Of a stretch of DNA of 64,000 nucleotides, positions 1 to 64,000 are shown in pieces. This DNA is from Symploca sp. SIO3C6 (GTDB taxonomy: Bacteria; Cyanobacteriota; Cyanobacteriia; Cyanobacteriales; Coleofasciculaceae). Under the pieces are notes generated by a model. The model searched no databases. It was not told where the DNA came from and saw only the letters and a program-made list of their open reading frames with translations. The stretch spans positions 186,001 through 250,000 of the forward strand of contig JAAHHJ010000001.1 of assembly GCA_010692425.1 (NCBI GenBank). Reading direction: 5' to 3'. The position numbers and the translations under genes were made by a program. The first letter of the stretch is position 1; each line of letters begins with the position of its first letter.

Positions 1-197
1 TAGGCTTTAGCTGAAGCTTTAATCCAGATCGAGGCTCCGATTGTAAAAGGAATTAGTAGAAAGAACGCTCCAGATATTAGTGGGTGTTCTCGTACATTAG
101 GGAAATAAACCATCAAGGCCACCATCGTACCACAATAAACTAGACCGCAAAGCGGCAGTCCGATTACCAGCAAAGCGAATTTAGTATCCTTATCCAT
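1..197 (-). CDS. small two-TM membrane protein (C-terminus cut by window edge)
   Basis: An ATG at 197 opens a frame that runs off the left edge after 65 codons. The protein begins MDKDTKFALLVIGLPLCGLV and has two hydrophobic stretches, roughly residues 8-31 and 40-58, joined by a short polar loop, so it is probably an inner-membrane protein of about 65 or more residues. The last two visible bases would fit a stop codon just outside the window, so it may be nearly complete. No family is recognised. It diverges from lysC, with about 310 bases between the starts. Confidence 0.45.
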   Translation of the reverse strand, partial: MDKDTKFALLVIGLPLCGLVYCGTMVALMVYFPNVREHPLISGAFFLLIPFTIGASIWIKASAKA

Positions 198-510
198 AGC
201 AGTTCCCACAAATAGCTCCACAGGTCTTTTTACCTGAATTATAGTCCCAGGATTCAGGGTCAAAAATATAAAGAAAAAATTATAAAAGTAATGAATTTTG
301 ATGATTTTACCTGGCTGGGACTAACAACAAAAATCCCTCGTTATACACACTCAACCAGCACACTAAACTTAACAAAGGAGTAGGCTTTCTTGTCTAATTC
401 CTGTAAGCTTACTGGAAGCCTGGAAGCATTGAATGCCTCTTGGCATCTCTGAGCGCTTTGACTGCTGAACTGTTCAAGATGTTGATTGGAATTGTGGTTA
501 AAGAAGTCCT
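198..510. other. intergenic region upstream of lysC
   Basis: Divergent spacer of about 310 bases between the small membrane protein gene and lysC. It must hold the lysC promoter, but no convincing -35/-10 pair was picked out. A short hairpin (ATGCC-TCTT-GGCAT, around 430-446) lies upstream of lysC. No lysine riboswitch architecture was recognised. Confidence 0.4.
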
Positions 511-2394
511 ATGTCGCTAGTTGTCCAGAAATACGGTGGTACCTCTGTTGGCTCAGTTGAACGTATTCAAGCAGTTGCCCAGCGTGCGTCCGCAACTGCC
601 CAAAAAGGCAATTCCCTAGTGGTAGTTGTTTCCGCAATGGGTAAGACTACTGATGGTTTGGTAAAACTAGCTAGGGAAATTTCCACAAATCCCTGTCGCC
701 GAGAAATGGATATGCTACTCTCGACTGGTGAGCAAGTCTCAATTGCACTCCTATCTATGGCGTTGAAGGAATTGGGACAACCAGCCATTTCTCTAACTGG
801 CGCTCAAGTGGGCATCGTCACAGAAGCACAACATAGCCATGCCCGCATTCTTCACATCCAAACTGAGCGAATTGTGCGGCATCTCAACGAGGGCAAAGTA
901 GTCGTTGTTGCAGGATTTCAAGGCATCAGCAGCACAGAGGAATTGGAAATTACTACCCTTGGGCGTGGTGGATCTGATACTTCAGCAGTGGCGCTTGCTG
1001 CCTCATTAGGAGCTGATCGTTGTGAGATTTATACTGACGTTCCAGGGATCTTGACTACAGATCCCCGTTTGGTACCAGATGCCCAACTGATGGAGGAAAT
1101 TACCTCCGATGAAATGCTGGAATTGGCAAGCTTAGGAGCCAAAGTGCTACATCCTCGTGCTGTAGAAATAGCTCGCAATTACGGCATGCCTCTGGTGGTA
1201 CTCTCCAGCTGGACGGATGAACCTGGTACGCTGGTAGTCTCGCCAATGTCTCAACCTCGATCCCTAAGAGATCTTGAGATTGCGCGCTCTGTCACTACCG
1301 TAGAATTTGACCCGGATCAGGCGAAAGTGGCGCTACTGAGAGTACCTGATTGTCCAGGTGTGGCAGCGCGACTTTTTGGTGAAATTGCCCTCCAAGAACT
1401 AGACGTGGATTTAATTATCCAGTCGATTCACGAGGGCAATACCAACGATATTGCTTTTACCGTTAACAGTGCTATTCTCAAGCGGGCAGAAGCTGTAGCA
1501 GAAGCAATTGCCCCCGCCTTGCGCTCTCAAACGGGGACAGATTCCCAAGAAGCCGAGGTGATGGTTGATCGCAACGTCGCTAAAATTTCAATTGCTGGTG
1601 CTGGAATGATTGGACGCCCAGGGATTGCAGCCAAAATGTTCACAGCCCTAGCTAGTGCTGGAATCAACATTGGGATGATCTCTACCTCAGAGGTAAAAGT
1701 TAGCTGTGTGATTGATGCCCAAGATTGCGACAGCGCGATCGCAATTCTGTGCCAAACTTTTGAGATTAGCTCTTCCCCAATTCAAATCCCAGTTTCAAGT
1801 GCAGAGGTTTTAGTTTTAAAGGACAAAGAGAGTTCAAGGAAAACTTCTACTTCTTTGAATGTGGGCATTCCCACTGCCAAAGAACTACCCTCAGTAAGGG
1901 GCGTTGCCTTAGATCTAAATCAAGTTCGTCTAGCGATTCGCAATGTCCCAGATCATCCTGGTATGGCTGCTCAGCTGTTTGGGCTCTTAGCAAAAGAAAA
2001 TATTAGCGTTGATATGATTATTCAATCCCAGCGTTGCCGAGTGATTGATGGTAATCCCACCCGTGATATCGCCTTTACCGTTTCACAAGCCGATGCTCAA
2101 GCTGCCCAGATGACCTTACAACAAGCAGCATCAATTCTCGGATATGGTACCATTCTCCTGGATCAAGAAATTGCCAAGGTCAGTATTGTTGGTGCTGGGA
2201 TGGTGGGACAACCTGGTGTCGCAACGCGGATGTTTGCGGCACTAGCTGCAGAGCAAATTAACATTCAAATGATTGCCACCTCAGAAATTAAGATTAGCTG
2301 TGTAGTTAACAAAGAACAGGGGGTTAGTGCTTTAAAAGCAATTCATAGTGCTTTTGGTCTAGCCGGAAGTCAAAAAATCGAAGTTCGGGCTTAG
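511..2394 (+). CDS. lysC: aspartate kinase with four ACT domains
   Basis: Aspartokinase (EC 2.7.2.4) phosphorylates L-aspartate at the entry to lysine, threonine, methionine and isoleucine synthesis in the cytoplasm. The N-terminus carries the diagnostic KYGGTSV motif at residues 7-13, and the amino-acid-kinase domain spans about 1-245. Four ACT units follow, beginning near residues 271, 356, 471 and 554; units 1/3 (xxVPDxPGxAAxLF) and 2/4 (GAGMxGxPGxA) show an internal duplication of an ACT pair. The 627-residue length and doubled ACT pair fit the cyanobacterial form. Feedback control by lysine and/or threonine is expected from the family. The ATG at 511 gives a canonical N-terminus. It converges on the ExbD gene. 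Confidence 0.95.
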
Positions 2395-2433
2395 TAATCT
2401 CGATTACCCAAATACTTGCTACAAAAACTCTTC

Positions 2434-2496
2434 AAGTAATAAGCAATAAATATTCATGTTGTCACTTATTACTTATTACTTATTACTTATTACTTA
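2434..2496. repeat. ACTTATT heptamer tandem repeat in convergent spacer
   Basis: About 4.7 copies of ACTTATT run from 2464 to 2496 between the convergent lysC and exbD stops. An upstream AAGTAATAAG (2434-2443) is complementary to the repeat and can fold onto it. The same heptamer array recurs near 61862-61905. It resembles the short tandemly repeated repetitive (STRR) heptamers known in filamentous cyanobacteria. Confidence 0.8.
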
Positions 2497-2533
2497 AAGT
2501 CAGACCATTTGTAAGATTCTTGTTCATAGAAGT

Positions 2534-3181
2534 TCACTGACTTGGTTTAGGCTTTGCTTGTTCAGGGGCAGGCTGAGGACTAGGATTAGTTCCGGGCGAT
2601 CCTGGTAGCAGCAGTCCAGGTAGTCCTGGTAAGGTTTGCTGATTAGGGTTAGTACCTGGAGTAGATGGCAAATTAGGAACACCAGTTGGTGGCGGTGCCG
2701 GGAAACTGCCAGAAGGCTTTATAGACTGCCCTGATAGGGTTGCTAGTGCGACGCGATTACCCCCTACTGAACGCAGTACATCCAAAACCTGTACGACTTC
2801 ATTGTAAGTAGCATTTTCTGAAGCGTACAATGCCATCAACCCATTAGGATTACTGCTCAAGTATTGTCGCAGTTTCTGCTGAAAATCTGCTTGAGTCTGC
2901 ACTGGCTCCTGCTCCACAAAAACTTGACCAAACTCACTTAGACTAACTATTAAAATTTCCTGTCCCTGTCGAGTGCCAGTACTTGCTTTGGGTAAATCGA
3001 CAGTAATTGCTTGCTGACGAGACAAGCCCACTGCTGCCAGTATAAAAAACGTCAGAATGCAAAAAATAACATCAATCAGGGGGACAATCTCAACTCGAAC
3101 TTCTTCATTCGAGTGTTCCATCTGAAATTTCAGAGGGCGGATTGGCGCAGGAGAAGTAGCTGGAGGATATTTCTTCTTCAT
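2534..3181 (-). CDS. exbD: ExbD/TolR family biopolymer transport protein
   Basis: ExbD/TolR proteins have one membrane helix and a periplasmic domain and work with ExbB/TolQ to turn proton-motive force into mechanical work. One TM segment (EVRVEIVPLIDVIFCILTFF) contains the essential membrane aspartate in the PLIDV motif. A periplasmic domain follows, and the tail is rich in Pro, Gly and Asn (PGTNPNQQTLPG-like), longer than usual. A start nine codons upstream (3208) is possible, but the Met at 3181 (MKKKYPPATSP) gives a more usual N-terminus; neither has a strong ribosome binding site. The ExbB gene lies upstream on the same strand with a gap of about 230 bases, and no TonB was seen. Confidence 0.88.
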   Translation of the reverse strand: MKKKYPPATSPAPIRPLKFQMEHSNEEVRVEIVPLIDVIFCILTFFILAAVGLSRQQAITVDLPKASTGTRQGQEILIVSLSEFGQVFVEQEPVQTQADFQQKLRQYLSSNPNGLMALYASENATYNEVVQVLDVLRSVGGNRVALATLSGQSIKPSGSFPAPPPTGVPNLPSTPGTNPNQQTLPGLPGLLLPGSPGTNPSPQPAPEQAKPKPSQ

Positions 3182-3408
3182 TAGAAAAATTCTCAATACA
3201 AACCTCATACCCTTACGGTTGAGGAATAGTCGCTTTTTAAGCTAATTTTACAAACAAGACATCATCTGGGAGGAATATCTTATTGACCTCTCCTCATGTT
3301 GAAACGACGAGGATTATCTTAAGTTGCTACAGAGTGCGTTAAAACCAGGGAAACTTGCCTTACCTCTCCCCACTCTATTTAAAAAATGTAAGTTAAACGT
3401 GTAACAAC

Positions 3409-4125
3409 TTACTGCTCAGTGACTTCGGAAGCTCCTGCTGATGTTGAATTAATGTTGTCTTCTGGAGTTACATTTACTGAATAATCGGACTCTTCTTCCT
3501 CGCTTTGCCACCAATTTTGACGATAAATTAACTCTAGCTCACTTCCAGCCTTGCGGAAAACTTTTACCTGATTGTATTGAAAAGCTTGAAATAGTCGATA
3601 GAATGCCAGACTGATAATCGCCACAATCAAGCCTGCAGCTGTACTAATCAGGGATTCCCCAATACCTTGAGTTACTCCATCTGTAGAACCTGTGCCCAAA
3701 TCAGAAAGCCTAATTGAACCCAAAGAGTTAATTAAGCCTAACACCGTACCCAGCAACCCCAGTAGTGGAGACAGAGCAATTACAGCTTCTAGAATTTTGT
3801 CCCCTCGCCGCATCGAAGCTAACTCCTCATCGGCACTTGCTTCTAGAGCCAGTCGAAATACTTCCGGATTAGGGTTAGAAAGCTTTAAAGGAGCATAAAG
3901 GTATCGCCCGATGGGCAGCCTGCGTGCTTTCATAACAGTCTCTTTTGCCTTGTGTAAGTTGCTAATTGCTGCATCCAGTACACGATTGACAACGGCTTCT
4001 TCCTTGAGGGAGATGATTGCCCAAAAGCAAATACGCTCAAGGATCACGCCTACAGCCAGGATTGATAAAGCCAATAGTGGCCACATCACTACCCCGCCCT
4101 TCTCAAAGATTTCAACAATATTCAC
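3409..4125 (-). CDS. exbB: ExbB/TolQ/MotA family proton channel protein
   Basis: 238 residues with the three-helix layout of the MotA/TolQ/ExbB family: helix 1 near residues 13-35 ([18 protein letters not shown]), then a cytoplasmic loop and two helices around 115-140 ([18 protein letters not shown]) and 155-180. The LGLLGTVLG motif is characteristic. The start is GTG at 4125, preceded by a GGGAGGT ribosome binding site about 12 bases upstream. It forms a proton-driven stator with the downstream ExbD. The substrate is unknown; cyanobacterial pairs of this kind serve TonB-dependent uptake or envelope functions. Confidence 0.9.
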
Positions 4126-4623
4126 AATTTGCTCTTACCTCCCTTGATAACCAAGTATAAGTTTTCTGGTAAATATATAAAGCCTATTAGGATTACCAGA
4201 TAATATAGATTAAATTAGGTTAAGTACATTTCCAGACAACATTAAGCTTCCATAAATTTAAACTTGCATCTTTAGATAGAGTGGGGACAGTGGGAGAAGG
4301 GGAGAGGAAGAGAAGACTTTCTTGTTTTCCTCAAACGGTCGGAAGTCTAATTTAGAGGTACAACAGCTTACCAACGGCTGAGATGATTCTTTTTTGTTGG
4401 CTCATTTAGATTCCTGACTAGCTATGGAAATCATAGTGGCAATTGTACTGGCTTATCCCCTTGGCAATGCACCGATTCTTACACAAAGCTAGCAAGGTAA
4501 GCAAGGTAAAGCATAATGACTTGGCAGTGGTTAAGGCACTAACCGACAACAACAGATGGGTTATCCGCATAGTCAACTGCTAAGACAATCTGGCAGTATT
4601 AATATTAGCTAGGTGGTGAAGAG
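4126..4623. other. intergenic region, about 500 bases
   Basis: Divergent spacer between the ExbB gene and the YkvA-like gene. It holds a purine-rich low-complexity stretch (about 4280-4315) of the kind dispersed elsewhere in the window and a short direct repeat AGCAAGGTA (about 4490-4507). No gene was seen. Confidence 0.5.
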
Positions 4624-4926
4624 ATGAGCAATTTTTCAGTCCAATCAGTTTATAACTGGTATCGCAACACTATCCGCAACTCCAAGTATCGTTGGTGGAT
4701 AATCTTGGGTACGTTAATTTATCTGTTTAGCCCCATTGACATTGCCCCTGACTTTATCCCAATCGCTGGGCAAATCGACGATGTCTTAATCCTGACACTT
4801 CTGGTTTCTGAAGTTTCTCAGTTACTAATTGATAGTGTCACATCTCGCAAAAGTAAAGATGTTGCTGTCAACACGAATAACACTAGTGAGAAGACTGTGG
4901 ATGTAGATGCTATGCCAGTTGAGTAA
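4624..4926 (+). CDS. YkvA-like DUF1232 small membrane protein
   Basis: 100 residues beginning MSNFSVQSVYNWYRNTIRNS. The central block YLFSPIDIAPDFIPIAGQID is the DUF1232/YkvA signature, a hydrophobic helical hairpin ending in a DD pair. The ATG at 4624 has an AGGTGGTGAAGAG Shine-Dalgarno region immediately upstream. The C-terminal 25 residues are polar and probably disordered. The molecular role of this family is not established. Confidence 0.85.
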   Translation: MSNFSVQSVYNWYRNTIRNSKYRWWIILGTLIYLFSPIDIAPDFIPIAGQIDDVLILTLLVSEVSQLLIDSVTSRKSKDVAVNTNNTSEKTVDVDAMPVE

Positions 4927-4954
4927 CTGTCATAGGTATGCATTATTCTGAACT

Positions 4955-4980
4955 ACCCCACCTCTCGGTGAGGATGGGGT
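4955..4980. other. hairpin with bulge after the DUF1232 gene
   Basis: ACCCCACCTC (4955-4964), a five-base loop and GAGGATGGGGT (4970-4980) form a 10-bp stem with one bulged A. No T-run follows on the + strand, so it is not a classical terminator. It could be a subterminal hairpin of a lost IS200/IS605-type element or a bidirectional transcription end. Confidence 0.5.
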
Positions 4981-4999
4981 TATTGAAACTCTGTTCTCA

Positions 5000-5146
5000 C
5001 CGAAAGGGCTTACTGAGTTTCAAATACTTCTTCTGCTGTAGTTGCTTCCTATAATCCTTATTCTTTCGTTTACGCTCAGTCAAACTAGAGCTAACGAACT
5101 TTAAGGTGCGCTCGTAGATGAAAATTAAATAGAAAAGCGATCGCAA
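5000..5146 (-). pseudogene. open frame continuing past the RelA/SpoT stop (possible remnant)
   Basis: After the TGA at 5149-5147 the same frame stays open for 49 codons until a TGA at 4999-4997. The readthrough product is basic (ERTLKFVSSSLTERKRKNKD region) and ends in SKPFR. It has no start codon of its own and is not recognised. It could be a decayed C-terminal extension, a remnant of another gene, or chance. Confidence 0.2.
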
Positions 5147-6133
5147 TCAATAATTTTCCTCATATTCAAAGGTAGAATTAATATTTTTTAGAGCAGGATA
5201 TAAAGTTATAACTTCTTGTGTGATATGCCAATAATATCTATCTATAGAAGCCTCGATTCTTTCTTCAGATATCAAAATAGTAATAAAATATTGAAATAAT
5301 GAAATACTGCGCGGAATTTGATTTAGTTTGGTGGTTTGAATTTTCTGGGTTATTTGTTTAACGATTCCCTTGATTTTTTTTTCTTCAACTACATTTATCA
5401 GTAGACGATATAAATTATCACAAAAACGGCTCATGTCTTTTGGCTGAAGCTCATCAGGTATTTTTTTGTTTTCAAATAACTTATTTATTTCGGTTGCTAA
5501 GTTTTGTTTGATTTTGATTTCAGGATAATCATTATTTTCAATAAACTCCGAAGTTTTGTCAAAAGCAAGTATCAACATATCTAATTGCTCAACCGTTGCT
5601 TTAAGTTGTGCAGCTAAACGTAATTTTCTCCAGTCAATTTCAGAATTTTTATAGACAAGAGCGTGAGTTGAGACTGCCCAAGCGTGTTCAAAAGCACTTT
5701 TAATCTGAATTTCAAATTTAATTTGAAAAATACTTAAAACATTATCTTGAGTGATAGTATTATCACTTTTAAGTTGAGCATAAATTCGAGTTGAATCAAA
5801 CCTGAATGTATCTGGAGCTTTTTTATTTTGTCCTCTTTTAACTGTTCTGATGACTGCAAATGTTTGATTACAAAATACTGTTACTTCTTTTTCGTGAGAT
5901 AAAGTAGGAATGATAATTGTACAAGCGAACAAATCATCTAAATCAGACCATCTTTTAAATCGTCCTGTTTCAATTTTTTCAGCCAGAGATTCAATAGTTT
6001 TGATTCGAGAAGTAAACGCATATCCTTTGGTATCGCAAAAATTTAATAATGCTTCTTTTACTTTTTTAGCCACTTCTTTAACAAAAGGCTGATATTGATT
6101 GTATTTACGGTCTAGTATAGAAGGATAGATCAT
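5147..6133 (-). CDS. RelA/SpoT-domain nucleotidyltransferase, partner of DUF262 protein
   Basis: 328 residues. The N-terminal ~165 residues match the RelA/SpoT synthetase fold: R43/K45/S49/K53 in SRIKTIESLAEK, the acidic strand WSDLDDLFACTII (D66/D67), and the EIQIK-HAW-TH-YK block (E141, Q143, H157). The Arg usually ending the DxxGxR strand is Thr72, and the usual Arg of ExQxR is Lys145, so the substrate may differ from GTP/GDP. No HD hydrolase, TGS or ACT domain is present. The remaining ~160 residues are helical and not recognised. It starts 11 bases after the DUF262 gene, so the two are co-transcribed. The pair looks AT-richer than its neighbours, suggesting transfer. Family members make alarmones or pyrophosphorylate tRNA or adenosine as toxins; which applies here is unknown. 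Confidence 0.8.
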   Translation of the reverse strand: MIYPSILDRKYNQYQPFVKEVAKKVKEALLNFCDTKGYAFTSRIKTIESLAEKIETGRFKRWSDLDDLFACTIIIPTLSHEKEVTVFCNQTFAVIRTVKRGQNKKAPDTFRFDSTRIYAQLKSDNTITQDNVLSIFQIKFEIQIKSAFEHAWAVSTHALVYKNSEIDWRKLRLAAQLKATVEQLDMLILAFDKTSEFIENNDYPEIKIKQNLATEINKLFENKKIPDELQPKDMSRFCDNLYRLLINVVEEKKIKGIVKQITQKIQTTKLNQIPRSISLFQYFITILISEERIEASIDRYYWHITQEVITLYPALKNINSTFEYEENY

Positions 6134-6144
6134 ACATTATAAGA

Positions 6145-7230
6145 TTATTCTGAATGAATATCCCCCTTCAACAAAGATTTGACAATTTCAATTCTAATCT
6201 TTCTGGGACCTGCATCTGTAAAAGAAGACTTTACGGCGTTATAGTAATCTAGTGCTTTTTTTTGATAATTATCTAATTCATGTTTAGATTTACTCTGTAA
6301 TTTTTGATTTTGTACAATCTCTAAAAAATCGTAAATTTTTGAACCAGTATTTTCATCTATTTTTAATGTACCTTCGCGACTTAACTCAGCAACAGCACCA
6401 AATAAAGAATAAAAATCAGCCTGATTTTTTAACCTGGTTTTAGCCAAATTAACCTCTTTAGATAAATCTAAGATTTCTCCTATAGATTTAATAGTATTGC
6501 GAAATTCGTTTTCTATTTCATCCTTTTCTTCCCATGCACTATCTCGCTCAGTAAAAGCTCTATCAAGATAATCAGGACTATATGACTTTGCACCTTCTTC
6601 TAAAAATAATAGTAGTTGTGCTACCATTTCGATATCTTTCATTTGCTTTTTAGAAGTGGAATTAAGGTTAGGAAAATTTTTACAGTGTTTTTCTTTCTCT
6701 AAGTAATTAAACATCCAAGTGCATAAATCTTCGGCAAGAGTAATAAAATACCCGCTAAACTTTGCATGACGAAGCTCTTGACGAGTTAACTTACTAACAT
6801 TACGATTAATGCGATCAAAGATATTGCCAATAACATCTTCGTCAGATGATGGTAAGTATTCGATAGCAAATTGATACTTCCAAAATTCTTGTTTATCTTT
6901 AATTTCTAAATCTTTAAAGTATTTACCACTAAAGCGTTGAATTGTCGTTTTTTCGTATACCGGAAATTCATTACCAACAAATTGAAATAGAGTAGATAAC
7001 CTTTGTTTTCCATCAACTACGCTGACTTTAGAAACTCCTTCAGGAGTAATTTCTTGATATATGAAAATTGCGGGTGCTGGATATCCATGGAGTACTGTGT
7101 CAATAAAATAATCTTTATAGTCTTGATTCCAAACACTACGTCTTTGATAAGGCGGATCAAGATCAAGAAGACCTCTATTATATAAGTCCCAAAACCAAGA
7201 GATAGTTTGAAAGTTAATGGTTCTACTCAT
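6145..7230 (-). CDS. DUF262 (GmrS-like / ParB-fold) protein
   Basis: 361 residues. The N-terminal half is a DUF262 domain: a PPYQRRSVW motif at residues 26-34, the nucleotide-binding VVDGKQRLSTL motif (D73-R77), and FDRINRNVSKLTRQELRHAK. In GmrSD-type restriction enzymes DUF262 senses or hydrolyses NTP and is joined to a DUF1524 HNH nuclease. No HNH domain is present here, and the C-terminal half is helical. The partner gene encodes a RelA/SpoT enzyme instead. The ATG at 7230 begins MSRTINFQTISWFWDLYNRG. I infer a sensor/effector arrangement. Confidence 0.85.
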   Translation of the reverse strand: MSRTINFQTISWFWDLYNRGLLDLDPPYQRRSVWNQDYKDYFIDTVLHGYPAPAIFIYQEITPEGVSKVSVVDGKQRLSTLFQFVGNEFPVYEKTTIQRFSGKYFKDLEIKDKQEFWKYQFAIEYLPSSDEDVIGNIFDRINRNVSKLTRQELRHAKFSGYFITLAEDLCTWMFNYLEKEKHCKNFPNLNSTSKKQMKDIEMVAQLLLFLEEGAKSYSPDYLDRAFTERDSAWEEKDEIENEFRNTIKSIGEILDLSKEVNLAKTRLKNQADFYSLFGAVAELSREGTLKIDENTGSKIYDFLEIVQNQKLQSKSKHELDNYQKKALDYYNAVKSSFTDAGPRKIRIEIVKSLLKGDIHSE

Positions 7231-7254
7231 TTGATTTTCTTTGTAGGCTCAATC

Positions 7255-7284
7255 ACTATATCCCTTGGAATAAGTGAATTTGAA
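7255..7284 (-). promoter_or_regulatory. candidate promoter of the DUF262-RelA/SpoT operon
   Basis: On the minus strand, TTCAAA (7284-7279) and TATAGT (7260-7255) are separated by 18 bases and lie 25-54 bases upstream of the DUF262 ATG. The -10 matches the consensus at five of six positions, the -35 at four of six. Inferred from sequence only. Confidence 0.35.
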
Positions 7285-7370
7285 AGGCATGCGTAATACA
7301 TCTTAAGGTGGGAACTTTAGCCAGGAGTAAAGAGACTTTTCAACTACAGCTGCTACAGGCAAAGAAAAGC

Positions 7371-8783
7371 TTAATCTTGGTTATCAGTCACAATCAACTG
7401 CTTCTTGCGTGCCGGAGGCTCAAGTCTAAATATATCTTCTTGGGCATCAATTTGAAAATTGGTGTTATCTAGTGGCGTCTTTAGTTGTGATTTTTGAGAA
7501 AGTAGGAGCCTGTTGTTAGAACTAGCAGTAGAATTGAGAGTAGCGTTGATTGGTGCCAGAGACTCAGCAACTTGTACTTGCTGTTCGAGTTGTTGAGTGG
7601 AAGATACCAACTGGTTAAGTCCATCAATCAACTCTTTAACATTGGTGCGGAAGGATGGATCACCAGTGAGAGCATCGAGATCAGAAGTAATTTTTTGGGT
7701 ATTTTCAAAAGTTACCCTTGCTGAATCTAAAGTTTGTTGTAGCACCACCAAATTTGTGGGGTCATTAAGGGTTTTTGAGATGTCGCGCAAGTTGGCTGAG
7801 GCATCGACAGCATTAGCTGAGAGGGTTTCTAAATTTTGCAGTAATCCCCCGACTTCGGTATCGTCAACTTTGGAATTAACCCGATCAACGGTAGAATTTA
7901 CCCGACTAACTGTAGTACTCAAACCGCCAACAAGTCCACTCAACTTTTCGCTGGTTTGGGCAATGCCATCTAAGGTTCTAACTAAGGTTCCCCGATTAGT
8001 TGCCACCAGCTCATTAGTAGTGGCAAGGAGCCGATTGAGTTCACTAGCCGTTACACTATATTGTTCGGCAGTTTTAGCAACGCTATCTGTGACTACACTT
8101 AGTTGACGAGTACTTTGATCTGCTGCCTTGGAAAGGGAATCAGCAGCATTCGAGAAGCTTCCGATTTCTTGTCGGAATGAGCTAGAAAGAAGAGACAACT
8201 CTTTAGCTAATTCTGCTAACCCGGCGGCGGCAGTTGCAGCGTTTGCTGTCAGAGAATTAACGTTGTCAAAAAACTGTGGATCAGTGTAGCGTTCAGTGAA
8301 TTGAGTGCTAGCACGCAGCAGAGTAGTAAAGTTTACACCAATATCTCCCTGAATGCGGTCTTTGTCGCAAATAATCAGCTTTGATTCCTGACATTGGGAA
8401 CTTAGAGGATTGAGCGATCCTACCTCAGTTGAGAGAGTAGTTTCAGGTGTGATGTCAATCGTAGTTTGACCAATTAAACCATATTGATTAGCTTCAACTC
8501 TAGATTCCCGAGGAATTGACAAACTAGTGTTGGAAATTTCAACTGTGGCATCAACCCCGTTAGTTTTGGCTTTGATTGCTGCAATTTGACCAACTTCGAC
8601 GCCACGATAGCGTACTACGGCACCAACTTGCATACCGGCAATCTCGGTAAAGTTAACAATGAATTTGTAGCTACGGCTACCTAAACGTAGACTGCCTAAC
8701 CAGAGAATCAAGCCTCCAAAGGCAGCACATCCCGCTAGGATTAATAACCCGACGGAGCCTTCTCGAATTGTTCGCGCTCGCAT
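7371..8783 (-). CDS. MCE/MlaD family lipid-transport substrate-binding protein
   Basis: 470 residues. An N-terminal TM anchor (SVGLLILAGCAAFGGLILWL, about 9-28) is followed by an MCE domain (about 38-115: YKFIVNFTEIAGMQVGAVVR and YRGVEVGQI). The long C-terminal part is rich in Ser, Thr, Asn and Leu with heptad-like character, as in MCE proteins that form a periplasmic tube or needle. It should work with the MlaF-like ATPase encoded immediately upstream in phospholipid transport between inner and outer membranes. The ATG at 8783 is preceded by AAGGAAAAAGAAATC. The MlaE-type permease is not in the window. Confidence 0.9.
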   Translation of the reverse strand: MRARTIREGSVGLLILAGCAAFGGLILWLGSLRLGSRSYKFIVNFTEIAGMQVGAVVRYRGVEVGQIAAIKAKTNGVDATVEISNTSLSIPRESRVEANQYGLIGQTTIDITPETTLSTEVGSLNPLSSQCQESKLIICDKDRIQGDIGVNFTTLLRASTQFTERYTDPQFFDNVNSLTANAATAAAGLAELAKELSLLSSSFRQEIGSFSNAADSLSKAADQSTRQLSVVTDSVAKTAEQYSVTASELNRLLATTNELVATNRGTLVRTLDGIAQTSEKLSGLVGGLSTTVSRVNSTVDRVNSKVDDTEVGGLLQNLETLSANAVDASANLRDISKTLNDPTNLVVLQQTLDSARVTFENTQKITSDLDALTGDPSFRTNVKELIDGLNQLVSSTQQLEQQVQVAESLAPINATLNSTASSNNRLLLSQKSQLKTPLDNTNFQIDAQEDIFRLEPPARKKQLIVTDNQD

Positions 8784-8918
8784 GATTTCTTTTTCCTTAG
8801 CTATTATCTGTTAACACAGAGCTGTAGTTTTTTATTTAGCCCTTGCTACTGACGGGGATAAGGTTACAGCTAGCGAGCTCTACAAAAAACTTAATCTAGT
8901 AGCAGCTCACCAGACAAA

Positions 8919-9701
8919 CTAACCAACTACCCGAATCGGACCTTGGGTACTAGCACTAAAAAATTGTCTAACTAGAGGATTATCAGTAGTATCAATCTCG
9001 CTAATATCACCTTGCCACTGTATCTTGCCGCTATAGAGAAAGACAACTCGATCAGCAGTGCGCCGAATCGTCGTGTCCTGGTGTGTCACCATTACATAAG
9101 TACCGCAACTGCCGTGTTCACATTGTAGCTTGCGGACTAAATCCTCAATCACCGTTGAGGCGATCGGGTCAAGCCCAGCTGTCGGTTCATCGTATAATAA
9201 AACTTCTGGGTTATCTTGGGGTTGATCTGGGTTAGAAATAATCGCACGAGCAAAGCTAACCCGCTTACGCATTCCACCTGACAAGTCAGCTGGGTACATC
9301 TCAGCAGTTCCAGACATTCCCACCATATCTAGACTTTCATTAACTAGTTGCCTGATCCTATCTCTGGGCAATTTAGAATGCTGGTAAAGTAAAAAACCGA
9401 CATTCTCGTCTACACTCAAAGAGTCAAATAAAGCCGCCTGCTGAAATACCATACCAATACCAATGGGGTCTTTGGCATCGTCGATTAAACCAGGGCGTAT
9501 CTGCCCTTGAACACGAATTTCTCCAGCATCAGGCAGCAGTAAGCCAGCAATAATTCGCAGAATGGTTGATTTCCCTGTCCCAGAGGGCCCGATAATTACT
9601 AAGGCTTCGCCCCGATGGATGGTCAAATCAACTTGATCGAGGATGATGTGACCACCAAAAGATTTACTAATTCCTTTAAGTTCAATTAGTGGCTCTGACA
9701 T
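8919..9701 (-). CDS. MlaF-like ABC transporter ATPase
   Basis: 260 residues with all ABC motifs: Walker A GPSGTGKS at 38-45, the Q-loop (GMVFQQAALFDSL), signature LSGGMRKR, Walker B VLLYDEPTAGLD and a switch His (MVTHQD). The GMRKR form of the signature and the VENVGFLL-like region fit the MlaF/Ttg2A lipid-transport subfamily. It lies upstream of the MCE gene on the same strand, separated by about 135 bases, and presumably powers that transporter with an MlaE permease encoded elsewhere. Confidence 0.9.
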   Translation of the reverse strand: MSEPLIELKGISKSFGGHIILDQVDLTIHRGEALVIIGPSGTGKSTILRIIAGLLLPDAGEIRVQGQIRPGLIDDAKDPIGIGMVFQQAALFDSLSVDENVGFLLYQHSKLPRDRIRQLVNESLDMVGMSGTAEMYPADLSGGMRKRVSFARAIISNPDQPQDNPEVLLYDEPTAGLDPIASTVIEDLVRKLQCEHGSCGTYVMVTHQDTTIRRTADRVVFLYSGKIQWQGDISEIDTTDNPLVRQFFSASTQGPIRVVG

Positions 9702-9766
9702 AAGGGGCTATAATTCCAGGAGTTCAAAGGAGTTCACAATTAATGAATGCTACTAGCGTGACATCT

Positions 9767-9796
9767 CCCACACCGAATCATAGATTACGGTGTAGG
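9767..9796 (-). ncRNA. right-end hairpin of the tnpB element (candidate omega-RNA 3' scaffold)
   Basis: On the tnpB strand, CCTACACCG (9796-9788, inside the last codons) pairs with CGGTGTGGG (9775-9767) around a 12-base loop that contains the stop codon. In IS200/IS605 elements the guide RNA of TnpB comes from the right end and overlaps the tnpB 3' end, with the guide copied from the sequence just outside. The structure is seen; the RNA assignment is inference. Confidence 0.4.
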
Positions 9797-11161
9797 CTTC
9801 TGGCTCCGCAAAGATTCCAGAACTTCCTTCGAGGTACTGTTGGTAGTAGAAGCAACTACTACTAGATTCCCTCTACGGCGTTTTATAGTGGGGAACATGC
9901 CCAGCCCCACTCGCTTTAAGTTGAGTGCACTATTGACATCGCGCTCAACAAGCAGATTCTCTTTCTCGTCGTACCACTCTCTGATGCCACAATCGGTGAA
10001 CACGAACTCGTCTCTGTAACTTAAAAGTTGAGAGGTATAAGCGGGGTTGCACTTTCTCGTTACTGCTCCAGCTTTTGAGGCTATGTAGTCCAGCACTGAG
10101 AAAAACTGACCGAATGCAGCATCAAGCCACGACTTGTTCAATCCGGATTTGACGGATTGACCATTGGGCAAATACTTCCCGTTCTTGTCCTGTTTGGCTT
10201 GGTTTCGTTTGGTTAAATTCTTGAGCTTTAAGTCTTCGTAGAAGAACACATATTTGCCTGAGCGTACCAACTCATTAGCTGTATTGTAGGCATGGTCTTT
10301 CCTTGCTCTTGCTATTCGTTGATGTTCTCTGCTCTGGCGCTTGGCAAGCAAGCGGCGAGATTTTGAACCTTTTTTCTTGAGCGATTTTCGCCTAGATACT
10401 TTAGCTAGCCTATCTTGAGACTTCCGAAAAGACTTGAGTGACGGCAGTTTGGTATTATCGGAGGTGGCTAGATAATCATCCTTGTGCAATACCGCGTCCA
10501 TTCCCATCGAGTTATCCCAAGTTGGAACAATCTTGTCAGGGCTGAACACTGGTACAGTTGGATTTTCTAGTACCAGCGAGGTATGCCAACCATCAGCCTT
10601 CTTAGTCAGAAGAAGGTTTTTAAGCTTAAACCCATCAGGTAATAAGCGATGCAACCGAATTTTTAACCATCCAGAAAGCTTAGCTATAGAAATCCATAAG
10701 CAACGTTTTTCAATTCTTTGGATAGTTATTGCCTGCCCTTCAATCTTAAGTGTGCGGTATTGTGCCGCATTTTTGAAGCGAGGTTTACCACTTCGTTTAC
10801 CATTTCTGTCCCCTTTGACAAAGCGTTCAAAAGCTTTCTTTGTCCTGTTGCAAACGTCTTGCAAGGTCTGAGATGGCAAGCGGGTAAAGTCAAGCAGTTC
10901 TCCGGAATGGTAGACCAGCGTTAGGTCTTTTTTCTTGCCTGGTAGAAGCTTTTTCTGAGAGTAGTAGTCTGGTTTGTCTTTGAGTTCGGGGAGATGGCAA
11001 ATCAAGGGGCAGGAATTAAGTGCACATCGATTCTGTTCCCACCATTGAAACCTTTCGCCTAGCTGCCAGTTGTACCAGTACTGCGCCAATCTACGCCAGT
11101 AGTTTAACTCTAGCTTTTGTGTCGTATTTGGATATGCGCGGTACTGATAGTTTAACAACAC
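9785..11161 (-). CDS. tnpB: IS605-type TnpB (OrfB) RNA-guided nuclease-like transposase accessory protein
   Basis: 458 residues from the GTG at 11161, chosen because AAGGAGG sits eight bases upstream; the GTG at 11170 overlaps that site and is unlikely. The N-terminal part has the TnpB pattern (LLNYQYRAYPNTTQK, RLPSQTLQDVCNRTKKAF, GKPRFK). RuvC catalytic acids are retained: D222 (GMD), E309 (FFYEDLKLKNL) and D408 (ERDVNSALNL). The zinc finger that normally sits between the second and third has only a lone Cys pair left (CNPAYTSQ, TDCGI) and not the two CxxC knuckles. There is no TnpA partner, so mobility would need one in trans. The gene interrupts the spacing between chlI and the mla genes. 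Confidence 0.88.
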   Translation of the reverse strand: MLLNYQYRAYPNTTQKLELNYWRRLAQYWYNWQLGERFQWWEQNRCALNSCPLICHLPELKDKPDYYSQKKLLPGKKKDLTLVYHSGELLDFTRLPSQTLQDVCNRTKKAFERFVKGDRNGKRSGKPRFKNAAQYRTLKIEGQAITIQRIEKRCLWISIAKLSGWLKIRLHRLLPDGFKLKNLLLTKKADGWHTSLVLENPTVPVFSPDKIVPTWDNSMGMDAVLHKDDYLATSDNTKLPSLKSFRKSQDRLAKVSRRKSLKKKGSKSRRLLAKRQSREHQRIARARKDHAYNTANELVRSGKYVFFYEDLKLKNLTKRNQAKQDKNGKYLPNGQSVKSGLNKSWLDAAFGQFFSVLDYIASKAGAVTRKCNPAYTSQLLSYRDEFVFTDCGIREWYDEKENLLVERDVNSALNLKRVGLGMFPTIKRRRGNLVVVASTTNSTSKEVLESLRSQKPTP

Positions 11162-11253
11162 AGGTCTCACCTCCTTCTTTTTATTATCGTTTTACCCATT
11201 GCAATGCAACAATACCGCATGACATTTGATTAGGTGGCTGCCCCACTTACACA

Positions 11254-11351
11254 GGCAATTCATGAGGGGCTGTCGCACCAAATTCATTTCGGTGCGTTTA
11301 AACGCCCCGTCCCACTCTGACCCTCCGGGTACAGACGTGGGATGAATTGCC
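11254..11351. repeat. nested palindromic structure upstream of tnpB (probable left end)
   Basis: An outer inverted repeat GGCAATTCAT (11254-11263) / ATGAATTGCC (11342-11351) encloses two inner hairpins: GCACC (11275-11279) / GGTGC (11291-11295), and TCCCAC-TCTG-ACCC / GGGT-CAGA-GTGGGA (11310-11342), the latter broken only by single-base bulges. This could form a branched structure. It begins eight bases from the chlI stop. Likely the left end of the tnpB element; an alternative is a chlI 3' end structure. Confidence 0.6.
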
Positions 11352-11358
11352 GGACAAG

Positions 11359-12435
11359 CTAAGTCGCGCTATTATCCTCCGACGACTCCTCTAATCCAAA
11401 AACCCGGCTAAAGGCTTTTTGTACTTTATAGCCTGAATCAATTGATTCGAGAGGGTCTTTGCGTAGCCGATGGCGTAGACTTAAGGTAATCACGCGGCGG
11501 ATATCTTCAACTGTAACTTCCTGACGTCCTTCAAAAGCTGCCAGTGCTTTGGCTGCTCGGTTTGTAACAATATCGCCCCGTAGCCCATCCACGTCTAGTT
11601 CTGAACAGACTTCGGAAATCTTCACTCGTAAATCGTAGTCCATCCCAACTTTCGGAAGTCGCTCTTGAGCCATAACTATCCGCTTCTGTAATTCTTCTTG
11701 AGCTGCGTGGTGCTTTTGAATGTATTCCTGTGGTTTTTGGTCGAATTCTGCCCTTTCTTCTACTATCTGCACTCGTAGGGCTGGCTCTTTCACAGTGTGG
11801 ATTTCTGCGTGCATACCGAAACGGTCAAGTAGCTGTGGTCTTAGTTCCCCTTCTTCTGGGTTGCCTGAACCGACTAACACAAAGCGTGCTGGGTGACGAA
11901 TGGAAATTCCTTCCCGTTCCACTGTGTTCCAGCCGCTGGCAGCTGAATCCAACAGTACATCTACTAAGTGGTCGTCTAATAGATTAACCTCGTCTACATA
12001 GAGGATACCACGATTAGCCTTGGCAAGGAGTCCTGGTTCAAAGGCTTTAACGCCTTCAGATAATGCTTTTTCAATATCAATGGTGCCGCAAACACGGTCT
12101 TCTGTTGCCCCTAAGGGCAAGTCAACCATAGATACCTTTTTCTTGACAATTGTCCTTGAGTGTGCTGAACCATTACCATTCATCCAGTCGGGTTCATTCG
12201 GGTCACTGTTGAAGGGGTCATCAGCAATTACGTCAATTTCTGGCAACAAGTCAGCCAATGCCCTAATGGTAGTAGACTTGCCTGTACCGCGATCGCCCAT
12301 AATCATTACCCCACCAATTTTGGGGTCAATTACATTCAGCAGTAGAGCCAGTTTCATTTCTTCCTGGCCGACAATAGCAGTGAAAGGAAATATTAAGCGG
12401 TGATCAGTCTTAGGCGCTGTGGCAGTCGGACTCAC
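11359..12435 (-). CDS. chlI: magnesium chelatase ATPase subunit I
   Basis: ChlI is the AAA+ subunit of the ChlI-ChlD-ChlH complex that inserts Mg2+ into protoporphyrin IX, the first committed step of chlorophyll synthesis. 358 residues: Walker A GDRGTGKS at 47-54, Walker B ([17 protein letters not shown]), the arginine-finger region ([13 protein letters not shown]) and sensor 2 ([20 protein letters not shown]). The start is GTG at 12435 ([17 protein letters not shown] follows), with only a weak ribosome binding site. A DUF429 gene lies upstream on the same strand and the tnpB element downstream. ChlD and ChlH are not in the window. Confidence 0.96.
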
Positions 12436-12471
12436 TTGGATTACCTGATAATGAGTTTTCGATGACGCTTA

Positions 12472-13254
12472 TCATTTTCCCACATTTAGATGCATCCTTT
12501 GGCTAGGTGCAGGAACGATAATGTACCCCTCAGCTTTGTTACCCAGTACCCAATTGCGCTCAATGCCCCAGTACCACCAATGGGCTGCTATATAAGCACA
12601 AATTAAACTATCAAGCTGGTCTTCGACTACTTTTAGGGCTGCACCTGTAGTAGTCATTTGTTCTAGTAGTGCATTATACATCAGATTTATGTTTATGGGT
12701 GAGTTGGAGAGGTTGAGAGTGGGTTCTAAAGTGGGCAAAAGATTAAGAATATATTGACAGAGCTTGATTAGTTCTGAGCGACGTTGGGCAAGTTTGCCTT
12801 TTTTGTATTTGAGGATGCGATTGAGACTAAATAAGTGTACTGTCGCTGGATGAGGATATACTTCGATTTGGAAACGTCCTGATTGTTTGGGCGAGATCGC
12901 TGGTGCGTGGGCAAAACCTTGTTTTTCTAGGCTCAGACCAAATTCTACGGTGCGCTGGGCAAAGGGGCGATTGAGGTTCGCCGGGTAGCAACCAGCATGA
13001 TAGCGACCAAAGTATTGGTGGGTGAGTCGATCCGGCAAGCGCATGCCCTTAGCATTAGGTATTAGCGTTGGAGCATCTACCGCAATCATGGCGGCTTCTG
13101 TGGACGAAACGCAATTTTCTACCCAACTCAGAATATCGGTAGTTGCCTGCCGTCGGTCTAAATCCAATAACTTTAGCTGTTGAGATGACCAACCTAGACA
13201 ACACAAGCCACTAGAGCCTGAACTCCAGCCTAAGTCAATTCCTAAAAATTTCAT
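12472..13254 (-). CDS. DUF429 family protein
   Basis: 260 residues. The N-terminus MKFLGIDLGWSSGSSGLCCL is an RNase-H-like/actin-like strand with GIDLGW, and DAPTL, RLPDRLTHQYF and EVYPHPA are typical DUF429 motifs, giving acidic residues suited to an RNase-H-like fold. The function is not established. The Met at 13254 is preferred over a GTG at 13269, because the AGGTGA stretch at the GTG serves better as ribosome binding site for the ATG. It ends 36 bases upstream of the chlI start. Confidence 0.8.
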   Translation of the reverse strand: MKFLGIDLGWSSGSSGLCCLGWSSQQLKLLDLDRRQATTDILSWVENCVSSTEAAMIAVDAPTLIPNAKGMRLPDRLTHQYFGRYHAGCYPANLNRPFAQRTVEFGLSLEKQGFAHAPAISPKQSGRFQIEVYPHPATVHLFSLNRILKYKKGKLAQRRSELIKLCQYILNLLPTLEPTLNLSNSPININLMYNALLEQMTTTGAALKVVEDQLDSLICAYIAAHWWYWGIERNWVLGNKAEGYIIVPAPSQRMHLNVGK

Positions 13255-13726
13255 TTTTTGTGATTTCACCTGTTGTTAGGTTGCTTAAATAAAGATGAGT
13301 CTTCAGTATTTAGCATGCTAATTTATCACCAACAAAATTCAAACCTACTGCTGTACAAGGGTTTTGTGTATTTAGAGCAAAAAATGAATTCTAAAAAACT
13401 CAGAGCTATACTGTATAGTGATTTGAAATAATAAAAACTGTTAGCTTAGCATAACAGGTACTGAAGGGCCATAAAGATTAATTTTTCTATCATTCATTTG
13501 TTAGTTGTGTTTTGCCCGTCTTAAACATGCTTAAGAAGCAAAAAAACCGTTGGTTTAGGTTTTGTTTTCTAGCTGAACAGACTATAATTATTAACTTGTA
13601 AGATAACTGTTGCTGATCAATTGATAAATTTTCGTTGATTGCTTATAAATCTTGCCGCGAGATAACGAGATAAGATTAAGTTTATCCTGATATTTAACAT
13701 AGCTTCTGTATAAAGGGACAACACCT
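13255..13726. other. intergenic region, about 470 bases
   Basis: AT-rich divergent spacer between the DUF429 gene and the outer-membrane protein gene. It holds a short palindrome CTATAC-T-GTATAG (13406-13418), which could be an operator or chance, and an imperfect AAAACC/GGTTTT inverted repeat near 13545-13565. No gene was seen. Confidence 0.4.
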
Positions 13727-15193
13727 TTGATCTGGAGACTATTTGTGCCAGCAGAGCCTGTTTCTAAATTTTCTCATCAAGATTTATTTTATGCTAATCA
13801 ATTATACAGAGGCGAAAATCAATCTAATACAACAGACTTATATCAAGAATTTAACTATAGGTTAAGTGTTTGTTTAAAGCCAGTTCCAAGTGTTGCTATT
13901 TTTGGTCTAGCAACACTTGCCTCCGGTAGTGTAACAGAACAAGTATTAGCATTAACTGAGCCTAGTGCAGTTTGGGAGTCAAAAAAAGTAAATCATTTGA
14001 CTTCTAGTGACTCTGATCAAGAACATGGGATGCAAGCAGCAAATCTCAAGAATGTGCAGAGTGCAATTGCCTTACCAGAATCAATAGTGGTACAGGAATT
14101 CACACTATCAGAGTTATCATTACCATTGCTTGAACAACAAAGAAAGGCAGAGGATAGAGGAAGAGATGGGGAGATGGGGGGATGGGCAGATGGGGGAAAA
14201 CAAGAGAGTGTGGGAAGAGGGAAGAGATGGGAAGGAGACGGGGGAATGAATGTATACAAAATTTCTACCACACCTCCCCGTCTTTCTTACTCCTCCGACA
14301 CTCCCCACACTCCCCAATCTATCCAGGGAGAGGGAGAGAGAGTTTATCTTTCTCTGGAAGCACCTGAATTTGAGAGTAATAGCACCGCCCAACCAGCAAC
14401 GGTGGTGTCAGAATTTCCAATTGCTCAACAAGAATTTTCTCCTTTACACCGTCAAAATGGTGATCAACTGCCATATCAACCGCAAAGGCTGCCTCTACTT
14501 CCCAATGAGCCAGAAAGAAAGCCTTATCAGGCTAATCCTAGCGTTACAATTATCAATCCATCTGCTTATGGTGCTTCTTGGGGTAATGCTGGAATTGGAA
14601 TTGGTTTTCAGGAGCGCACTCGTTTTAGTAATAAATCTGATGGAGTAGTAGGTGTTGGTATTGGTTTAGGTAATCCCCGTAAAAATGTTGGCTTAGAAGT
14701 GGGGATTGTAACTGTTGATTTATTAGGAGATACGCTAGAAGATGGAGCGATAAACTTAAAAATTCATCGGCAATTACCTAATGATTTTGCAGTTGCTGCT
14801 GGAGTGCAAGGAGCCATTACTTGGGGAAATACTGATGGTGGTTCTTCAGTTTATGGTGTAGTCAGTAAAAGGTTTGCTCTTAAGCAGGATCGAACCAAAT
14901 CTTTTAGTGAACTTCATGTATCAGCAGGAATTGGCGGTGGGCAATTTCGCTCTGAGTCTGATATCGATGATGGCGTCGATTCTGTGGGAGGATTTGGCAG
15001 TATAGCACTTCGCATTATTGAGCCAGTGAGTGCGATCGCAGAATGGACAGGTCAAGATCTTACAGTGGGATTGTCTGTAGTTCCCTTTCGGCAAATACCA
15101 TTAGTGATTGCTCCAGCAATTACTGATCTTACTGGCACAGCTGGTGATGGCAGCAGATTTATTCTTGGGGTTGGTTACGGCTTCTCTTGGTAA
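13727..15193 (+). CDS. outer-membrane beta-barrel-like protein with repeat-derived insertion
   Basis: 488 residues from a TTG at 13727; AAAGGG lies about 18 bases upstream. The first ~150 residues carry no clear signal peptide, except a weakly hydrophobic run (VAIFGLATLASGSVT). Residues about 145-205 are low complexity and come from purine-rich then pyrimidine-rich repeat DNA (see the repeat at 14155-14345). From about residue 285 (GASWGNAGIGIGFQERTRF) to the end, alternating Gly-rich amphipathic strands and a terminal aromatic (GVGYGFSW) fit an outer-membrane barrel. The function is unknown. A secreted CHAT protein gene follows 189 bases downstream. Confidence 0.65.
   Translation: MIWRLFVPAEPVSKFSHQDLFYANQLYRGENQSNTTDLYQEFNYRLSVCLKPVPSVAIFGLATLASGSVTEQVLALTEPSAVWESKKVNHLTSSDSDQEHGMQAANLKNVQSAIALPESIVVQEFTLSELSLPLLEQQRKAEDRGRDGEMGGWADGGKQESVGRGKRWEGDGGMNVYKISTTPPRLSYSSDTPHTPQSIQGEGERVYLSLEAPEFESNSTAQPATVVSEFPIAQQEFSPLHRQNGDQLPYQPQRLPLLPNEPERKPYQANPSVTIINPSAYGASWGNAGIGIGFQERTRFSNKSDGVVGVGIGLGNPRKNVGLEVGIVTVDLLGDTLEDGAINLKIHRQLPNDFAVAAGVQGAITWGNTDGGSSVYGVVSKRFALKQDRTKSFSELHVSAGIGGGQFRSESDIDDGVDSVGGFGSIALRIIEPVSAIAEWTGQDLTVGLSVVPFRQIPLVIAPAITDLTGTAGDGSRFILGVGYGFSW
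14155..14345. repeat. foldback low-complexity repeat inserted in frame
   Basis: A purine-rich arm (about 14157-14250, units like GATGGGGA) is followed by a pyrimidine-rich arm (about 14270-14325, units like ACTCCCCAC) that is largely complementary. Similar G/A-rich runs occur at about 4280-4315 and 26215-26250. Here the element lies inside a reading frame without breaking it. Confidence 0.65.
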
Positions 15194-15277
15194 TTAAATA
15201 CTCCTGCTGGAAACTCCAAGAAATACAAGAAATAAATGATTTAATTGACGCCAGAAACACAACCTAAAGATTCATTT

Positions 15278-15315
15278 ACCCATCTCCCCATCTCCCCATC
15301 TCCCCATCTCCCCAT
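15278..15315. repeat. CTCCCCAT octamer tandem repeat
   Basis: Four to five copies of CTCCCCAT in the spacer just upstream of the CHAT gene. The same octamer recurs at 24885-24937 and 36330-36354. Confidence 0.85.
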
Positions 15316-15382
15316 TTCACCCTACTCGATTGGATATTTTTTTTATTTGGAAGTCCCTAACTGCGAATTTGCTATTAGTGTA

Positions 15383-17062
15383 ATGACAAATTTAAACTCA
15401 TTTCTAAAAATAGGTTTGGCTTTAAGCTTGATTTTGGTTGCGGTTGCTCCTAGTAAGGCCCAGTCTGGCAACCAGTCAGATATCACCGGACCAAATCCGG
15501 TAGAAATTATTCCCACTGATTCTAATGATGCCGAGCCTGGAAAATCATCAGATACCACTGGACCAAATCCAGTGGAAGTCATTCCCACTGATTCTAATGA
15601 TGCCCAATCTGGCAACCAATCAGATACCACTGGACCCAATTCAGTGGAAGCTAGTCCCACTCAAGATAGTGAAACAGAAAATATAGAGGAAGTTCAGACC
15701 AACAAAGTTGCACCAAAGGTAAATCGTCCTGCTTACGAGAGTTTACTACAAAAAGCTAACTTTAAATTAGCTGTACAGCTTCAAGAAGAATTTCAAGCCG
15801 AAGAATTTAGAAATCACCTTGGAATTGAGCTATATGGAACCTTGCCTGCTGTTGAAGATGTTTCTGAGAAGTTGTATGAGCTGTGGCAACAGACAGGTAA
15901 GAAAGCCGCGTTTATTTATGTCTCTTCTCAGTCTGAGCAACTAGAAACTTTTACAATTTTTCCCCAGACTACCGATAGTAACACTGAAAGCTTGAAAGCT
16001 GCTGCTGGCAAGCAGAGTTCGTCTAGTAGTATTGAAGAAGTAACACTGCGTGAAACATTGCCTGATGTCTCGCGACAGATATTGCTAGATCAAGTTGAGA
16101 AGTTTCGTCGGGAAATCACTATCCCTAGAAAGCGTAAATTCACAACCTATTTGAAGCCTGCTCAACAACTTTATCAGTGGCTAATTGCTCCTGTAGAAGA
16201 ACAATTACAAACTAATGAGATTGATATTGTTGTTTTTTCTATGGATGCTGGATTGCGCTCACTCCCTGTGGCTGCTCTTCATGATGGTCAACAGTTTTTA
16301 ATTGAAAAATACGGAGTTGCCGTAGTTCCTAGTTTTGCTCTGGCGGATCTCGGTTATACTGATGTTAGACAAGCCCCTGTCTTAGCAATGGGAGCCTCCA
16401 AATTTACTGAGTTATCTCCACTACCAGCTGTCCCCATTGAACTGCAAAACGTTAGCATAGGAACTTGGCAAGGCGCATCTTTTCTCAATGAAAGATTTAC
16501 TCTAGATAACTTCAAAATACAGAATAAACAACAACAATTTGGTATTATTCATTTGGCCACTCATGCAGAATTTAGACCAGGAGAATTAAGTAATTCTTTC
16601 ATCCAGTTTTTTGATGAAAGATTAAGCGTAACTAAACTCCGGAAAATTGCTAATGAACTTGGTTGGAGTACAGCGACAACTTCTCCGATTGAATTATTAA
16701 TTCTTAGTGCTTGCCAAACTGCTCTCGGTGATGAACAAGCGGAGTTAGGATTTGCTGGTTTAGCTGTTCAATCCGGTGTTAAATCTGCCTTGGCTAGTTT
16801 GTGGTATGTAAGCGATGCAGGAACTTTAGCATTAATGAGTGAATTTTATCAACACTTAAGCCAAACTCCAGTGAAAACTGTGGCCTTACAGCAAACGCAG
16901 TTAGCAATGCTCAGAGGTGAAGTTCTAGTAGAGAATGGAAAGCTAAAATTATCTGATGGAAAGACTATATCCCTGCCGCCCGAATTAGCTGTACAGGGAA
17001 ATTTTAATCTGTCCCATCCCTACTTTTGGTCTGCTTTTACTATGATTGGGAATTGGAACTAG
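15383..17062 (+). CDS. secreted CHAT-domain (caspase-like) protein
   Basis: 559 residues from the ATG at 15383. A TTG at 15245 would extend it through octamer-repeat DNA and hide the signal peptide, so it is rejected. The N-terminus (FLKIGLALSLILVAVAPSKA) is a clear signal peptide. Residues about 28-93 are 2.7 copies of a 24-residue repeat. A coiled region follows, then a CHAT domain from about 280 to the end with the catalytic dyad visible: H394 in HLATHAEF and C444 in LSACQTALGD. CHAT proteins are caspase/separase-like peptidases; a secreted one would act in the periplasm or outside. It probably pairs with the upstream barrel gene. Confidence 0.88.
   Translation: MTNLNSFLKIGLALSLILVAVAPSKAQSGNQSDITGPNPVEIIPTDSNDAEPGKSSDTTGPNPVEVIPTDSNDAQSGNQSDTTGPNSVEASPTQDSETENIEEVQTNKVAPKVNRPAYESLLQKANFKLAVQLQEEFQAEEFRNHLGIELYGTLPAVEDVSEKLYELWQQTGKKAAFIYVSSQSEQLETFTIFPQTTDSNTESLKAAAGKQSSSSSIEEVTLRETLPDVSRQILLDQVEKFRREITIPRKRKFTTYLKPAQQLYQWLIAPVEEQLQTNEIDIVVFSMDAGLRSLPVAALHDGQQFLIEKYGVAVVPSFALADLGYTDVRQAPVLAMGASKFTELSPLPAVPIELQNVSIGTWQGASFLNERFTLDNFKIQNKQQQFGIIHLATHAEFRPGELSNSFIQFFDERLSVTKLRKIANELGWSTATTSPIELLILSACQTALGDEQAELGFAGLAVQSGVKSALASLWYVSDAGTLALMSEFYQHLSQTPVKTVALQQTQLAMLRGEVLVENGKLKLSDGKTISLPPELAVQGNFNLSHPYFWSAFTMIGNWN
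15464..15661 (+). repeat. 72-bp tandem repeats in the CHAT gene
   Basis: Two full 72-base units (15464-15535, 15536-15607) and a partial third (to 15661), each encoding a version of GNQSDTTGPNPVE...PTDSNDA. Copies differ mainly at single bases, so the duplication is fairly recent. Confidence 0.85.
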
Positions 17063-17177
17063 AGCATCAATTAACGAGTCTCTATCGTTCATAATTCATA
17101 AGTTCATGGTTTATAGTCCAATGAACAATTAACAATTGACGCTGAACCAGGAATTAATTGTGTAATAACAACCTGAA

Positions 17178-18737
17178 TTATTCGTCTGATTTACTACGAA
17201 CTCCTTCAACAATCCTTACAAGTTCACTCCGTTCATTGATATTAATGCGAGTAGGAGAGCCGCTGATAATTCCTTCATAACCTCGAAAAGAATCTTTAAT
17301 GTCCGGACCATCCGCACTAATTGCGTACTCACGGATACTTGTATCGTGCCAAGAGCCGCGCATTTTAAAAACATTGATAGCACGTGACATTTCACCACGA
17401 ATCTCCACGTATTGCAGCATCAAAATTGTGTCAGTAATCGTAGAAATATGGGAGTTGGTAATCGAGTTAGAACCCATAAACTGGTCTGTGGTATTAGTAA
17501 AAAAGCCTGTGATTTCTTCTTGTTTAGCATAGCCAGTAACCCCAATTACAAACTGACGAAAGGCATTATTGCTTACCCCTCGCGCCAAAGCAGAAAGAGA
17601 ATCAATTGCCATGCGTGATGGTTTAAAGATAGCAATTTCAGACTTAATTATTTGCAAATGGTCTTCTAATCCTGCTGATTCCGGATAAGAACAAATAATT
17701 TTTAATAATCCCTTTTGTTCAAGTTCCTCAAAATCAATTCCCCAGGAATAGGCATTGCGAGAGAGCTGGGCTCTAGATTCTTCGTAAGCAAAAAGAATGG
17801 CGCGATCCCCTTGCAAGCAAGCATCTTGGATAAATTTACTCACTAACAAGGTTTTGCCAGTACCAGTGGCACCAGTTGCCAGAATAATTGAATCTTTGAA
17901 AAAACCACCACCGCACATTTCATCAAGGGTGGTGATTCCTGAAGACACACGGATATTGGAAGAGCGCTGAGTTAGTCGCATCGCTCCTAAAGGGAAAATA
18001 TTGATACCCTCATTAGTCATGGTAAACGGGTATTCACCCTTCATGTGGGTTGTACCCCGTAGCTTGAGAATTTCCATGGTACGACGTCGGCGCTCTCCTT
18101 CGAGAACATTGCGCACAATTACCACATTATCAGAAACATATTCTTCTACACCGAATCTTGCCACCGGTCCATACTCATCAACTCGCTCTGTAGTCATAAC
18201 CGTAGTCACACCTATCTGTTTGAGGCGCGCAACTAAGCGAAAAATCTCCCGCCGTACCACTGGAGCAGCATCGTACTGCTGAAAGATAGCGGTTATGGAG
18301 TCAATGGAAACCCTTTTGGCTTTGTATTTACGAATAGCATACTGAATGCGCTCAATCAAGGCAGAAAGGTCAAATTGTCCAACAACTTCTTGTCCCTCTG
18401 GGTCCGGTGAGGCATCTAGAATAAACAGCTTACCTTGATTAATTAGTTTTTGTAATTCCCAACCAAAACTTTGAGCATTTTTAATGATATCTGTGGGAGA
18501 TTCTTCAAAAGTGACAAAGATACCAGGCTCGTCAAAATTAATGATACCATTATAAAGAAACTGCACCGCAAACAAAGTTTTACCAGTTCCAGATGTGCCG
18601 CTGACAATGGTAGTCCGACCAATAGGTAGTCCTCCATGAGAGATTTCATCAAAGCCCTCGATCATTGTCCTTATTTTTTGAACGCCCATTGTTGTTATTT
18701 CATTTATCTTGATTGTGTTGGGGTTGATTTGATTCAT
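17178..18737 (-). CDS. kaiC: circadian clock ATPase/autokinase KaiC
   Basis: 519 residues with two RecA-like halves. CI: Walker A GTSGTGKT at 47-54 and catalytic Glu pair E78/E79 (FVTFEESPTD). CII: Walker A ATGATGTGKT and a second EES motif (FAYEESRAQL). The autophosphorylated Ser-Thr pair is present in SHISTITDT, about residues 432-433, one position shifted from Synechococcus elongatus. The C-terminal tail beyond is the KaiA-binding region. KaiC hexamers cycle in phosphorylation and gate global transcription. kaiB lies about 90 bases upstream and kaiA before it. The Met at 18737 is taken; Met17 (MGVQKIRTMIEG) is an alternative. Confidence 0.97.
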   Translation of the reverse strand: MNQINPNTIKINEITTMGVQKIRTMIEGFDEISHGGLPIGRTTIVSGTSGTGKTLFAVQFLYNGIINFDEPGIFVTFEESPTDIIKNAQSFGWELQKLINQGKLFILDASPDPEGQEVVGQFDLSALIERIQYAIRKYKAKRVSIDSITAIFQQYDAAPVVRREIFRLVARLKQIGVTTVMTTERVDEYGPVARFGVEEYVSDNVVIVRNVLEGERRRRTMEILKLRGTTHMKGEYPFTMTNEGINIFPLGAMRLTQRSSNIRVSSGITTLDEMCGGGFFKDSIILATGATGTGKTLLVSKFIQDACLQGDRAILFAYEESRAQLSRNAYSWGIDFEELEQKGLLKIICSYPESAGLEDHLQIIKSEIAIFKPSRMAIDSLSALARGVSNNAFRQFVIGVTGYAKQEEITGFFTNTTDQFMGSNSITNSHISTITDTILMLQYVEIRGEMSRAINVFKMRGSWHDTSIREYAISADGPDIKDSFRGYEGIISGSPTRININERSELVRIVEGVRSKSDE

Positions 18738-18826
18738 ATTTTTCGTTCTAAAAAAAGATATTAAACTGATAAACTAAAGTTCTTTGTCACATTCAATTTT
18801 TCACTTTGAGCCGGAATCAAAAATTA

Positions 18827-19141
18827 CTAAATATCTAATTCTCCTTCACTTAATTCTTCATATAAAAGATCCAATCCGATCAATACTTTTTCCCGGTCTG
18901 AAAGATCACCAATAATTTTACGAACAGGGGGAGGCAAGACCTTAGCGAGGGTTGGCGTTGCCAGAATTTTATCTTCTTCAGCTAATTGTGGGCTTTTGAG
19001 TACATCAATCACTTTCAAGGCGTAAACTCCTTGAAAATCTTGTTCGAGGATATTTTTGAGTGTTCTTAAAGCCTTGATTGAGTGAGAAGTGTTGCCAGCG
19101 ACGTAAAGCTTAAGAACATAGGTTTTTTTTAGAGGACTCAT
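18827..19141 (-). CDS. kaiB: circadian clock protein KaiB
   Basis: 104 residues from the ATG at 19141 ([20 protein letters not shown]), the canonical KaiB N-terminus; a start ten codons earlier adds a non-conserved leader. A thioredoxin-like fold-switching protein that binds KaiC CI and sequesters KaiA. The conserved [28 protein letters not shown] and acidic C-terminus ([10 protein letters not shown]) are present. It lies in the order kaiA-kaiB-kaiC, with a 118-base gap after kaiA that could contain a separate kaiBC promoter as in S. elongatus. Confidence 0.97.
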
Positions 19142-19259
19142 AGGAAAGCAATTAGCAGTGAGTAGAAACAAAGTTTACTAAGTCAGTAGGAATCAAAAAT
19201 GTACTCGAAAGCAAGGTGTAGGTGAGAGCCTGCTAAAAGCTTATCGCTAAAAGCTAAAT

Positions 19260-20180
19260 TTATAACTCTCTAGGAATAGAACGGCGATACATTTCTCCCA
19301 GATGGGCAATAACATCAATCAGTGTCAGTCGATAGTCTAGTAAAACCTCATCACTTCGCCCTTCTAGCTTCAAATGTTTAGAAAATTCATCCATTAGTTC
19401 CATATGGATTTCCACGATTCTAGATACGGAAATGTCTGCAAAAAATGCTTGATCAACGAATTCATCAATTTTTCTATTTAGGGATTCGTCTTGAGAAAAG
19501 TAACTTAAAACGATCTGACGATACTCTGATCTTAAGTTTTCTAAAAGCTTTTGCCTCTCCTGTTCAGGTAGATTGCGGAAAAAAAATCGGGGGTTTCTCT
19601 TGTAGTACACGCCTAGATATCCAAGTCGCTCCCTGAGTTTGTCAGATAATCGCTGCTGCTGCTGCATCAGGAAACTATTATCGCTACTGTCAGCTGTTGT
19701 CTCAACGCTAGCAGCAGTATCGGTTAGACTATACTCAGGGGCAAGTTCAATAAAGCTAGCGATCGCTTGGTCAATGAAATTCCCAATTTTAGAAGGCTGA
19801 ACCTTACTGAGTCGGACTTCGGCAGCATGGAATAAAGGATTAGCAGTTGACGTTAGGTGGGAATTGTCGCTAGGGTAGATAGCTTCAGCCTGATGATTAG
19901 CAGCGACGCCAATAGTGATTTCTTCTAATTCTCCAGGGAAAATAACTACAGGCAAGAGTGTCCCTTGCTCATATAAGCGCTTAATCGCTGGCAGCAGCGA
20001 AAAATCATCTTGTAACACTACACAGTCAAGATCATGCTTATGTTGCTCAATAAAGTTCAAAAACTCAGCTTCTGAGGCAGTATTGTGCAGAATATAGCGC
20101 TCACTGCTCAAAAACTCTTCCAAGGACTGAGCCAGGGACTCAGAACGCATAAATGTACAGATAGACAATTTGGTAGACAA
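19260..20180 (-). CDS. kaiA: circadian clock protein KaiA, full length
   Basis: 306 residues: an N-terminal pseudo-receiver (about 1-135, starting STKLSICTFMRSES), a linker, and the C-terminal four-helix KaiA domain (about 185-306) with LGYLGVYYKRNPRFFFRNLP and the dimer helices. KaiA stimulates KaiC autophosphorylation by binding its C-terminal tail. The start is a TTG at 20180; Met11 is the only nearby alternative and would cut into the first strand. The full-length form argues against a heterocystous Nostoc-type genome. Confidence 0.95.
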   Translation of the reverse strand: MSTKLSICTFMRSESLAQSLEEFLSSERYILHNTASEAEFLNFIEQHKHDLDCVVLQDDFSLLPAIKRLYEQGTLLPVVIFPGELEEITIGVAANHQAEAIYPSDNSHLTSTANPLFHAAEVRLSKVQPSKIGNFIDQAIASFIELAPEYSLTDTAASVETTADSSDNSFLMQQQQRLSDKLRERLGYLGVYYKRNPRFFFRNLPEQERQKLLENLRSEYRQIVLSYFSQDESLNRKIDEFVDQAFFADISVSRIVEIHMELMDEFSKHLKLEGRSDEVLLDYRLTLIDVIAHLGEMYRRSIPREL

Positions 20181-20430
20181 AACAATAGGTGTTCAACAAA
20201 CAAACTAGTGATTTAGGTAATGAGATCGTTATGCAGTCAACTATTCTAACAATTTCTTTATAATCTTCCTTAACCTTGATTGAAATACTTTGAGAATTGT
20301 AAGTAAATGTAATTGCCTAGTCCTCTTGCCCCCTAATCAAGAGCGATAATTGGGCTGTAGCTCATTGTTTGAGAGTCAGAAATTCCCCATTTCGCGCTTC
20401 GGCTATAGTTAACCCTGCTCCGAGTTTCAG

Positions 20431-23400
20431 ATGAGGGAGATATTCTGCCCCATCCAGCTTCCTCACAGATCCTATTTGCCGCCCACTTTGCTCATACCCA
20501 TGCTGACTCCCAATCTAAGAGAATTTGCTGAGCCAGTTCCAGTCTGTAGACTAACCTCGACACTGGCAAACGCACTGGAGGTTTTCCATTCTTGCCAGTG
20601 CGAGCTAATCGTCGTGGTAAGCGAACAGAGTTGCCCCCTAGGTGTACTTAGCCTCCGAAAGGTAACAACCCATCTGCTTTGGCAGGCCCGATCAGGACTA
20701 GAGAAATCTACCCTATTAATGGCAAATGAAGAGTGCCACAAACCTCTATCTGAGCTGAAGCCTCCCCCTATTGAAACCCTGAAGATTCTACCAGATCACT
20801 TGAGTGTGAGCCAATTTTTGTCTTTACTACTCGAATCAGGAGATGGACTCACTCAACAAAGTCAACTGGATAGGGACAACTATCAGCAATTGTTCCAAGG
20901 AGAGTGGGGCTCAGGAGCAGTCTCTGACGATCTCACTAGTGCAGTTTCCCCTAAATCAGACTCATACCTTCATCCAACCCCCTCCCCCTTGCCAGAAGAC
21001 AAGTCAGGGGAGCCAACTTTGCCCTCTCCATCCCCAATTACTAGCTCCCAGCACTGGGCATTAGTAGACGAGGAAGGTAAATTCTTGGGGCTTCTCAATA
21101 GTTGGTTGCTGTTAAAATTTTTGGCACCAAACTTCCGTGGCGATTACCTTAGTGTGCCAACAAGTACCAAAGCAGAGCCAGCAGACTTAAATTCCCTAGT
21201 GCAACTGCTTGAACAACTGCCTTTACCCCTGAGCTTACAAACTGCTACAGGGCAAGTACTCTCTCAAAACTTCACTTGGCGTCAGCTGCTGGGGAAATCT
21301 TCAGCATTTCAAAGTGACAATTTTACCACCAATGTTAGTTTTGATGGGGATGCTGCCGAAACTATAGCAACTTCTCCAAGGCAAACAGTAGCTAGTCATC
21401 AAGATGAGATAACCCCATTATCCCTAGACGAGAGCCAGCAGCGCCTGTTTTCATTGGTCAAAGTTCCATTTCAGCCTTCGGTGGCGATGATTCAGGATGG
21501 GAGATTGGCAAATAGAAAAGAAAACGCCCTCAAGCCAGAGTACTCTGAGGAAGTAATTGAGCATAATTCCCCCTACTCTCACCCTCCAGGAGCCTTTACA
21601 CCATCTACTTTGGCTTCAGCTGCCTCAATTGGTGATTCTCAATCACTATCGTCTAATCTCTGGCTGGTTCTGGCTCAAGATACCACCGAGCAGCAGTTGT
21701 TTGCCCAAGAGCTGGTAGGTAAAAATGCCAATTTGGAACAACTCAACCGACTCAAAGATGAGTTTTTAGCTTGTATTAGCCACGAACTTAAGACTCCTCT
21801 AACGGCTGTTTTGGGTTTATCTTCTCTACTCAAAGACCAGTCTTTGGGAAAGCTCAATGAGCGTCAAGCGCGCTATGCTCGGCTGATTTATCAAAATGGG
21901 CGTCAGCTAATGACAGTAGTTAACGATATCCTAGATTTAACTCGCCTAGAGACTGAGCAGGTGGAATTGGCTCCTGAGCCAGTGCCAATTCAAGTAGTTT
22001 GCTCCCGAGCCTACTCCCAGGCAAGGCAAAGACAACACTCACAAGCTCAAAATTCAGAAAAGTTAGCTGAAACCACACAATTTACCCTAGAAATTGAGCC
22101 AGGCTTAGAAACGCTGATTGCTGATGAGCATTGCCTGTGCCAAATGCTAGTACACTTACTTGACAATGCCCTCAAGTTTACAGATGAAGGCGGTGAAATT
22201 GGTCTGAGGGTAAATCGCTGGGAAGGTTGGATTGCCTTTAATGTCTGGGACACAGGCATCGGTATCCCTCTAGCTAAACAGCATTTGCTGTTTGAGAAAT
22301 TCCAACAATTGGAAGAACCCCTTGCCCGTCGCTTTGAGGGAGCAGGTTTGGGATTAGTTTTAACTCAACGCCTAGCTCACTTGCACGGTGGAGATATCTC
22401 CTTTACTTCTAAAATTAACGAAGGTAGCAATTTCACCATATTATTGCCACCTTGTCCACCTAAGAGAAGCAGTAAAGCCGGAAAAGATTTAAAGAGCCAA
22501 AGTTGCAATCATACCTCAGCTAAACCACTGACAGCTTTACAAGCTTCAACTAAAACCCAGGGCAACCGTTTGGTATTGATTATTGAAACAGTACCCCAGT
22601 ATCTGGAAAGTTTGAGTGAACAGCTTGATCATCTAGGCTATCGGGCAGTAATCGCTAGGTCTGGTATGGAAGCGCTTAACAAGGCACGTACTTTTCGCCC
22701 CTATGCCATTTTACTCAATCCTTTCCTACCGCAGATTTCTGGTTGGGAGGTCTTGAATCTGCTGAAGTCCGATGCCCAAACTCGGGGTATCCCAGTCTTG
22801 GTAATGGCAACGCCCTCAGAAAGACAAGAAGCTGACAATCATAAGGTTGATGGTTTTCTAAGTCTACCTGTACAAGAGCTAGAACTGCGACAGAGTTTGG
22901 ATCGTTTTCATAAGCAACAGAAAAATACTAGCTGCTCTCTGACAATTTTGCACCTGTCCCCTGTAGAAATACCTCCTAACTCCTGCGTACTAAATTCTAA
23001 TTTGAGCGCACTGCTGAGTTTTGAGCATTCAGAACTAAATTACCGTGTTCTCGAAGCTGATGATTTGGAACAAGCCGAATTACTAGTTCGTGTTTGGCAT
23101 CCAGATGTGATCTTACTAGACTGTAGCTTGATTGAAGATCCGCCTGCCTACTTGAAACATTTCTCAGAATACACTGGCTTGACTTCTCTACCTTTGGTAA
23201 CGCTGGATCACCGAACCACAGAAGCTGCCAATCGAGTAGGTGATCTTTCTGTGTATCCTTGTTTAACACCAGACACAGAGCAAAAAATTGCTGCCCTGCT
23301 GCAAGTAATTCAAATTGCTGCTGGAGTGAGTTGCCAGCGCAGCATTTTAATTATGGATATCCCAGAACCAGGGAAAAAGTTGTTGATTCGTCGGGACGAA

Positions 23401-24096
23401 GCACCTGTGGAAGTGAGTGAACACTACAACTCACAAATCTCAGAACAGACGCCATATCCATACCAGGATAAAGCCTCTCAACCATCACAGGTTAGTAGAA
23501 AAACTGCCTTACCTTGGCAGCATAAAATGGAAGATCTGGTCAAAATTCTACAACCTTCAAAGCCAGTTCACCCTAATCCTGGGAAATTCAGCGCCAGCGT
23601 TACTGAGAAGACTCAACCAACCCAGAATGCTGATGCTAGTTCCTCACTATCACTGTGTACGACGTCCATAGCTCCGGCTTGGCACTATAGGAAACAACTG
23701 TCCCATCTACAACCTTCAACACCCTGGCTCCAAGCACTGGTTCAATACCTCCAAACAGCTGGGTTTAGAAGCTTAATCTCTTGTTCTTGGGTAGAAGTAT
23801 ACCGTCAACTCCAAGCTCAAAGCGTTGACTTACTTCTAATTCGTTTAACGGACACTGTTGATTACAATACTGTGTTCAAGGGACTAGTTGCTCTAGAGCA
23901 ACTGCCAAAGCTACCGCCAATTCTCGTTTTGGATCAACGACTCAACGTTAAGTTTCTCAATGAGGCTATCACTGACAGGGAAGATTTGAATACTCAGTTG
24001 GAGTTACGCCTGTCGGCCCTTGCCACTGAAATTCTTCGTGGCTCTTCCCTGTCGATGACTAAATTACTTGACAATATTCATCAGACTCTATCTTAA
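20431..24096 (+). CDS. giant hybrid histidine kinase with degenerate receiver domains, divergent from kaiABC
   Basis: 1,221 residues (Met24 at 20500 is an alternative start). The N-terminus (VCRLTSTLANALEVFHSCQC) and residues about 200-225 look CBS-like. A long low-conservation linker carries a PAS-like segment (about 250-420). HisKA: CISHELKTPLTAV with H451. HATPase about 560-675 (NALKFTDEGG, DTGIGIP, GAGLGLVLTQ). Three receiver-like domains follow: R1 (about 712-830) has the acidic pocket replaced (LVLIIET) and phospho-Asp replaced by Asn (ILLNPFLP); R2 (about 835-965) keeps an Asp in VILLDCSL; R3 (about 1097-1215) has Arg there (LLLIRLTD). Pseudo-receivers attached to kinases are known from the clock input kinase CikA, but the layout here is different. 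Confidence 0.85.
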   Translation: MREIFCPIQLPHRSYLPPTLLIPMLTPNLREFAEPVPVCRLTSTLANALEVFHSCQCELIVVVSEQSCPLGVLSLRKVTTHLLWQARSGLEKSTLLMANEECHKPLSELKPPPIETLKILPDHLSVSQFLSLLLESGDGLTQQSQLDRDNYQQLFQGEWGSGAVSDDLTSAVSPKSDSYLHPTPSPLPEDKSGEPTLPSPSPITSSQHWALVDEEGKFLGLLNSWLLLKFLAPNFRGDYLSVPTSTKAEPADLNSLVQLLEQLPLPLSLQTATGQVLSQNFTWRQLLGKSSAFQSDNFTTNVSFDGDAAETIATSPRQTVASHQDEITPLSLDESQQRLFSLVKVPFQPSVAMIQDGRLANRKENALKPEYSEEVIEHNSPYSHPPGAFTPSTLASAASIGDSQSLSSNLWLVLAQDTTEQQLFAQELVGKNANLEQLNRLKDEFLACISHELKTPLTAVLGLSSLLKDQSLGKLNERQARYARLIYQNGRQLMTVVNDILDLTRLETEQVELAPEPVPIQVVCSRAYSQARQRQHSQAQNSEKLAETTQFTLEIEPGLETLIADEHCLCQMLVHLLDNALKFTDEGGEIGLRVNRWEGWIAFNVWDTGIGIPLAKQHLLFEKFQQLEEPLARRFEGAGLGLVLTQRLAHLHGGDISFTSKINEGSNFTILLPPCPPKRSSKAGKDLKSQSCNHTSAKPLTALQASTKTQGNRLVLIIETVPQYLESLSEQLDHLGYRAVIARSGMEALNKARTFRPYAILLNPFLPQISGWEVLNLLKSDAQTRGIPVLVMATPSERQEADNHKVDGFLSLPVQELELRQSLDRFHKQQKNTSCSLTILHLSPVEIPPNSCVLNSNLSALLSFEHSELNYRVLEADDLEQAELLVRVWHPDVILLDCSLIEDPPAYLKHFSEYTGLTSLPLVTLDHRTTEAANRVGDLSVYPCLTPDTEQKIAALLQVIQIAAGVSCQRSILIMDIPEPGKKLLIRRDEAPVEVSEHYNSQISEQTPYPYQDKASQPSQVSRKTALPWQHKMEDLVKILQPSKPVHPNPGKFSASVTEKTQPTQNADASSSLSLCTTSIAPAWHYRKQLSHLQPSTPWLQALVQYLQTAGFRSLISCSWVEVYRQLQAQSVDLLLIRLTDTVDYNTVFKGLVALEQLPKLPPILVLDQRLNVKFLNEAITDREDLNTQLELRLSALATEILRGSSLSMTKLLDNIHQTLS

Positions 24097-24232
24097 TATG
24101 GTTCATGGTTTATGGTTCATTGTTCATGGCTCATGGTTCATTGGGTTTGTATTCGACAGTTGTGGTATGCATTTCCAATGAACAATCAACAATCAACTAT
24201 GAGCAGTCTTTCCCCATGAACAATCAACAATC
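24097..24232. repeat. degenerate GTTCATGG/CAATGAACAATCAACAATC repeats
   Basis: Several imperfect copies of GGTTCATGGTTTATGGTTCATT (24100-24147) face copies of CAATGAACAATCAACAATC (24176-24232), with GGTTCATTGG and CCAATGAAC able to pair. A related arrangement occurs after the CHAT gene at about 17087-17142. A dispersed intergenic repeat family between convergent genes. Confidence 0.6.
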
Positions 24233-26177
24233 AATCAGCTTTATTAACAACTCTGATAAGTTTGTAGGCACCAGCACTGCCTAAATTAATATACTCGTTG
24301 GGCTGCAACTTTGTTTCCTTGAGTTCTTCAGACTTGAGCAGGATCACAAATGAGGATTGGGGCTTTTTGAGAGTTACTTTCTTAATGTGCGCCATGGCTT
24401 TTCTTTGTCGTGAAAAGTAATTAACTGGCTTCTGTGTGTAAAAAACCACACTGGGTTTTTCAAAGCCGATCATGATTAATTCTTCTCCTGGCTGCTCCAC
24501 CTGTGTAGCGATCGCAGATAATTGTCGTAGAGGCAGTTGACGCGCTTCATCCATGAGGAAGACCAGAGGCATCAACACCAAGATTAAAAATGCTATTAAT
24601 CCGACAAGATTTACACTCCAAAGCCAGCGCCACCAACGGCGTCGCCACAACAATACTCCTGTTAAAATAGCTGTTGCTCCCCAAATAAGACACCCTCTTA
24701 GTGGTAAACCAGATCTTTGCAGAAGCTCAGATAAGTTAGGAGCGGCTGGGTCATAGCCAAGTAGCTGAGAACCGTAAAAAATTACAGCAGCAATGACCAC
24801 CAGTAATATTAAATTAAAAATACCGCTAAACAGGATAGGATCAACCGTTCTAGAAGGCAAACAGACAAGGTTACTTTTATCTTTCTCCCCATCTCCCCAT
24901 CTCCCCATCTCCCCATCTCCCCATCTCCCCATCTCCCTTGCATAAGAGTTCCCATAATCACTCCACAATAAGGCTAGAAGAATTGCAGCTGCAGGCATCA
25001 AGGGCAGGACATAGCTTGGCAATTTAGTCACGGCAATGGTAAAAAAGCCAAAGATGCCAGTAAACCAAAACAGGGCAAATAGACCTAAATGAGTAGAGCG
25101 TGGTGCAGATTGCCAGCGCTTGCGCTGCCAAAAGCGTATTCTGGTAATTGCTATTGGCAAATAACTAGACCAAGGGGCAAAGCCAACTAGCACTACTAGG
25201 AAGTAAAAATACCAGGGAGCGCCGTGACCATTGACAATGCCAGTAAAGCGCTCAAAATTATGGTACCCAAAAAATGATTCGAGATAGTCATCTCTGTGGG
25301 CTATAGTTACCAAAATATACCAGGGCAGTGCTAAAGTTAGGATGATGATTAAGCCTCTAACTGGTCGCATCTCCCGCAAGACGTCCCAACCATTGCCCAA
25401 ATAGAGTACGAAGGCTCCAATGATGATTGCTGGTAGGACGATACCAACTGGTCCTTTAGCGAGGATAGCGAGAGCAATCAGTATGTAAAAGGCGAGATAC
25501 CATCTGTCTTTCGCTCTCGAGAATAGAGTTTTTTCTTTAACTTGCTCAGGTTGGGCGTATCCCAGGAAAAAACTCAGCAGAGCACAGCCCATACAGCCAG
25601 AGAGCAGCATATCAGAAACCCCGATTCGCGCCCAGACAATTGTGAGGGGATTAAAGGCAATTAGGGCAGAACCAATCCAGGCAGATAGCCACAGTTGCTG
25701 CTGTAAGTTGGTTATTTTCTCTAGGATATATTTATTCCTAACTTTACCATCTAATTGAGAATTAGGCAACTGAGTCAAGGCAGCAGGGCGGCACACCCCA
25801 TAGGATCTTAATGTATAGAAGCCTAAGACTGTTAAAGCGATCGCAGCCATGGCAGAAGGAAGTCGCACTGCCCATTCGTTAACCCCAATGAGCTTATAGC
25901 CAATAGCCATTAACCAATATACCAAGGGCGGCTTGTCAAAACGGGTATCATCATTAAAGTAGGGCGTGATCCAGTCGCCTGTTACTGTCATTTGGCGAGC
26001 AGCTTCGGCAAACAGGGGTTCAGTTTCATCAACTAAGCCTGTACTTCCCAAATGCCACAAAAAGGCTAACCAGCTAATCAAGAGCAACCAAATCACAGAA
26101 AACGCCCAGGCAATGGTTGGCTGTTGTTGCCAAGCTTTCCACCAAGTTGTTGCAATCCGATCAACCTTTAACTTCAT
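24231..26177 (-). CDS. ArnT/PMT-family membrane glycosyltransferase
   Basis: 648 residues, about 11-13 TM helices. The N-terminal region has the GT-C signature after TM1: DETEPLFAEAARQM with conserved acidic residues, TPYFNDDTRFDKPPLVYWLM and LPSAMAAIALT, matching the ArnT/PMT-2 family (polyprenyl-phosphate-sugar donors, periplasmic acceptor). The soluble C-terminus includes FEKPSVVFYTQKPVNYFSR. Residues about 415-432 (MGRWGDGE twice) are translated CTCCCCAT octamer DNA placed in a loop between TM helices, so length varies without disrupting membrane segments. The acceptor is unknown. Confidence 0.85.
   Translation of the reverse strand: MKLKVDRIATTWWKAWQQQPTIAWAFSVIWLLLISWLAFLWHLGSTGLVDETEPLFAEAARQMTVTGDWITPYFNDDTRFDKPPLVYWLMAIGYKLIGVNEWAVRLPSAMAAIALTVLGFYTLRSYGVCRPAALTQLPNSQLDGKVRNKYILEKITNLQQQLWLSAWIGSALIAFNPLTIVWARIGVSDMLLSGCMGCALLSFFLGYAQPEQVKEKTLFSRAKDRWYLAFYILIALAILAKGPVGIVLPAIIIGAFVLYLGNGWDVLREMRPVRGLIIILTLALPWYILVTIAHRDDYLESFFGYHNFERFTGIVNGHGAPWYFYFLVVLVGFAPWSSYLPIAITRIRFWQRKRWQSAPRSTHLGLFALFWFTGIFGFFTIAVTKLPSYVLPLMPAAAILLALLWSDYGNSYAREMGRWGDGEMGRWGDGEKDKSNLVCLPSRTVDPILFSGIFNLILLVVIAAVIFYGSQLLGYDPAAPNLSELLQRSGLPLRGCLIWGATAILTGVLLWRRRWWRWLWSVNLVGLIAFLILVLMPLVFLMDEARQLPLRQLSAIATQVEQPGEELIMIGFEKPSVVFYTQKPVNYFSRQRKAMAHIKKVTLKKPQSSFVILLKSEELKETKLQPNEYINLGSAGAYKLIRVVNKAD
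24885..24937. repeat. CTCCCCAT octamer array inside the glycosyltransferase gene
   Basis: About six tandem octamers. Because three octamers equal eight codons, expansion in multiples of three keeps frame, giving MGRWGDGE repeats on the coding (minus) strand. Confidence 0.9.
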
Positions 26178-26470
26178 CCTTATCTCAGTTTCCCTTATGT
26201 TTGCTACAGATCATGGAAAGAGGGGGAGAGTGGGGGAGGGAGGGAAGGGTAGATATCTGTAACCAGAATTTAGGAAAATGGTATTAGATAATCATACGTT
26301 AGTGGGCAACCAAGGCAGGTTGCATTCCCAAACCTTAATTTAGCTGGAAATGATGACACTACCTGCTAAGGTATTGCTTTTAGTAAATCTGGCATAAGTG
26401 GAGATTGGGTTAAATCAAGGCGAGTTAAAATGCAGTTTTGGCGTTTGAATCTTCTCTTTGTCAGCATCTG

Positions 26471-26827
26471 ATGCAGAATACTCGTCTTAATAACCTCTTT
26501 GATGTTATCCTGTCGCGGCTAGGGCAATGGTTTATTAATCCCTGGCGGCGCATTTCGATAATTGTGATTAGTTTGCTTTTGGGCATCTTTCTAGGAACAG
26601 CAGTTTCGACTACAGCTGGACAAACTGCTGATTGGGATGTTCTTGCTGCTGGGGTATTAATTGTTTTCACAGAAACTATTAGCCGTTTTGTTTATGGCAG
26701 TAATCGGCGACGTGACTCATCTACTCAAGGTTTATCTAGAGGTTCACTTTTGGTTGAATCGGTCAATGCTCTAAAAATTGGTCTTGTTTACAGTATGTTT
26801 TTAGAAGCTTTCAAACTTGGATCTTGA
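26471..26827 (+). CDS. ycf20: Ycf20-family (DUF565) membrane protein
   Basis: 118 residues from the ATG at 26471 (MQNTRLNNLFDVILSRLGQW); a TTG at 26438 would add 11 atypical residues. Conserved family features are WRRISIIVISLLLGIFLGTA, STTAGQTADWD and a second membrane helix (VLAAGVLIVFTETISRFVY). In algae and plants Ycf20-like proteins are plastid proteins linked to photoprotective quenching; the biochemical role is unknown. An intrinsic terminator lies 46 bases after the stop. Confidence 0.85.
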   Translation: MQNTRLNNLFDVILSRLGQWFINPWRRISIIVISLLLGIFLGTAVSTTAGQTADWDVLAAGVLIVFTETISRFVYGSNRRRDSSTQGLSRGSLLVESVNALKIGLVYSMFLEAFKLGS

Positions 26828-26872
26828 TTTGACGTTATCCTCGCTCTCAACCTTACTCTTCGCGGTATTTGG

Positions 26873-26903
26873 AAAGCCTCTCTCGGAGCAGAAGAGAGGC
26901 TTT
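26873..26903 (+). terminator. terminator after ycf20
   Basis: AAAGCCTCTCT (26873-26883) and AGAGAGGCTTT (26893-26903) form a perfect 11-bp stem with a nine-base loop, ending in a short T-run followed by AAATTAT. Confidence 0.75.
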
Positions 26904-26944
26904 AAATTATCCATATTACCTTACCTAGTTACACTTAATTTTCG

Positions 26945-27050
26945 TTTGAAAACTTACGCTGACCAAGACTCAATTTTTGCAGAAGTTTATCAAGAATGGA
27001 ATAGCTTTAGAGAGAGAATACAAGCATGGTCTAAGTTCAATGAGATCTAA
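26945..27050 (+). pseudogene. C-terminal remnant resembling a TRAP-type substrate-binding protein
   Basis: The frame ending at 27050 finishes with YADQDSIFAEVYQEWNSFRE and RIQAWSKFNEI, which resembles the C-terminal helix of DctP/TRAP-type solute-binding proteins (pattern DPxFxxVYxSWxxFRxxAxxW). The frame can be followed upstream to 26817, but that part overlaps the ycf20 end and its terminator, so only the tail appears genuine. Probably a leftover of a deleted gene. Confidence 0.35.
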
Positions 27051-27083
27051 TCTTTTCTCTAGGTGCTATTCAACTAATAATCA

Positions 27084-28175
27084 ATGACGATAATATCCCT
27101 AAGTCAAATCCTTAATAACTGGATACAAGGACAAACACCAACGGCTTTTGAGTGGCAGCAGTTAGCACGTGAAGCATTAGCAGTGCCCCAACAGGCAAAA
27201 GCATTTGGCATCACACCAGCCAATGTTGAGGAGGAAATTCAGGCGCGAGGAAACCTCTTCCAGGTTGTTTATCCAGAAGTTTTCTCCCTTGAGGCTTTTC
27301 GTGCTACTACTACCAACGAGCAATTTAAAACCCTCACGCTTTTATCTTTGTGGAATCTCTGGCTGCCCTTAGCATTGCAATTAGCTTCATTGAGACAACG
27401 GTTAGGGCGTCCTTTAATTCAGGGGATACTGGGGGTACAGGGAACTGGTAAAACTACTCTGGCAGCTATCTTGAGTCTGATTTTAGCTCATTTAGGCTAC
27501 CGCACTCTTAGTCTTTCCTTAGATGACTTATACAAAACTTATCAAGAGCGACAGCGCCTCCAACAACAGGATCCTCGTTTGATTTGGCGAGGGCCACCGG
27601 GAACACATGATTTAGAGTTGGGCATCGAGCTATTAGAACAACTTCGCTCTACTAACGGTAAGCAGCAATACCTTGTGCCTCGCTTTGATAAATCTGCTTG
27701 GGGGGGTGCTGGCGATCGCACGACTCCAGATATAGTTACCGATATTGATATAGTACTATTTGAAGGCTGGTTTGTTGGGGTTAGACCGATTAATTCGGAA
27801 GTGTTTAATGGTTCAGTACCAACACCAATTGATAGTCCTGCCGATCAATTATTTGCTCGCGACATGAATGGGCAACTTAAGAATTATGTACCTTTGTGGG
27901 AAAAATTAGACCGATTGATAATTCTTTACCCAGTTGACTATCGCTTCAGTTTACAGTGGCGACTCCAGGCTGAACAACAAATGATTGCTACTGGTAAATC
28001 AGGGATGACTGATTCACAAATAAGTGATTTTGTCAAGTACTTTTGGAAATCACTCCACCCAGAACTATTTATTGCGCCTTTAATTAAAAATCCCAGTTTG
28101 GTAGACCTAGTGATTGAAATTAATCGTGATCATAGTTTTGGTGCTATTTATCAACCTAGTGACCTTCCCAATTAA
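27084..28175 (+). CDS. glyK: D-glycerate 3-kinase (photorespiratory glycerate kinase)
   Basis: 363 residues. A P-loop kinase with Walker A GVQGTGKTT at about 117-125, the DDLYKTYQERQRL strand-helix, RGPPGTHDLELG, PRFDKSAWGGAGDR and LFEGWFVGVRP, all typical of the plant/cyanobacterial GLYK family. It phosphorylates D-glycerate to 3-phosphoglycerate, the last step of photorespiration, in the cytoplasm. The ATG at 27084 is 33 bases after the upstream pseudogene stop. Confidence 0.92.
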   Translation: MTIISLSQILNNWIQGQTPTAFEWQQLAREALAVPQQAKAFGITPANVEEEIQARGNLFQVVYPEVFSLEAFRATTTNEQFKTLTLLSLWNLWLPLALQLASLRQRLGRPLIQGILGVQGTGKTTLAAILSLILAHLGYRTLSLSLDDLYKTYQERQRLQQQDPRLIWRGPPGTHDLELGIELLEQLRSTNGKQQYLVPRFDKSAWGGAGDRTTPDIVTDIDIVLFEGWFVGVRPINSEVFNGSVPTPIDSPADQLFARDMNGQLKNYVPLWEKLDRLIILYPVDYRFSLQWRLQAEQQMIATGKSGMTDSQISDFVKYFWKSLHPELFIAPLIKNPSLVDLVIEINRDHSFGAIYQPSDLPN

Positions 28176-28239
28176 CTTTAGGCAAGGAAGTAAGTTTTGC
28201 AATCATTCTTTGTCGATAATTTTCAAGTTTTTTAAAAAC

Positions 28240-31200
28240 CTATTGAATACCATCACATAATTTACTATCACTTTCTCCTAAATTCTGATTATTCTTCAGG
28301 TAATCCTTGATCCAATCACAGCCACGCACCAATAATTTATCGAGGTCTAATATATATTCATCATCTTGATCCTGCAAACGCCATAAAATAATTTTATTAT
28401 CATCACTAGCTGAAGCGAGCATTGCGCCATCTGGGCTGAAACTGACGCTATTAACCTTATCAGTATGACCCTTAAGGGTAGTAATTAGAGAGCCATCTTT
28501 ACTCCAAAGCTTCACTGTGTTGTCAGCACTAGTTGTAGCAATAGTCTCACTTGTTTTATCAAAGCTTAAACCGACAACACCATCGCTATGTCCATCAGTA
28601 TTTTCTAATTCAGAATTTTTTCCTAGAATTCCCAAAGGAGTTCCATCTGTATTCCAGAGTCTAACTGTGTTATCATAACTAGCAGTTGTTATGGTCTGCC
28701 CCTGCTGACCAAACCGGGCATCAAACACCCAACCATCATGACCAGAAATAGTGTCACTTAGAATAGCGTCTTCCACATTCCAGAGTTTAACTGTTTTATC
28801 CCAACTAGTTGAAGCTAGAGTTTGACCATCGGGACTAAAGCGCACACTCAAGACACCTTCTATATGGCCATCAGCAGAATTTCCTAAGGTTTTAACCTTG
28901 GTGCCATCACTCTTCCAAATTATCACTGTTCTGTCTTGACTACCAGAGGCAATTAGTTTACCATCAGGACTAAAAGTAACATCATTGACAGGAGCCCCAT
29001 GACCAGAGAGGGTTGTGATTAGCCTGCCTTCCCGACTCCAAAGCCTCACTGTGCGATCGCTACTGGCAGAAGCTAGAATTCTACCATCGGGAGAAAAACT
29101 TACACTTCTGACTACATCTCCATGACGTTGGTTAGTTTCGATGAGAGTTCCATCAGGTTTCCATAGCTTAACCGTTCTATCAGCACTAGCCGAAGCCAGC
29201 AACTTACCATCTGGAGAAAAGGCTACATCTAGAACTTGAGCTCGATGTTCTTGCAGGGGTATAGTTAACTCAGCTTCTCGTTCTAATTGCCACAGTTTGA
29301 CTGTGCGATCGCCTCCTGCTGAAACTAGCATTTTCCCATCATCATTAAAGCTCAAACTCCTTACTTGCGAACTATGTCCAGTTAAGGTACTTTTGAGAGT
29401 GCCATCTAGTTTCCAGATTTTGATGGTTTTGTCTTCACTAGCAGAAGCAACAGTTTTACCATCGTCACTAAAATCTACATCGAACACTCTTTTATTGTGA
29501 GCTCTAATTATTTTACTGTTACCATCTAGTTTCCAGAGTCTGATGGTTTGATCCCAACTAGCCGAAGCCAGAGTTTTACCATCTCGACTAAAGCTCAGAC
29601 CATAGACTCTAGCATTATGTCCCCTCAAAGTTCTAATCCATCTACCGTCTTTTTGCCACAATCTTACCGCCTTATCATCACTAGCTGAAGCGAGGATATT
29701 ACCCTCAGGGCTAAACTCTACATCCCTGACTGCGGCATTATGTCCTCTAATAGTTGTTACTAGAGTAACCTTAGTACCGTCAAGTTGCCAGATTTTCACG
29801 GTGGCATCTTCACTAGCAGAGGCAATTGTCTCTCCATCTGGAGAGAAACTCACATCATCAACTGGCTTTTCATGTCCTTCTAAAGTTGTAATGAGAGTGC
29901 CATCCGACTTCCAAATTTTTACCGTCTTATCATCGCTAGTAGAAGCAATCATACTACTATCATCGGAAAAACTCACTCCCAAAACTTGACCCTTATGTCC
30001 TTGCTTATTTCCTTCCAAATATCCTTTAATATCAGTAATTAGAGTACCATCCGGCTTCCAAAGCTTGATGGTATTATCTCCACTCACCGAGGCAATCATC
30101 TTGCCATCAGGACTAAAGCTAACATCCCAAATTAAACCCTCGTGACCATCAAAACGATTACGTTCTCTTACCAAATAAACTGCATTGAAAAGTGAAGTGA
30201 TAATTGATTTATATAGCGGTTTTTTATTTGCGTATTCCTGAATTTTTTGTTTGTGTTCAGGATATTTTTGGAGTTCCTTTCCAGCTCTGATTCCTTCTAT
30301 TAAAGCATCTAGAATTTGCTGAGAACTAAATAAAGCTTCTGAAGTTTTACTCAAAGATTTTAAACTTTCTGTTTCTGCTATCTCGGATGCTTCTACTGCC
30401 CGATTTTTGGCTTCTACTGCCGTCTTTGTAGCTTTTTCAGCCTCTCCTTGAGCTTTTTCAGCCTGTTTTTGAGCTTCTTCAGCCAGTTTAGTTTTTTGGA
30501 CAGCTTGCCAACCAAAAATAACAGAAGCAGTACAGGCTGCACTTACTAAGACAAGTAACACTTTTACAACTAATTGCTGCCTCCTTTCACGTTTTTCCTC
30601 AGCTTCAATTTCCTCTCTACTACTATTAATAAATTCTTTCTGCAAATTAGTTGGAGTAGGTTGTCTCTTATTTTGCTCTGCCTCCTGCAACCAAAATTGA
30701 GCAATAGAAAATTCACTACCTCGCAATAGCAAATCTTTATCTTTATCTTGTTGCTGCCACTCAAATGCTTGTTGCGACCATTTGGTATGACTTCTCACAT
30801 AATCTCTGTCTGTATCAACAGTTCTAACTAATTCACTAAAGTTAGCGTAAAAATCGCCATCATACTGATTAAAATCAATCCATTGAACCTTTCGCAATAC
30901 TGGATGCAATTCACTAGTTGAAACTTGTTGATGGAGAATAGTGATAAATCTTTTATTTAAACTCTGAGCATATTCCACCTCGTCTGCACAATAAGGGGAA
31001 TTTACAGATTTAGGGGAAATGATGAACAGGAAGTTATCGCTATTTTGGATTCCACGATAAATTTCTTCTTGAAAATTACTTCCTGGTGGAATACTTTCCT
31101 GGTCAAACCAAGTGGTTTTACCTTGTATTTGCAGTGCTTCGTTTAATTTTCTAGCGAAATCAGAATCAGCACGGGAATAGGAAATAAATACTTCTAGAGA

Positions 31201-32430
31201 TGATTCGACTGCTTGAGCACTGCTCGCTTCAATAAACTCTTTTTGTAATGGTAGAGGGGGATGATTATGACGCTTTCGATTTACCTTTAGCCAGTTTTGG
31301 TAATACTCTAGGTTATGTCCTCTCAACAATATGCTATAATTGCAATTTTGCCTCTCCCACTTGAGAGCTTTAACTAACAAAACTTTATGGTCTTCATAAT
31401 AGCGCTCATCTTCCTTTAAGACCTTTAATAACTTATCAAACTTGCGGTTATATACAGCTTGCTCTTGATGATTTTTTAAATCGATAAATTGTATTGCTTT
31501 GATATGGGAGGGAATACTGGTTAGTTCTGTAGGAGCAATTAATAGTGGAATAATACGTTTTTTTAAAGTCAAAGCATATTCAATCTCTTGCTGACAGTAT
31601 TTTGATTCTAAAGAATCAGGTGAAATTAAGTAAACTATGTTAGAAGCCCCTTCAATCCCGTGGTCTATTTCTTCCTGAAATTGAATGCCAGTTTGAATAT
31701 CAGTTTTATTAGTCCAAACCGTTAATCCATAACGTCTCAAACTCTTAGTAATTTTCTCCATAACCCCCCTATTATATTCGGAGTAGCTAAGAAATACCTG
31801 AGACATTAAGTTATTACCATTCTTGGTACTTTCTGTAATGAACTCACAGTGTAAATCAGTAGGAATACAAGGAGCTTGTTCTTTTTTAAATCTTCTTTTT
31901 AGCCAAGACTCTGCCTGTTTCCTCTCCTCTCCCACTAACAGATAATTATTTTGTTTTTGATTTCTTGCCCACTCTTGAGCTTTAACTAAAAATTTCGTAT
32001 GCTGTTGAACATAATCATTATGCTGCTGAATAAGTTTAGTTAAGCCCTCAAACGAATCTTCAAAATTATCTTTATCTTCTTGAAAATAAATCCAATTAAT
32101 TCTGCCAATAGTGGGGTGCATTTTATCCCAACAGTCACTAGGTTCAACGTGAAGCAGAGGAATAATACGCTTATTAAGTCTAATTGCTAATTCGATTTCT
32201 TTGAGACAATATTGAGATTTAACAGAATGGGGAGCAATGATAAAGACAAAGTTATGAGAGCGCTCGATACCATCATCAATTTGATTTTGAAAGTCTACCC
32301 CCAAAGGAATATCATTTTGGTCAAACCAAACCCTTAAGCCCCATTGAATCAACCTGTGGTGCAATTTAGTGGCAAATGCTTTAGAGTCTCTGCGACCATA
32401 GGATATGAAAGTATCAAAGAAACTTTTCAT
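28240..32430 (-). CDS. triple-TIR, 14-WD40 repeat membrane-anchored protein
   Basis: 1,396 residues. Three TIR domains (about 1-140, 210-345, 411-545), each starting with a [FV][IL]SYxxxx strand, a GxxxxQxxIxxGIxxS helix and a C-(x)2-E-[IV]-E segment that holds the likely catalytic Glu (YCLKEIELA, YCQQEIEYA, YCADEVEYA). Each is followed by the same ~65-residue helical linker (Y...H...A.EW...LLRG...WL...EFI.S), so the whole unit is triplicated. Then a TM helix (about 621-643, KVLLVLVSAACTASVIFGW), a coiled coil (KQAEKAQGEAEKATKTAVEA), and 14 WD40 repeats (about 759-1350), enough for two seven-blade propellers. TIR domains of this type can be NAD+ hydrolases; propellers would sense a partner. 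An isolated gene, convergent with glyK. Confidence 0.93.
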   Translation of the reverse strand: MKSFFDTFISYGRRDSKAFATKLHHRLIQWGLRVWFDQNDIPLGVDFQNQIDDGIERSHNFVFIIAPHSVKSQYCLKEIELAIRLNKRIIPLLHVEPSDCWDKMHPTIGRINWIYFQEDKDNFEDSFEGLTKLIQQHNDYVQQHTKFLVKAQEWARNQKQNNYLLVGEERKQAESWLKRRFKKEQAPCIPTDLHCEFITESTKNGNNLMSQVFLSYSEYNRGVMEKITKSLRRYGLTVWTNKTDIQTGIQFQEEIDHGIEGASNIVYLISPDSLESKYCQQEIEYALTLKKRIIPLLIAPTELTSIPSHIKAIQFIDLKNHQEQAVYNRKFDKLLKVLKEDERYYEDHKVLLVKALKWERQNCNYSILLRGHNLEYYQNWLKVNRKRHNHPPLPLQKEFIEASSAQAVESSLEVFISYSRADSDFARKLNEALQIQGKTTWFDQESIPPGSNFQEEIYRGIQNSDNFLFIISPKSVNSPYCADEVEYAQSLNKRFITILHQQVSTSELHPVLRKVQWIDFNQYDGDFYANFSELVRTVDTDRDYVRSHTKWSQQAFEWQQQDKDKDLLLRGSEFSIAQFWLQEAEQNKRQPTPTNLQKEFINSSREEIEAEEKRERRQQLVVKVLLVLVSAACTASVIFGWQAVQKTKLAEEAQKQAEKAQGEAEKATKTAVEAKNRAVEASEIAETESLKSLSKTSEALFSSQQILDALIEGIRAGKELQKYPEHKQKIQEYANKKPLYKSIITSLFNAVYLVRERNRFDGHEGLIWDVSFSPDGKMIASVSGDNTIKLWKPDGTLITDIKGYLEGNKQGHKGQVLGVSFSDDSSMIASTSDDKTVKIWKSDGTLITTLEGHEKPVDDVSFSPDGETIASASEDATVKIWQLDGTKVTLVTTIRGHNAAVRDVEFSPEGNILASASDDKAVRLWQKDGRWIRTLRGHNARVYGLSFSRDGKTLASASWDQTIRLWKLDGNSKIIRAHNKRVFDVDFSDDGKTVASASEDKTIKIWKLDGTLKSTLTGHSSQVRSLSFNDDGKMLVSAGGDRTVKLWQLEREAELTIPLQEHRAQVLDVAFSPDGKLLASASADRTVKLWKPDGTLIETNQRHGDVVRSVSFSPDGRILASASSDRTVRLWSREGRLITTLSGHGAPVNDVTFSPDGKLIASGSQDRTVIIWKSDGTKVKTLGNSADGHIEGVLSVRFSPDGQTLASTSWDKTVKLWNVEDAILSDTISGHDGWVFDARFGQQGQTITTASYDNTVRLWNTDGTPLGILGKNSELENTDGHSDGVVGLSFDKTSETIATTSADNTVKLWSKDGSLITTLKGHTDKVNSVSFSPDGAMLASASDDNKIILWRLQDQDDEYILDLDKLLVRGCDWIKDYLKNNQNLGESDSKLCDGIQ

Positions 32431-32743
32431 GTCTTTAGGGCTTTATGATTTCAATAGAACTGACAAAGGGTGAGTCTATCTGACTTTTAGCATTATAAAG
32501 TCTAAAAATGAGTCATTAACAGAGAGGCAAAAATATGCATAGGCAAGCAATCTAACTCATGTCACTAGCTAAAGTATCTCTCAGCAGTTTTTTGATAACA
32601 ATGTCACTAAAATAAAATTGCTTCCAGGCTGCAATAACTAACAAAATCAACTTCTACTTGCATTTATAGCAACTTTAAATTACAAAAACGCCTATAATAA
32701 TTTTCCGGAATCGGAAAATACTAGCGTGTATCCAAGACACATC
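32431..32743. other. divergent promoter region, about 310 bases
   Basis: AT-rich spacer between the divergent TIR-WD40 and DUF928 genes. No gene or convincing structure was seen. Confidence 0.4.
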
Positions 32744-33688
32744 ATGAATTACATCAAACTATTTTCACCAGGGAAAACTTTAGCAATGGCTTTGGTAATC
32801 CTAGGGGTATCTGGCAATAGCACCCTAGGAAACAACAGCTCGCGATTGCTAGCTGCATCCACTATGCCAGAGGTATCAACAGTGACAAACATCTACCTAC
32901 CAAGATCAAAACTTTTTAAATCAAAAGAACTTTTGGCTAAACTTCCACTAAACTCAAGCAAAACACTGGTACAAAAGCCAAAGACACATAACAACAAAAA
33001 TACATCTACTCAATCGCAAGCACTAGCAGGAAGTTACTTCAACACCCCAGAGCCACCAGCAGATCGAGGTACACCAGGCCACAGAGAAGGAGCGGCAAGT
33101 CGAGGGCAGAGAAAACTTCTTACCGCCCTAGTGCCAGCCTTTGAGGGAATTTCCGATGATCCTCTAAGTGAATCTGTCTTAGGTTTGACTCTAGAAGAGC
33201 GTCCAACTTTTTGGTTTTATGTTCCTAAACCATTGACACCTACAACAGAACTTGAGTTTATTCTCGAAGATGAGCAGGGTAATCAACTCTACCAGAGTTC
33301 ATTCACAGTTTCTAAAAACTCATCTGGTATAGTTTCTATCAAACTACCATCAACAGTCAAAGCTCTTGAGGTAGGTAAAATTTACTATTGGCACTTCAAA
33401 ACTTATTTGTATCCAAATTTTCCAACTTCTGTTGATGGCTGGGTGCAACGAGTGGCGTTGAAATCATCGCTTCAAAGCCAGTTGGAGCAAGCGACACCAA
33501 AACAAGAAGCTGCCATTTATGCTGCTAATGGTATTTGGTATGAGGCTATTACCTCTCTGGCTAAACTGCGCCGCCAGCATCCGGAAGATAAAGATCTCAG
33601 CGAAGATTGGAGCAAATTGTTACAGGATGTTCACCTGGAAGCGATTGCCCAAGAACCGATTGTTGATTGCTGCACTCCTCTCCGATAG
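32744..33688 (+). CDS. DUF928 secreted protein
   Basis: 314 residues from the ATG at 32744 (MNYIKLFSPGKTLAMALVIL); a GTG six codons earlier is less likely. The signal peptide ends near GVSGNSTLG. The mature domain has the DUF928 hallmarks: RGTPGHREGAASRG, LTALVP, GLTLEERPTFWFYVP, YYWHFK and a Cys-Cys near the C-terminus. This family is common in cyanobacteria, often beside CHAT or TIR-type proteins, and its role is unknown. It diverges from the TIR-WD40 gene. Confidence 0.85.
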   Translation: MNYIKLFSPGKTLAMALVILGVSGNSTLGNNSSRLLAASTMPEVSTVTNIYLPRSKLFKSKELLAKLPLNSSKTLVQKPKTHNNKNTSTQSQALAGSYFNTPEPPADRGTPGHREGAASRGQRKLLTALVPAFEGISDDPLSESVLGLTLEERPTFWFYVPKPLTPTTELEFILEDEQGNQLYQSSFTVSKNSSGIVSIKLPSTVKALEVGKIYYWHFKTYLYPNFPTSVDGWVQRVALKSSLQSQLEQATPKQEAAIYAANGIWYEAITSLAKLRRQHPEDKDLSEDWSKLLQDVHLEAIAQEPIVDCCTPLR

Positions 33689-33715
33689 TATCATTAAATT
33701 ATTTTTGCTAACACT

Positions 33716-34288
33716 TCAGATAAAACATTTTTGCTGCAATGCTTGTTGCAGCAAGATGCGGTATTTTTGCTCATCAATTGTGTAAGCACCAAACCGCTCT
33801 AAGTGTGGATTCATCATTTGAGCATCAAACAGAATAAACCCCTGCGATCGCAGTCTCTCAACTAACTTTACCATTGCCACCTTAGAGCCGTCAGGAATTC
33901 GATAGAACATTGATTCGCCAATAAAGGCTCCGCCAATGACAATTCCTAAAATTCCGCCAGCAAGTTGGTCATTGTGCCAAGTTTCAAAGCTATAAGCCCA
34001 ACCCGCTTGATAAAGTTGCCAATAAACCTCTTGGAGTTCTTTAGAAATCCAAGTAGTTTCTCGATCAGCACAACCAGCAACAACTGCGGAGAAATCCCGA
34101 TTAACAGCAATACTAAAGCGCTGCTGATTTAGTGTACGACGTAGGGACTTGGGATAGCGAAACTGAGAATCTAGAGGGATAATTGTGCGCTGGCTACTAT
34201 AATACCAGCCTAAATTACCTTCCTCATCTGCCATCAAAAAGTAACCTTGGGCATACCCTTGAATCAGGGAAGGAATATCTAGTTCCAT
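33716..34288 (-). CDS. aat: leucyl/phenylalanyl-tRNA-protein transferase
   Basis: 190 residues. It transfers Leu or Phe from tRNA to basic N-termini, marking proteins for ClpS-ClpAP (the bacterial N-end rule). Conserved blocks are GYFLMADEEGNLGWYYSSQR, HNDQLAGGILGIVIGGAFIG, ESMFYRIPDGSKVAM and FILFDAQMMNPHLERFGA. Slightly shorter than the E. coli enzyme at the N-terminus, as usual in cyanobacteria. Converges on DUF928 and diverges from the next gene. Confidence 0.93.
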   Translation of the reverse strand: MELDIPSLIQGYAQGYFLMADEEGNLGWYYSSQRTIIPLDSQFRYPKSLRRTLNQQRFSIAVNRDFSAVVAGCADRETTWISKELQEVYWQLYQAGWAYSFETWHNDQLAGGILGIVIGGAFIGESMFYRIPDGSKVAMVKLVERLRSQGFILFDAQMMNPHLERFGAYTIDEQKYRILLQQALQQKCFI

Positions 34289-34342
34289 AAGTCTCCTGCG
34301 AGGGTATTGCGACTACAATAGTCTCAAAAGTGCGGTTGAGTT

Positions 34343-34672
34343 ATGACTGAGCCTATCCCACCAATTACACTTCCACCTGCACAAAACCCACAGCAGGAAG
34401 GTCAATGGTTACGAGATGCTCTTACCAGGTGGCTAGATCAAGAGTTTATCCCGGAGTCCGTTAATCAGCAGATTGCCCACAGAGCATCCCAAATCTTTGT
34501 TCGCCAGAGGATGGAAGGCGAGAACGATTTGGGAGCACTAGTAGTTGCAATTGTGTTTGAAATGCAAACCTTTGACTTTCGAGAAAGTTTCTACAGTGAG
34601 TTTGCAGTGGCTAATGCTGTTAGCGACTTACTTTTAGATAGTCTCGGGATTGATCGCTGTTGTGGTCAGTGA
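34343..34672 (+). CDS. conserved small hypothetical protein
   Basis: 109 residues: a Pro-rich start (MTEPIPPITLPPAQNPQQEG), then predicted helices (QWLRDALTRWLDQEFIPE, DLGALVVAIVFEMQTFDF). No membrane segment. The composition is that of a real soluble protein, but the family is not recognised. It diverges from aat with about 54 bases between starts. Confidence 0.65.
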   Translation: MTEPIPPITLPPAQNPQQEGQWLRDALTRWLDQEFIPESVNQQIAHRASQIFVRQRMEGENDLGALVVAIVFEMQTFDFRESFYSEFAVANAVSDLLLDSLGIDRCCGQ

Positions 34673-35117
34673 CATCCTCTCTTTTTGAACCTCCCATCGC
34701 GCTCAAGCAAGGGATTCCCTTTTAGACTCTTATCTAGGCAATCTCCCCCGACAGAACGCCATTACAGGGCAGTTTCTTTAACGTTCACGGGCGCACTGAC
34801 CGCCAACAGATCCAAATTCTCTTGATTTTTTGGCTGTGCTTTTTAGCTAAACCTAATATGCCAGTCGCGTCACCATTACAATTTCTAGGGCGATATTTTT
34901 TCCGACGATCTGAGGTAAGGGAAGCCAATCCCTGTGTTCTTTACAGCGCATTACCGCTATAGTGAAATTATACTACAAAACCAACAAGCCCTGTCCAAAA
35001 TTCATCCGGTCACGGGAGGTGAAGGTCTTCTTTTGGAAGAATGATAAATCTTGAGGATTGTCAAGTTCTGAACTAGGAACAAAGTGCTATCAGATAGTAG
35101 TCTCTGGTTGATTGCAA
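34673..35117. other. intergenic region with a minus-strand -10 box and palindrome
   Basis: About 445 bases with no recognisable gene. On the minus strand a perfect TATAAT (34972-34967) is present, with no well-spaced -35, and a palindrome AAGGGA-T-TCCCTT lies at 34709-34721. These could bound a small RNA read towards the left, but nothing identifies it. Confidence 0.35.
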
Positions 35118-35420
35118 CTACCAGCTAGATTTCACTACACCTGGCAGCAAGCCTTGGTGAGCCCATTCCCGGAGGACGTGACGAGATAGTCCAAAGTCTC
35201 GATAATAACCACGAGGACGCCCTGTTACCCAACAGCGGTTCCGCATACGACTGGGCGCACTATTGCGGGGCAAATTTTGTATTTTTCGGTGAATTTCTAA
35301 TTTCTCGCGCTGAGACTCAGCCTGTTCAAACTCTTCTTTGAGAGCAGCTCGCTTTTGTGCATACTTATCCACGAGCTTACGGCGCTTTTTTTCACGCTCA
35401 ATCATTGCTTTCTTGGCCAT
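35118..35420 (-). CDS. rpsN: 30S ribosomal protein S14
   Basis: 100 residues, the long zinc-independent form (no CxxC pairs). Conserved C-terminal signature: [20 protein letters not shown] followed by [21 protein letters not shown]. An N-terminal basic helix starts [20 protein letters not shown]. It binds 16S rRNA in the 3' domain. A stand-alone gene, as is usual in cyanobacteria. Confidence 0.97.
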
Positions 35421-35561
35421 GAATTGCTCAAGCTTTCCTCAATAAAGACACTATTCCCCATTTTATCTGATCTCCTCGAAAAAGTATACAGTGCAACCCC
35501 TTCTCTTTCAAGGATAGTAAGTTGTACTGAAGACTCAAGATATTTGTTCTAGTATTAACTC

Positions 35562-36233
35562 TCAAAGCCCTGCACTGGGGCAAACATCAGCCAATACACA
35601 ATTGTAGCAAAGAGGTTGGCGTGCCTTGCAAATCTCACGACCATGATAAATTAGCCGAATTGACCAGTTTTCCCAATCCTCTTGGGGTAAGAGTCTGATT
35701 AAATCTCGCTCGATCCTCACTGGATCTGTGTGTGCTGTCAAACCGAGAAGCTTAGTTAAGCGCTTGACGTGAGTGTCAACAGTAACACCAGCGTTAATAC
35801 CATAGCCATGAGCTAGAACAACATTTGCTGTTTTGCGGGCAACTCCTGGCAATTTCACTAACTCTTCAATACGTTTCGGTACTTGAGAGTTAAAGTCCGC
35901 TACAATCATGCGGCAAGCCGCTTGAATATTTTTCGCCTTGTTACGATAAAATCCAGTAGGACGAACTAAATTTTCCAGTACTTCTATCTCAGCACTAGCA
36001 ACGGCTTCAGCATCAGGAAATTGGCGAAACAACTCCGGAGTCACTTGATTTACCCGCTCATCTGTACATTGAGCTGAGAGGATTGTTGCCATTAGCAGTT
36101 GCACTGGAGTTTCATAATTGAGTGTGCAGGTTGCTTCTGGATAAAGTCGCTTCAGACGAATTAGAATCTCGAGGGCTCGCTGCTTTTTGCTTGAAAATTT
36201 ACGGGTAATGCCCACACTAAGTACCTGCGACAT
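35562..36233 (-). CDS. nth: endonuclease III (base-excision repair glycosylase/AP lyase)
   Basis: 223 residues. Helix-hairpin-helix LPGVARKTANVVLAHG holds the catalytic Lys, and VDTHVKRL holds the catalytic Asp. A [4Fe-4S] cluster motif sits near the C-terminus (C-x6-C-x2-C-x5-C: CKARQPLCYNCVLADVC). It removes oxidised pyrimidines and cleaves the abasic site. ATG at 36233. Confidence 0.95.
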   Translation of the reverse strand: MSQVLSVGITRKFSSKKQRALEILIRLKRLYPEATCTLNYETPVQLLMATILSAQCTDERVNQVTPELFRQFPDAEAVASAEIEVLENLVRPTGFYRNKAKNIQAACRMIVADFNSQVPKRIEELVKLPGVARKTANVVLAHGYGINAGVTVDTHVKRLTKLLGLTAHTDPVRIERDLIRLLPQEDWENWSIRLIYHGREICKARQPLCYNCVLADVCPSAGL

Positions 36234-36329
36234 TAATAAAGGCTACTGGTTGAGACAGAGTATGGGGTGTAAAGTTTAGAGTAACTTCTGGGAATTTCAT
36301 AATTGTTTACAGGATAAGTAAAATTTTTC

Positions 36330-36354
36330 TCCCCATCTCCCCATCTCCCCATCT
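36330..36354. repeat. CTCCCCAT octamer repeat after rseP
   Basis: About three octamers directly downstream of the rseP stop, the same unit as at 15278 and 24885. Confidence 0.8.
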
Positions 36355-36360
36355 GGAGCC

Positions 36361-37446
36361 TTATTGGAAGAAGTTTTGTACCCAACCCAGGTTAGCAGTA
36401 TCTCGGACAATCAAGAAGACGCCTAAACCTAGAAGTAGAACCAATCCAGTTTGCATGATGTTTTGCTGGACTTCAATTGGCAATGGCTTACCTCTAAGTC
36501 CCTCAATTACTAAGAATGCCAACTGACCACCATCAAGGGCTGGTAGAGGTAAAATATTAATTATTGCCAAGTTGATGCTGATTAAAGCAGTAAACTGGAA
36601 TAGACTGGCGGCATCTGAGCGAGCAATGGTTGCTCCCATTTCCACGATTTTGACTGGACCAGCTACTTGTTCAGCTGTTTCGCCGAAATTACTCAACAGT
36701 TGTACAAAACCTTCAACAGTCAACAGTGTAACTCTTTGAAACTCTTGGGCTGAACTTGCCAAAGCCTGCCCGATACTAGCACGCTTACGTAAGATTTCCC
36801 CGTTAGGAAGTAATTGTACACCGATTCTACCTTTACCATCTTCTCCAGGTTCTGGCTTGACCTTGATCAAAAACCTTTGTTGGTCTCGCAAAACTGTTAG
36901 TTCTAGAGTACGGTTTGGTGATTGCTGTATGGTTTGCTTCAAGGAATTAGTTGCTGTTATACCTCGACCCAAATTTTGACCATCTACAGCTAAAATCACA
37001 TCTTGGGGTTTAACCCCAGCCTCTTGGGCTACTGAACTACTTTGCGGTGCAATTTCAGGAATTAGAACACCAGGCTGGCTAAATTCGGGAATACCTACAG
37101 TTGCTGCTTGAGTGAAAAGTAGAAAATAGGCAAAAATCAAGTTAGCAATGACACCAGCGCTGATCACAATTGCCCGGTCTAAGATTGGTCGGTTGCGTAG
37201 TAAATTGGGATGGTTGGGAGGTATATCACTATCAGGGTCATCGTCAGGAAAACCGACAAATCCCCCTAGAGGGATGGCTCGCACCGCATACTCAGTTTCT
37301 GGTCCTTGGTACTTCCAGATGATTGGACCAAAGCCGAGTGAAAAGCGATTTGCGTAGATTCCTTGCAGGCGAGCTGCCATAAAGTGACCAAGCTCATGTA
37401 CTACAATCAAAATCGCTAGAACTGCGATCGCTGCCAGAGTTGACAT
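36361..37446 (-). CDS. rseP: RseP/site-2 family intramembrane metalloprotease
   Basis: 361 residues. The zinc motif HELGH is at residues 17-21 in TM1, a second ligand region LPALDGGQLAFLV is near 302, and a PDZ domain lies between (about 115-200: GVKPQDVILAVDGQNLG). The membrane protease cleaves anti-sigma factors or other single-pass proteins. It lies downstream of serS on the same strand, about 220 bases away. Confidence 0.94.
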   Translation of the reverse strand: MSTLAAIAVLAILIVVHELGHFMAARLQGIYANRFSLGFGPIIWKYQGPETEYAVRAIPLGGFVGFPDDDPDSDIPPNHPNLLRNRPILDRAIVISAGVIANLIFAYFLLFTQAATVGIPEFSQPGVLIPEIAPQSSSVAQEAGVKPQDVILAVDGQNLGRGITATNSLKQTIQQSPNRTLELTVLRDQQRFLIKVKPEPGEDGKGRIGVQLLPNGEILRKRASIGQALASSAQEFQRVTLLTVEGFVQLLSNFGETAEQVAGPVKIVEMGATIARSDAASLFQFTALISINLAIINILPLPALDGGQLAFLVIEGLRGKPLPIEVQQNIMQTGLVLLLGLGVFLIVRDTANLGWVQNFFQ

Positions 37447-37574
37447 AGAAGTAATTATTGTAACTATAATCCACTTTCCTTACATTGTAAGGCTATAGTC
37501 TAGGGTATTAGGGAATCGGAGACAACCGTTGAGTGGGTGAGCGAAAAAAGGCGTGGAGAAATAATTAAGCAGAT

Positions 37575-37598
37575 GCGGAGACGCTGAGACGCTGAGAA
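37575..37598. repeat. GAGACGCT short tandem repeat
   Basis: About 2.5 copies of GAGACGCT in the serS-rseP spacer, another short tandem repeat unit distinct from the CTCCCCAT octamer. Confidence 0.5.
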
Positions 37599-37667
37599 TT
37601 CAAATCCCACGCAAAATTTCGTTCACCTCCGTTGAGTAGCTTAAATCCAGAAAATTATCCTCTCAAC

Positions 37668-39258
<1,591 letters not shown>

Positions 39259-39840
39259 TCAGCGATTGATTTGGTAATATAGCCAGATTGAGGCGACAAT
39301 GCCAACAAAATGGGCAGTAATGGTATTGATATTCGCCTGCACTACCAATAAATCGAATGAGTTCACTCCATACTGAGTGACATTGAGACCAGGTCCTGTG
39401 GGCTGAGAGAATGATATTCCTAGAATGATACCAATAACTGCTTGGGCTCCAACCAGGGTAAATAACATCCCAAGTAAATTGAAAATTAGTCCGAACCTAA
39501 TTGCTTGAAGTGTATCTGCTTTGCTTGGTCGTTCTGTTGAACCAGTCACTAGGAGGTTTTGAGCAAGGCGAATATAACGGAAGGCAAAATAAATGCCAAC
39601 ACCTAGCGTCACCAAGCCGCACAGGGCGAAAAAGATGCCAAATCCAATTCCCTGAACACTTTCTTGAGTACCGCGATTACCAAAAGCACCATAGACAAGC
39701 AGAATCGCACCTGAAATAATTGCTAGTACTAACTGAATCCAGAAGGCAATTCGACCAACGAGGCGGAGTGTCAGGGCAACTCGCTGGAGAGCTGGTGGTA
39801 ATGAGGAAGGTTGAAGCTGTTGTGGCATCGACCGTGGCAT
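39259..39840 (-). CDS. DUF3611 membrane protein
   Basis: 193 residues with four predicted TM helices (RIAFWIQLVLAIISGAILLV, GIFFALCGLVTLGVGIYFAF, FNLLGMLFTLVGAQAVIGII, and one at the C-terminus ending YYQINR). The Leu/Pro N-terminus and RxGLIFNLLGM fit the DUF3611 family of cyanobacteria and chloroplasts, of unknown function. Met1 at 39840 is taken; Met5 is possible. Confidence 0.8.
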   Translation of the reverse strand: MPRSMPQQLQPSSLPPALQRVALTLRLVGRIAFWIQLVLAIISGAILLVYGAFGNRGTQESVQGIGFGIFFALCGLVTLGVGIYFAFRYIRLAQNLLVTGSTERPSKADTLQAIRFGLIFNLLGMLFTLVGAQAVIGIILGISFSQPTGPGLNVTQYGVNSFDLLVVQANINTITAHFVGIVASIWLYYQINR

Positions 39841-40620
39841 TTATCACTAACGGCAATATAGTAAATTTGCAGAAGCACAGAGTATCCGCTCAAGATTTTG
39901 CAGGCAATGGCAGCCTTCTATTGTTGATCAGATTACTCAATCTCAATTCCATTCTCTTGTCATAAGCTTGACCTGTAACTGTTTTGTGAACTTCGAGGAA
40001 TTCAAATGATGCCTCCTCTAAGCTATTGATGCTCTCCTCTTCACCCTGCAGATATAAACTCCAGCACATTGCTCAATTATGGAAAAAGCTCCTTGGTAGT
40101 TGGTATCAGCAAACATACCTAGTGTCCAGATCGGGCGTTGTATCCCGATTTGGTGATTGTACTCCTGAATACTAACTTAAAGTAAGCTCAAATCAGTTAG
40201 CAGTTGTAGTAGATTCAATTGGTCTGATCTACTTTGACAAGGTTAGCGATCAATAAGGTCACTGACTTGGTCACAGGTTATACTGTCGCCACTGACAGCC
40301 CCTGTGCCCATAGCCTCCGTCATGCAACTAAGCTTTCAAGCTAGTGTAGTTGCTGTTAAACTTGGCTATCAGTAACTTCGCTAAAATTGCTCTCGATTGT
40401 TCAGGCCTTCTGCATCTAATTTCACTGAATTAGCGAAGGAATTACACACTCTTCAAAAATTTTAGGCTATAAAGTGTGAGGGCAATTAACTAACTGAGGT
40501 TGCCCACTTTAGCAGACATTGGCGGGTGCATGTGAGTTTTCAGGGGTATTAAGGTCATCTTTATTTTCAAGAAAACTCTCCCATTCAAATCCGGTTGACT
40601 GGGATATTCAGCAGCGAGCT
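39841..40620. other. long intergenic region, about 780 bases
   Basis: Divergent spacer between DUF3611 and the PadR gene. No gene-like frame, tRNA or strong hairpin seen. A TTG-initiated extension of the PadR frame up to 40519 is not considered coding. Confidence 0.4.
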
Positions 40621-40980
40621 ATGCAGATGAAATTTGACGATATCTATCAATTTTTTCAGGACCCTCCTCCCAACTATCTCAACAAGGAATTGGCTGTATG
40701 TTATGTTTTGTCAGTTTTGTTGCAAGGAGAATCCTATGGAACACTGCTGATCCAAAAACTTGAAAAGGAGTACCCAACCTATCGACTTTCTGACACTGTA
40801 CTCTACAGTGCACTGAAGTTTCTGGAGGAGTCGAAAGCGATTTCTGGGTACTGGAAAAAGGTTGAGGGCAGAGGACGTCCCCGCAGAATGTATCAACTAC
40901 GCTCAGAATGGCGCAAGAAAGCTCAGGAGCTCGCTGGTTTTTGGCGAGATTATATGACTGATGATCGAAAAGCCATGTAA
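40621..40980 (+). CDS. PadR-family transcriptional regulator (possibly Pex-like)
   Basis: 119 residues from the ATG at 40621 (MQMKFDDIYQFFQDPPPNYL). The winged-helix core reads ELAVCYVLSVLLQGESYGTL, YRLSDTVLYSALKFLEESKA and a wing with GRGRPRRMYQL, matching PadR. The YGT and DTVLYSALKFLE features recall the circadian period-extender protein Pex, a PadR-like repressor of kaiA in S. elongatus, but this is from memory and unaligned. Most PadR proteins bind DNA as dimers and respond to small ligands. Confidence 0.8.
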   Translation: MQMKFDDIYQFFQDPPPNYLNKELAVCYVLSVLLQGESYGTLLIQKLEKEYPTYRLSDTVLYSALKFLEESKAISGYWKKVEGRGRPRRMYQLRSEWRKKAQELAGFWRDYMTDDRKAM

Positions 40981-41470
40981 GAGTATGTAGAAGATTGTAG
41001 CGGTCTGTAACCTTTAAAGGTTGAGATACTTGGCAGTTATTGCGTAAAAGAGCAGGGTGGCAATGGCAACAGTCAGTCTAGCTAGAGGTGTTGGCTCTGG
41101 AGCATTGCGTAGGGGAATCTCTCTCCTACAAGCTGCTCAAGAGCTTTCACGTCATCTTCCAGTGGAATGCATTGAGGACACAACCGGCTAGAATTTGGCT
41201 GCAGTAGTCTTCAGTGAGATTTTTAACTGTGAAGTTCCTCCTTCTAATCCTAGGGGTATAGATGAGGCTTATGTAGCAATGCACTCTCGTCTATTTATAG
41301 TACAAATGTTTTAATGAATTACTCGTCAAGGTTCGATTTGTGATTTGTAAACATACTGCTCCCGCAGCGCTATAGGTATAGAGATAAAAGTAGATGCTCA
41401 AGGTTTATCGCTAAGGCTTCACAAATTGTAAAGTAGTAGCAATAGAATCTTAAGTCTCTGTCAAAAATTC
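40981..41470. other. spacer with a palindrome and a candidate pseudogene
   Basis: Contains the perfect 14-base palindrome AACCTTTAAAGGTT (41009-41022) and the interrupted frame at 41063-41314. The remainder (41315-41470) should hold the promoter of the CCB1-like gene. Confidence 0.4.
41063..41314 (+). pseudogene. 83-codon frame interrupted by one TAG
   Basis: ATG at 41063, just after an AGGGTGG stretch, opens 42 codons (ATVSLARGVGSGALRRGISL ... LPVECIEDTTG), stops at TAG (41189-41191), and then the same frame stays open 40 more codons (NLAAVVFSEIFNCEVPPSNP ...) to TAA at 41314. The composition looks protein-like on both sides. The family is not recognised. Either a pseudogene with a nonsense mutation, a 42-residue small protein, or chance. 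Confidence 0.35.
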
Positions 41471-42019
41471 GTGAACACAGCCACTCTACCTTCGATCTTC
41501 CTGCTCACCTTATTGTTAGCAGTAGGTTTATTTTTCTTCATTCGAGCCTCCGTTAAGGCTCGGCTCGAACAAGTTAAGCTAATTGCCCAAGAATCGGAAG
41601 AGGCTCTGCTAAGGCTCCTACAGCAATATTTTGAGGACAGAGCCTACCGAGTAACAGCAGTCGATCCAGCTATCAATCAAGTAACATTTCAAGGGTTCGT
41701 TCGACCAAGTTGGTTCCTGGCAATCTTTTTAACCTTGCTAGCCGCCTGTGGCACTTTGTGCTTGTCGCTAGTTCTCTCATTGCTTTACCCAAATTTAACC
41801 AGCTTGTTTCTGGGTTTGGTTATACTAGCACCGACAGCTGGGTTTTTTTATTGGAAAAAAGCAGGAAGAACTGAGCAGGTTGCCCTCAAAATCGAATCTG
41901 TAACAACTCAGGATGCTACTGAACAAAGTCTCATTACTGTGACGGCACATCGCGATGAACTCGCGCAGCTACAAAAGAGTATTGATTTCAAACTTTTTCG
42001 AGAAGATGCCCATAACTGA
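41471..42019 (+). CDS. CCB1-like cofactor assembly of complex C factor
   Basis: 182 residues from a GTG at 41471. TM1 at residues 8-27; then the soluble block RAYRVTAVDPAINQVTFQGF; then two TM helices (LAIFLTLLAACGTLCLSLVL and LTSLFLGLVILAPTAGFFYW) followed by KKAGRTEQVALKIES. VTFxG, PTAGFFYWKKA and the order of segments match CCB1 of plants and cyanobacteria, needed to attach heme c-i to cytochrome b6 (system IV). Recognised from memory of the family. Confidence 0.75.
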   Translation: MNTATLPSIFLLTLLLAVGLFFFIRASVKARLEQVKLIAQESEEALLRLLQQYFEDRAYRVTAVDPAINQVTFQGFVRPSWFLAIFLTLLAACGTLCLSLVLSLLYPNLTSLFLGLVILAPTAGFFYWKKAGRTEQVALKIESVTTQDATEQSLITVTAHRDELAQLQKSIDFKLFREDAHN

Positions 42020-42555
42020 TGAATTTAATGCCTCGACCAATTTTACAAAAATTAGCCCTGCTCAAACCTTGATGCTTGAGTAGGGCTCAGTAACTTCACA
42101 TGTAACCAAGCTGTAGCAGCAATGTATTAGCAAGTTTGAAACGACCCATCAGTTAAAGCCAGATGATTATTGGCTTAACAAGCTATACTGCCCAGGAGGA
42201 GAACTCTTCCCCAAGTATCGATCGCTACGACATTTCACCAATACACTAATTGTAACTTTCCCCGACGCTGACCCTAGGGGTGCAGCGCGGGTTTCTCAAG
42301 AGCGCTCTTGATCATTCCTGGATAACCATTTATTTAGGCAAAAAGCCTCTGAAAGTATGGTAAGACCAGGCAATTTATCTTCCCCTTCGTCGTCAGGTAC
42401 TACGCTCTGGATTCTACAAATTAACACTATTTGAGCTGCGGTCTGATCTCTATAGGTTTAATCTCCACACTCAGAACAACTCTAAACCGAAGCTATCGCC
42501 TCTGAATATGCTGACTCCCTATCCACAAAGAGAATATGAGAAAGCTTTACAAACT
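42020..42555. other. convergent spacer, about 535 bases
   Basis: Between the CCB1-like and DUF3155 genes. It contains the 12-bp hairpin listed at 42054-42087. No further gene was seen. Confidence 0.4.
42054..42087 (-). terminator. hairpin after the CCB1-like gene, possibly bidirectional terminator
   Basis: AGCCCTGCTCAA (42054-42065) and TTGAGTAGGGCT (42076-42087) form a 12-bp stem with one G-T pair. Read on the minus strand it is followed by AATTTTTG, so it could end transcripts from DUF3155; on the + strand it lacks a T-run. Confidence 0.5.
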
Positions 42556-42870
42556 TCAATGGGCAGCTGCTACAGGGGTCTTTTCTACTGGGGAGCTGAT
42601 GATCCGCAGACTAGGAAACAAAAAATGATTTTCTTCTACATATTGCGCACCAAATAACCCTTTTTCTGCCCAGAAATAGCGGTCTGTAGTATGTTCGTTG
42701 CGCTTCACTAGGAGTAAAGCTGGCGGCACAATCCTTTCTGATTGAATGTACTTTCTTGCTGCTGTTACTGGTTTGTCTTCGCCGCTTTCAAGATTATACT
42801 GAGGCACGTGCTCTAAAATCTTACGTCCTTCCTGGCGACGGCGACTTTTGCGTTTGCGTCTTCTTGCCAA
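42556..42870 (-). CDS. DUF3155 basic small protein
   Basis: 104 residues. A very basic N-terminus (ARRRKRKSRRRQEGRKILEH) is followed by KPVTAARKYIQSE, LLLVKRNEHTTDRYFWAEKG and LFGAQYVEENHFLFPSL. This is DUF3155, found across cyanobacteria; the function is unknown and the Arg/Lys-rich head suggests nucleic-acid binding. The start is TTG, supported by a strong GAGGAGGT ribosome binding site seven bases upstream. Confidence 0.85.
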   Translation of the reverse strand: MARRRKRKSRRRQEGRKILEHVPQYNLESGEDKPVTAARKYIQSERIVPPALLLVKRNEHTTDRYFWAEKGLFGAQYVEENHFLFPSLRIISSPVEKTPVAAAH

Positions 42871-43259
42871 GCTGTCTACCTCCTCTTTATGCTTGCAGCT
42901 GTAAATCTAGTTACCAAAACCGTGCAAAGTATATCGGCTTGAATTCTAAATTTCAAACCCTCTTCATGTAAACCCATAAAACCTTGAATCGCCTTTATGG
43001 TAAAGCTTCAGGCAACTTTAGTTATCTTTTAACCAGTAATTTACTATGCAAAACTTTATTATTATTAACAAAGATTAACATGAAGAAGTGCTTCGGTGCT
43101 TGTATAGCTTACTGGTCTCCAAGGGATGAATGAGTAGTCTTTGGCAGCCCAAGACCTAACTCCTGGTCATTTGTGCCACTATTTCGACATTATAGAAAGA
43201 GAGCCGATAGTTGTTGATCAAAGCCCAAGCACTGGAAAAAAATCAGTAACTCTAATCTC
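42871..43259. other. divergent spacer, about 390 bases
   Basis: Between the DUF3155 and sensor kinase genes; AT-rich. Nothing recognised. Confidence 0.4.
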
Positions 43260-44738
43260 ATGTACACTCAAGCCGGTTCAGAATTTGTTGCCTTATGTCG
43301 CTCTCAAGTGGCAGTGTTAACTCAAGCACTGGGAGCAGCTTTAAGTGCTGTGTACTTGACACAAGAACTGGTAGAGGAGGCAACACCCAAGCTAATTCCT
43401 GTTGTAGTTTACCCTGATGCAGCTACAGTTTCACAACAGAATAATGCTGATCTGGTGCTGCCGCAGCAGATGAGTAAGATCAAGCCAACCCCCCGATTAT
43501 CAACAGCGACACTGCGCCTACTTCCTATGCCATCAGAATATGGTCAACAGGTGGGTGAAGCCTCGCCAGATTGGCAAGAGAATTCCTTATGGCAACAGCG
43601 TCAAATTGTTTTGCCTCTAATTCATGAGGGCGTAGTTATGGGGGTGTTAGTAACTAGTCGTGAGGATCGACCATGGAATGACCGAGAAAAGGCAACTATT
43701 GAACTAATTGCAAAGACTTTGTCTGTTGCCTATGTCATGGATCAGCGCCGAGTATGGTTTGAGCAGCAGTTAACTCAGCAAGAAATATATCAAGAAAAAC
43801 AGCGAGATCTAATAGATGACCTCCTGCATCAAGCACGCAGCCCTCTAACAGCTTTAAGAACTTTGGGCAAGTTGCTAATCAAGCGGCTGCGACCAGGGGA
43901 TAAAAATCAAGAAGTTGCTGCTAGTATCGTGCGAGAAAGTGATCGCCTGCAAGAGCTGCTACAGCAATTAAACAATTACCTGGAGATCAACCCAGCAAGT
44001 TTGGCACCCTTAACACTCCCAGCTACCAGTGTGCTTCAGGGGCAGCAATCGGAAACCAGAGATGATGGTCAAGGCATTACCTTAACAACGAATTTGCCAC
44101 TAGAGGTAACTAGAAAAGGCTTGCACCTACCTCCAGCTCAAGCCCTAACCCTAGAATCATTTTCAGTCGCAACTGTCTTGAAGCCGCTTCTAGTTGCTGC
44201 TGAGGCGATAGCGACAGAGCGTCATCTAGAATTTTGTTCTTATATCCCTGACGACTTGCCCGCAGTTATCGGCAACCAGAAAAACTTGCACGAGGTGTTG
44301 AGTAATATCATTGACAATGCGATTAAATACACTCCAGCGGGTGGACAAATCGAGATTCAAGTAGGTGTTGCTCAACTAGATTCTCGAGGAACCTCAGCAC
44401 AATTATCAGAGTACGAACTCGCGAAAGTAGCGCCTCAGAAAAATTTACAACATATTGCGATTACCATTAGTGATACTGGTCCAGGGATTCCACCTCAGGA
44501 CTTAGAGCATTTGTTTGAGAGACATTATCGCGGTGTCCAAGCCTCAACGGAGATTCCTGGTAGCGGTTTAGGTTTAGCGATCGCTAAAGAGCTAATTGAA
44601 CAAATGCACGGTCAGATCGAAGTCTTTAGTCCAGCCCAATCAATTTGGACTGAATACCGAACTCAATCGGCAATAGACAAAGCCCGAGACTATCGGGCAA
44701 GGGGAACAACCTTTGTGGTTTGGTTGCTAACTAAATGA
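43260..44738 (+). CDS. GAF-type sensor histidine kinase
   Basis: 492 residues. GAF-like domain (about 1-165), then HisKA with H190 in LLHQARSPLTALRTLGKLLI, and HATPase with N box NIIDNAIKYTPAGG, G1 DTGPGIPP and G2 GSGLGLAIAKELIEQ. No TM helix, so cytoplasmic. The GAF part keeps few Cys, so chromophore binding is not evident. No response regulator lies next to it, as usual in cyanobacteria. Confidence 0.9.
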   Translation: MYTQAGSEFVALCRSQVAVLTQALGAALSAVYLTQELVEEATPKLIPVVVYPDAATVSQQNNADLVLPQQMSKIKPTPRLSTATLRLLPMPSEYGQQVGEASPDWQENSLWQQRQIVLPLIHEGVVMGVLVTSREDRPWNDREKATIELIAKTLSVAYVMDQRRVWFEQQLTQQEIYQEKQRDLIDDLLHQARSPLTALRTLGKLLIKRLRPGDKNQEVAASIVRESDRLQELLQQLNNYLEINPASLAPLTLPATSVLQGQQSETRDDGQGITLTTNLPLEVTRKGLHLPPAQALTLESFSVATVLKPLLVAAEAIATERHLEFCSYIPDDLPAVIGNQKNLHEVLSNIIDNAIKYTPAGGQIEIQVGVAQLDSRGTSAQLSEYELAKVAPQKNLQHIAITISDTGPGIPPQDLEHLFERHYRGVQASTEIPGSGLGLAIAKELIEQMHGQIEVFSPAQSIWTEYRTQSAIDKARDYRARGTTFVVWLLTK

Positions 44739-44856
44739 TGTGACCTTTAACTTTTAAACTACTGTGCGTTTAAAACTTATATCTTCTGGTTGAATGAGAA
44801 TTCTTCAAACCGTTTCCCCCTCACAAATTGAATACACAAATTCAACGCGTGACAAC

Positions 44857-46104
44857 TTATTTGGTGCTGATAACCAAGTCAGAGCTTAACTTGATATCCA
44901 AGTCGGTTTCAGGTTCGATTACATACAAATCAACGCTATTACGACCAGTAAAACGTTCAATTAGGCTTAATAATAAGCCGCCGCCGGTTCCAATTAACAC
45001 TTCTTCTGTAGCTATTGCTCTGTCGCCGGTAACACCTGCAATGGCAGCCGCTGCCGCTGTACCCAATGCCGCATTTTTCAAAAGATTACCAACACCGCCG
45101 CCCTTGCGCACTGTTTCAGTGGTGGTAATTAGACCAGAAGAGCCATTGATTGACAACTGTTGACCATTAACTAACAGCTTCTGAGCGATAAACTGAGCAC
45201 CTTCTTCACTAGAGCGTAACTCACCCTCGATTTCGCTGCCAGCAGGAATCAGCACTTGACCACTAGGAGTAGTAATATTGGCATCAACTGTCAGTGTCAG
45301 CGGTACAGTTTCGTCTTTGGTAACTAGGATTTTCTCTTTTTCGTACTTGACTGGCAAAGAAGAATCACGGGGAATTGTGAATGCCACTGGTGCTGGCGTC
45401 GAATCAACAATGTATTGAGAACTTACCGCTTGAGCATTTCCTTCGTTGACTAGTGCCTGGTAGACGAAAGCGGCTACCTCTGCCCGAGTTGCATTGCGAG
45501 TGGGATTTAGGGTGTTAAGATTGGGATAATTCACCGCCAAGCGATTCTCCGTGGCTGCTGCGATGGGGGTGCGAGCCCAGCTAGAAATGCTGGAGGCGTC
45601 GTTGAACAGACTCAAAACAGTTGATGTGTTTTGGCTTGCAGAATAATTAAGACCACCAACCAGTGAAACTAAGACTTGTTCACGGGGGATATTTTGTTCT
45701 GGTCTAAAAATGCTACCAGGATAACCAGTCAAAAATCCCGTGCTGTAGGCATTATCAATCGCCGAAGCTGCCCAGTAGCTTGATGGTACGTCAACGAAAT
45801 TGATTGCACTGCGTCCTTGCGACTTTTGGAAATACTGATTAGCCTTGCGCAGCATTGCTGCGTACTGAGCTCGCGTTACTGGAGCATTTGGTCGGAAACT
45901 ACCATCTGGGAATCCAGCAATAATACCGCGTTCTGATAATTCTTCAATGAACTCTCTAGCCCAATAGCTGGATGAGACATCGGTAAAGGTATTGGTTTGA
46001 GCAAAACTGGGGGCTGGTGCGACTAATGGTGCAACAGCACTAGCAGTTATTCCTAGGGCTAAAAGAGCAGCAGTCCTTGATTGCCAGCGATCGAAGTTAG
46101 ACAT
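44857..46104 (-). CDS. SLH-domain envelope protein with TrbI/VirB10-like C-terminus
   Basis: 415 residues. A signal peptide (ALLALGITASAVAPLVAPAP) is followed by three SLH repeats (about 40-90, 100-150, 165-215): FTDVSSSYWAREFIEELSER, FVDVPSSYWAASAIDNAYST, and a more divergent third. The C-terminal half has ITTPSGQVLIPAGSEIEGEL and a Gly/Ala-rich hydrophobic stretch near residue 345, reminiscent of the TrbI/VirB10 fold. It differs from the usual cyanobacterial SLH-OprB porins because no barrel is evident. Probably bound to peptidoglycan or its polymers. Confidence 0.85.
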   Translation of the reverse strand: MSNFDRWQSRTAALLALGITASAVAPLVAPAPSFAQTNTFTDVSSSYWAREFIEELSERGIIAGFPDGSFRPNAPVTRAQYAAMLRKANQYFQKSQGRSAINFVDVPSSYWAASAIDNAYSTGFLTGYPGSIFRPEQNIPREQVLVSLVGGLNYSASQNTSTVLSLFNDASSISSWARTPIAAATENRLAVNYPNLNTLNPTRNATRAEVAAFVYQALVNEGNAQAVSSQYIVDSTPAPVAFTIPRDSSLPVKYEKEKILVTKDETVPLTLTVDANITTPSGQVLIPAGSEIEGELRSSEEGAQFIAQKLLVNGQQLSINGSSGLITTTETVRKGGGVGNLLKNAALGTAAAAAIAGVTGDRAIATEEVLIGTGGGLLLSLIERFTGRNSVDLYVIEPETDLDIKLSSDLVISTK

Positions 46105-46582
46105 GGAAGGCGTTCTCCGTAAAAATCGTCTTGTTAAGAAAATAGACTTGAGGTTGTGTAAAAGGTTCCCAAAGCTTAATAAATTAGTGTTTTTGACTCA
46201 TCAAGCAGCAAAATGATTGTTTTTTACTGTTTTGAGTGGTTAAACTTTGTCCAACCTGATTCTTCAGACGCCTGTTCCAGTCTATTGGTTGCCTTCCAGA
46301 TCAGAAACTGTCACATATCTAGTAACTGCTCCTCTGATACTCCTAATTTCTTCCAATCAGAAAGTGATCTAATGAACATTGAAGATAGGGATTTAGGGCG
46401 AGAATTTCTAAAATTCTTCCCTGTGATCAAAATCTTCAGCTTTATAAATTGCTATAACCATGGGATGAAATGCAACTATAGCGCTCGCAAGTAGTGTAAT
46501 CACCACAAGTAGTACAAAAAACACCAGCTCTTTATTTCTCCGTGAAAGCTCGGATTATAGCATAAAGATCTAGAAATAATGG
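46105..46582. other. spacer before the tnpB wreck, about 480 bases
   Basis: A 93-codon frame at 46213-46494 is not convincing. The rest is AT-rich spacer; it may include the left flank of the decayed tnpB element. Confidence 0.4.
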
Positions 46583-46740
46583 TTGTTAAGAAAAGAGTTT
46601 GAATGGGCAGCTAAGCTAAATTCGCAGGCAGTTCAAGCGCATGCTGAAAGGGCGTGGAGTGCCATCTCTAGATTATTAGACAACTGTAAAAAGAAAATGC
46701 TAGGAAAGAAAGGCTCAAAGAATCGACTCAAAGCTATCAA
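46583..46740 (+). pseudogene. truncated tnpB fragment
   Basis: About 50 codons match the N-terminal part of IS605-type TnpB: EFEWAAKLNSQAVQAHAERA, WSAISRLLDNCKKK, LGKKG. It begins without the first strands and loses the match after GKKG, running into a CCCCCTTTT hairpin repeat. A decayed insertion facing the terB gene. Confidence 0.6.
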
Positions 46741-46744
46741 GAAT

Positions 46745-46765
46745 CCCCCTTTTAGAAAAAGGGGG
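46745..46765. repeat. CCCCCTTTT-AGA-AAAAGGGGG palindromic repeat
   Basis: Perfect 9-bp stem with three-base loop at the 3' side of the tnpB fragment. This C/T-rich hairpin type is a frequent dispersed repeat in cyanobacterial genomes; it may have helped break the element. Confidence 0.75.
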
Positions 46766-46803
46766 AGTCTCAAAACACCTCAAACGATTGGTAAATCTGC
46801 ATC

Positions 46804-47226
46804 CTATAATTTTTCGTCAAGCAACTTGCGATAGAGTTTCTGAATGGTTTTGAGGAAAGTGTTAGCAACCGACTTTGGCGGTGCTGTGGATGGATCAAGA
46901 AGCTGCAAGCGATTCAGGAGTTTTGCTTCTTCTGTATCGATGTCGTTATCACTATATACTAAGGCGCTGATAGCATCGTACAAGCGCTGATAATCTTCCT
47001 GAGTGGGGTTATCGCCGAGATAATCTTGCACCCAGCTATAGCACTCGTCAGCTTTCACCGCCCTCAGTTCATTCAACAGAGGTTTAATCTCAGGATCTTC
47101 GGCAATGTTGCTTTCTTTGGCGACTCGATGGAGATATTCTCGTTCCTCGGGCTGAATTTTGCCGTCTATCCAAGCTGCACCAATCAGAATTTTGATCAAT
47201 TGTTTGACACTGGGGTTTGTAATCAT
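46804..47226 (-). CDS. terB: TerB-family protein
   Basis: 140 residues from the ATG at 47226 (MITNPSVKQLIKILIGAAWI). An upstream start at 47274 would read into the tnpB wreck and is rejected. The helical TerB/DjlA-N signature is visible: AAWIDGKIQPEEREYLHRVA with Asp/Glu ligands, then a second repeat (VYSDNDIDTEEAKLLNRLQL). TerB is a metal-binding stress protein; this stand-alone cyanobacterial form has an unknown role. It lies between two tnpB fragments. Confidence 0.85.
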   Translation of the reverse strand: MITNPSVKQLIKILIGAAWIDGKIQPEEREYLHRVAKESNIAEDPEIKPLLNELRAVKADECYSWVQDYLGDNPTQEDYQRLYDAISALVYSDNDIDTEEAKLLNRLQLLDPSTAPPKSVANTFLKTIQKLYRKLLDEKL

Positions 47227-47283
47227 GGCTTTTTTCTGAGTGGGAAGGTTGGTTCTAAACTGAGGGAAAAGCAAGGATTTGAG

Positions 47284-47655
47284 TTACCCGTACTTCTTGA
47301 AGCGAGGGAAGCCAAATTTCCTTTTTTGAGAGAAGTCCCAAGCCTCGTGCAATCTCCGCAGAGTGGTTTGCAGTACTTGAGAAGGCACTCCCTTTAACTT
47401 TGAGAATACCTCCTTGGCTAAGGGAAGAGCGTTTTGTTGACGAGAATAGTTAGGAAAAGGAGTTTCAGTACCAATGATGTATTCCGAATGCAAAGAACAA
47501 CAATTCATACTGCATTTATGAAAGTTTATCCAGTCTTTAATTTCGCGCAATCGATGGTTGCAAAACTGGCGCGAAGTTTCCAGCCACTCAAGCAATTGTT
47601 GCTCGGCAATGGCGTCTGGATAGATTCGATAACAGTAGTTAATTGTGAGACTCAT
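47284..47655 (-). pseudogene. tnpB N-terminal fragment, second wreck
   Basis: ATG at 47655 opens SLTINYCYRIYPDAIAEQQL, then SEYIIGTETPFPNYSRQQNA, GVPSQVLQTTLRRLHEAWDF and FGFPRFKKYG, a normal TnpB N-terminal third of about 123 residues. The frame then stops (TAA at 47286-47284), so the RuvC domain is missing. The frame can be extended to 47688, but the added residues are not TnpB-like. Confidence 0.7.
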
Positions 47656-47829
47656 GACAACAATCATACCATGAAAGATAGTAATCAAGAACTTAGATTT
47701 ACAACATCGACAAATTCTGATTTTTGTCGTTCAATGGCTACGTATTAATACTAAAAATAGCAGCAATTATCACGACTTTTGCTCAAATTCTGTGATCAGT
47801 TATCTTGACAACATAGTGTATAAGCTCAA

Positions 47830-47858
47830 AGGCAATTTTTATAGTATAAAAATTGCCT
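47830..47858. repeat. perfect 14-bp inverted repeat
   Basis: AGGCAATTTTTATA (47830-47843), one base, then TATAAAAATTGCCT (47845-47858). Perfectly symmetric. It could be a bidirectional terminator or a protein-binding palindrome. Confidence 0.7.
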
Positions 47859-48009
47859 AATTCTAAGGAAAAAAAAGAATAATTTGTTATTATTTTTCGT
47901 TTAAGCTAAATTTATAATAAAATTTCAAAATATACTCTATGTAATAATGCAAACTTTTTTTTAATTAAAAATAATCCAATATGTAACTCTGGATAGCAGT
48001 TGTCCAAGC

Positions 48010-48212
48010 TCTGCTTATAGTCGGTAGTTTCTTGGATTTGGCAGATAGTAATCTAGGTTTGCCTATCTCCTCAATCAGGAGGGGGGTTCTCTCCCCTCAG
48101 TCCTCAACCTCGAATACGTGTTTAAATAATTAGTAGTTGAAGGGTGCATCTACTAAATTGCCATAATCAGCCAAGCTCAATTGGCTGCCCCGGTATGCCA
48201 TCGGGGTTTTTT
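48010..48212 (+). ncRNA. possible small RNA ending in an intrinsic terminator
   Basis: No protein frame, but a structured stretch: a GGAGGGGGGTTCTCTCCCCTC hairpin-like segment near 48078-48099, then GCCAA/TTGGC near 48171-48186, and a strong terminator. A 5' end near 48010-48030 is a guess from TTATAGT at about 48017. The family is not recognised. Confidence 0.3.
48188..48212 (+). terminator. intrinsic terminator with T6 tail
   Basis: CCCCG (48188-48192) pairs with CGGGG (48202-48206), followed by TTTTTT. No protein gene lies just upstream on this strand, which is why a small RNA is suspected. Confidence 0.65.
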
Positions 48213-48236
48213 ATTGCTCAAATAACTAGCATGGTT

Positions 48237-48368
48237 TTAAGTAGTCGGACATAAATCAACGGCTCTATGCAAAGAAATGTAAACTGAGTCGAATCCCCTT
48301 TACTGAGCAGATTTGGTCGCATTTACGAAACTTTATATAGCTACCAAAACTTTTGTCCGACTACTTAA
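48237..48368. mobile_element. MITE-like element with 15-bp terminal inverted repeats
   Basis: TTAAGTAGTCGGACA (48237-48251) and its exact complement TGTCCGACTACTTAA (48354-48368) bound a 132-base element with no coding capacity. The outer TTAA is itself palindromic and could be a target duplication, leaving 11-bp repeats. Probably a non-autonomous derivative of a DDE-type insertion sequence. Confidence 0.7.
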
Positions 48369-48417
48369 GCGTTGATGGACAGCTTGTGAAGGGCGAAGTG
48401 CTATAAATGTTTGACAG

Positions 48418-48684
48418 CTAGTCGGCTTCATAATCAACTTCAGTGACCTGAGATAGAGGTATTCTACGATAAGGTCGGTAAAGATTAGAAAATAGGTGAA
48501 CGAGGAAGATCAGGAGCATTTCAACCGCAATCTGGAGCCATAAAGGAGCCAGGCTCAAGCCCCAGACTACTAAGATTAACCCACTCAGGAGCAAAGTAAT
48601 CCCATAAACTTGTTCACAGGCTTTGAGACTAGTCCAAACAGCCCACAGACCTGTCAGTAGTAAAGTAATTTTTAAAACCAGCAT
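48418..48684 (-). CDS. small membrane protein
   Basis: 88 residues with two or three hydrophobic helices (LVLKITLLLTGLWAVWTSLK, YGITLLLSGLILVVWGLSLA and WLQIAVEMLLIFLVHLF), then a polar tail NLYRPYRRIPLSQVTEVDYEAD. The family is not recognised. An inner-membrane protein of unknown function. Confidence 0.6.
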   Translation of the reverse strand: MLVLKITLLLTGLWAVWTSLKACEQVYGITLLLSGLILVVWGLSLAPLWLQIAVEMLLIFLVHLFSNLYRPYRRIPLSQVTEVDYEAD

Positions 48685-48867
48685 TTTTACTAACCTCTTG
48701 TACTATTATCGACCTCTTTAGTTTGCTGATCAGCGTTATCGACAAATAGCTATATGTCTAAAATCAAATCATGACTCCTATGGTAGTTATTGTCTTCTTT
48801 ATGTCTTACTCAAGCGCTAGTTATGTTTGAGGTCTAGTGGCGGTGCCTAGAGCCCTTGAAAATAACC

Positions 48868-49182
48868 TTAGCGAGAAACTACCCCAGATTTTACAGCTTT
48901 TAGTTGCCTATAAGTTGTGCGCTTTTGTAGTTGTTCAATGTATTCCCCAAGCACTCGAGGACAAAACTGATAATAGCAATGCTGACCTTCACGACGTACA
49001 GTGATTAGATCAGCATTAGCCAATTCCTTGAGGTGATGAGATACTGTTGCTTGGGATACTGGAAATCTCTCCACAAGTTTTGCACAGGTAACTTCCTCTG
49101 TGGAAGCGATCGCTTCTAAGATTTCAAAGCGCCGCGGGTCAGCCAAGGCTTTGGCTGTTCGGTAAAATCGAGTGAGCCTCAT
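48868..49182 (-). CDS. ArsR-family transcriptional regulator
   Basis: 104 residues, a winged helix: ALADPRRFEILEAIASTEEV, CAKLVERFPVSQATVSHHLK (recognition helix) and ELANADLITVRREGQHCYYQF. Only scattered Cys residues (CAKL, CYYQFC) are present, not the classic CVC metal site, so the inducer is unclear. AAGAGAGGA lies upstream of the ATG at 49182. Confidence 0.88.
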   Translation of the reverse strand: MRLTRFYRTAKALADPRRFEILEAIASTEEVTCAKLVERFPVSQATVSHHLKELANADLITVRREGQHCYYQFCPRVLGEYIEQLQKRTTYRQLKAVKSGVVSR

Positions 49183-49509
49183 CTTTGTTTATCCTCTCTT
49201 CATCCAAATATAAAGGTCTGGATTTCTAATGAAATCTACCACTGAGCGAGTTTAGCGTGGTGTTACTCACAGATGCAGCTAGATTTCAGGCTAACTCTAG
49301 AAAAAAACATTTCTACTTAATTTTTCTTTCTGACAAGCCTAAGTCAAGTATTTATAGCGCTACGCGCAAGGCTCCAGGGCAGAAGGCTCCAAGGCAGAAT
49401 TTGACAAAGTTTTAGCGATTTAGCTTGTCCTAACCTTAATACGTACTGCTATATATACTTCTGTATTACTGAGCAATTGTACTCATGTCGATGTCAAAAG
49501 CAGTAACTA
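49183..49509. other. spacer with a tandem 15-mer
   Basis: About 330 bases; contains AGGCTCCAxGGCAGA twice in tandem (49369-49398) and AT-rich sequence; no gene seen. Confidence 0.4.
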
Positions 49510-49605
49510 TTGAAAATTACTAGCAATAAGTATAGAATCAAATTGATCGATAATCCTAGGGCTGTTGACCAGTTCCCATCCAGGAGCTACAGGCTCTATG
49601 GAATT

Positions 49606-49821
49606 ATGTACCTCCGAGCAAGTAAATCCATGCCACTTAAACCAAAACCTGAGCTAGGGAAATTACGCTCGATTGTGCGTAGCCGTTGGCGAGAAACTTG
49701 GCAAGCTGTTGAAACCAGAGCCAATGTAGCAGAGCTGGCTCCACCGTTGAGAGTTACAATCCAAGCCCATAGATACTCTCTTCAAACCCCTAATAAAACT
49801 CAAGTTCTAGCGAAATCATGA
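49606..49821 (+). CDS. possible small basic protein
   Basis: 71 residues from the ATG at 49606 (MYLRASKSMPLKPKPELGKL), with a TTG extension to 49510 possible. Arg-rich helix RSIVRSRWRETWQAVETRAN. Not recognised. It converges tightly on the Asp-box gene, the two stops adjoining at 49821/49822. It may be real or chance. Confidence 0.3.
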   Translation: MYLRASKSMPLKPKPELGKLRSIVRSRWRETWQAVETRANVAELAPPLRVTIQAHRYSLQTPNKTQVLAKS

Positions 49822-52035
49822 TTAAGCATTAGGACTGTTGAAATAATATATCCCCCTACCACCAGTCCCAACAAAAACTAATCCGAATTTCTGCTTACTA
49901 GCCTCCATAAAATTAGGATTATTACCAATAGGATTGTTGGCATCACCAATGTATGTCCAAGTTTCTCCTTGATCTAGAGAACGAAAGATACCCAAGCTAC
50001 TATCTCGGTTAGTTAGATCGCTTTTACTAGCAATTTTCCCATATAAATAAAGTGCTGGAGTTTTACTTCCTGCTGGCGGCTTGCCAAAGGCAAACAGATA
50101 AGCTTGCTCTACTCCAGCAATTTGGGAGAAACTATTACCGCCGTCTGTTGAATGGTACAGTCCATGTTCATCAAGACTAATCCAGACTTCACCCTTTACT
50201 CCTGGCATGGTTTTGAGGGAGTGCCACTTGTTTTCACCAGCAAGGGATTTGTAGACAACTTCAAAAGATGCGCCTCCGTCAGTACTGCGATAAACTGTGT
50301 CATTATAGTAATAGTAAAAGGTATTGCCCTCTACTGGATCTGCTGCTAAGGATTGAGACCAATTCCAGGCTCCCTTTGGACCAAAGGGTAATCCTGAAAC
50401 GTTTTCCCAGGAAGCGCCACCATTGGTCGTGTGTATAGCTTGCCCTTCACTAATCGTAACTACAAATAGATTTGGGTTAGTCGCCGACATTGCTACCCGC
50501 ATCGGCATTTTCTGTTTGGGGAATGAGGCGAATTCCTGCCAGGTTTTACCGCCGTTTGTGGAGGTAGCTCCGGTGTAAGTTTTGTTCCACCGCCTGCCAC
50601 CGACACGCACCATCTGTGATGGCTTGGTTTCACAATAGGCAATACTATAAGTATCCTGCAATTGAAGACCACTACTGCCAAATTCTCGGGATGGATAAGT
50701 ATTTAGTCCCCTATCGTGGTAAAAACCATCCACATCAGCTAAACCACTTAATAATATTACTCCCCTAGGGGGTGAGACTAGGGAAAAAACAACTGTTGCC
50801 TCATATCCCTGTACATAGTTACTCCAGACTACTTTTTTTGCCCTGATGTTTTCTGTGCGCCATACCCCATACCAGTCACTTAGCCACACCCTATCTGCAA
50901 CTTTTGGGTCAAATTCAATAGCAGAGACTGATGGTTGCCTAAGCATGATGCCCTCCCACCAGGAAACTCTGTTATTTGTGGCTTGTGTTTTCTGTTTCCA
51001 AGTCTCGCCGCCATCGACAGACCAATAAATATTGGTACCAGATTTTTCCCTAGTACTGACTAATATTTCTTCGGCCAAACGGGGGTTAACACTTAAACCA
51101 TTAAAGGCTTTTGTAGAATTTTTGGGTGTGATCTGTGTCCAAACTCCGTTAATATACTTGCTAACGCCTGGTTTTTTGTCACTAGTCACATACAGTGTGC
51201 TATCGCTGGCAACAACCAGGCGATTGGCACTTTGTGGGCTTTGTTTTATTTTGCTCCAATTTAAACCCATGTCAGTGGAGCGATAAATACCGTCTCCGTA
51301 GACGTTAGCATAAACTAATCCAGGGACATTTTTATCGAAGGCAATTGACAAGATACCAATTTTATTGTTTAGTTTGCTAGGGAAAGAAGTTACCTGATTC
51401 CAAGTGGCACCAGCGTCTGATGATTTCCAGAGACCATCGAGTCGTGAGCCAAAGAAAATTACCTTGGAATCAGAAGGACTGACAACTAGTCTCTCTCCTG
51501 CCCAGCGTTTGGGTTCATTCCCCCCCATTTTTAAGTCTAGGTTAAGCTTAACCCAGGTCTCCCCTTGATCTATGGATTTAAAGATGGTTCCTTTATCGGG
51601 CCACCAATTAGCACTGTAGGCACCTGCGGCAATATAGAGGATTTTTGAATTGTTTGGATCCAGCGCTAATCCTTCTCCTGAGTAGTAATTGCGCTGCTCA
51701 AGCCGAAAGTGCTCTGTTAAGGGTATCCAGTGCTGAGTCTCCCTATCCCAGCGATAAAAACCACTGACGTCGGTTTTAATGTAAACTAGGTCTTTTTGTA
51801 AGGGATGAAGGTAGATTCCTGTAACATAACCACCTCCACCAATTGAAACATTTTTCCAAGTGTTTTGTTGATGGCTCTGAGTAATTGCCAGTTTATTAGT
51901 TTCAGCTTCAGTAACTGAATTAGTCAGGTTTCTGTTAATGTTGATTAGCCCTAGAGCGATCGCAACTACCAGGGCAATGCTTAACAGGCGAATTGTTTGC
52001 CACAAGAGGCGGCGGGAAACATGAGAGTTAACCAC
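49822..52035 (-). CDS. Asp-box (BNR/sialidase-like) beta-propeller protein in the EPS locus
   Basis: 737 residues from a GTG at 52035. An N-terminal membrane anchor or signal (LLSIALVVAIALGLININRN) is followed by repeated Asp-box motifs SxDxGxTW: SIDQGETW, SSDAGATW, STDMGLNW, SVDGGETW, STNGGKTW, TTNGGASW, STDGGASF, STDGGNSF and SLDQGETW. This is the architecture of GH74-like xyloglucanases, VPS10-type propellers and photosystem II assembly factor-like propellers; the catalytic acids were not identified. Because it closes the polysaccharide cluster, a glycan-binding or trimming role is inferred. Confidence 0.8.
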   Translation of the reverse strand: MVNSHVSRRLLWQTIRLLSIALVVAIALGLININRNLTNSVTEAETNKLAITQSHQQNTWKNVSIGGGGYVTGIYLHPLQKDLVYIKTDVSGFYRWDRETQHWIPLTEHFRLEQRNYYSGEGLALDPNNSKILYIAAGAYSANWWPDKGTIFKSIDQGETWVKLNLDLKMGGNEPKRWAGERLVVSPSDSKVIFFGSRLDGLWKSSDAGATWNQVTSFPSKLNNKIGILSIAFDKNVPGLVYANVYGDGIYRSTDMGLNWSKIKQSPQSANRLVVASDSTLYVTSDKKPGVSKYINGVWTQITPKNSTKAFNGLSVNPRLAEEILVSTREKSGTNIYWSVDGGETWKQKTQATNNRVSWWEGIMLRQPSVSAIEFDPKVADRVWLSDWYGVWRTENIRAKKVVWSNYVQGYEATVVFSLVSPPRGVILLSGLADVDGFYHDRGLNTYPSREFGSSGLQLQDTYSIAYCETKPSQMVRVGGRRWNKTYTGATSTNGGKTWQEFASFPKQKMPMRVAMSATNPNLFVVTISEGQAIHTTNGGASWENVSGLPFGPKGAWNWSQSLAADPVEGNTFYYYYNDTVYRSTDGGASFEVVYKSLAGENKWHSLKTMPGVKGEVWISLDEHGLYHSTDGGNSFSQIAGVEQAYLFAFGKPPAGSKTPALYLYGKIASKSDLTNRDSSLGIFRSLDQGETWTYIGDANNPIGNNPNFMEASKQKFGLVFVGTGGRGIYYFNSPNA

Positions 52036-52156
52036 TATGCTAGCACATTTTTACTCCTTTATGGGCGTACTGCAGTACGCCCCTACAAACTCAGCATTAC
52101 TCGTCAGGCTTTCTTGTTAAAATTAGCAATTCAACGACCAATGCTGTTTAATCTTA

Positions 52157-53179
52157 TTAACTAGATTGTTCTTGAAGTATTCGGCGTTGTTGGTTAGCTC
52201 CTGTCAATTTTAAGGCAATAGCTTCCAATTGTTTATAAACAGTTTGGGGTAAAAACGATAGCAAATAGGCAGCTCCCCCAGTCAAGATTGTGCGCATAGG
52301 CTCCTCTAGAAGGATACGCCAGTGAGTAGTTATAGCGCGGTGGAATAGTTGCACAGCTGTTGCTCCATCTCGTGCACTTACTGCTCTCCTAGCAACATAT
52401 CGAAGATAGTAAGCCTTGACTGGTTTTTTCCACTTATCTATGAACTCTGGGGCATAGGAGTGTGTCTTTTCCAGTATCATTTCCACAGACTCCAATTTTT
52501 TCTGCCAGCTGGAGGAAAGACCTTGGGAGTTCACTCGATACAGAGTCAAAGCTTCAGGAATACCCTCCAACTGCCAAGATGTCTGAAAAACTATGCGCAG
52601 CCAACATTCAACATCCTGCGAAACGCGGAAGCGTTCATCAAAATAAAAGTCTTCCACATAACCATGAATATTGTCTTGATATTTAATGGCTTCAAACACC
52701 TCTTTTCTAAACACGCCCGCTGAACCATTTCCTATGGGGTTACGGCAAATTACGTACTGCGGGGTGATATTCTTAAGCATTGGCATTTGGTAAATACCTA
52801 AGGATTCACCCTCCTCATTAATGAAACCTGAGCGGCTAAAACTAACCCCTACATCTGGGGAATTATTCAGATGTTGGACATGTTTTTCCAGTTTTTCTGG
52901 CAACCATAAATCATCTGGGTCTAAAAAAGCTAAATATTCCCCTTGAGCATGGCGGATTCCTGTATTTCTAGCTCCAGATAATCCTCGGTTTTTTTGTCGA
53001 AAAATTTTAATTCTCGAATCTTTGAACTGCTGACAAATTTCTATACTTCGATCAGGAGAACCATCGTCAACAATCAGCACTTCAAAATTTTGATGAGTTT
53101 GCTCTAGAACTGACTGTATTGTCGCCGCAATAAATTGTTCTGCTCGGTAGACTGGAATGATAATAGAGACTTTTTTCAT
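52157..53179 (-). CDS. family 2 glycosyltransferase (copy A)
   Basis: 340 residues. GT-A fold: KKVSIIIPVYRAEQFIAATI, VDDGSPDRSIEICQQF and the DxD-type LAFLDPDDLWLPEKLEKHVQ. The C-terminal acceptor region ends AIALKLTGANQQRRILQEQS. Cytoplasmic, probably membrane-peripheral; it adds a sugar to a lipid-linked repeat unit. A close paralogue lies directly upstream, sharing even the QRRILQEQS tail. Confidence 0.92.
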   Translation of the reverse strand: MKKVSIIIPVYRAEQFIAATIQSVLEQTHQNFEVLIVDDGSPDRSIEICQQFKDSRIKIFRQKNRGLSGARNTGIRHAQGEYLAFLDPDDLWLPEKLEKHVQHLNNSPDVGVSFSRSGFINEEGESLGIYQMPMLKNITPQYVICRNPIGNGSAGVFRKEVFEAIKYQDNIHGYVEDFYFDERFRVSQDVECWLRIVFQTSWQLEGIPEALTLYRVNSQGLSSSWQKKLESVEMILEKTHSYAPEFIDKWKKPVKAYYLRYVARRAVSARDGATAVQLFHRAITTHWRILLEEPMRTILTGGAAYLLSFLPQTVYKQLEAIALKLTGANQQRRILQEQSS

Positions 53180-53348
53180 GGTTTTTTAACACCCTTATTC
53201 ACGACAAATGCACGTTCGTTTTTGTATTAATTGGATTCAACCAGGCAATTGCTAGTTAATACTACTTCCAGTTAGATTAATCATCATCTCAGAAAATGAT
53301 GATGGTAATCACAAATCAATCTTCTGATGTATTAATCATCATAATTAC

Positions 53349-54377
53349 TTACCCAGATTGTTCTTGTAAAATACGTCGTTTTTGGGTAGCTCCTGTTACT
53401 TTTGTTCCTAGTAATGCTACTTGAGAGTACCAGGAGCGAGGTAATAGACGAAGTAGGTAGGCAGCAACTAAAATCCGCAGTGTACGGCGTGGTTCCTCTA
53501 GTAATAGTTGCCAGTGAGCAGCCAAGGAGCGATGGCACAGCTCTACAGCAATGGCAGCATGTTGCATGCGTATTGCCTTTCTGGCTAAATACCTCAGCCG
53601 ACAAGCTTTAGAAAGGTTCCCCCACTTGGCAATCAATTCCGGGGCGTAGGAATGGGTTTTAGCAAGTACTTGTTCCCAAGACTCAAACTGTTTGAGTAGA
53701 TTAGCAGAAAGACCACTAGAATTAACACGATATAGTGTTAAAGTTTCAGAAATACCTTCAATTTTCCAGGTAGTTTTAATAGCAATCCTTAGCCAACACT
53801 CAATGTCTTCTGAGCGTCGAAACCGCTCATCAAAATAACAATCTTCTACAGCTTCGTGAAGATTATCCTGGAATTTAATCCCCTCAAACACTTCCCGCCT
53901 AATTACAGGAGCTGAACCATTACCAATGGGGCTTTCTCGGAATAAATCATCAGCAGTGATTCCCTTAAGCTTGGGCATTAAGTAGATACCCGAGGAATTT
54001 CCCTGCTCGTCAATTAAAGCGGAGCGACTAAAACTAACTCCCACTTCTGGAGAGTTATCTAAATGTTCAACGTGCTTTTCTAGTTTTTGTGGCAACCAAA
54101 GGTCATCCCCATCTAAAAAAGCTAAGTACTCCCCCTGTGCTTGCCGGATGCCAGCGTTTCTTGCACCTGCCAGTCCTCGATTTTTTTGATGAATTATTTT
54201 AATCCTGGGGTCTGAGAACTGCTGGCAAATTGCAATGCTTTGGTCAGGTGATTCATCATCTACTAAAAGCAATTCAAAATTTTTGTAAGTTTGATCAAGA
54301 ACAGATTTGACTGTAGCAGCTATGTATTTTTCCACTCCATATATAGGAACAATTACAGAGATTTTAACCATGTTCAT
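53349..54377 (-). CDS. family 2 glycosyltransferase (copy B)
   Basis: 342 residues from the ATG at 54377 (Met3 also possible). Same layout as copy A: VKISVIVPIYGVEKYIAATV, VDDESPDQSIAICQQF and LAFLDGDDLWLPQKLEKHVE. Ends TGATQKRRILQEQSG. The high similarity along the whole length to copy A marks a local gene duplication; substitutions around ESPIGNGSAPVIRR could change the acceptor. Confidence 0.92.
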   Translation of the reverse strand: MNMVKISVIVPIYGVEKYIAATVKSVLDQTYKNFELLLVDDESPDQSIAICQQFSDPRIKIIHQKNRGLAGARNAGIRQAQGEYLAFLDGDDLWLPQKLEKHVEHLDNSPEVGVSFSRSALIDEQGNSSGIYLMPKLKGITADDLFRESPIGNGSAPVIRREVFEGIKFQDNLHEAVEDCYFDERFRRSEDIECWLRIAIKTTWKIEGISETLTLYRVNSSGLSANLLKQFESWEQVLAKTHSYAPELIAKWGNLSKACRLRYLARKAIRMQHAAIAVELCHRSLAAHWQLLLEEPRRTLRILVAAYLLRLLPRSWYSQVALLGTKVTGATQKRRILQEQSG

Positions 54378-54543
54378 GTCATTATTTAGTTAGTGATTTG
54401 TTTATTTTTATTTGAAATATAATATCACAATTAAAATAAAAATAAAAGCCTTTTTTGTCTAAAAACTGATCGATTATTACCCATTTTACTAAATTTAACT
54501 TTTCCCAATCAAGATGCTTTTCATCAACTGCTAGCAGAGTAAA

Positions 54544-55917
54544 TTATGGCCAGAAGTTGTCTAGTTGAAACTTGGCAGGCAAAAGCTCTCTTTCATTAAC
54601 AGCTGGCGCCTCCTCCTCTGGATTAGTCTCAACAGTAGGCTCGGCTTGAGTAAATTTCAGTTTATTAAAAACAAAGTTTGTTGACCATAGTAAAAACCAA
54701 GGTACGTAGATGACGTGAATTATCAACACAGACCAAGCTACACCAATTGCTTGCCACTGAACTCCAATCAGTAGACCAATTGTAAATATTAGTGTAAAAG
54801 CTCCACCCCAAAGCAGATTTAAATCTGTCTTACCAATAACTATCAACAGTTGAGCTGGAGGGAGAGCAAAAGCACGAGGAATTGCCGACAGGCAAATTAA
54901 GACCAAAACTGGAATTGCGACTATCCATTTTTGTCCGAAAACAATTGGTACATAAAACGGTGCTAATATCGATTGAGTTAAAACAAAAGGAATTACAATG
55001 AAGCTGATGGTTTTCAGGCTGCTAAAATAGCGTTTTTTGAACTGAGACCACTGAAAACGGAGAGAGCATAAATGCGGATATAAAGCAACAGCAATAGATT
55101 GAATTATGCTCTGACTAATGCCCAATCCTGCATTGAAAGCGAAGTAATATATACCTAATTGTTCAATCCCAAGAAAACGAGCAATAATCAAGTAATCCAG
55201 TTGGTCTCTTAGTTTTCCCAGAAGTGCAGCTCCTAATATACCTCGACCAAAAGTAAATATTTCACCCCAATGTTCCGTAGTAAATTTTCTTGATACACGC
55301 CAAGGGTGACATCTAAGAGATATAATGAAATCGATAGGAGTTACTAAAATTTTCCCTAGCACTAAAGACCACATCCCCAGTCCAAAAACAGCAAAGACTG
55401 CAGCTATAGCATTGCTTAACACCATCTTCAGAGTATTAATTGTGGCAGTAATCTTCATTCTGTTCTCTCTTTGAATAAGAGTAGCTTGAATTCTGCCGAC
55501 TGGAGTGATTAAATAAACAGTTGCTAATGCACAAATAGGGAGCACAAGTTGTGGGGCATCACAGAACCAAGCAACTCCAAAGGAGGCAATACACTGGATA
55601 ACAAATAAACTTACAGATAATACCCAATTCAGCCAATAGGCAGAATTGCATAGCTCGTCTAGCCTATGTTTTTCAACTTGAATTAATTTACCACCTATAC
55701 CAATTTTAGTGAATACTTGGGTAAATTCATAAGTTGTCATGATCATCGCTACTAACCCGTAGTCATATTTGGTTAAGTAACGTGCAATGACAACTGTTGC
55801 TGCTAACCGTAAAACTTTTTCAATTAGCTGTGAACCAGTTAACCAGCCGAGATTGCGAATAAACTGGTTGTTGAGCTTCTTCCTTACCCTAACCTCAAGC
55901 TCTTTAACAAAGCTCAC
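54544..55917 (-). CDS. polysaccharide flippase (Wzx-type, MATE-like)
   Basis: 457 residues, about 12 TM helices, from a GTG at 55917. QFIRNLGWLTGSQLIEKVLR, then AATVVIARYLTKYDYGLVAM, is the typical Wzx/PST N-terminus; GRGILGAALLGKLRDQLDYL is the middle signature. It flips undecaprenyl-linked repeat units across the inner membrane. The C-terminal polar tail is acidic (PTVETNPEEEAPAVNERE). Confidence 0.9.
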   Translation of the reverse strand: MSFVKELEVRVRKKLNNQFIRNLGWLTGSQLIEKVLRLAATVVIARYLTKYDYGLVAMIMTTYEFTQVFTKIGIGGKLIQVEKHRLDELCNSAYWLNWVLSVSLFVIQCIASFGVAWFCDAPQLVLPICALATVYLITPVGRIQATLIQRENRMKITATINTLKMVLSNAIAAVFAVFGLGMWSLVLGKILVTPIDFIISLRCHPWRVSRKFTTEHWGEIFTFGRGILGAALLGKLRDQLDYLIIARFLGIEQLGIYYFAFNAGLGISQSIIQSIAVALYPHLCSLRFQWSQFKKRYFSSLKTISFIVIPFVLTQSILAPFYVPIVFGQKWIVAIPVLVLICLSAIPRAFALPPAQLLIVIGKTDLNLLWGGAFTLIFTIGLLIGVQWQAIGVAWSVLIIHVIYVPWFLLWSTNFVFNKLKFTQAEPTVETNPEEEAPAVNERELLPAKFQLDNFWP

Positions 55918-56060
55918 AATTTTACTCCCAGAGAATATACCCTCCTAATTAACATTTTTTCAGGTTCTCCAGTTGATTGCTTCTCATACTTATGATGCCC
56001 CCTTTATAGGTTTAAAAATGCACAAAAAAATTTATTTTTTTGAAAATACTTTAAAATACT

Positions 56061-57068
56061 TTAAAAATTATCTTGACTAGTACTGGCACTAGGTACTGAT
56101 ACCATAGGAAAATTTTTACCGACAAACTGTATAAAGCGCAGTGCTAATTTATAGGGAATCAATTTTACCATCAGCAATTTAATCAGCAAGCGCTGAGTCT
56201 CTTTGCTCAAGATTATCCTTGGATGTAAATAAATAGCCTTTTTCAACTTTTGGCTAGCTTGCTTCAAACCCTCTTCATCAATAACCCCTTCCTGATTGAA
56301 TAAATTATTAAGGCACTGTTTGGCTAGGTATCGATAAGCGTTCGCCAAACTTCTTTTTTTAAGGAATTGTAACTCTGCTGGAGCCATCTGAAAAGCGCGC
56401 TCAATTACAATCAGGTTAGCCTTCTCCATAACCTCAACTTTAGAAGTCATCGATTGTGAAGAACGGCGATAAAGAATTTGGTACTTAGGAACTAAAACAA
56501 AAGGACAACGAGCTGCCAACCGTAGGTAATAGTCCCAATCTTCAACAGATTTAAGTGAGGGGTCAAATTCCCCTACAGACTCAATTAGTTCCCTGCGAAC
56601 AAGAATGTTAGAACCACTTGAAATAAAATTACGGACTAACAATTGTGAGTAAACATCACCATCAAAAAATAACGGTTCCCATGCATATAAAAACTCGCTC
56701 TTTTCATTGATAAATGCAGTCCAACTATAAGCAACACCAGCTTCAGGATGCTGTTTCAAAGCTTCTAGCTGTAGCTCTAATTTATCTGGCTTCCATAAAT
56801 CATCGGCGTCGATGAAGCTAATAAATTCACCACTTGATTGTATAATACCACGATTGCGTGCTACTGGTAATCCCCCATTGTCATAGGAGAAAACTTTTAA
56901 ACGAGGGTCAGTAATTTGACTTAGCAAGTCTAAAGTTCCATCAGTAGAGCCATCATTGATTACAATTAACTCGAAATCTGAAAAAGTTTGTGCTTTGATA
57001 GATTGGATGGTTTCTAAGATGGTTTTTGAGGCATTGTAAGCAGGAATAATTACTGAAATGGTAGGCAT
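56061..57068 (-). CDS. family 2 glycosyltransferase
   Basis: 335 residues: PTISVIIPAYNASKTILETI, INDGSTDGTLDLLSQI and DxD motif FIDADDLWKPDKLELQLEAL. Further SVEDWDYYLRLAARCPFVLV (conserved ED). Distinct from the tandem pair A/B. It acts in the repeat-unit assembly of the EPS locus. It starts 27 bases after the polymerase gene. Confidence 0.92.
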   Translation of the reverse strand: MPTISVIIPAYNASKTILETIQSIKAQTFSDFELIVINDGSTDGTLDLLSQITDPRLKVFSYDNGGLPVARNRGIIQSSGEFISFIDADDLWKPDKLELQLEALKQHPEAGVAYSWTAFINEKSEFLYAWEPLFFDGDVYSQLLVRNFISSGSNILVRRELIESVGEFDPSLKSVEDWDYYLRLAARCPFVLVPKYQILYRRSSQSMTSKVEVMEKANLIVIERAFQMAPAELQFLKKRSLANAYRYLAKQCLNNLFNQEGVIDEEGLKQASQKLKKAIYLHPRIILSKETQRLLIKLLMVKLIPYKLALRFIQFVGKNFPMVSVPSASTSQDNF

Positions 57069-57094
57069 CGTCGTAATGGTGTTTTAATGGTAAT

Positions 57095-58354
57095 TTAGGC
57101 AAAAACTGTTGACAATTTCTCTTTGAAGGCGATCCCTAACATCATTAAACCAGGCCAGTAAAGGAAAGCTAATCCCTCTAAATTCTCAGCCAACGAAAAA
57201 ATGAACATTACTAAAATTATTCCTAATCCGGTTCGAGCAATTTTACTTTGTTGGGCTTTGACAAATAGAGAGAGCAAACTATAGATCATGGGAATAGCTA
57301 AGGCAATAACGCCCACTAGCCCATGAAGATAGAGAGCACCAAACCAGGTGTGGTGACTACCGATTGGCATTTTGGCAGCAACATAAGGACCCTCTGGCGA
57401 TTTAACAGCATGCCCCCAAATGGGAGCATCACGCCATTTGTCGATCGCCAGTCTCCCTAAAATTCCTCTAACCCTCGAAGAGGCGGCTCGTCTACTATCG
57501 AAATAGTCTTTAAAATCCCTTGCCATCAGTAGTAGTTGGGAACCAAATAAACCACCAATAAAACTACTGATTCCCAAGGCAATTTGCATACTGGGTCGGG
57601 AAAGATTTACTAAAATAAATCTTATTACTGGTAGAGCAATTAAGCATAGTAGACCTAAGCGTGAAGCAGAACCCAAAATAGCAGCAACATTACCAATTAT
57701 AGCAAGATATCGCAATTTTTTGTCAGGTTCTTGTTCTGCTAAAACTATGTGGACGTTAGCGATTAGAGCTAAGGCAGGAGACCAAGGGGCAAATAAACTT
57801 AGGCGAGTTGCTCCCTCAGCGGAAATATATAAAGTTGCAGCGTAGTAACGTGTACTGTTGCCTCCTATTTTAGCAAAAATATAATTAGTAAATAGAGGCA
57901 TAGGAATGCCAGCAACACTTAGTAAATAACTCAGTGGTACCAGGACTAAAGTCTGTATACCAAGTATGCAAATAGCTCGATAGATTAATTGCGGTCTAAT
58001 TTTGAGGCAACCAATTAGAGGAAATACAGCTAAAAGCGCCCATGTTCTTAAGAAACTGTTGACAAATGATTTGATAGTTTTAACTGTCCCCAAGTTAAAT
58101 TCTAGATGACCAACAACTAAAGCTAGACCCATGACTAACATCGCCACTATCCAGATCCAAACTCCCAAAGGAATTGATATCCTTTCTTCAGGAGGAGTTT
58201 CCTCGTTTTGTTCCCAAAGCTTCTTGACTAGATACAGAACCAGGAAGTAAGCGAGCATCGGTGCTACCACATACTGCGCACCTAGGAAAAACAAAACATA
58301 GGTTCCGGTAATGTAATACCAAACTAATGTTTCTTCAAGATTTTGAGGTTTCAT
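57095..58354 (-). CDS. O-antigen/EPS polymerase or ligase (Wzy/WaaL-like)
   Basis: 419 residues from the ATG at 58354; a TTG one codon earlier is in frame. About ten or eleven TM helices, a large periplasmic loop (HAVKSPEGPYVAAKMPIGSH), then HTWFGALYLHGLVGVIALAI, which resembles the conserved SHNxxLxxLxxxG region of the O-antigen ligase/polymerase superfamily. Expected to polymerise flipped repeat units in the periplasm. Confidence 0.85.
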   Translation of the reverse strand: MKPQNLEETLVWYYITGTYVLFFLGAQYVVAPMLAYFLVLYLVKKLWEQNEETPPEERISIPLGVWIWIVAMLVMGLALVVGHLEFNLGTVKTIKSFVNSFLRTWALLAVFPLIGCLKIRPQLIYRAICILGIQTLVLVPLSYLLSVAGIPMPLFTNYIFAKIGGNSTRYYAATLYISAEGATRLSLFAPWSPALALIANVHIVLAEQEPDKKLRYLAIIGNVAAILGSASRLGLLCLIALPVIRFILVNLSRPSMQIALGISSFIGGLFGSQLLLMARDFKDYFDSRRAASSRVRGILGRLAIDKWRDAPIWGHAVKSPEGPYVAAKMPIGSHHTWFGALYLHGLVGVIALAIPMIYSLLSLFVKAQQSKIARTGLGIILVMFIFSLAENLEGLAFLYWPGLMMLGIAFKEKLSTVFA

Positions 58355-58580
58355 CAATGTTTAAATACCGAAGCCTTGTACTTGAAAAGATCCTAGTGCA
58401 ATACTGCTTAAATAAAGCTACCATTCCCTCCTCAGCGAAAGGCTGATTTAATTTAGTTTGTTGAGACCTTGACTAAGCACTACGGCATATTCCGCCAGCG
58501 CTCAGTGTCAGTTTTTGAAAGCATGACTGGGAACACAGCGTTACTTGCCAGTACACTTTCTACCACAACAGAGTCTACAG

Positions 58581-60023
58581 CTAAATAGATGTAGTTGGAT
58601 TTGATTTGATGGTTTGTCGTTGACGTTGCCAGTGGGGACGCAGCCAGAGAGAAAATAGCCCTAGGCTAACTAACCCTGAAGCTGCGATCGCTCCGAGGAA
58701 AGCCATTTTTCTCATTTGTTTAACTGGCGCTGATTGGGAGGGTAAGCTTGGTTGAGTAATCAACTCGAGCTTAGGATAAGAAGCAGACTTAGCTAATTGA
58801 GCAGTACCCAATTGAGTAAAAGCAGTTGAATAGACTGTTTCAGCAATGCGCACATCTCGCTCGAGAGTCTGTAGAGTTAAGGCATCCTGCGTCATGGTCT
58901 TGAACCTGTTCTCCAGCTGAGAAATATGCTTAGTCAATTCCTTACCGCTAGCTTGTAACCCCTGTTTTTGTGCTTGAACTTCCACTATTTGCCGGAATAG
59001 ACTTTCTCTAGCGGTGCCATTGCGCTCACCACTATCGACAGCTAGCTCAGAAATCTTTGCTAAATCCATAGGGCGACCTAAAAGGGACTGACTGCGCTCG
59101 AGGATAGCAGCTTTAGCACCCTTTTGCTTAGCACTTTCCCGCACTACAGCTGGGTGATTTGGTCCATAGGTAGGGCGCAAAATTTCCAGTTGTGAACTGG
59201 CTTCACTGTAGTCTTGTAAATGCTGCTGAAATAACTGGTCAGACTTCAGAATAAAGGCATCTGAAACCTGTTTAGCTGAAGTATCTAAATTACTAGAGAG
59301 TTCTTGGAGACTAGCAGTAGTTTGCTGCTGTTGAGCTGAAAGTTGAATCTCTTCTCGGCGCAGGTTCTCTAGGTTTTCTGAAACCTGAGAAACTTGTTGC
59401 GCTGAAGACAATCCCGTCTTCGCTTTGTGTTGAGCAAGGAGTCTTTCGGCAGCTTTCAAATTGCTGAGTGCTGATTCGACAGCCTTTTTGATTGGTTCGT
59501 TCTCCTCTTGGATTTCTTGAATTCTCAGTTGCTCTAGCCTATTCTCAAAAGCTTTGCTCAGAGCAAAAGCTTTACTCTGGGCTTCTTGGGGGCTAGTTCC
59601 TGAAATTTCAAAATTCATCATGGTGGTATTATCTACCGCTTGAATCTTGGGCTTTCCAAACTCGCTGATGCCCATGTCAAGTTCAGCAGCAGATTGTTCA
59701 ATTACTAACCTACTTTCGGCAATGAACTTGTACTTTTCTCTTGGATCTTGGGAGCGATCGCTATAAGGAGAATCTACTTCCGAAGAGGCAGCGCCTAAGT
59801 TAGGGATATTAATTCTAGTGTATGAACGAGCCCCTGGTAGGGAGTAGGTCCACTTACTGCTGTAGTTTGGCTTAGAGACCTCTAAGTGTACTAAAGTTAT
59901 GCCCCAAATCGCCGCATTCATGATTATGCCCAGAGATAAGTAGCGCATCCAGCGCCTCTGAGATTCGGCAGATTGTAAAGACTTCGAAGATGGATTAGAT
60001 GCAGCAATAGACTCAGTAATCAT
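58581..60023 (-). CDS. Wzz-like polysaccharide co-polymerase without kinase domain
   Basis: 480 residues: TM1 (about 29-48, LSLGIIMNAAIWGITLVHLE), a long periplasmic coiled-coil region (about 180-400), and TM2 (about 445-465, MAFLGAIAASGLVSLGLFSL) followed by a short basic tail. There is no cytoplasmic Walker-type tyrosine kinase domain. Chain-length determinants of this class interact with the polymerase and the export channel. It lies 27 bases after the export gene. Confidence 0.88.
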   Translation of the reverse strand: MITESIAASNPSSKSLQSAESQRRWMRYLSLGIIMNAAIWGITLVHLEVSKPNYSSKWTYSLPGARSYTRINIPNLGAASSEVDSPYSDRSQDPREKYKFIAESRLVIEQSAAELDMGISEFGKPKIQAVDNTTMMNFEISGTSPQEAQSKAFALSKAFENRLEQLRIQEIQEENEPIKKAVESALSNLKAAERLLAQHKAKTGLSSAQQVSQVSENLENLRREEIQLSAQQQQTTASLQELSSNLDTSAKQVSDAFILKSDQLFQQHLQDYSEASSQLEILRPTYGPNHPAVVRESAKQKGAKAAILERSQSLLGRPMDLAKISELAVDSGERNGTARESLFRQIVEVQAQKQGLQASGKELTKHISQLENRFKTMTQDALTLQTLERDVRIAETVYSTAFTQLGTAQLAKSASYPKLELITQPSLPSQSAPVKQMRKMAFLGAIAASGLVSLGLFSLWLRPHWQRQRQTIKSNPTTSI

Positions 60024-60050
60024 CTTATGAACTAGGTTTTTGACTAAGGA

Positions 60051-61112
60051 TCAATTTGAAAAGATGTCCTGCAATAATCTGATCGGATTGAGGACATTTC
60101 TGAGGACGTTAAAGACGTTGTTAACGTTAGAGACAGTTGAATCGTAGCAAGCAACGCTATCTTCTGGCATGAGAAAAGGATTAACTGTGGGGTCTGCAGA
60201 ATTTTCCAGCAAATCTTCAACCTTGCTCTCGAAGGTCTTAGTTTCTCCAGTTTGGCGGTCAGTTTGCACTAAAAGAACTCTGCGCTTAGAATTTACAGGT
60301 GATGAGCCACCTAAACAATTTGCTACTACTACAGCTTGAGAGAAGCGGGAACCGTAGGGTAGTTCGTTAGTCTGAACCTCATCCGGATTGGGACTCGTCA
60401 GATTGGAAAGATATACAGTAATGGTTTCTGGTGTGATTTGAGAAAGGCGCACTAATTCATTGCGAGTGCTATCGAGGTCAGGAACAATAATTTGGTCTCC
60501 AGCAATGAGGGGAACATCTTCAACTGGCGCACCCGTAAACTCGCCGGACAAATCCAGTACCTGCTCTTGTTTGCCTCTGAGCAAGCGCACTTGGGAAATG
60601 TCGGCATTGGGTTTGACCCCTCCAGCGGCAAGAATGGCTGCGGTAAGATAGCGTTCTGGTGGATAGTCCCCAGATAAGGTAGCAATCTGCGCTGGCAGTT
60701 CCCGCCCCTTTGACTCTGTCTCATTAATAAGCACACGACCTGGATAGAATACTGCTCCCCCAACGCTTACCTGAATTGGAGCCCATTCAAAAATTTCTAG
60801 GCTCAATAGCAATGACTGCGGCTGGAAGAAGCCACCTGTGATCAACGCTTGCTTAATCTGGGCCTCTACTTCTGAAATTTCTTTACCCGCTGCAGAGAAG
60901 GGTTCCAGGTAGGGAACATTAAGCATGCCATCAAGGTTAACTTCGTATGTGGCGCTAAAGCGTTCATTGTTGGGTAAGTCTTCTTCGCCAGGAATAAACA
61001 GTCTGAGGCGATCACCAGGAGACAATGGTAGCGCCCAGACGTCAGATGATGTCAATATCAATGCTGTCGTTGATATCGCCCCTATTATGAAATACTTTAC
61101 TAATTTGAGCAT
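60051..61112 (-). CDS. Wza-like polysaccharide export protein
   Basis: 353 residues. A signal peptide (FIIGAISTTALILTSSDVWA, no lipobox Cys) is followed by a Poly_export domain (PLSPGDRLRLFIPGEEDLPN, YEVNLDGMLNVPYLEP) and SLBB-like segments (IQVSVGGAVFYPGRV, LTAAILAAGGVKPNADISQV). Forms or contacts the outer-membrane export channel. First gene of the minus-strand EPS run, after a 425-base gap. Confidence 0.9.
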   Translation of the reverse strand: MLKLVKYFIIGAISTTALILTSSDVWALPLSPGDRLRLFIPGEEDLPNNERFSATYEVNLDGMLNVPYLEPFSAAGKEISEVEAQIKQALITGGFFQPQSLLLSLEIFEWAPIQVSVGGAVFYPGRVLINETESKGRELPAQIATLSGDYPPERYLTAAILAAGGVKPNADISQVRLLRGKQEQVLDLSGEFTGAPVEDVPLIAGDQIIVPDLDSTRNELVRLSQITPETITVYLSNLTSPNPDEVQTNELPYGSRFSQAVVVANCLGGSSPVNSKRRVLLVQTDRQTGETKTFESKVEDLLENSADPTVNPFLMPEDSVACYDSTVSNVNNVFNVLRNVLNPIRLLQDIFSN

Positions 61113-61538
61113 CTACCTCGATGACCTCAACTATTTAGTATATCTGGCTTGACCAGATGTGATGTGGAGTTCATTTTAAAGTCTATCGTTGATGCCGAAA
61201 CCCTGATTTGTACTTGATGCTTACTCTAGTCAAGCAACTTACTTGATCATTTTTAAGAGCTTTTACCTCTTGTTCAATACGTCGCAGTTTTTAGCATTTG
61301 TTAATGCTACATCCATTCCCACATTTTTTGATTAATTCCTGATTGTACACCCTCGTTTAAACATTATTCTCGTTAGAACGTAAAAAACATTATACTACTA
61401 GATATGGATACGCACAATAAAGTATTCAGGATGTCAGGTAGCAAAGACGCCATAGATGCCTCAACAGTTCAACGATGACGCTCTGAGTCCCCACCTGGAC
61501 TCGGAGCAGCTCTTAAACGAAGGCAGGTCGTTTCCCAA
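61113..61538. other. spacer upstream of the EPS operon
   Basis: About 425 bases expected to hold the operon promoter. It contains a 10-bp hairpin, CTCTGAGTCC (61481-61490) / GGACTCGGAG (61497-61506), with one G-T pair. No gene was seen. Confidence 0.4.
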
Positions 61539-61673
61539 TCAAGCTGGCAGCTTCTTGAGCCAATCCTGAACTATTTCGGACATTAACACTCTCAATTTAC
61601 TAGCCTGCTTCTTAAGTCTTGCTCTATCTTGCTTCGTTGGATAGAGATTTAGCGCTGCCTTAGTAATGCTGTT
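61539..61673 (-). pseudogene. possible ribbon-helix-helix (CopG-like) fragment
   Basis: The last ~45 codons of a frame ending at 61539 read NSITKAALNLYPTKQDRARL, then KKQASKLRVLMSEIVQDWLK. The pattern of a short strand then two amphipathic helices resembles antitoxin-type ribbon-helix-helix proteins. Upstream of this the frame is not protein-like and no start is near. No toxin gene was seen. Confidence 0.3.
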
Positions 61674-61861
61674 GTGGACACAAGGAACTCTGCCGAAGCT
61701 AGGAACTAACCTTGCAGGCGTCGATGTCTCCAGCTCTACTTCCCAAACCAGTAAACGGAGGTGTGACCCACCCGGAGGTTCCCTCCAGTATGGAAAGGGC
61801 TCCTCTAAGTTTGCAAAGAAGTATGAAGCAACTTCAACTTCCCAATCCACTAATTTTCTGG

Positions 61862-61905
61862 TTATTACTTATTACTTATTACTTATTACTTATTGCCTAT
61901 TACTT
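61862..61905. repeat. ACTTATT heptamer array, second copy
   Basis: About five copies of the unit (TTATTAC in this register), the last degraded (TTATTGCC), just downstream of the glycosyltransferase stop. Same unit as 2464-2496. Confidence 0.8.
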
Positions 61906-61921
61906 AAAATTCATAAATTGT

Positions 61922-63196
61922 TCATTTCCTAGATATAGTTTCTTCAATTACATTCTTGTACATTTTCGCAATGTCCCACCATCTTAGTAAAATTCTTTGA
62001 GCCCTTAAACTGAAATTATCCATATCCTTAATAATATCCTGCTCAATTATAGATAGTTTCTCCTTGCTAGGTAAATTTCTCAAAAACTCTCTGTAGCTAT
62101 CGACTTGATTGTTAACTAGAAATCCATATTTTTGACCTGCAAGTAGATGCTCCATACGCTCACAGGGAATTGTCAAAACTGCTCTACCACAGGATAAATA
62201 TTCAGGAACCTTTAAACTGGCACAAGTAAACTTATCTTGGAGATAAAGGTATTTATTGTAAGGAGCCACGCAAAGATTAGCAGCACTGATATAAAGTGCT
62301 GCCTCTTTTTGGGGTAGCCTGCCTGTAAATACAACAGGCGCATTAAGCTCTTTGGCAAGTGCTTCTAACTCTTCACGTTTGGAGCCATCACCAACCATGT
62401 ACAAAACTACACCCTGGGGTTGTTCACGCCCCAAAGCTTCAATAATTGGTCCTGGTTCCTGGATAAAGCGGTTAAGTGAACCGACATAGGTTAAGACTAA
62501 CGCTTCTTGACTAATGCCTAATTGCTCTCGACAAAAGCGACGCTCTCGAATACTGAAAGTATCAGGATCAACGCCATAGGGAATGGGGTAAATGGGCTGG
62601 TTAGGGCGAACATAACCATTTTCTAGTAGAAAAGACTTCATCTGTTCTGTTTCTACTACAATGCTGTCAGTGCGATCGCTCCATTGCTTCCTCAGCTGAG
62701 GTCGTAATTGCTCTAATCCAATACTTGCTAACTGCTTGAGTAAGTTAGGCTGCTGCAATTTTCGATACTTATACATTGCTTCAATCAGAATTACTGTCGG
62801 CACTTGGTAGCGAGAGAAAGCACTAGCAAAAATTCCCAACAAAGGCCATTCTTTTTCAATGATTAAATCGAATTTTTTAGCATGTTCTTGGGCAAATTTA
62901 TCTATAATTCGCTTATAGTTCCACAAAGACAAATAGTGGTTAGGCACATAGTAGGGAAATCTATTGTGTTTTTCCCGTTCTGACATCTGATTTTGATCAA
63001 CAAGCGTTAAGTATTTGTGATCAATATGATCATCTTCATTAGTGTTGAGAATTTTTCTGTAAACTAGAGTAACATCAAAGTCTTTTTCTAAGAATGGTAC
63101 CATCGGCAAGGTACTCAAGATGTAAGGAGAGCGGGGTTGGTATTGAACACCAGGTAAGGCAATACAAATTCTTGGCTTTCTGAAAATCGATTTCAT
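61922..63196 (-). CDS. family 4 glycosyltransferase
   Basis: 424 residues, GT-B fold. The C-terminal Rossmann half holds VLTYVGSLNRFIQEPGPIIE, YMVGDGSKREELEALAKELN, VVFTGRLPQKEAALYISAAN and KVPEYLSCGRAVLTIPCERM, where an EY pair stands at the usual donor-binding EX7E site. Cytoplasmic. First gene of the minus-strand polysaccharide region, separated from the export gene by about 800 bases of remnants. Confidence 0.9.
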   Translation of the reverse strand: MKSIFRKPRICIALPGVQYQPRSPYILSTLPMVPFLEKDFDVTLVYRKILNTNEDDHIDHKYLTLVDQNQMSEREKHNRFPYYVPNHYLSLWNYKRIIDKFAQEHAKKFDLIIEKEWPLLGIFASAFSRYQVPTVILIEAMYKYRKLQQPNLLKQLASIGLEQLRPQLRKQWSDRTDSIVVETEQMKSFLLENGYVRPNQPIYPIPYGVDPDTFSIRERRFCREQLGISQEALVLTYVGSLNRFIQEPGPIIEALGREQPQGVVLYMVGDGSKREELEALAKELNAPVVFTGRLPQKEAALYISAANLCVAPYNKYLYLQDKFTCASLKVPEYLSCGRAVLTIPCERMEHLLAGQKYGFLVNNQVDSYREFLRNLPSKEKLSIIEQDIIKDMDNFSLRAQRILLRWWDIAKMYKNVIEETISRK

Positions 63197-64000
63197 CTGA
63201 ATGAACTCTATTTTATTAGTTGTTAAGAAAAATAGTTTTTTCGTTGATCAAAACTGATAATTAAACTTATCAATTGGCTTTGATATTCACAACATATGTG
63301 TGTTTCTTACTGAAATCAATACGGTAAGGTACTGAAACTTCGTCTTGTCCAAGTCTTTCTGTGAAAAAGTTTACGTAAATGTTTAACCACTGTTTCACTG
63401 TGTCTGTTAAGAAATTTCTGACCTATAGCACTGGGCGCTGGTGTGTTTACAAATCATCAATCGAGCCTTGATGAGCAAACAATTAGTACACTTGTACTGT
63501 AAGCAGCCCGTAGCCCACTGCTATAAGTAACAGACTTAGTTACTTAGGTATACTCGATTCATCAATACTTACTGGGTTCGCTTATTCTAATTAAAATTAA
63601 AGATTAATGATTGTCTTAATTATACTACTAGTATAATTAATTGCCTTTTTGTCGCTAAACAAACAATAATGATATTTCTCTAAAAAATGTTTAGTTCTTA
63701 ATATTAATTAACTAAAACATCTATTTTTATGTAGAAACTGATTTTTCGTTAAAATTAACAATTAGCTGGGAGTTACTGCCAGGAGAGCAAATGCCTTAGG
63801 AAAGGTTAGTTACAGCAAGGTATTGAGTACTCTCAGCCCACATTATGCACTTCACTATGAAGTTAAAAAAAAATTGCTACAAATTTTCTCTTACAGCAGT
63901 TTCAGACTCGATGTGATCACTTGTAGCCCTCACCCCAGCCCCTCTCCCAACGCAAGGGAGAGGGGGACAGATTATGACATAATAAAGGTTTAATGAATTC
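63197..64000. other. terminal spacer, about 800 bases
   Basis: AT-rich region with no convincing gene. It includes a perfect 10-bp inverted repeat TTAATTATAC / GTATAATTAA (63616-63625, 63631-63640) and the palindromic repeat at 63939-63965. Confidence 0.45.
63939..63965. repeat. CCCCTCTCCC/GGGAGAGGGG palindromic repeat
   Basis: Perfect 10-bp stem with a seven-base loop, embedded in a CTCACCCCAGCCC context that is a widespread intergenic repeat in cyanobacterial genomes. Confidence 0.75.

What the first reader, a model, noticed from the sequence alone, without database searches (positions are those of the whole stretch)
9785..11161. TnpB that keeps RuvC acids but has lost most zinc-finger cysteines
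D222, E309 and D408 are all present, so nuclease activity is possible, but the region between the second and third acids has only isolated Cys residues instead of two CxxC knuckles. Solitary with an intact frame and a strong ribosome site, it may be retained for a function other than transposition.
Basis: partly seen in the sequence, partly recalled or inferred. Interest (0 to 1): 0.5.

Follow-up and report, generated by a model that had tools for sequence, protein, structure and literature searches.

The report
Zinc-finger-free TnpB clade in cyanobacteria
The gene is a TnpB, the RNA-guided DNA cutter carried by a jumping gene, from a large cyanobacterial branch in which the usual zinc finger was replaced once by a conserved, apparently metal-free module of the same length, so the zinc is probably dispensable for at least one natural lineage.

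Summary
The minus-strand ORF is a TnpB with D222/E309/D408 (start 11161) and no zinc ligands. It is not recent decay: 53 of 53 distinct intact relatives (mostly 56-92% identical, cyanobacteria) keep all three acids and none has a CxxC. A 34-aa, hydrophobic, acidic module replaces the zinc ribbon. With those columns left out of the tree, the group is one branch; its probable sister TnpBs keep the finger.

The idea that it serves something other than transposition is not supported for the group. Relatives lie in multicopy IS605-type elements with Y1 TnpA, TTAG target and GTCAC end. The window element (9758-11358) is a tnpA-less derivative at the stop codon of chlI.

The tnpB 3' end and right end form a strongly covarying omegaRNA. 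Synonymous sites are conserved exactly there, and two genomes of the genus carry tnpB-free mini-elements that keep this RNA. The likely picture is a working RNA-guided nuclease whose zinc finger was replaced, with RuvC-I also changed to GxDAVL. Activity and metal content are untested. New variant of a known kind.

The parts
9785..11161 (-). tnpB, 458 aa, GTG start after AAGGAGG; RuvC acids D222/E309/D408
   Evidence: guided_TnpB NF040570 161.9 bits against cut-off 100; PF12323, PF01385, PF07282 all above cut-off
9941..10045 (-). zinc-free TNB module (residues 376-410 in 461-aa numbering) between RuvC-II and RuvC-III
   Evidence: pLDDT of the 10-residue blocks there 89-96 in the 72-sequence AlphaFold2 model
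9758..11358 (-). whole IS605-type element, tnpA-less, 1601 bp
   Evidence: end sequences set by multicopy break points of relatives, found in the window
11359..11362 (-). TTAG target (inferred TAM) at the left end; its TAG is the stop codon of chlI
   Evidence: chlI ORF 11359-12435, Mg_chelatase PF01078
11254..11351 (-). left-end palindrome; its GAAG box is replaced by the complement of the other arm
   Evidence: compare L001 with L002/L003; left-end list
9758..9940 (-). omegaRNA scaffold overlapping the 3' end of tnpB and the right end
   Evidence: covariance model R1: 179.9 bits, E 3.4e-48 (the window's sequence is among those the model was built from); covariation counts
9887..9911 (-). omegaRNA stem 1 inside the coding sequence (AGTGGGG...CCCCACT)
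   Evidence: columns 30-54 of A6, 99.4% of cells paired, 5 of 7 pairs with a change on both sides
9767..9796 (-). right-end hairpin
   Evidence: columns 180-213 of A6, 10 of 10 pairs with a change on both sides, 93.3% of cells paired
9738..9757 (-). predicted guide: first 20 nt after the GTCAC end
   Evidence: sequence; guide placement inferred from known TnpB systems

Best explanation
[quoted passage not shown] Shown by sequence: intact RuvC acids, loss of all zinc ligands across the clade, purifying selection, zinc-bearing probable sister branch, element ends, Y1 tnpA in relatives, covarying omegaRNA. Inferred: TnpB binds the omegaRNA processed from the 3' end of its own transcript, uses the 20 or so nt beyond the right end as guide, recognises TTAG, and cuts donor or empty sites so that the element is kept. 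The TNB module would place DNA near the RuvC site without zinc. The window copy lost tnpA and its left-end box; its TnpB may still cut, and still serve tnpB-free relatives in trans, but the copy probably no longer moves by itself.
For: Family; fold: best VIA match ISDra2 TnpB 8exa, Z 27.0, 3.5 A over 334 residues, model range 3-427. Clade-wide zinc loss with triad kept. Single branch with TNB columns left out, SH-aLRT 100, zinc-bearing sister L054/L055/L056/L080 at support 83. Selection: dN/dS between 0.04 and 0.14 in seven close pairs; mean dN of the module 0.084 against 0.083 for RuvC residues 221-370, dS 0.92 and 0.95, 60 pairs. Module: hydrophobic fraction 0.40 against 0.20, F/W/Y 6.1 against 2.2, net charge -4.6 against +0.7, length 34 against 35 (41 clade, 104 other rows). 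Element. omegaRNA: 96.8% of 1077 cells paired against 76.3% in shuffles and 37-46% when slid; fourfold-site identity 0.64-0.69 in codons 421-460 against 0.27-0.43 before. omegaRNA-only mini-elements.
Against: No activity or metal measurement. The AlphaFold2 model built from clade sequences alone failed (pLDDT 42.9); the good one (90.4) used zinc-bearing homologues too, so the shape of the module may be borrowed from them. TTAG and TCAC counts over many loci come from patterns that demand them; the independent support is the multicopy break points. The empty-site relative has TCCG, not TTAG, at the junction. Sister support is 83 in a quick tree. In ISDra2 TnpB most zinc-finger substitutions are depleted (PMC11844463, one passage), so loss of function is a real possibility.
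Confidence: 0.8

Rival explanations
1. A crippled nuclease: zinc loss plus the changed RuvC-I (GxDAVL for the usual D-hydrophobic-G) leave an RNA-guided DNA binder or nickase that is kept as a regulator or for element biology without double-strand cutting.
For: RuvC-I reads G-x-D-A-V-L in 53/53, where PMC10711439 gives D-hydrophobic-G as typical of TnpB (passages); the module is strongly acidic; most zinc-finger substitutions of ISDra2 TnpB are depleted.
Against: All three acids 53/53; RuvC under the same selection as the rest; the group travels with tnpA and spreads, unlike an immobile regulator.
Confidence: 0.12
2. The window copy has been kept by the host for a cellular role of its own, apart from transposition.
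For: Solitary, intact frame, no tnpA, damaged left end; low dN/dS against close copies.
Against: Close copies are themselves mobile-element genes; of the four chlI loci of relatives printed, one is a clear empty site and none shows the insertion, so it is not a conserved locus; low dN/dS may date from mobile ancestors.
Confidence: 0.08
3. Recent decay of an ordinary zinc-finger TnpB.
For: Some copies in the same genome carry a stop codon.
Against: 0 of 53 clade proteins has a CxxC and the replacement residues are conserved; dN of the module equals that of RuvC.
Confidence: 0.01
4. Zinc is still bound through displaced ligands, for example C394, D401 and the conserved CPLxC stretch at residues 54-58.
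For: C54 is invariant in the 9- and 11-sequence clade alignments, C58 in the 9-sequence one; C394 is Cys in 42/53 and D401 is 53/53.
Against: The CPLxC stretch is shared with zinc-finger relatives (invariant there too), so it does not replace the finger; 8 of 53 have no Cys in residues 370-411 and 29 have one.
Confidence: 0.05

Closest known systems
ISDra2 TnpB (PDB 8exa, 8h1j, 8bf8)
   Same: WED, REC, RuvC order, DED triad, TNB insert between RuvC-II and RuvC-III, omegaRNA overlapping the 3' end (PMC10097598 passages).
   Different: ISDra2 has a CCCC zinc finger (C331, C334, C351, C354) and TAM TTGAT; here there are no ligands, the inferred TAM is TTAG, RuvC-I is DAVL, and a long C-terminal tail is predicted ordered where that of ISDra2 is disordered.
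Cyanobacterial zinc-finger TnpBs of the L054/L055/L056/L080 group
   Same: Probable sister branch; the omegaRNA model finds the same RNA at their 3' ends (50-68 bits); right end ...TCAC.
   Different: Four zinc ligands present (one Cys spacing differs in L055); no two-residue insertion in RuvC-I, DAGL in three of the four; short C-terminal tail.
C2c8 (type V-U2 effector, NCBIfam NF038192; PADLOC Cas12u2)
   Same: Distant similarity: 89.3 bits, 115.5 bits.
   Different: Far below the NCBIfam cut-off of 350; the two above-cut-off C2c8 proteins fetched carry full CxxC...CxxC.
Pro-Fanzor TnpBs of cyanobacteria (PMC10711439)
   Same: Cyanobacterial TnpBs with an unusual RuvC-I.
   Different: Those carry DPG, a shifted glutamate and IS607 TnpA (passages); here DAVL, canonical glutamate and Y1 TnpA.

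Membership tests
TnpB (IS200/IS605 RNA-guided nuclease) | Profile membership | tested here: met
   NF040570 161.9 bits against 100; three Pfam domains above cut-off
TnpB (IS200/IS605 RNA-guided nuclease) | RuvC D-E-D triad | tested here: met
   53 of 53
TnpB (IS200/IS605 RNA-guided nuclease) | omegaRNA overlapping 3' end and right end | tested here: met
TnpB (IS200/IS605 RNA-guided nuclease) | CxxC...CxxC zinc finger in TNB (usual, not universal: 'many TnpBs and Fanzors', PMC10711439 passage; I do not treat it as defining) | tested here: not met
   0 of 53 with CxxC; the domain profile still matches at 32.3 bits against cut-off 26.3, sisters 58.7 and 52.3
TnpB (IS200/IS605 RNA-guided nuclease) | Guided DNA cleavage next to a TAM | not testable with these tools
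   needs biochemistry
IS605-type element with Y1 TnpA | Y1 TnpA in the element | tested here: met
   Met in 32 of 57 clade CDS, PF01797; not in the window copy
IS605-type element with Y1 TnpA | Insertion 3' of a short target without duplication, hairpin ends | tested here: met
C2c8 / Cas12 (type V-U2) | Above the family cut-off | tested here: not met
   89.3 against 350 bits
C2c8 / Cas12 (type V-U2) | CRISPR array nearby | not tested
   no array search was run around the locus
TnpB-like nuclease-dead repressor (TldR; recalled) | Loss of RuvC acids | tested here: not met
   acids intact
Pro-Fanzor | DPG motif | tested here: not met
   DAV 53 of 53

The most novel reading that the evidence does not exclude
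A whole, actively spreading TnpB lineage runs on a metal-free TNB module that arose together with a rebuilt RuvC-I loop (GxDAVL plus two residues). Its acidic surface would change how DNA is loaded or which strands are cut. It also supplies, in trans, RNA-only mini-elements in the same genomes that keep just the ends and the omegaRNA.
Probability: 0.35. Interest if true: 0.7.

Novelty: new variant of a known kind. Interest (0 to 1): 0.5.

Why it matters
The zinc finger of TnpB and of several Cas12 proteins is usually drawn as a fixed part of the nuclease, and in ISDra2 TnpB most substitutions there are depleted (PMC11844463). A natural clade that dispenses with it, under purifying selection and with its guide RNA intact, is a ready experiment on what the finger does. 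The tnpB-free mini-elements that keep the RNA in two genomes would let one test trans-acting TnpB guides in a natural host. It also warns that searches requiring CxxC...CxxC, such as the expressions quoted from PMC10711439, miss whole TnpB branches.

Tried and rejected
Recent decay, displaced ligands and membership in C2c8 or pro-Fanzor were tested and rejected or left unlikely (see rivals and membership). Rfam gave no match in 9500-11600 at E up to 1 and none in the window at gathering scores. Foldseek listed TnpB and Cas12 structures (E 1.3e-18 for ISFba1 TnpB); no zinc-free TnpB was recognised among the rows shown, which proves nothing. The empty site of a mini-element was sought by one whole-locus search of L253 in the own genome: only one flank matched, so no clean empty site. 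A viral contigs pattern scan for the mini-element core found nothing. A clade-only AlphaFold2 model failed.

Literature: ten full-text searches listed no title or abstract about a zinc-finger-free TnpB clade. Seen: the search listings, passages of eight papers (PMC10442227, PMC10097598, PMC11844463, PMC11423790, PMC10711439, PMC12669027, PMC9956272, PMC10278001) and section 13 of PMC10278001. The most relevant survey, Altae-Tran et al. 2023 PNAS, is not held and was not read; trans-acting standalone omegaRNAs of IscB are recalled from Altae-Tran et al. 2021, not held either. So priority is not claimed.

Rows dropped: L138 (second copy of the window) from clade counts; loci with frameshifts, stops or truncation; L124, L125 and L049 (wrong right-end pick inside the gene) and L105 (no pick) from A6; 20 of 41 clade rows and part of the others from the tree; of the 87 viral loci L158-L244, 72 were checked and 62 used in A5. 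In one search, 51 of 76 loci with at least 150 nt upstream matched the left-end pattern and 25 did not; at least two of the 51 (L106, L048) are pattern hits inside the end.

Full report
Observation. The minus-strand ORF ending at 9785 is an IS605-type TnpB (guided_TnpB, 161.9 bits against a cut-off of 100). Between the second and third acids there are two lone cysteines, 374 and 394.

A clade, not a decayed copy. The own genome (G000) has further members at 89, 85 and 60% identity plus a split copy. In genomes drawn evenly from the order, 63 of 388 have a match at E at most 1e-110 (24 of 149 genera); the plasmid collection has three at 57-61% identity, and one viral contig of IMG/VR two copies. 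I extracted 57 intact near-full-length coding sequences besides a duplicate of the window, 53 of them distinct over residues 101-420. The triad is 53/53. The ligand columns are L383 53/53, 386 R 42, K 10, C 1, D401 53/53 and 404 mostly E; CxxC is 0/53. The replacement is itself conserved: P376, L383, F391, T392, R397, D401, R410 are 53/53. RuvC-I reads G-x-D-A-V-L in 53/53, with two residues more than the relatives before the next strand.

Origin. Relatives at roughly 38-47% identity keep the finger where that part is present. A quick maximum-likelihood tree of 85 rows, with the TNB columns left out, puts the 21 zinc-free rows on one branch (SH-aLRT 100); the next branch is the zinc-bearing L054/L055/L056/L080 group (support 83). 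One replacement on the stem is the simplest reading; the sister relation is only fairly supported.

What replaced the finger. The insert keeps its length (34 against 35 residues) but is twice as hydrophobic, has nearly three times the aromatic residues, and is acidic, -4.6 against +0.7 (41 clade rows, 104 others). Its dN (0.084) equals that of RuvC (0.083) over 60 pairs. AlphaFold2 with 72 sequences gives mean pLDDT 90.4, with 89-96 for the blocks of the module and a strand pair at 398-401 and 406-409; the clade-only run failed, so the fold of the module rests partly on zinc-bearing homologues. The structural match is ISDra2 TnpB (Z 27.0, 3.5 A, 334 residues). My reading is that a hydrophobic core does the work of the metal; that is inference.

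The element. Identical copies in G523, G578, G338 and G187 diverge next to TTAG on the left and after GTCAC or TTCAC on the right. In these and others the 500-600 bp upstream hold a divergent Y1 TnpA (32 of 57 CDS). In the window these ends lie at 11359-11362 (TTAG) and 9758. TTAG contains the stop codon of chlI. The same-genus genome G452 has the uninterrupted junction ...GCGACTCCG|GCTAGCAACATTC against ...GCGACTTAG|element|GCTAGTAGCATTC in the window; the four junction bases differ (TCCG, TTAG), so the empty site proves the place but not the target. The window copy has no tnpA, and the GAAG box before its left-end hairpin has been replaced by the complement of the other arm.

Guide RNA. Fourfold-degenerate sites agree 0.27-0.43 along codons 1-420 but 0.64-0.69 in codons 421-460. 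Over 49 sequences RNAalifold finds four helices: 96.8% of 1077 cells are paired, 18 of 22 pairs change on both sides, covariation score 0.583 against 0.189 in shuffles and at most 0.088 when slid. The structure was derived from the same alignment, which favours it over the slid versions, but the gap is very wide. One pair inside the coding sequence occurs as GC 19, UA 14, CG 13, AU 3 with no exception. The model built from it also finds the RNA at the 3' ends of zinc-bearing relatives (for example 68.2 bits in L055), which points to common descent and to an RNA that was kept when the finger went.

RNA-only mini-elements. The model finds 29 places in the own genome at E at most 0.001. Three of them (L245-L247; 377, 396, 426 bp) have the left end, about 200 bp without tnpA or tnpB, the omegaRNA and the right end. 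A search of 20 family genomes found them in 2, G000 and G452. Of 19 loci inspected, 13 have both ends (377-436 bp), 3 are 65-bp right-end units, and 3 lack a clear left end. All 10 loci scored against the model match it (58.8-114 bits), although the stretch between two helices, which is coding in tnpB, is about 20 nt shorter there; the A-U pair of the long-range helix in the window is U-A in the best of them. They look like passengers that use TnpA and TnpB in trans; that is inference.

How it most likely works. TnpB matures the omegaRNA from its transcript, takes the first 16-20 nt beyond the right end as guide, reads TTAG as TAM and cuts sites the element has left or could enter, as for known TnpBs (PMC10097598 and PMC10278001, passages and one section seen). 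The zinc-free module would do the loading job of the zinc ribbon. Against: in ISDra2 most zinc-finger substitutions are depleted (PMC11844463, one passage), and nothing here measures activity or metal.

Known or new. PMC10711439 says that many, not all, TnpBs carry the finger (passage). Ten searches listed no paper on a zinc-free TnpB clade, but the main survey (Altae-Tran 2023) is not held. I file it as a new variant of TnpB, interest 0.5.

Noticed in passing
L245:787-1163, L246:844-1239, L247:733-1158 (own genome), L253-L267 (mostly G452): Mini-elements of 377-436 bp with both IS ends and a complete omegaRNA but no tnpA or tnpB: candidate trans-acting guide RNAs.
   Followed up: partly
L270, L271, L272: 65-bp units, 60 bp of them identical to the mini-element's right end: TTAG plus the right-end hairpin to GTCAC. 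How they arose is unclear.
   Followed up: no
L003:2930-3070 (+); similar by eye in L125 and L126: Some tnpA-less copies carry a divergent ORF of 47 aa or so; the one in L003 matches NikA-like (E 6e-7) and weakly RHH/CopG. Possibly a small DNA-binding regulator.
   Followed up: partly
window 11254-11351 and L112 left end: The left-end hairpin's GAAG arm has been turned into the complement of the other arm, in two tnpA-less copies of different genomes; looks like hairpin-templated conversion.
   Followed up: no
window 5147-7230 (-): Adjacent ORFs: a GmrSD_N (DUF262) protein, PADLOC NsnA 138.6 bits, and a RelA/SpoT-domain protein. May be a defence pair.
   Followed up: no
window 28240-32430 (-): 1396-aa protein with three TIR-like stretches by PADLOC matches and what reads as C-terminal WD40 repeats (recalled motif, not scanned).
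   Followed up: no
residues 54-60 of the TnpB (CPLICHL), window about 10991-11011: Conserved CPLxCHLPEL stretch shared with zinc-finger cyanobacterial TnpBs; low model confidence (block 51-60 pLDDT 55); function unknown.
   Followed up: no

What the first reader, a model, noticed from the sequence alone, without database searches (positions are those of the whole stretch)
28240..32430. Triplicated TIR-linker unit fused to a TM helix, coiled coil and 14 WD40 repeats
Three TIR domains with the same following helical linker show a repeated module, each retaining a Glu in the C-x2-E segment. Double propeller, membrane anchor and coiled coil in one 1,396-residue chain suggest a large sensor whose clustering would bring TIRs together. 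Single-TIR WD40 proteins are known; the triple repeat of TIR plus linker is unusual.
Basis: partly seen in the sequence, partly recalled or inferred. Interest (0 to 1): 0.65.

Follow-up and report, generated by a model that had tools for sequence, protein, structure and literature searches.

The report
Cyanobacterial membrane receptor with three TIRs
The gene encodes a 1,396-residue membrane protein with three immune-type TIR domains on one side of the membrane and a double WD40 propeller probably on the other; it belongs to a conserved but apparently undescribed cyanobacterial family that keeps the TIR triplet and swaps the sensor, much like a bacterial counterpart of Toll-like receptors.

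Summary
One intact ORF (28240-32430, minus strand) encodes three TIR-linker units, one membrane helix, a helical stalk and 14 WD40 blades. The triplet is not a one-off. All 97 distinct relatives collected carry exactly three units, and each unit position forms its own clade, so the triplication predates the family. The own genome has five copies. Rarer one-unit and five-unit proteins also exist.

The three TIRs are not equivalent. The catalytic-type Glu is kept in 97/97 first, 93/97 second and 89/97 third TIRs, but the near-invariant 'WFD' Asp is lost from TIR2 across the family.

The sensor is exchangeable: WD40 in most members, CHASE2 in about a fifth. Positive-inside charge, CHASE2 use and paired cysteines after the membrane helix suggest cytosolic TIRs and an extracytoplasmic sensor.

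Relatives, but not this gene, often sit beside LSDAT (TRPM-type SLOG) and SLATT/DUF4231 genes, far above chance. The most likely working is a transmembrane TIR receptor that makes an NAD+-derived signal. Enzyme activity, ligand and a role in defence are untested. I call it a new variant of a known kind.

The parts
28240..32430 (-). whole gene, 1396-aa triple-TIR / TM / WD40 protein
32023..32421 (-). TIR1 (residues 4-136); Glu78 in C-x2-E; 'WFD' Asp present; strong purifying selection (dN/dS 0.05)
   Evidence: matches SARM1 and SPARTA TIRs at Z about 19
31816..32022 (-). linker 1 (residues 137-205), three helices
31408..31803 (-). TIR2 (residues 210-341); Glu282 kept but 'WFD' reads WTN; dN/dS 0.17
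31213..31407 (-). linker 2 (residues 342-406)
30808..31197 (-). TIR3 (residues 412-541); Glu484; 'WFD' Asp present; dN/dS 0.04
30607..30807 (-). linker 3 (residues 542-608)
30511..30573 (-). single transmembrane helix (about residues 620-640), basic residues on the N-terminal side
30175..30510 (-). helical stalk (residues 641-752); little sequence constraint (dN/dS 0.94 over residues 611-757)
29275..30168 (-). WD40 blades 1-7, first propeller
28375..29268 (-). WD40 blades 8-14, second propeller
28243..28374 (-). C-terminal tail with the only two cysteines after the membrane helix (GC.W..DYL ... C)
32726..33688 (+). divergent neighbour, DUF928 (PF06051, E 1.1e-57); weak context evidence because the family is abundant

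Best explanation
A one-component transmembrane TIR receptor. The three TIR-linker units lie in the cytosol, one helix crosses the membrane, and a stalk carries a double WD40 propeller outside the cytoplasm as the sensor. Binding of a ligand to the propeller is thought to rearrange or cluster chains through the stalk, bringing TIRs of one or several chains into the head-to-tail contacts that TIR enzymes need. TIR1 and TIR3 would be the catalytic units and TIR2 a modified, mainly structural unit that completes the composite sites. The output would be NAD+ cleavage giving an ADP-ribose-type signal. In relatives the signal would act on LSDAT (SLOG) and SLATT membrane proteins encoded next door; here it would act on copies elsewhere in the genome, or NAD+ would simply be depleted. 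Shown: domain order, age and fixity of the triplet, unit-specific conservation, exchangeable sensor, neighbour enrichment in relatives. Inferred: topology (from sequence statistics), catalysis, ligand, clustering, partner activation and a role in defence or controlled cell death.
For: Domain order and folds. All 97 distinct relatives have three units, and units 1, 2 and 3 are each monophyletic with support 1.0, 1.0 and 0.987. C-x2-E Glu in 97, 93 and 89 of 97. Purifying selection strongest on TIR1 and TIR3 (dN/dS 0.05, 0.04; TIR2 0.17; membrane helix plus stalk 0.94; WD40 0.31 and 0.22). The C-terminal sensor is WD40 or CHASE2 (CHASE2 E 1e-55 to 1e-56 in several members). Topology: basic residues before exceed those after the helix in 90 of 94, with 4 ties; cysteine density 1.14 per 100 aa before against 0.39 after in WD40 members, 38 of 61 with exactly two cysteines after the helix, nearly always a pair in the tail; CHASE2 is described as an extracellular type (PMC8195603). 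Partners: in genomes with the triplet, 6 of 17 LSDAT and 18 of 45 DUF4231 matches lie within 6 kb of it, against 0.08 and 0.25 expected. TIR products acting on SLOG and TM effectors are established for Thoeris (PMC11204291).
Against: No activity, ligand or phenotype is known. The window gene itself has no LSDAT or SLATT neighbour; its neighbours are housekeeping or unrelated (nth, rseP, aat, DUF928). Five of the six LSDAT cases in the enrichment test come from one genus, so they are not independent, though other genera show the link. WD40 propellers outside the cytoplasm would be unexpected, and one helix plus composition is indirect proof of topology; the cysteine control rests mainly on one membrane-free WD40 protein with 14 cysteines. 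Keeping the Glu does not prove NADase activity.
Confidence: 0.42

Rival explanations
1. An intracellular sensor: the WD40 propellers and the TIRs both act on cytosolic phage or stress signals, and the hydrophobic helix only tethers the protein or loops back, as an NLR-like protein without an NTPase.
For: The linker-TM-helix-WD40 part also occurs behind nSTAND1 in the same genome (L176), and related WRAP proteins are STAND sensors implicated in innate immunity (PMC9218822).
Against: A single strong membrane helix must put the two halves on opposite sides; charge bias, tail cysteine pair and CHASE2 members all point outward.
Confidence: 0.25
2. The TIRs are non-enzymatic scaffolds, as in Toll-like receptors and MyD88, recruiting other TIR proteins of the cell.
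For: Twelve other TIR_2 matches above the cut-off lie elsewhere in the genome; TIR2 is altered family-wide.
Against: The catalytic-type Glu is invariant in TIR1 and nearly so in TIR3, with other core positions kept.
Confidence: 0.2
3. A plain suicide NADase receptor: clustering depletes NAD+ directly, with no partner effector.
For: The window copy and most WD40 members have no LSDAT or SLATT gene nearby.
Against: The strong enrichment of LSDAT and SLATT/DUF4231 beside relatives.
Confidence: 0.2
4. A regulator of surface or secreted proteins, not a defence protein.
For: CHASE2-class members sit with DUF928 (13 of 19) and two-partner secretion genes; the window gene has a DUF928 neighbour.
Against: DUF928 is abundant, 10 to 35 copies in most of the related genomes listed, and the link is mainly to the CHASE2 class.
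Confidence: 0.15

Closest known systems
Single-unit TIR-linker-WD40 proteins of cyanobacteria (L036-L040, L179)
   Same: TIR, same linker, WD40; the Tolypothrix plasmid member also has a TM-like stretch and the tail cysteine pair
   Different: one unit instead of three; separate clade in the unit tree (support 0.954)
nSTAND1-TM-WD40 proteins (L176; nSTAND1 confirmed by Pfam in L174)
   Same: similar linker helices, then membrane helix and WD40 blades
   Different: STAND NTPase instead of the TIR triplet; linker similarity weak (E about 1e-5 to 1e-6)
WRAP propeller of Npun_R6612 (PDB 2YMU)
   Same: 14 WD40 blades folding as two 7-bladed propellers; sequence match E 1.8e-191
   Different: WRAP belongs to a STAND protein and its blades are nearly identical (PMC9218822); the two rings are placed differently in the model (rmsd 14 over 556 residues)
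Thoeris (ThsB TIR with ThsA SIR2-SLOG or TM-macro)
   Same: logic of a TIR signal producer and a SLOG or TM effector
   Different: no ThsA here; sensor and TIR in one membrane protein; partner of relatives is LSDAT/SLATT
Toll-like receptors
   Same: outside sensor, one membrane helix, cytosolic TIR (order along the chain reversed)
   Different: WD40 or CHASE2 instead of leucine-rich repeats; three TIRs; no shown common descent of the architecture
SARM1 and AbTir
   Same: TIR fold (Z 19 and 16.9) and Glu position
   Different: other sensors and architecture; activity untested here

Membership tests
TIR domain (Pfam TIR_2) | profile match and TIR fold | tested here: met
   three stretches and structural matches
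TIR NADase | conserved catalytic Glu | tested here: met
   E78, E282, E484; 97, 93, 89 of 97 in relatives
TIR NADase | NAD+ cleavage | not testable with these tools
   needs biochemistry
Thoeris | ThsA partner gene beside the TIR gene | tested here: not met
   PADLOC scan of eight window neighbours finds no ThsA
Thoeris | ThsB-type TIR protein at curated cut-off | tested here: not met
   ThcB4 model 112 bits against cut-off 220; PADLOC ThsB hits cover the TIR part only
NLR / STAND proteins | STAND NTPase domain | tested here: not met
   no NTPase among the Pfam matches shown; residues between linker 3 and WD40 are TM helix and stalk
WD40 double propeller (WRAP-like fold) | 14 blades in two 7-bladed rings | tested here: met
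   14 blades, model and 2YMU match
Triple-TIR receptor family (this report) | three units in fixed order followed by a membrane helix | tested here: met
   97 triplets; helix in 94 of 97
TIR with LSDAT/SLATT gene neighbourhood | LSDAT or SLATT/DUF4231 gene next to the TIR gene | tested here: not met
   absent in the window; the genome has one LSDAT on another contig (C13) and DUF4231 matches elsewhere

The most novel reading that the evidence does not exclude
Cyanobacteria have a family of true transmembrane TIR receptors: exchangeable extracytoplasmic sensors (WD40 or CHASE2) joined to a fixed cytosolic triple-TIR enzyme whose ADP-ribose-type product opens LSDAT/SLATT membrane effectors, in logic a bacterial counterpart of Toll-like receptors and TRPM2 combined.
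Probability: 0.25. Interest if true: 0.82.

Novelty: new variant of a known kind. Interest (0 to 1): 0.55.

Why it matters
The bacterial TIR systems known to me act on signals inside the cell. A conserved membrane receptor with a fixed triplet of TIRs and swappable outside sensors would show that bacteria also use TIRs for signals from outside, and would offer a simple system to test why TIRs must cluster. The unit-specific loss in TIR2 and the LSDAT/SLATT neighbours make direct, cheap predictions. The plasmid records that hold relatives call them only 'TIR domain-containing protein'.

Tried and rejected
A recent duplication of the units was rejected: 32-41% identity and one clade per unit position. 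A fourth TIR in members that showed a T-T-L pattern was rejected: it is a short insertion inside TIR1. A defence island around the window gene was rejected: neighbours are nth, rseP, aat, DUF928 and the like. Membership in Thoeris was rejected. DUF928 as a specific partner is weak because the family is abundant. Literature searches for triple TIR, TIR with CHASE2, TIR with LSDAT and SLATT, and bacterial Toll-like receptors found no description of this family in the held library; most subscription papers are not covered. Whether the linker alone matches a solved fold was not tested.

Full report
What is there. The minus-strand ORF 28240-32430 encodes 1396 residues without interruption. Pfam finds three TIR_2 domains and 14 WD40 repeats. 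The order is TIR1, linker 1, TIR2, linker 2, TIR3, linker 3, one membrane helix, a helical stalk, two WD40 propellers and a short tail. The units are 32-41% identical to one another. AlphaFold2 models of residues 1-659 (pLDDT 90, pTM 0.83) and 601-1396 (pLDDT 84, pTM 0.56) support TIR folds, three-helix linkers and two propellers. TIR1 matches SARM1 and SPARTA TIRs at Z about 19. The solved 14-blade cyanobacterial protein 2YMU is among the best matches of the propellers.

The triplet is a conserved family. The own genome holds five copies, on contigs C1, C146, C190, C228 and C249, with three linkers each; all 15 strong linker matches of the genome lie in them. Among 99 searched genomes (the window's own and relatives of the same order), 21 hold the triplet. 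A scan of GTDB species genomes found 215 encoding stretches, of which the best 80 were kept. Ten of 292 genomes drawn evenly from the phylum have it at E up to 1e-60, so it is patchy. It also occurs on a plasmid of Bernardetia, a Bacteroidota (45% identity, three TIRs, then membrane helix and helical stalk without a recognised sensor domain), and on a plasmid of Kovacikia. The full-length query favours triplets, so linkers were also counted with a linker profile alone: counts per genome are mostly multiples of three, with single-unit WD40 proteins besides. One protein has five units in the order 1-2-1-2-3 with a CHASE2-like C-terminus (L183; the C-terminus was read from sequence, not scanned).

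Age and roles of the units. In a tree of 291 units from 97 distinct proteins, the first, second and third units each form one clade (support 1.0, 1.0, 0.987), and seven single units form another. The C-x2-E Glu is kept in 97, 93 and 89 of 97. The Asp of 'WFD' is kept in 97 and 96 for units 1 and 3 but replaced in unit 2 (Asn 66, Ser 12 of 97). Against the ortholog in Symploca sp. SIO2E9, dN/dS is 0.05, 0.17 and 0.04 for TIR1-3, 0.94 for the membrane helix and stalk, and 0.31 and 0.22 for the two propellers. TIR2 is therefore probably a modified, mainly structural unit; that last step is inference.

The sensor is exchangeable. Most members carry WD40 (63 of 86 in the neighbour survey), 19 fall in a class of about 1,040-1,080 residues, and four differ. 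Members of the 19-strong class tested by Pfam (L087, L100, L068), and the Kovacikia plasmid protein, carry CHASE2; the rest of the class were assigned by length. One WD40 member ends in GUN4 (L061).

Topology. A strong helix follows linker 3 in 94 of 97 members. Lys plus Arg in the 15 residues before it exceed those after in 90 of 94, with 4 ties. In 61 complete WD40 members, cysteines fall from 1.14 to 0.39 per 100 residues after the helix; 38 have exactly two, nearly always a pair in the last 40 residues, and 53 have an even number. A WD40 protein without a clear membrane helix in one locus has 14 cysteines in that region. This pattern suits a disulfide-forming compartment. Together with CHASE2, described as an extracellular small-molecule receptor domain (PMC8195603), it supports TIRs inside and the sensor outside. 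It is statistical, not direct, evidence, and the sequences are related.

Neighbours. Within 7 kb, LSDAT_prok (PF18171, 'SLOG in TRPM, prokaryote') lies near 10 of 63 WD40 members and 4 of 19 of the CHASE2 class; SLATT near 5 WD40 members; DUF4231-type genes near 9 and 4. In Moorena the order is LSDAT, SLATT, triple TIR on one strand; in Dolichospermum LSDAT follows 21-207 bp downstream. In related genomes 6 of 17 LSDAT and 18 of 45 DUF4231 matches lie within 6 kb of a triplet against 0.08 and 0.25 expected; the cases are partly related by descent. The closest Moorena relatives of the window gene sit beside DUF4231-type genes. The window gene has none of these; its upstream neighbour is DUF928, and the genome has one LSDAT on another contig.

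Mechanism. In Thoeris, TIR proteins make ADP-ribose-type signals that SLOG or membrane effectors read (PMC11204291). By analogy, ligand binding outside would rearrange the TIR triplets, TIR1 and TIR3 would cleave NAD+, and the product would act on LSDAT/SLATT proteins, or NAD+ loss would itself stop the cell. That TRPM2 responds to ADP-ribose is reported (PMC7151227 abstract). That TIR enzymes need head-to-tail contacts between TIRs is established knowledge for SARM1 and AbTir (from memory, not tested here). Three TIRs in one chain could prebuild composite active sites; this is inference.

Relation to known families. The linker, membrane helix and WD40 part resemble those behind nSTAND1 in the same genome, so the protein looks like that chassis with the NTPase replaced by a TIR triplet. 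[quoted passage not shown] The triple-TIR receptor form was not found in the papers searched. It is a new variant of a known kind: known domains, a fixed and old triplet, and a receptor-like layout that is not, as far as could be searched, described.

Noticed in passing
L183:3434-7960 (G278:C8): A 1,509-aa relative with five TIR-linker units in the order 1-2-1-2-3 followed by a CHASE2-like region: the unit 1-2 pair has been duplicated.
   Followed up: partly
L115:4444-6756: DUF4231/SLATT_3 membrane region fused to a C39-like peptidase and a GH19 chitinase-type domain, 108 bp from a triple-TIR gene; related genes flank the Moorena copies.
   Followed up: partly
L177:6989-9496 (Bernardetia plasmid): A triple-TIR protein in Bacteroidota that ends after a membrane helix and a long helical stalk, with no recognised sensor domain.
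   Followed up: partly
L065:5583-9827 and 10029-14402: In Symploca sp. SIO2E9 the ortholog is followed by a tandem second triple-TIR gene that is absent at this place in the window.
   Followed up: partly
window 24884-24937: Tandem octamer CCCCATCT repeats lie in frame inside the ORF 24231-26177; related repeats occur near 15273 in the window and in L065 at 3637-3771.
   Followed up: no
L179:6001-9216 (Tolypothrix plasmid): Single-TIR WD40 protein whose blades are nearly identical, suggesting recent blade amplification.
   Followed up: no
window 9785-11170: ORF that looks like a transposon-associated TnpB-type protein from its sequence; not searched.
   Followed up: no
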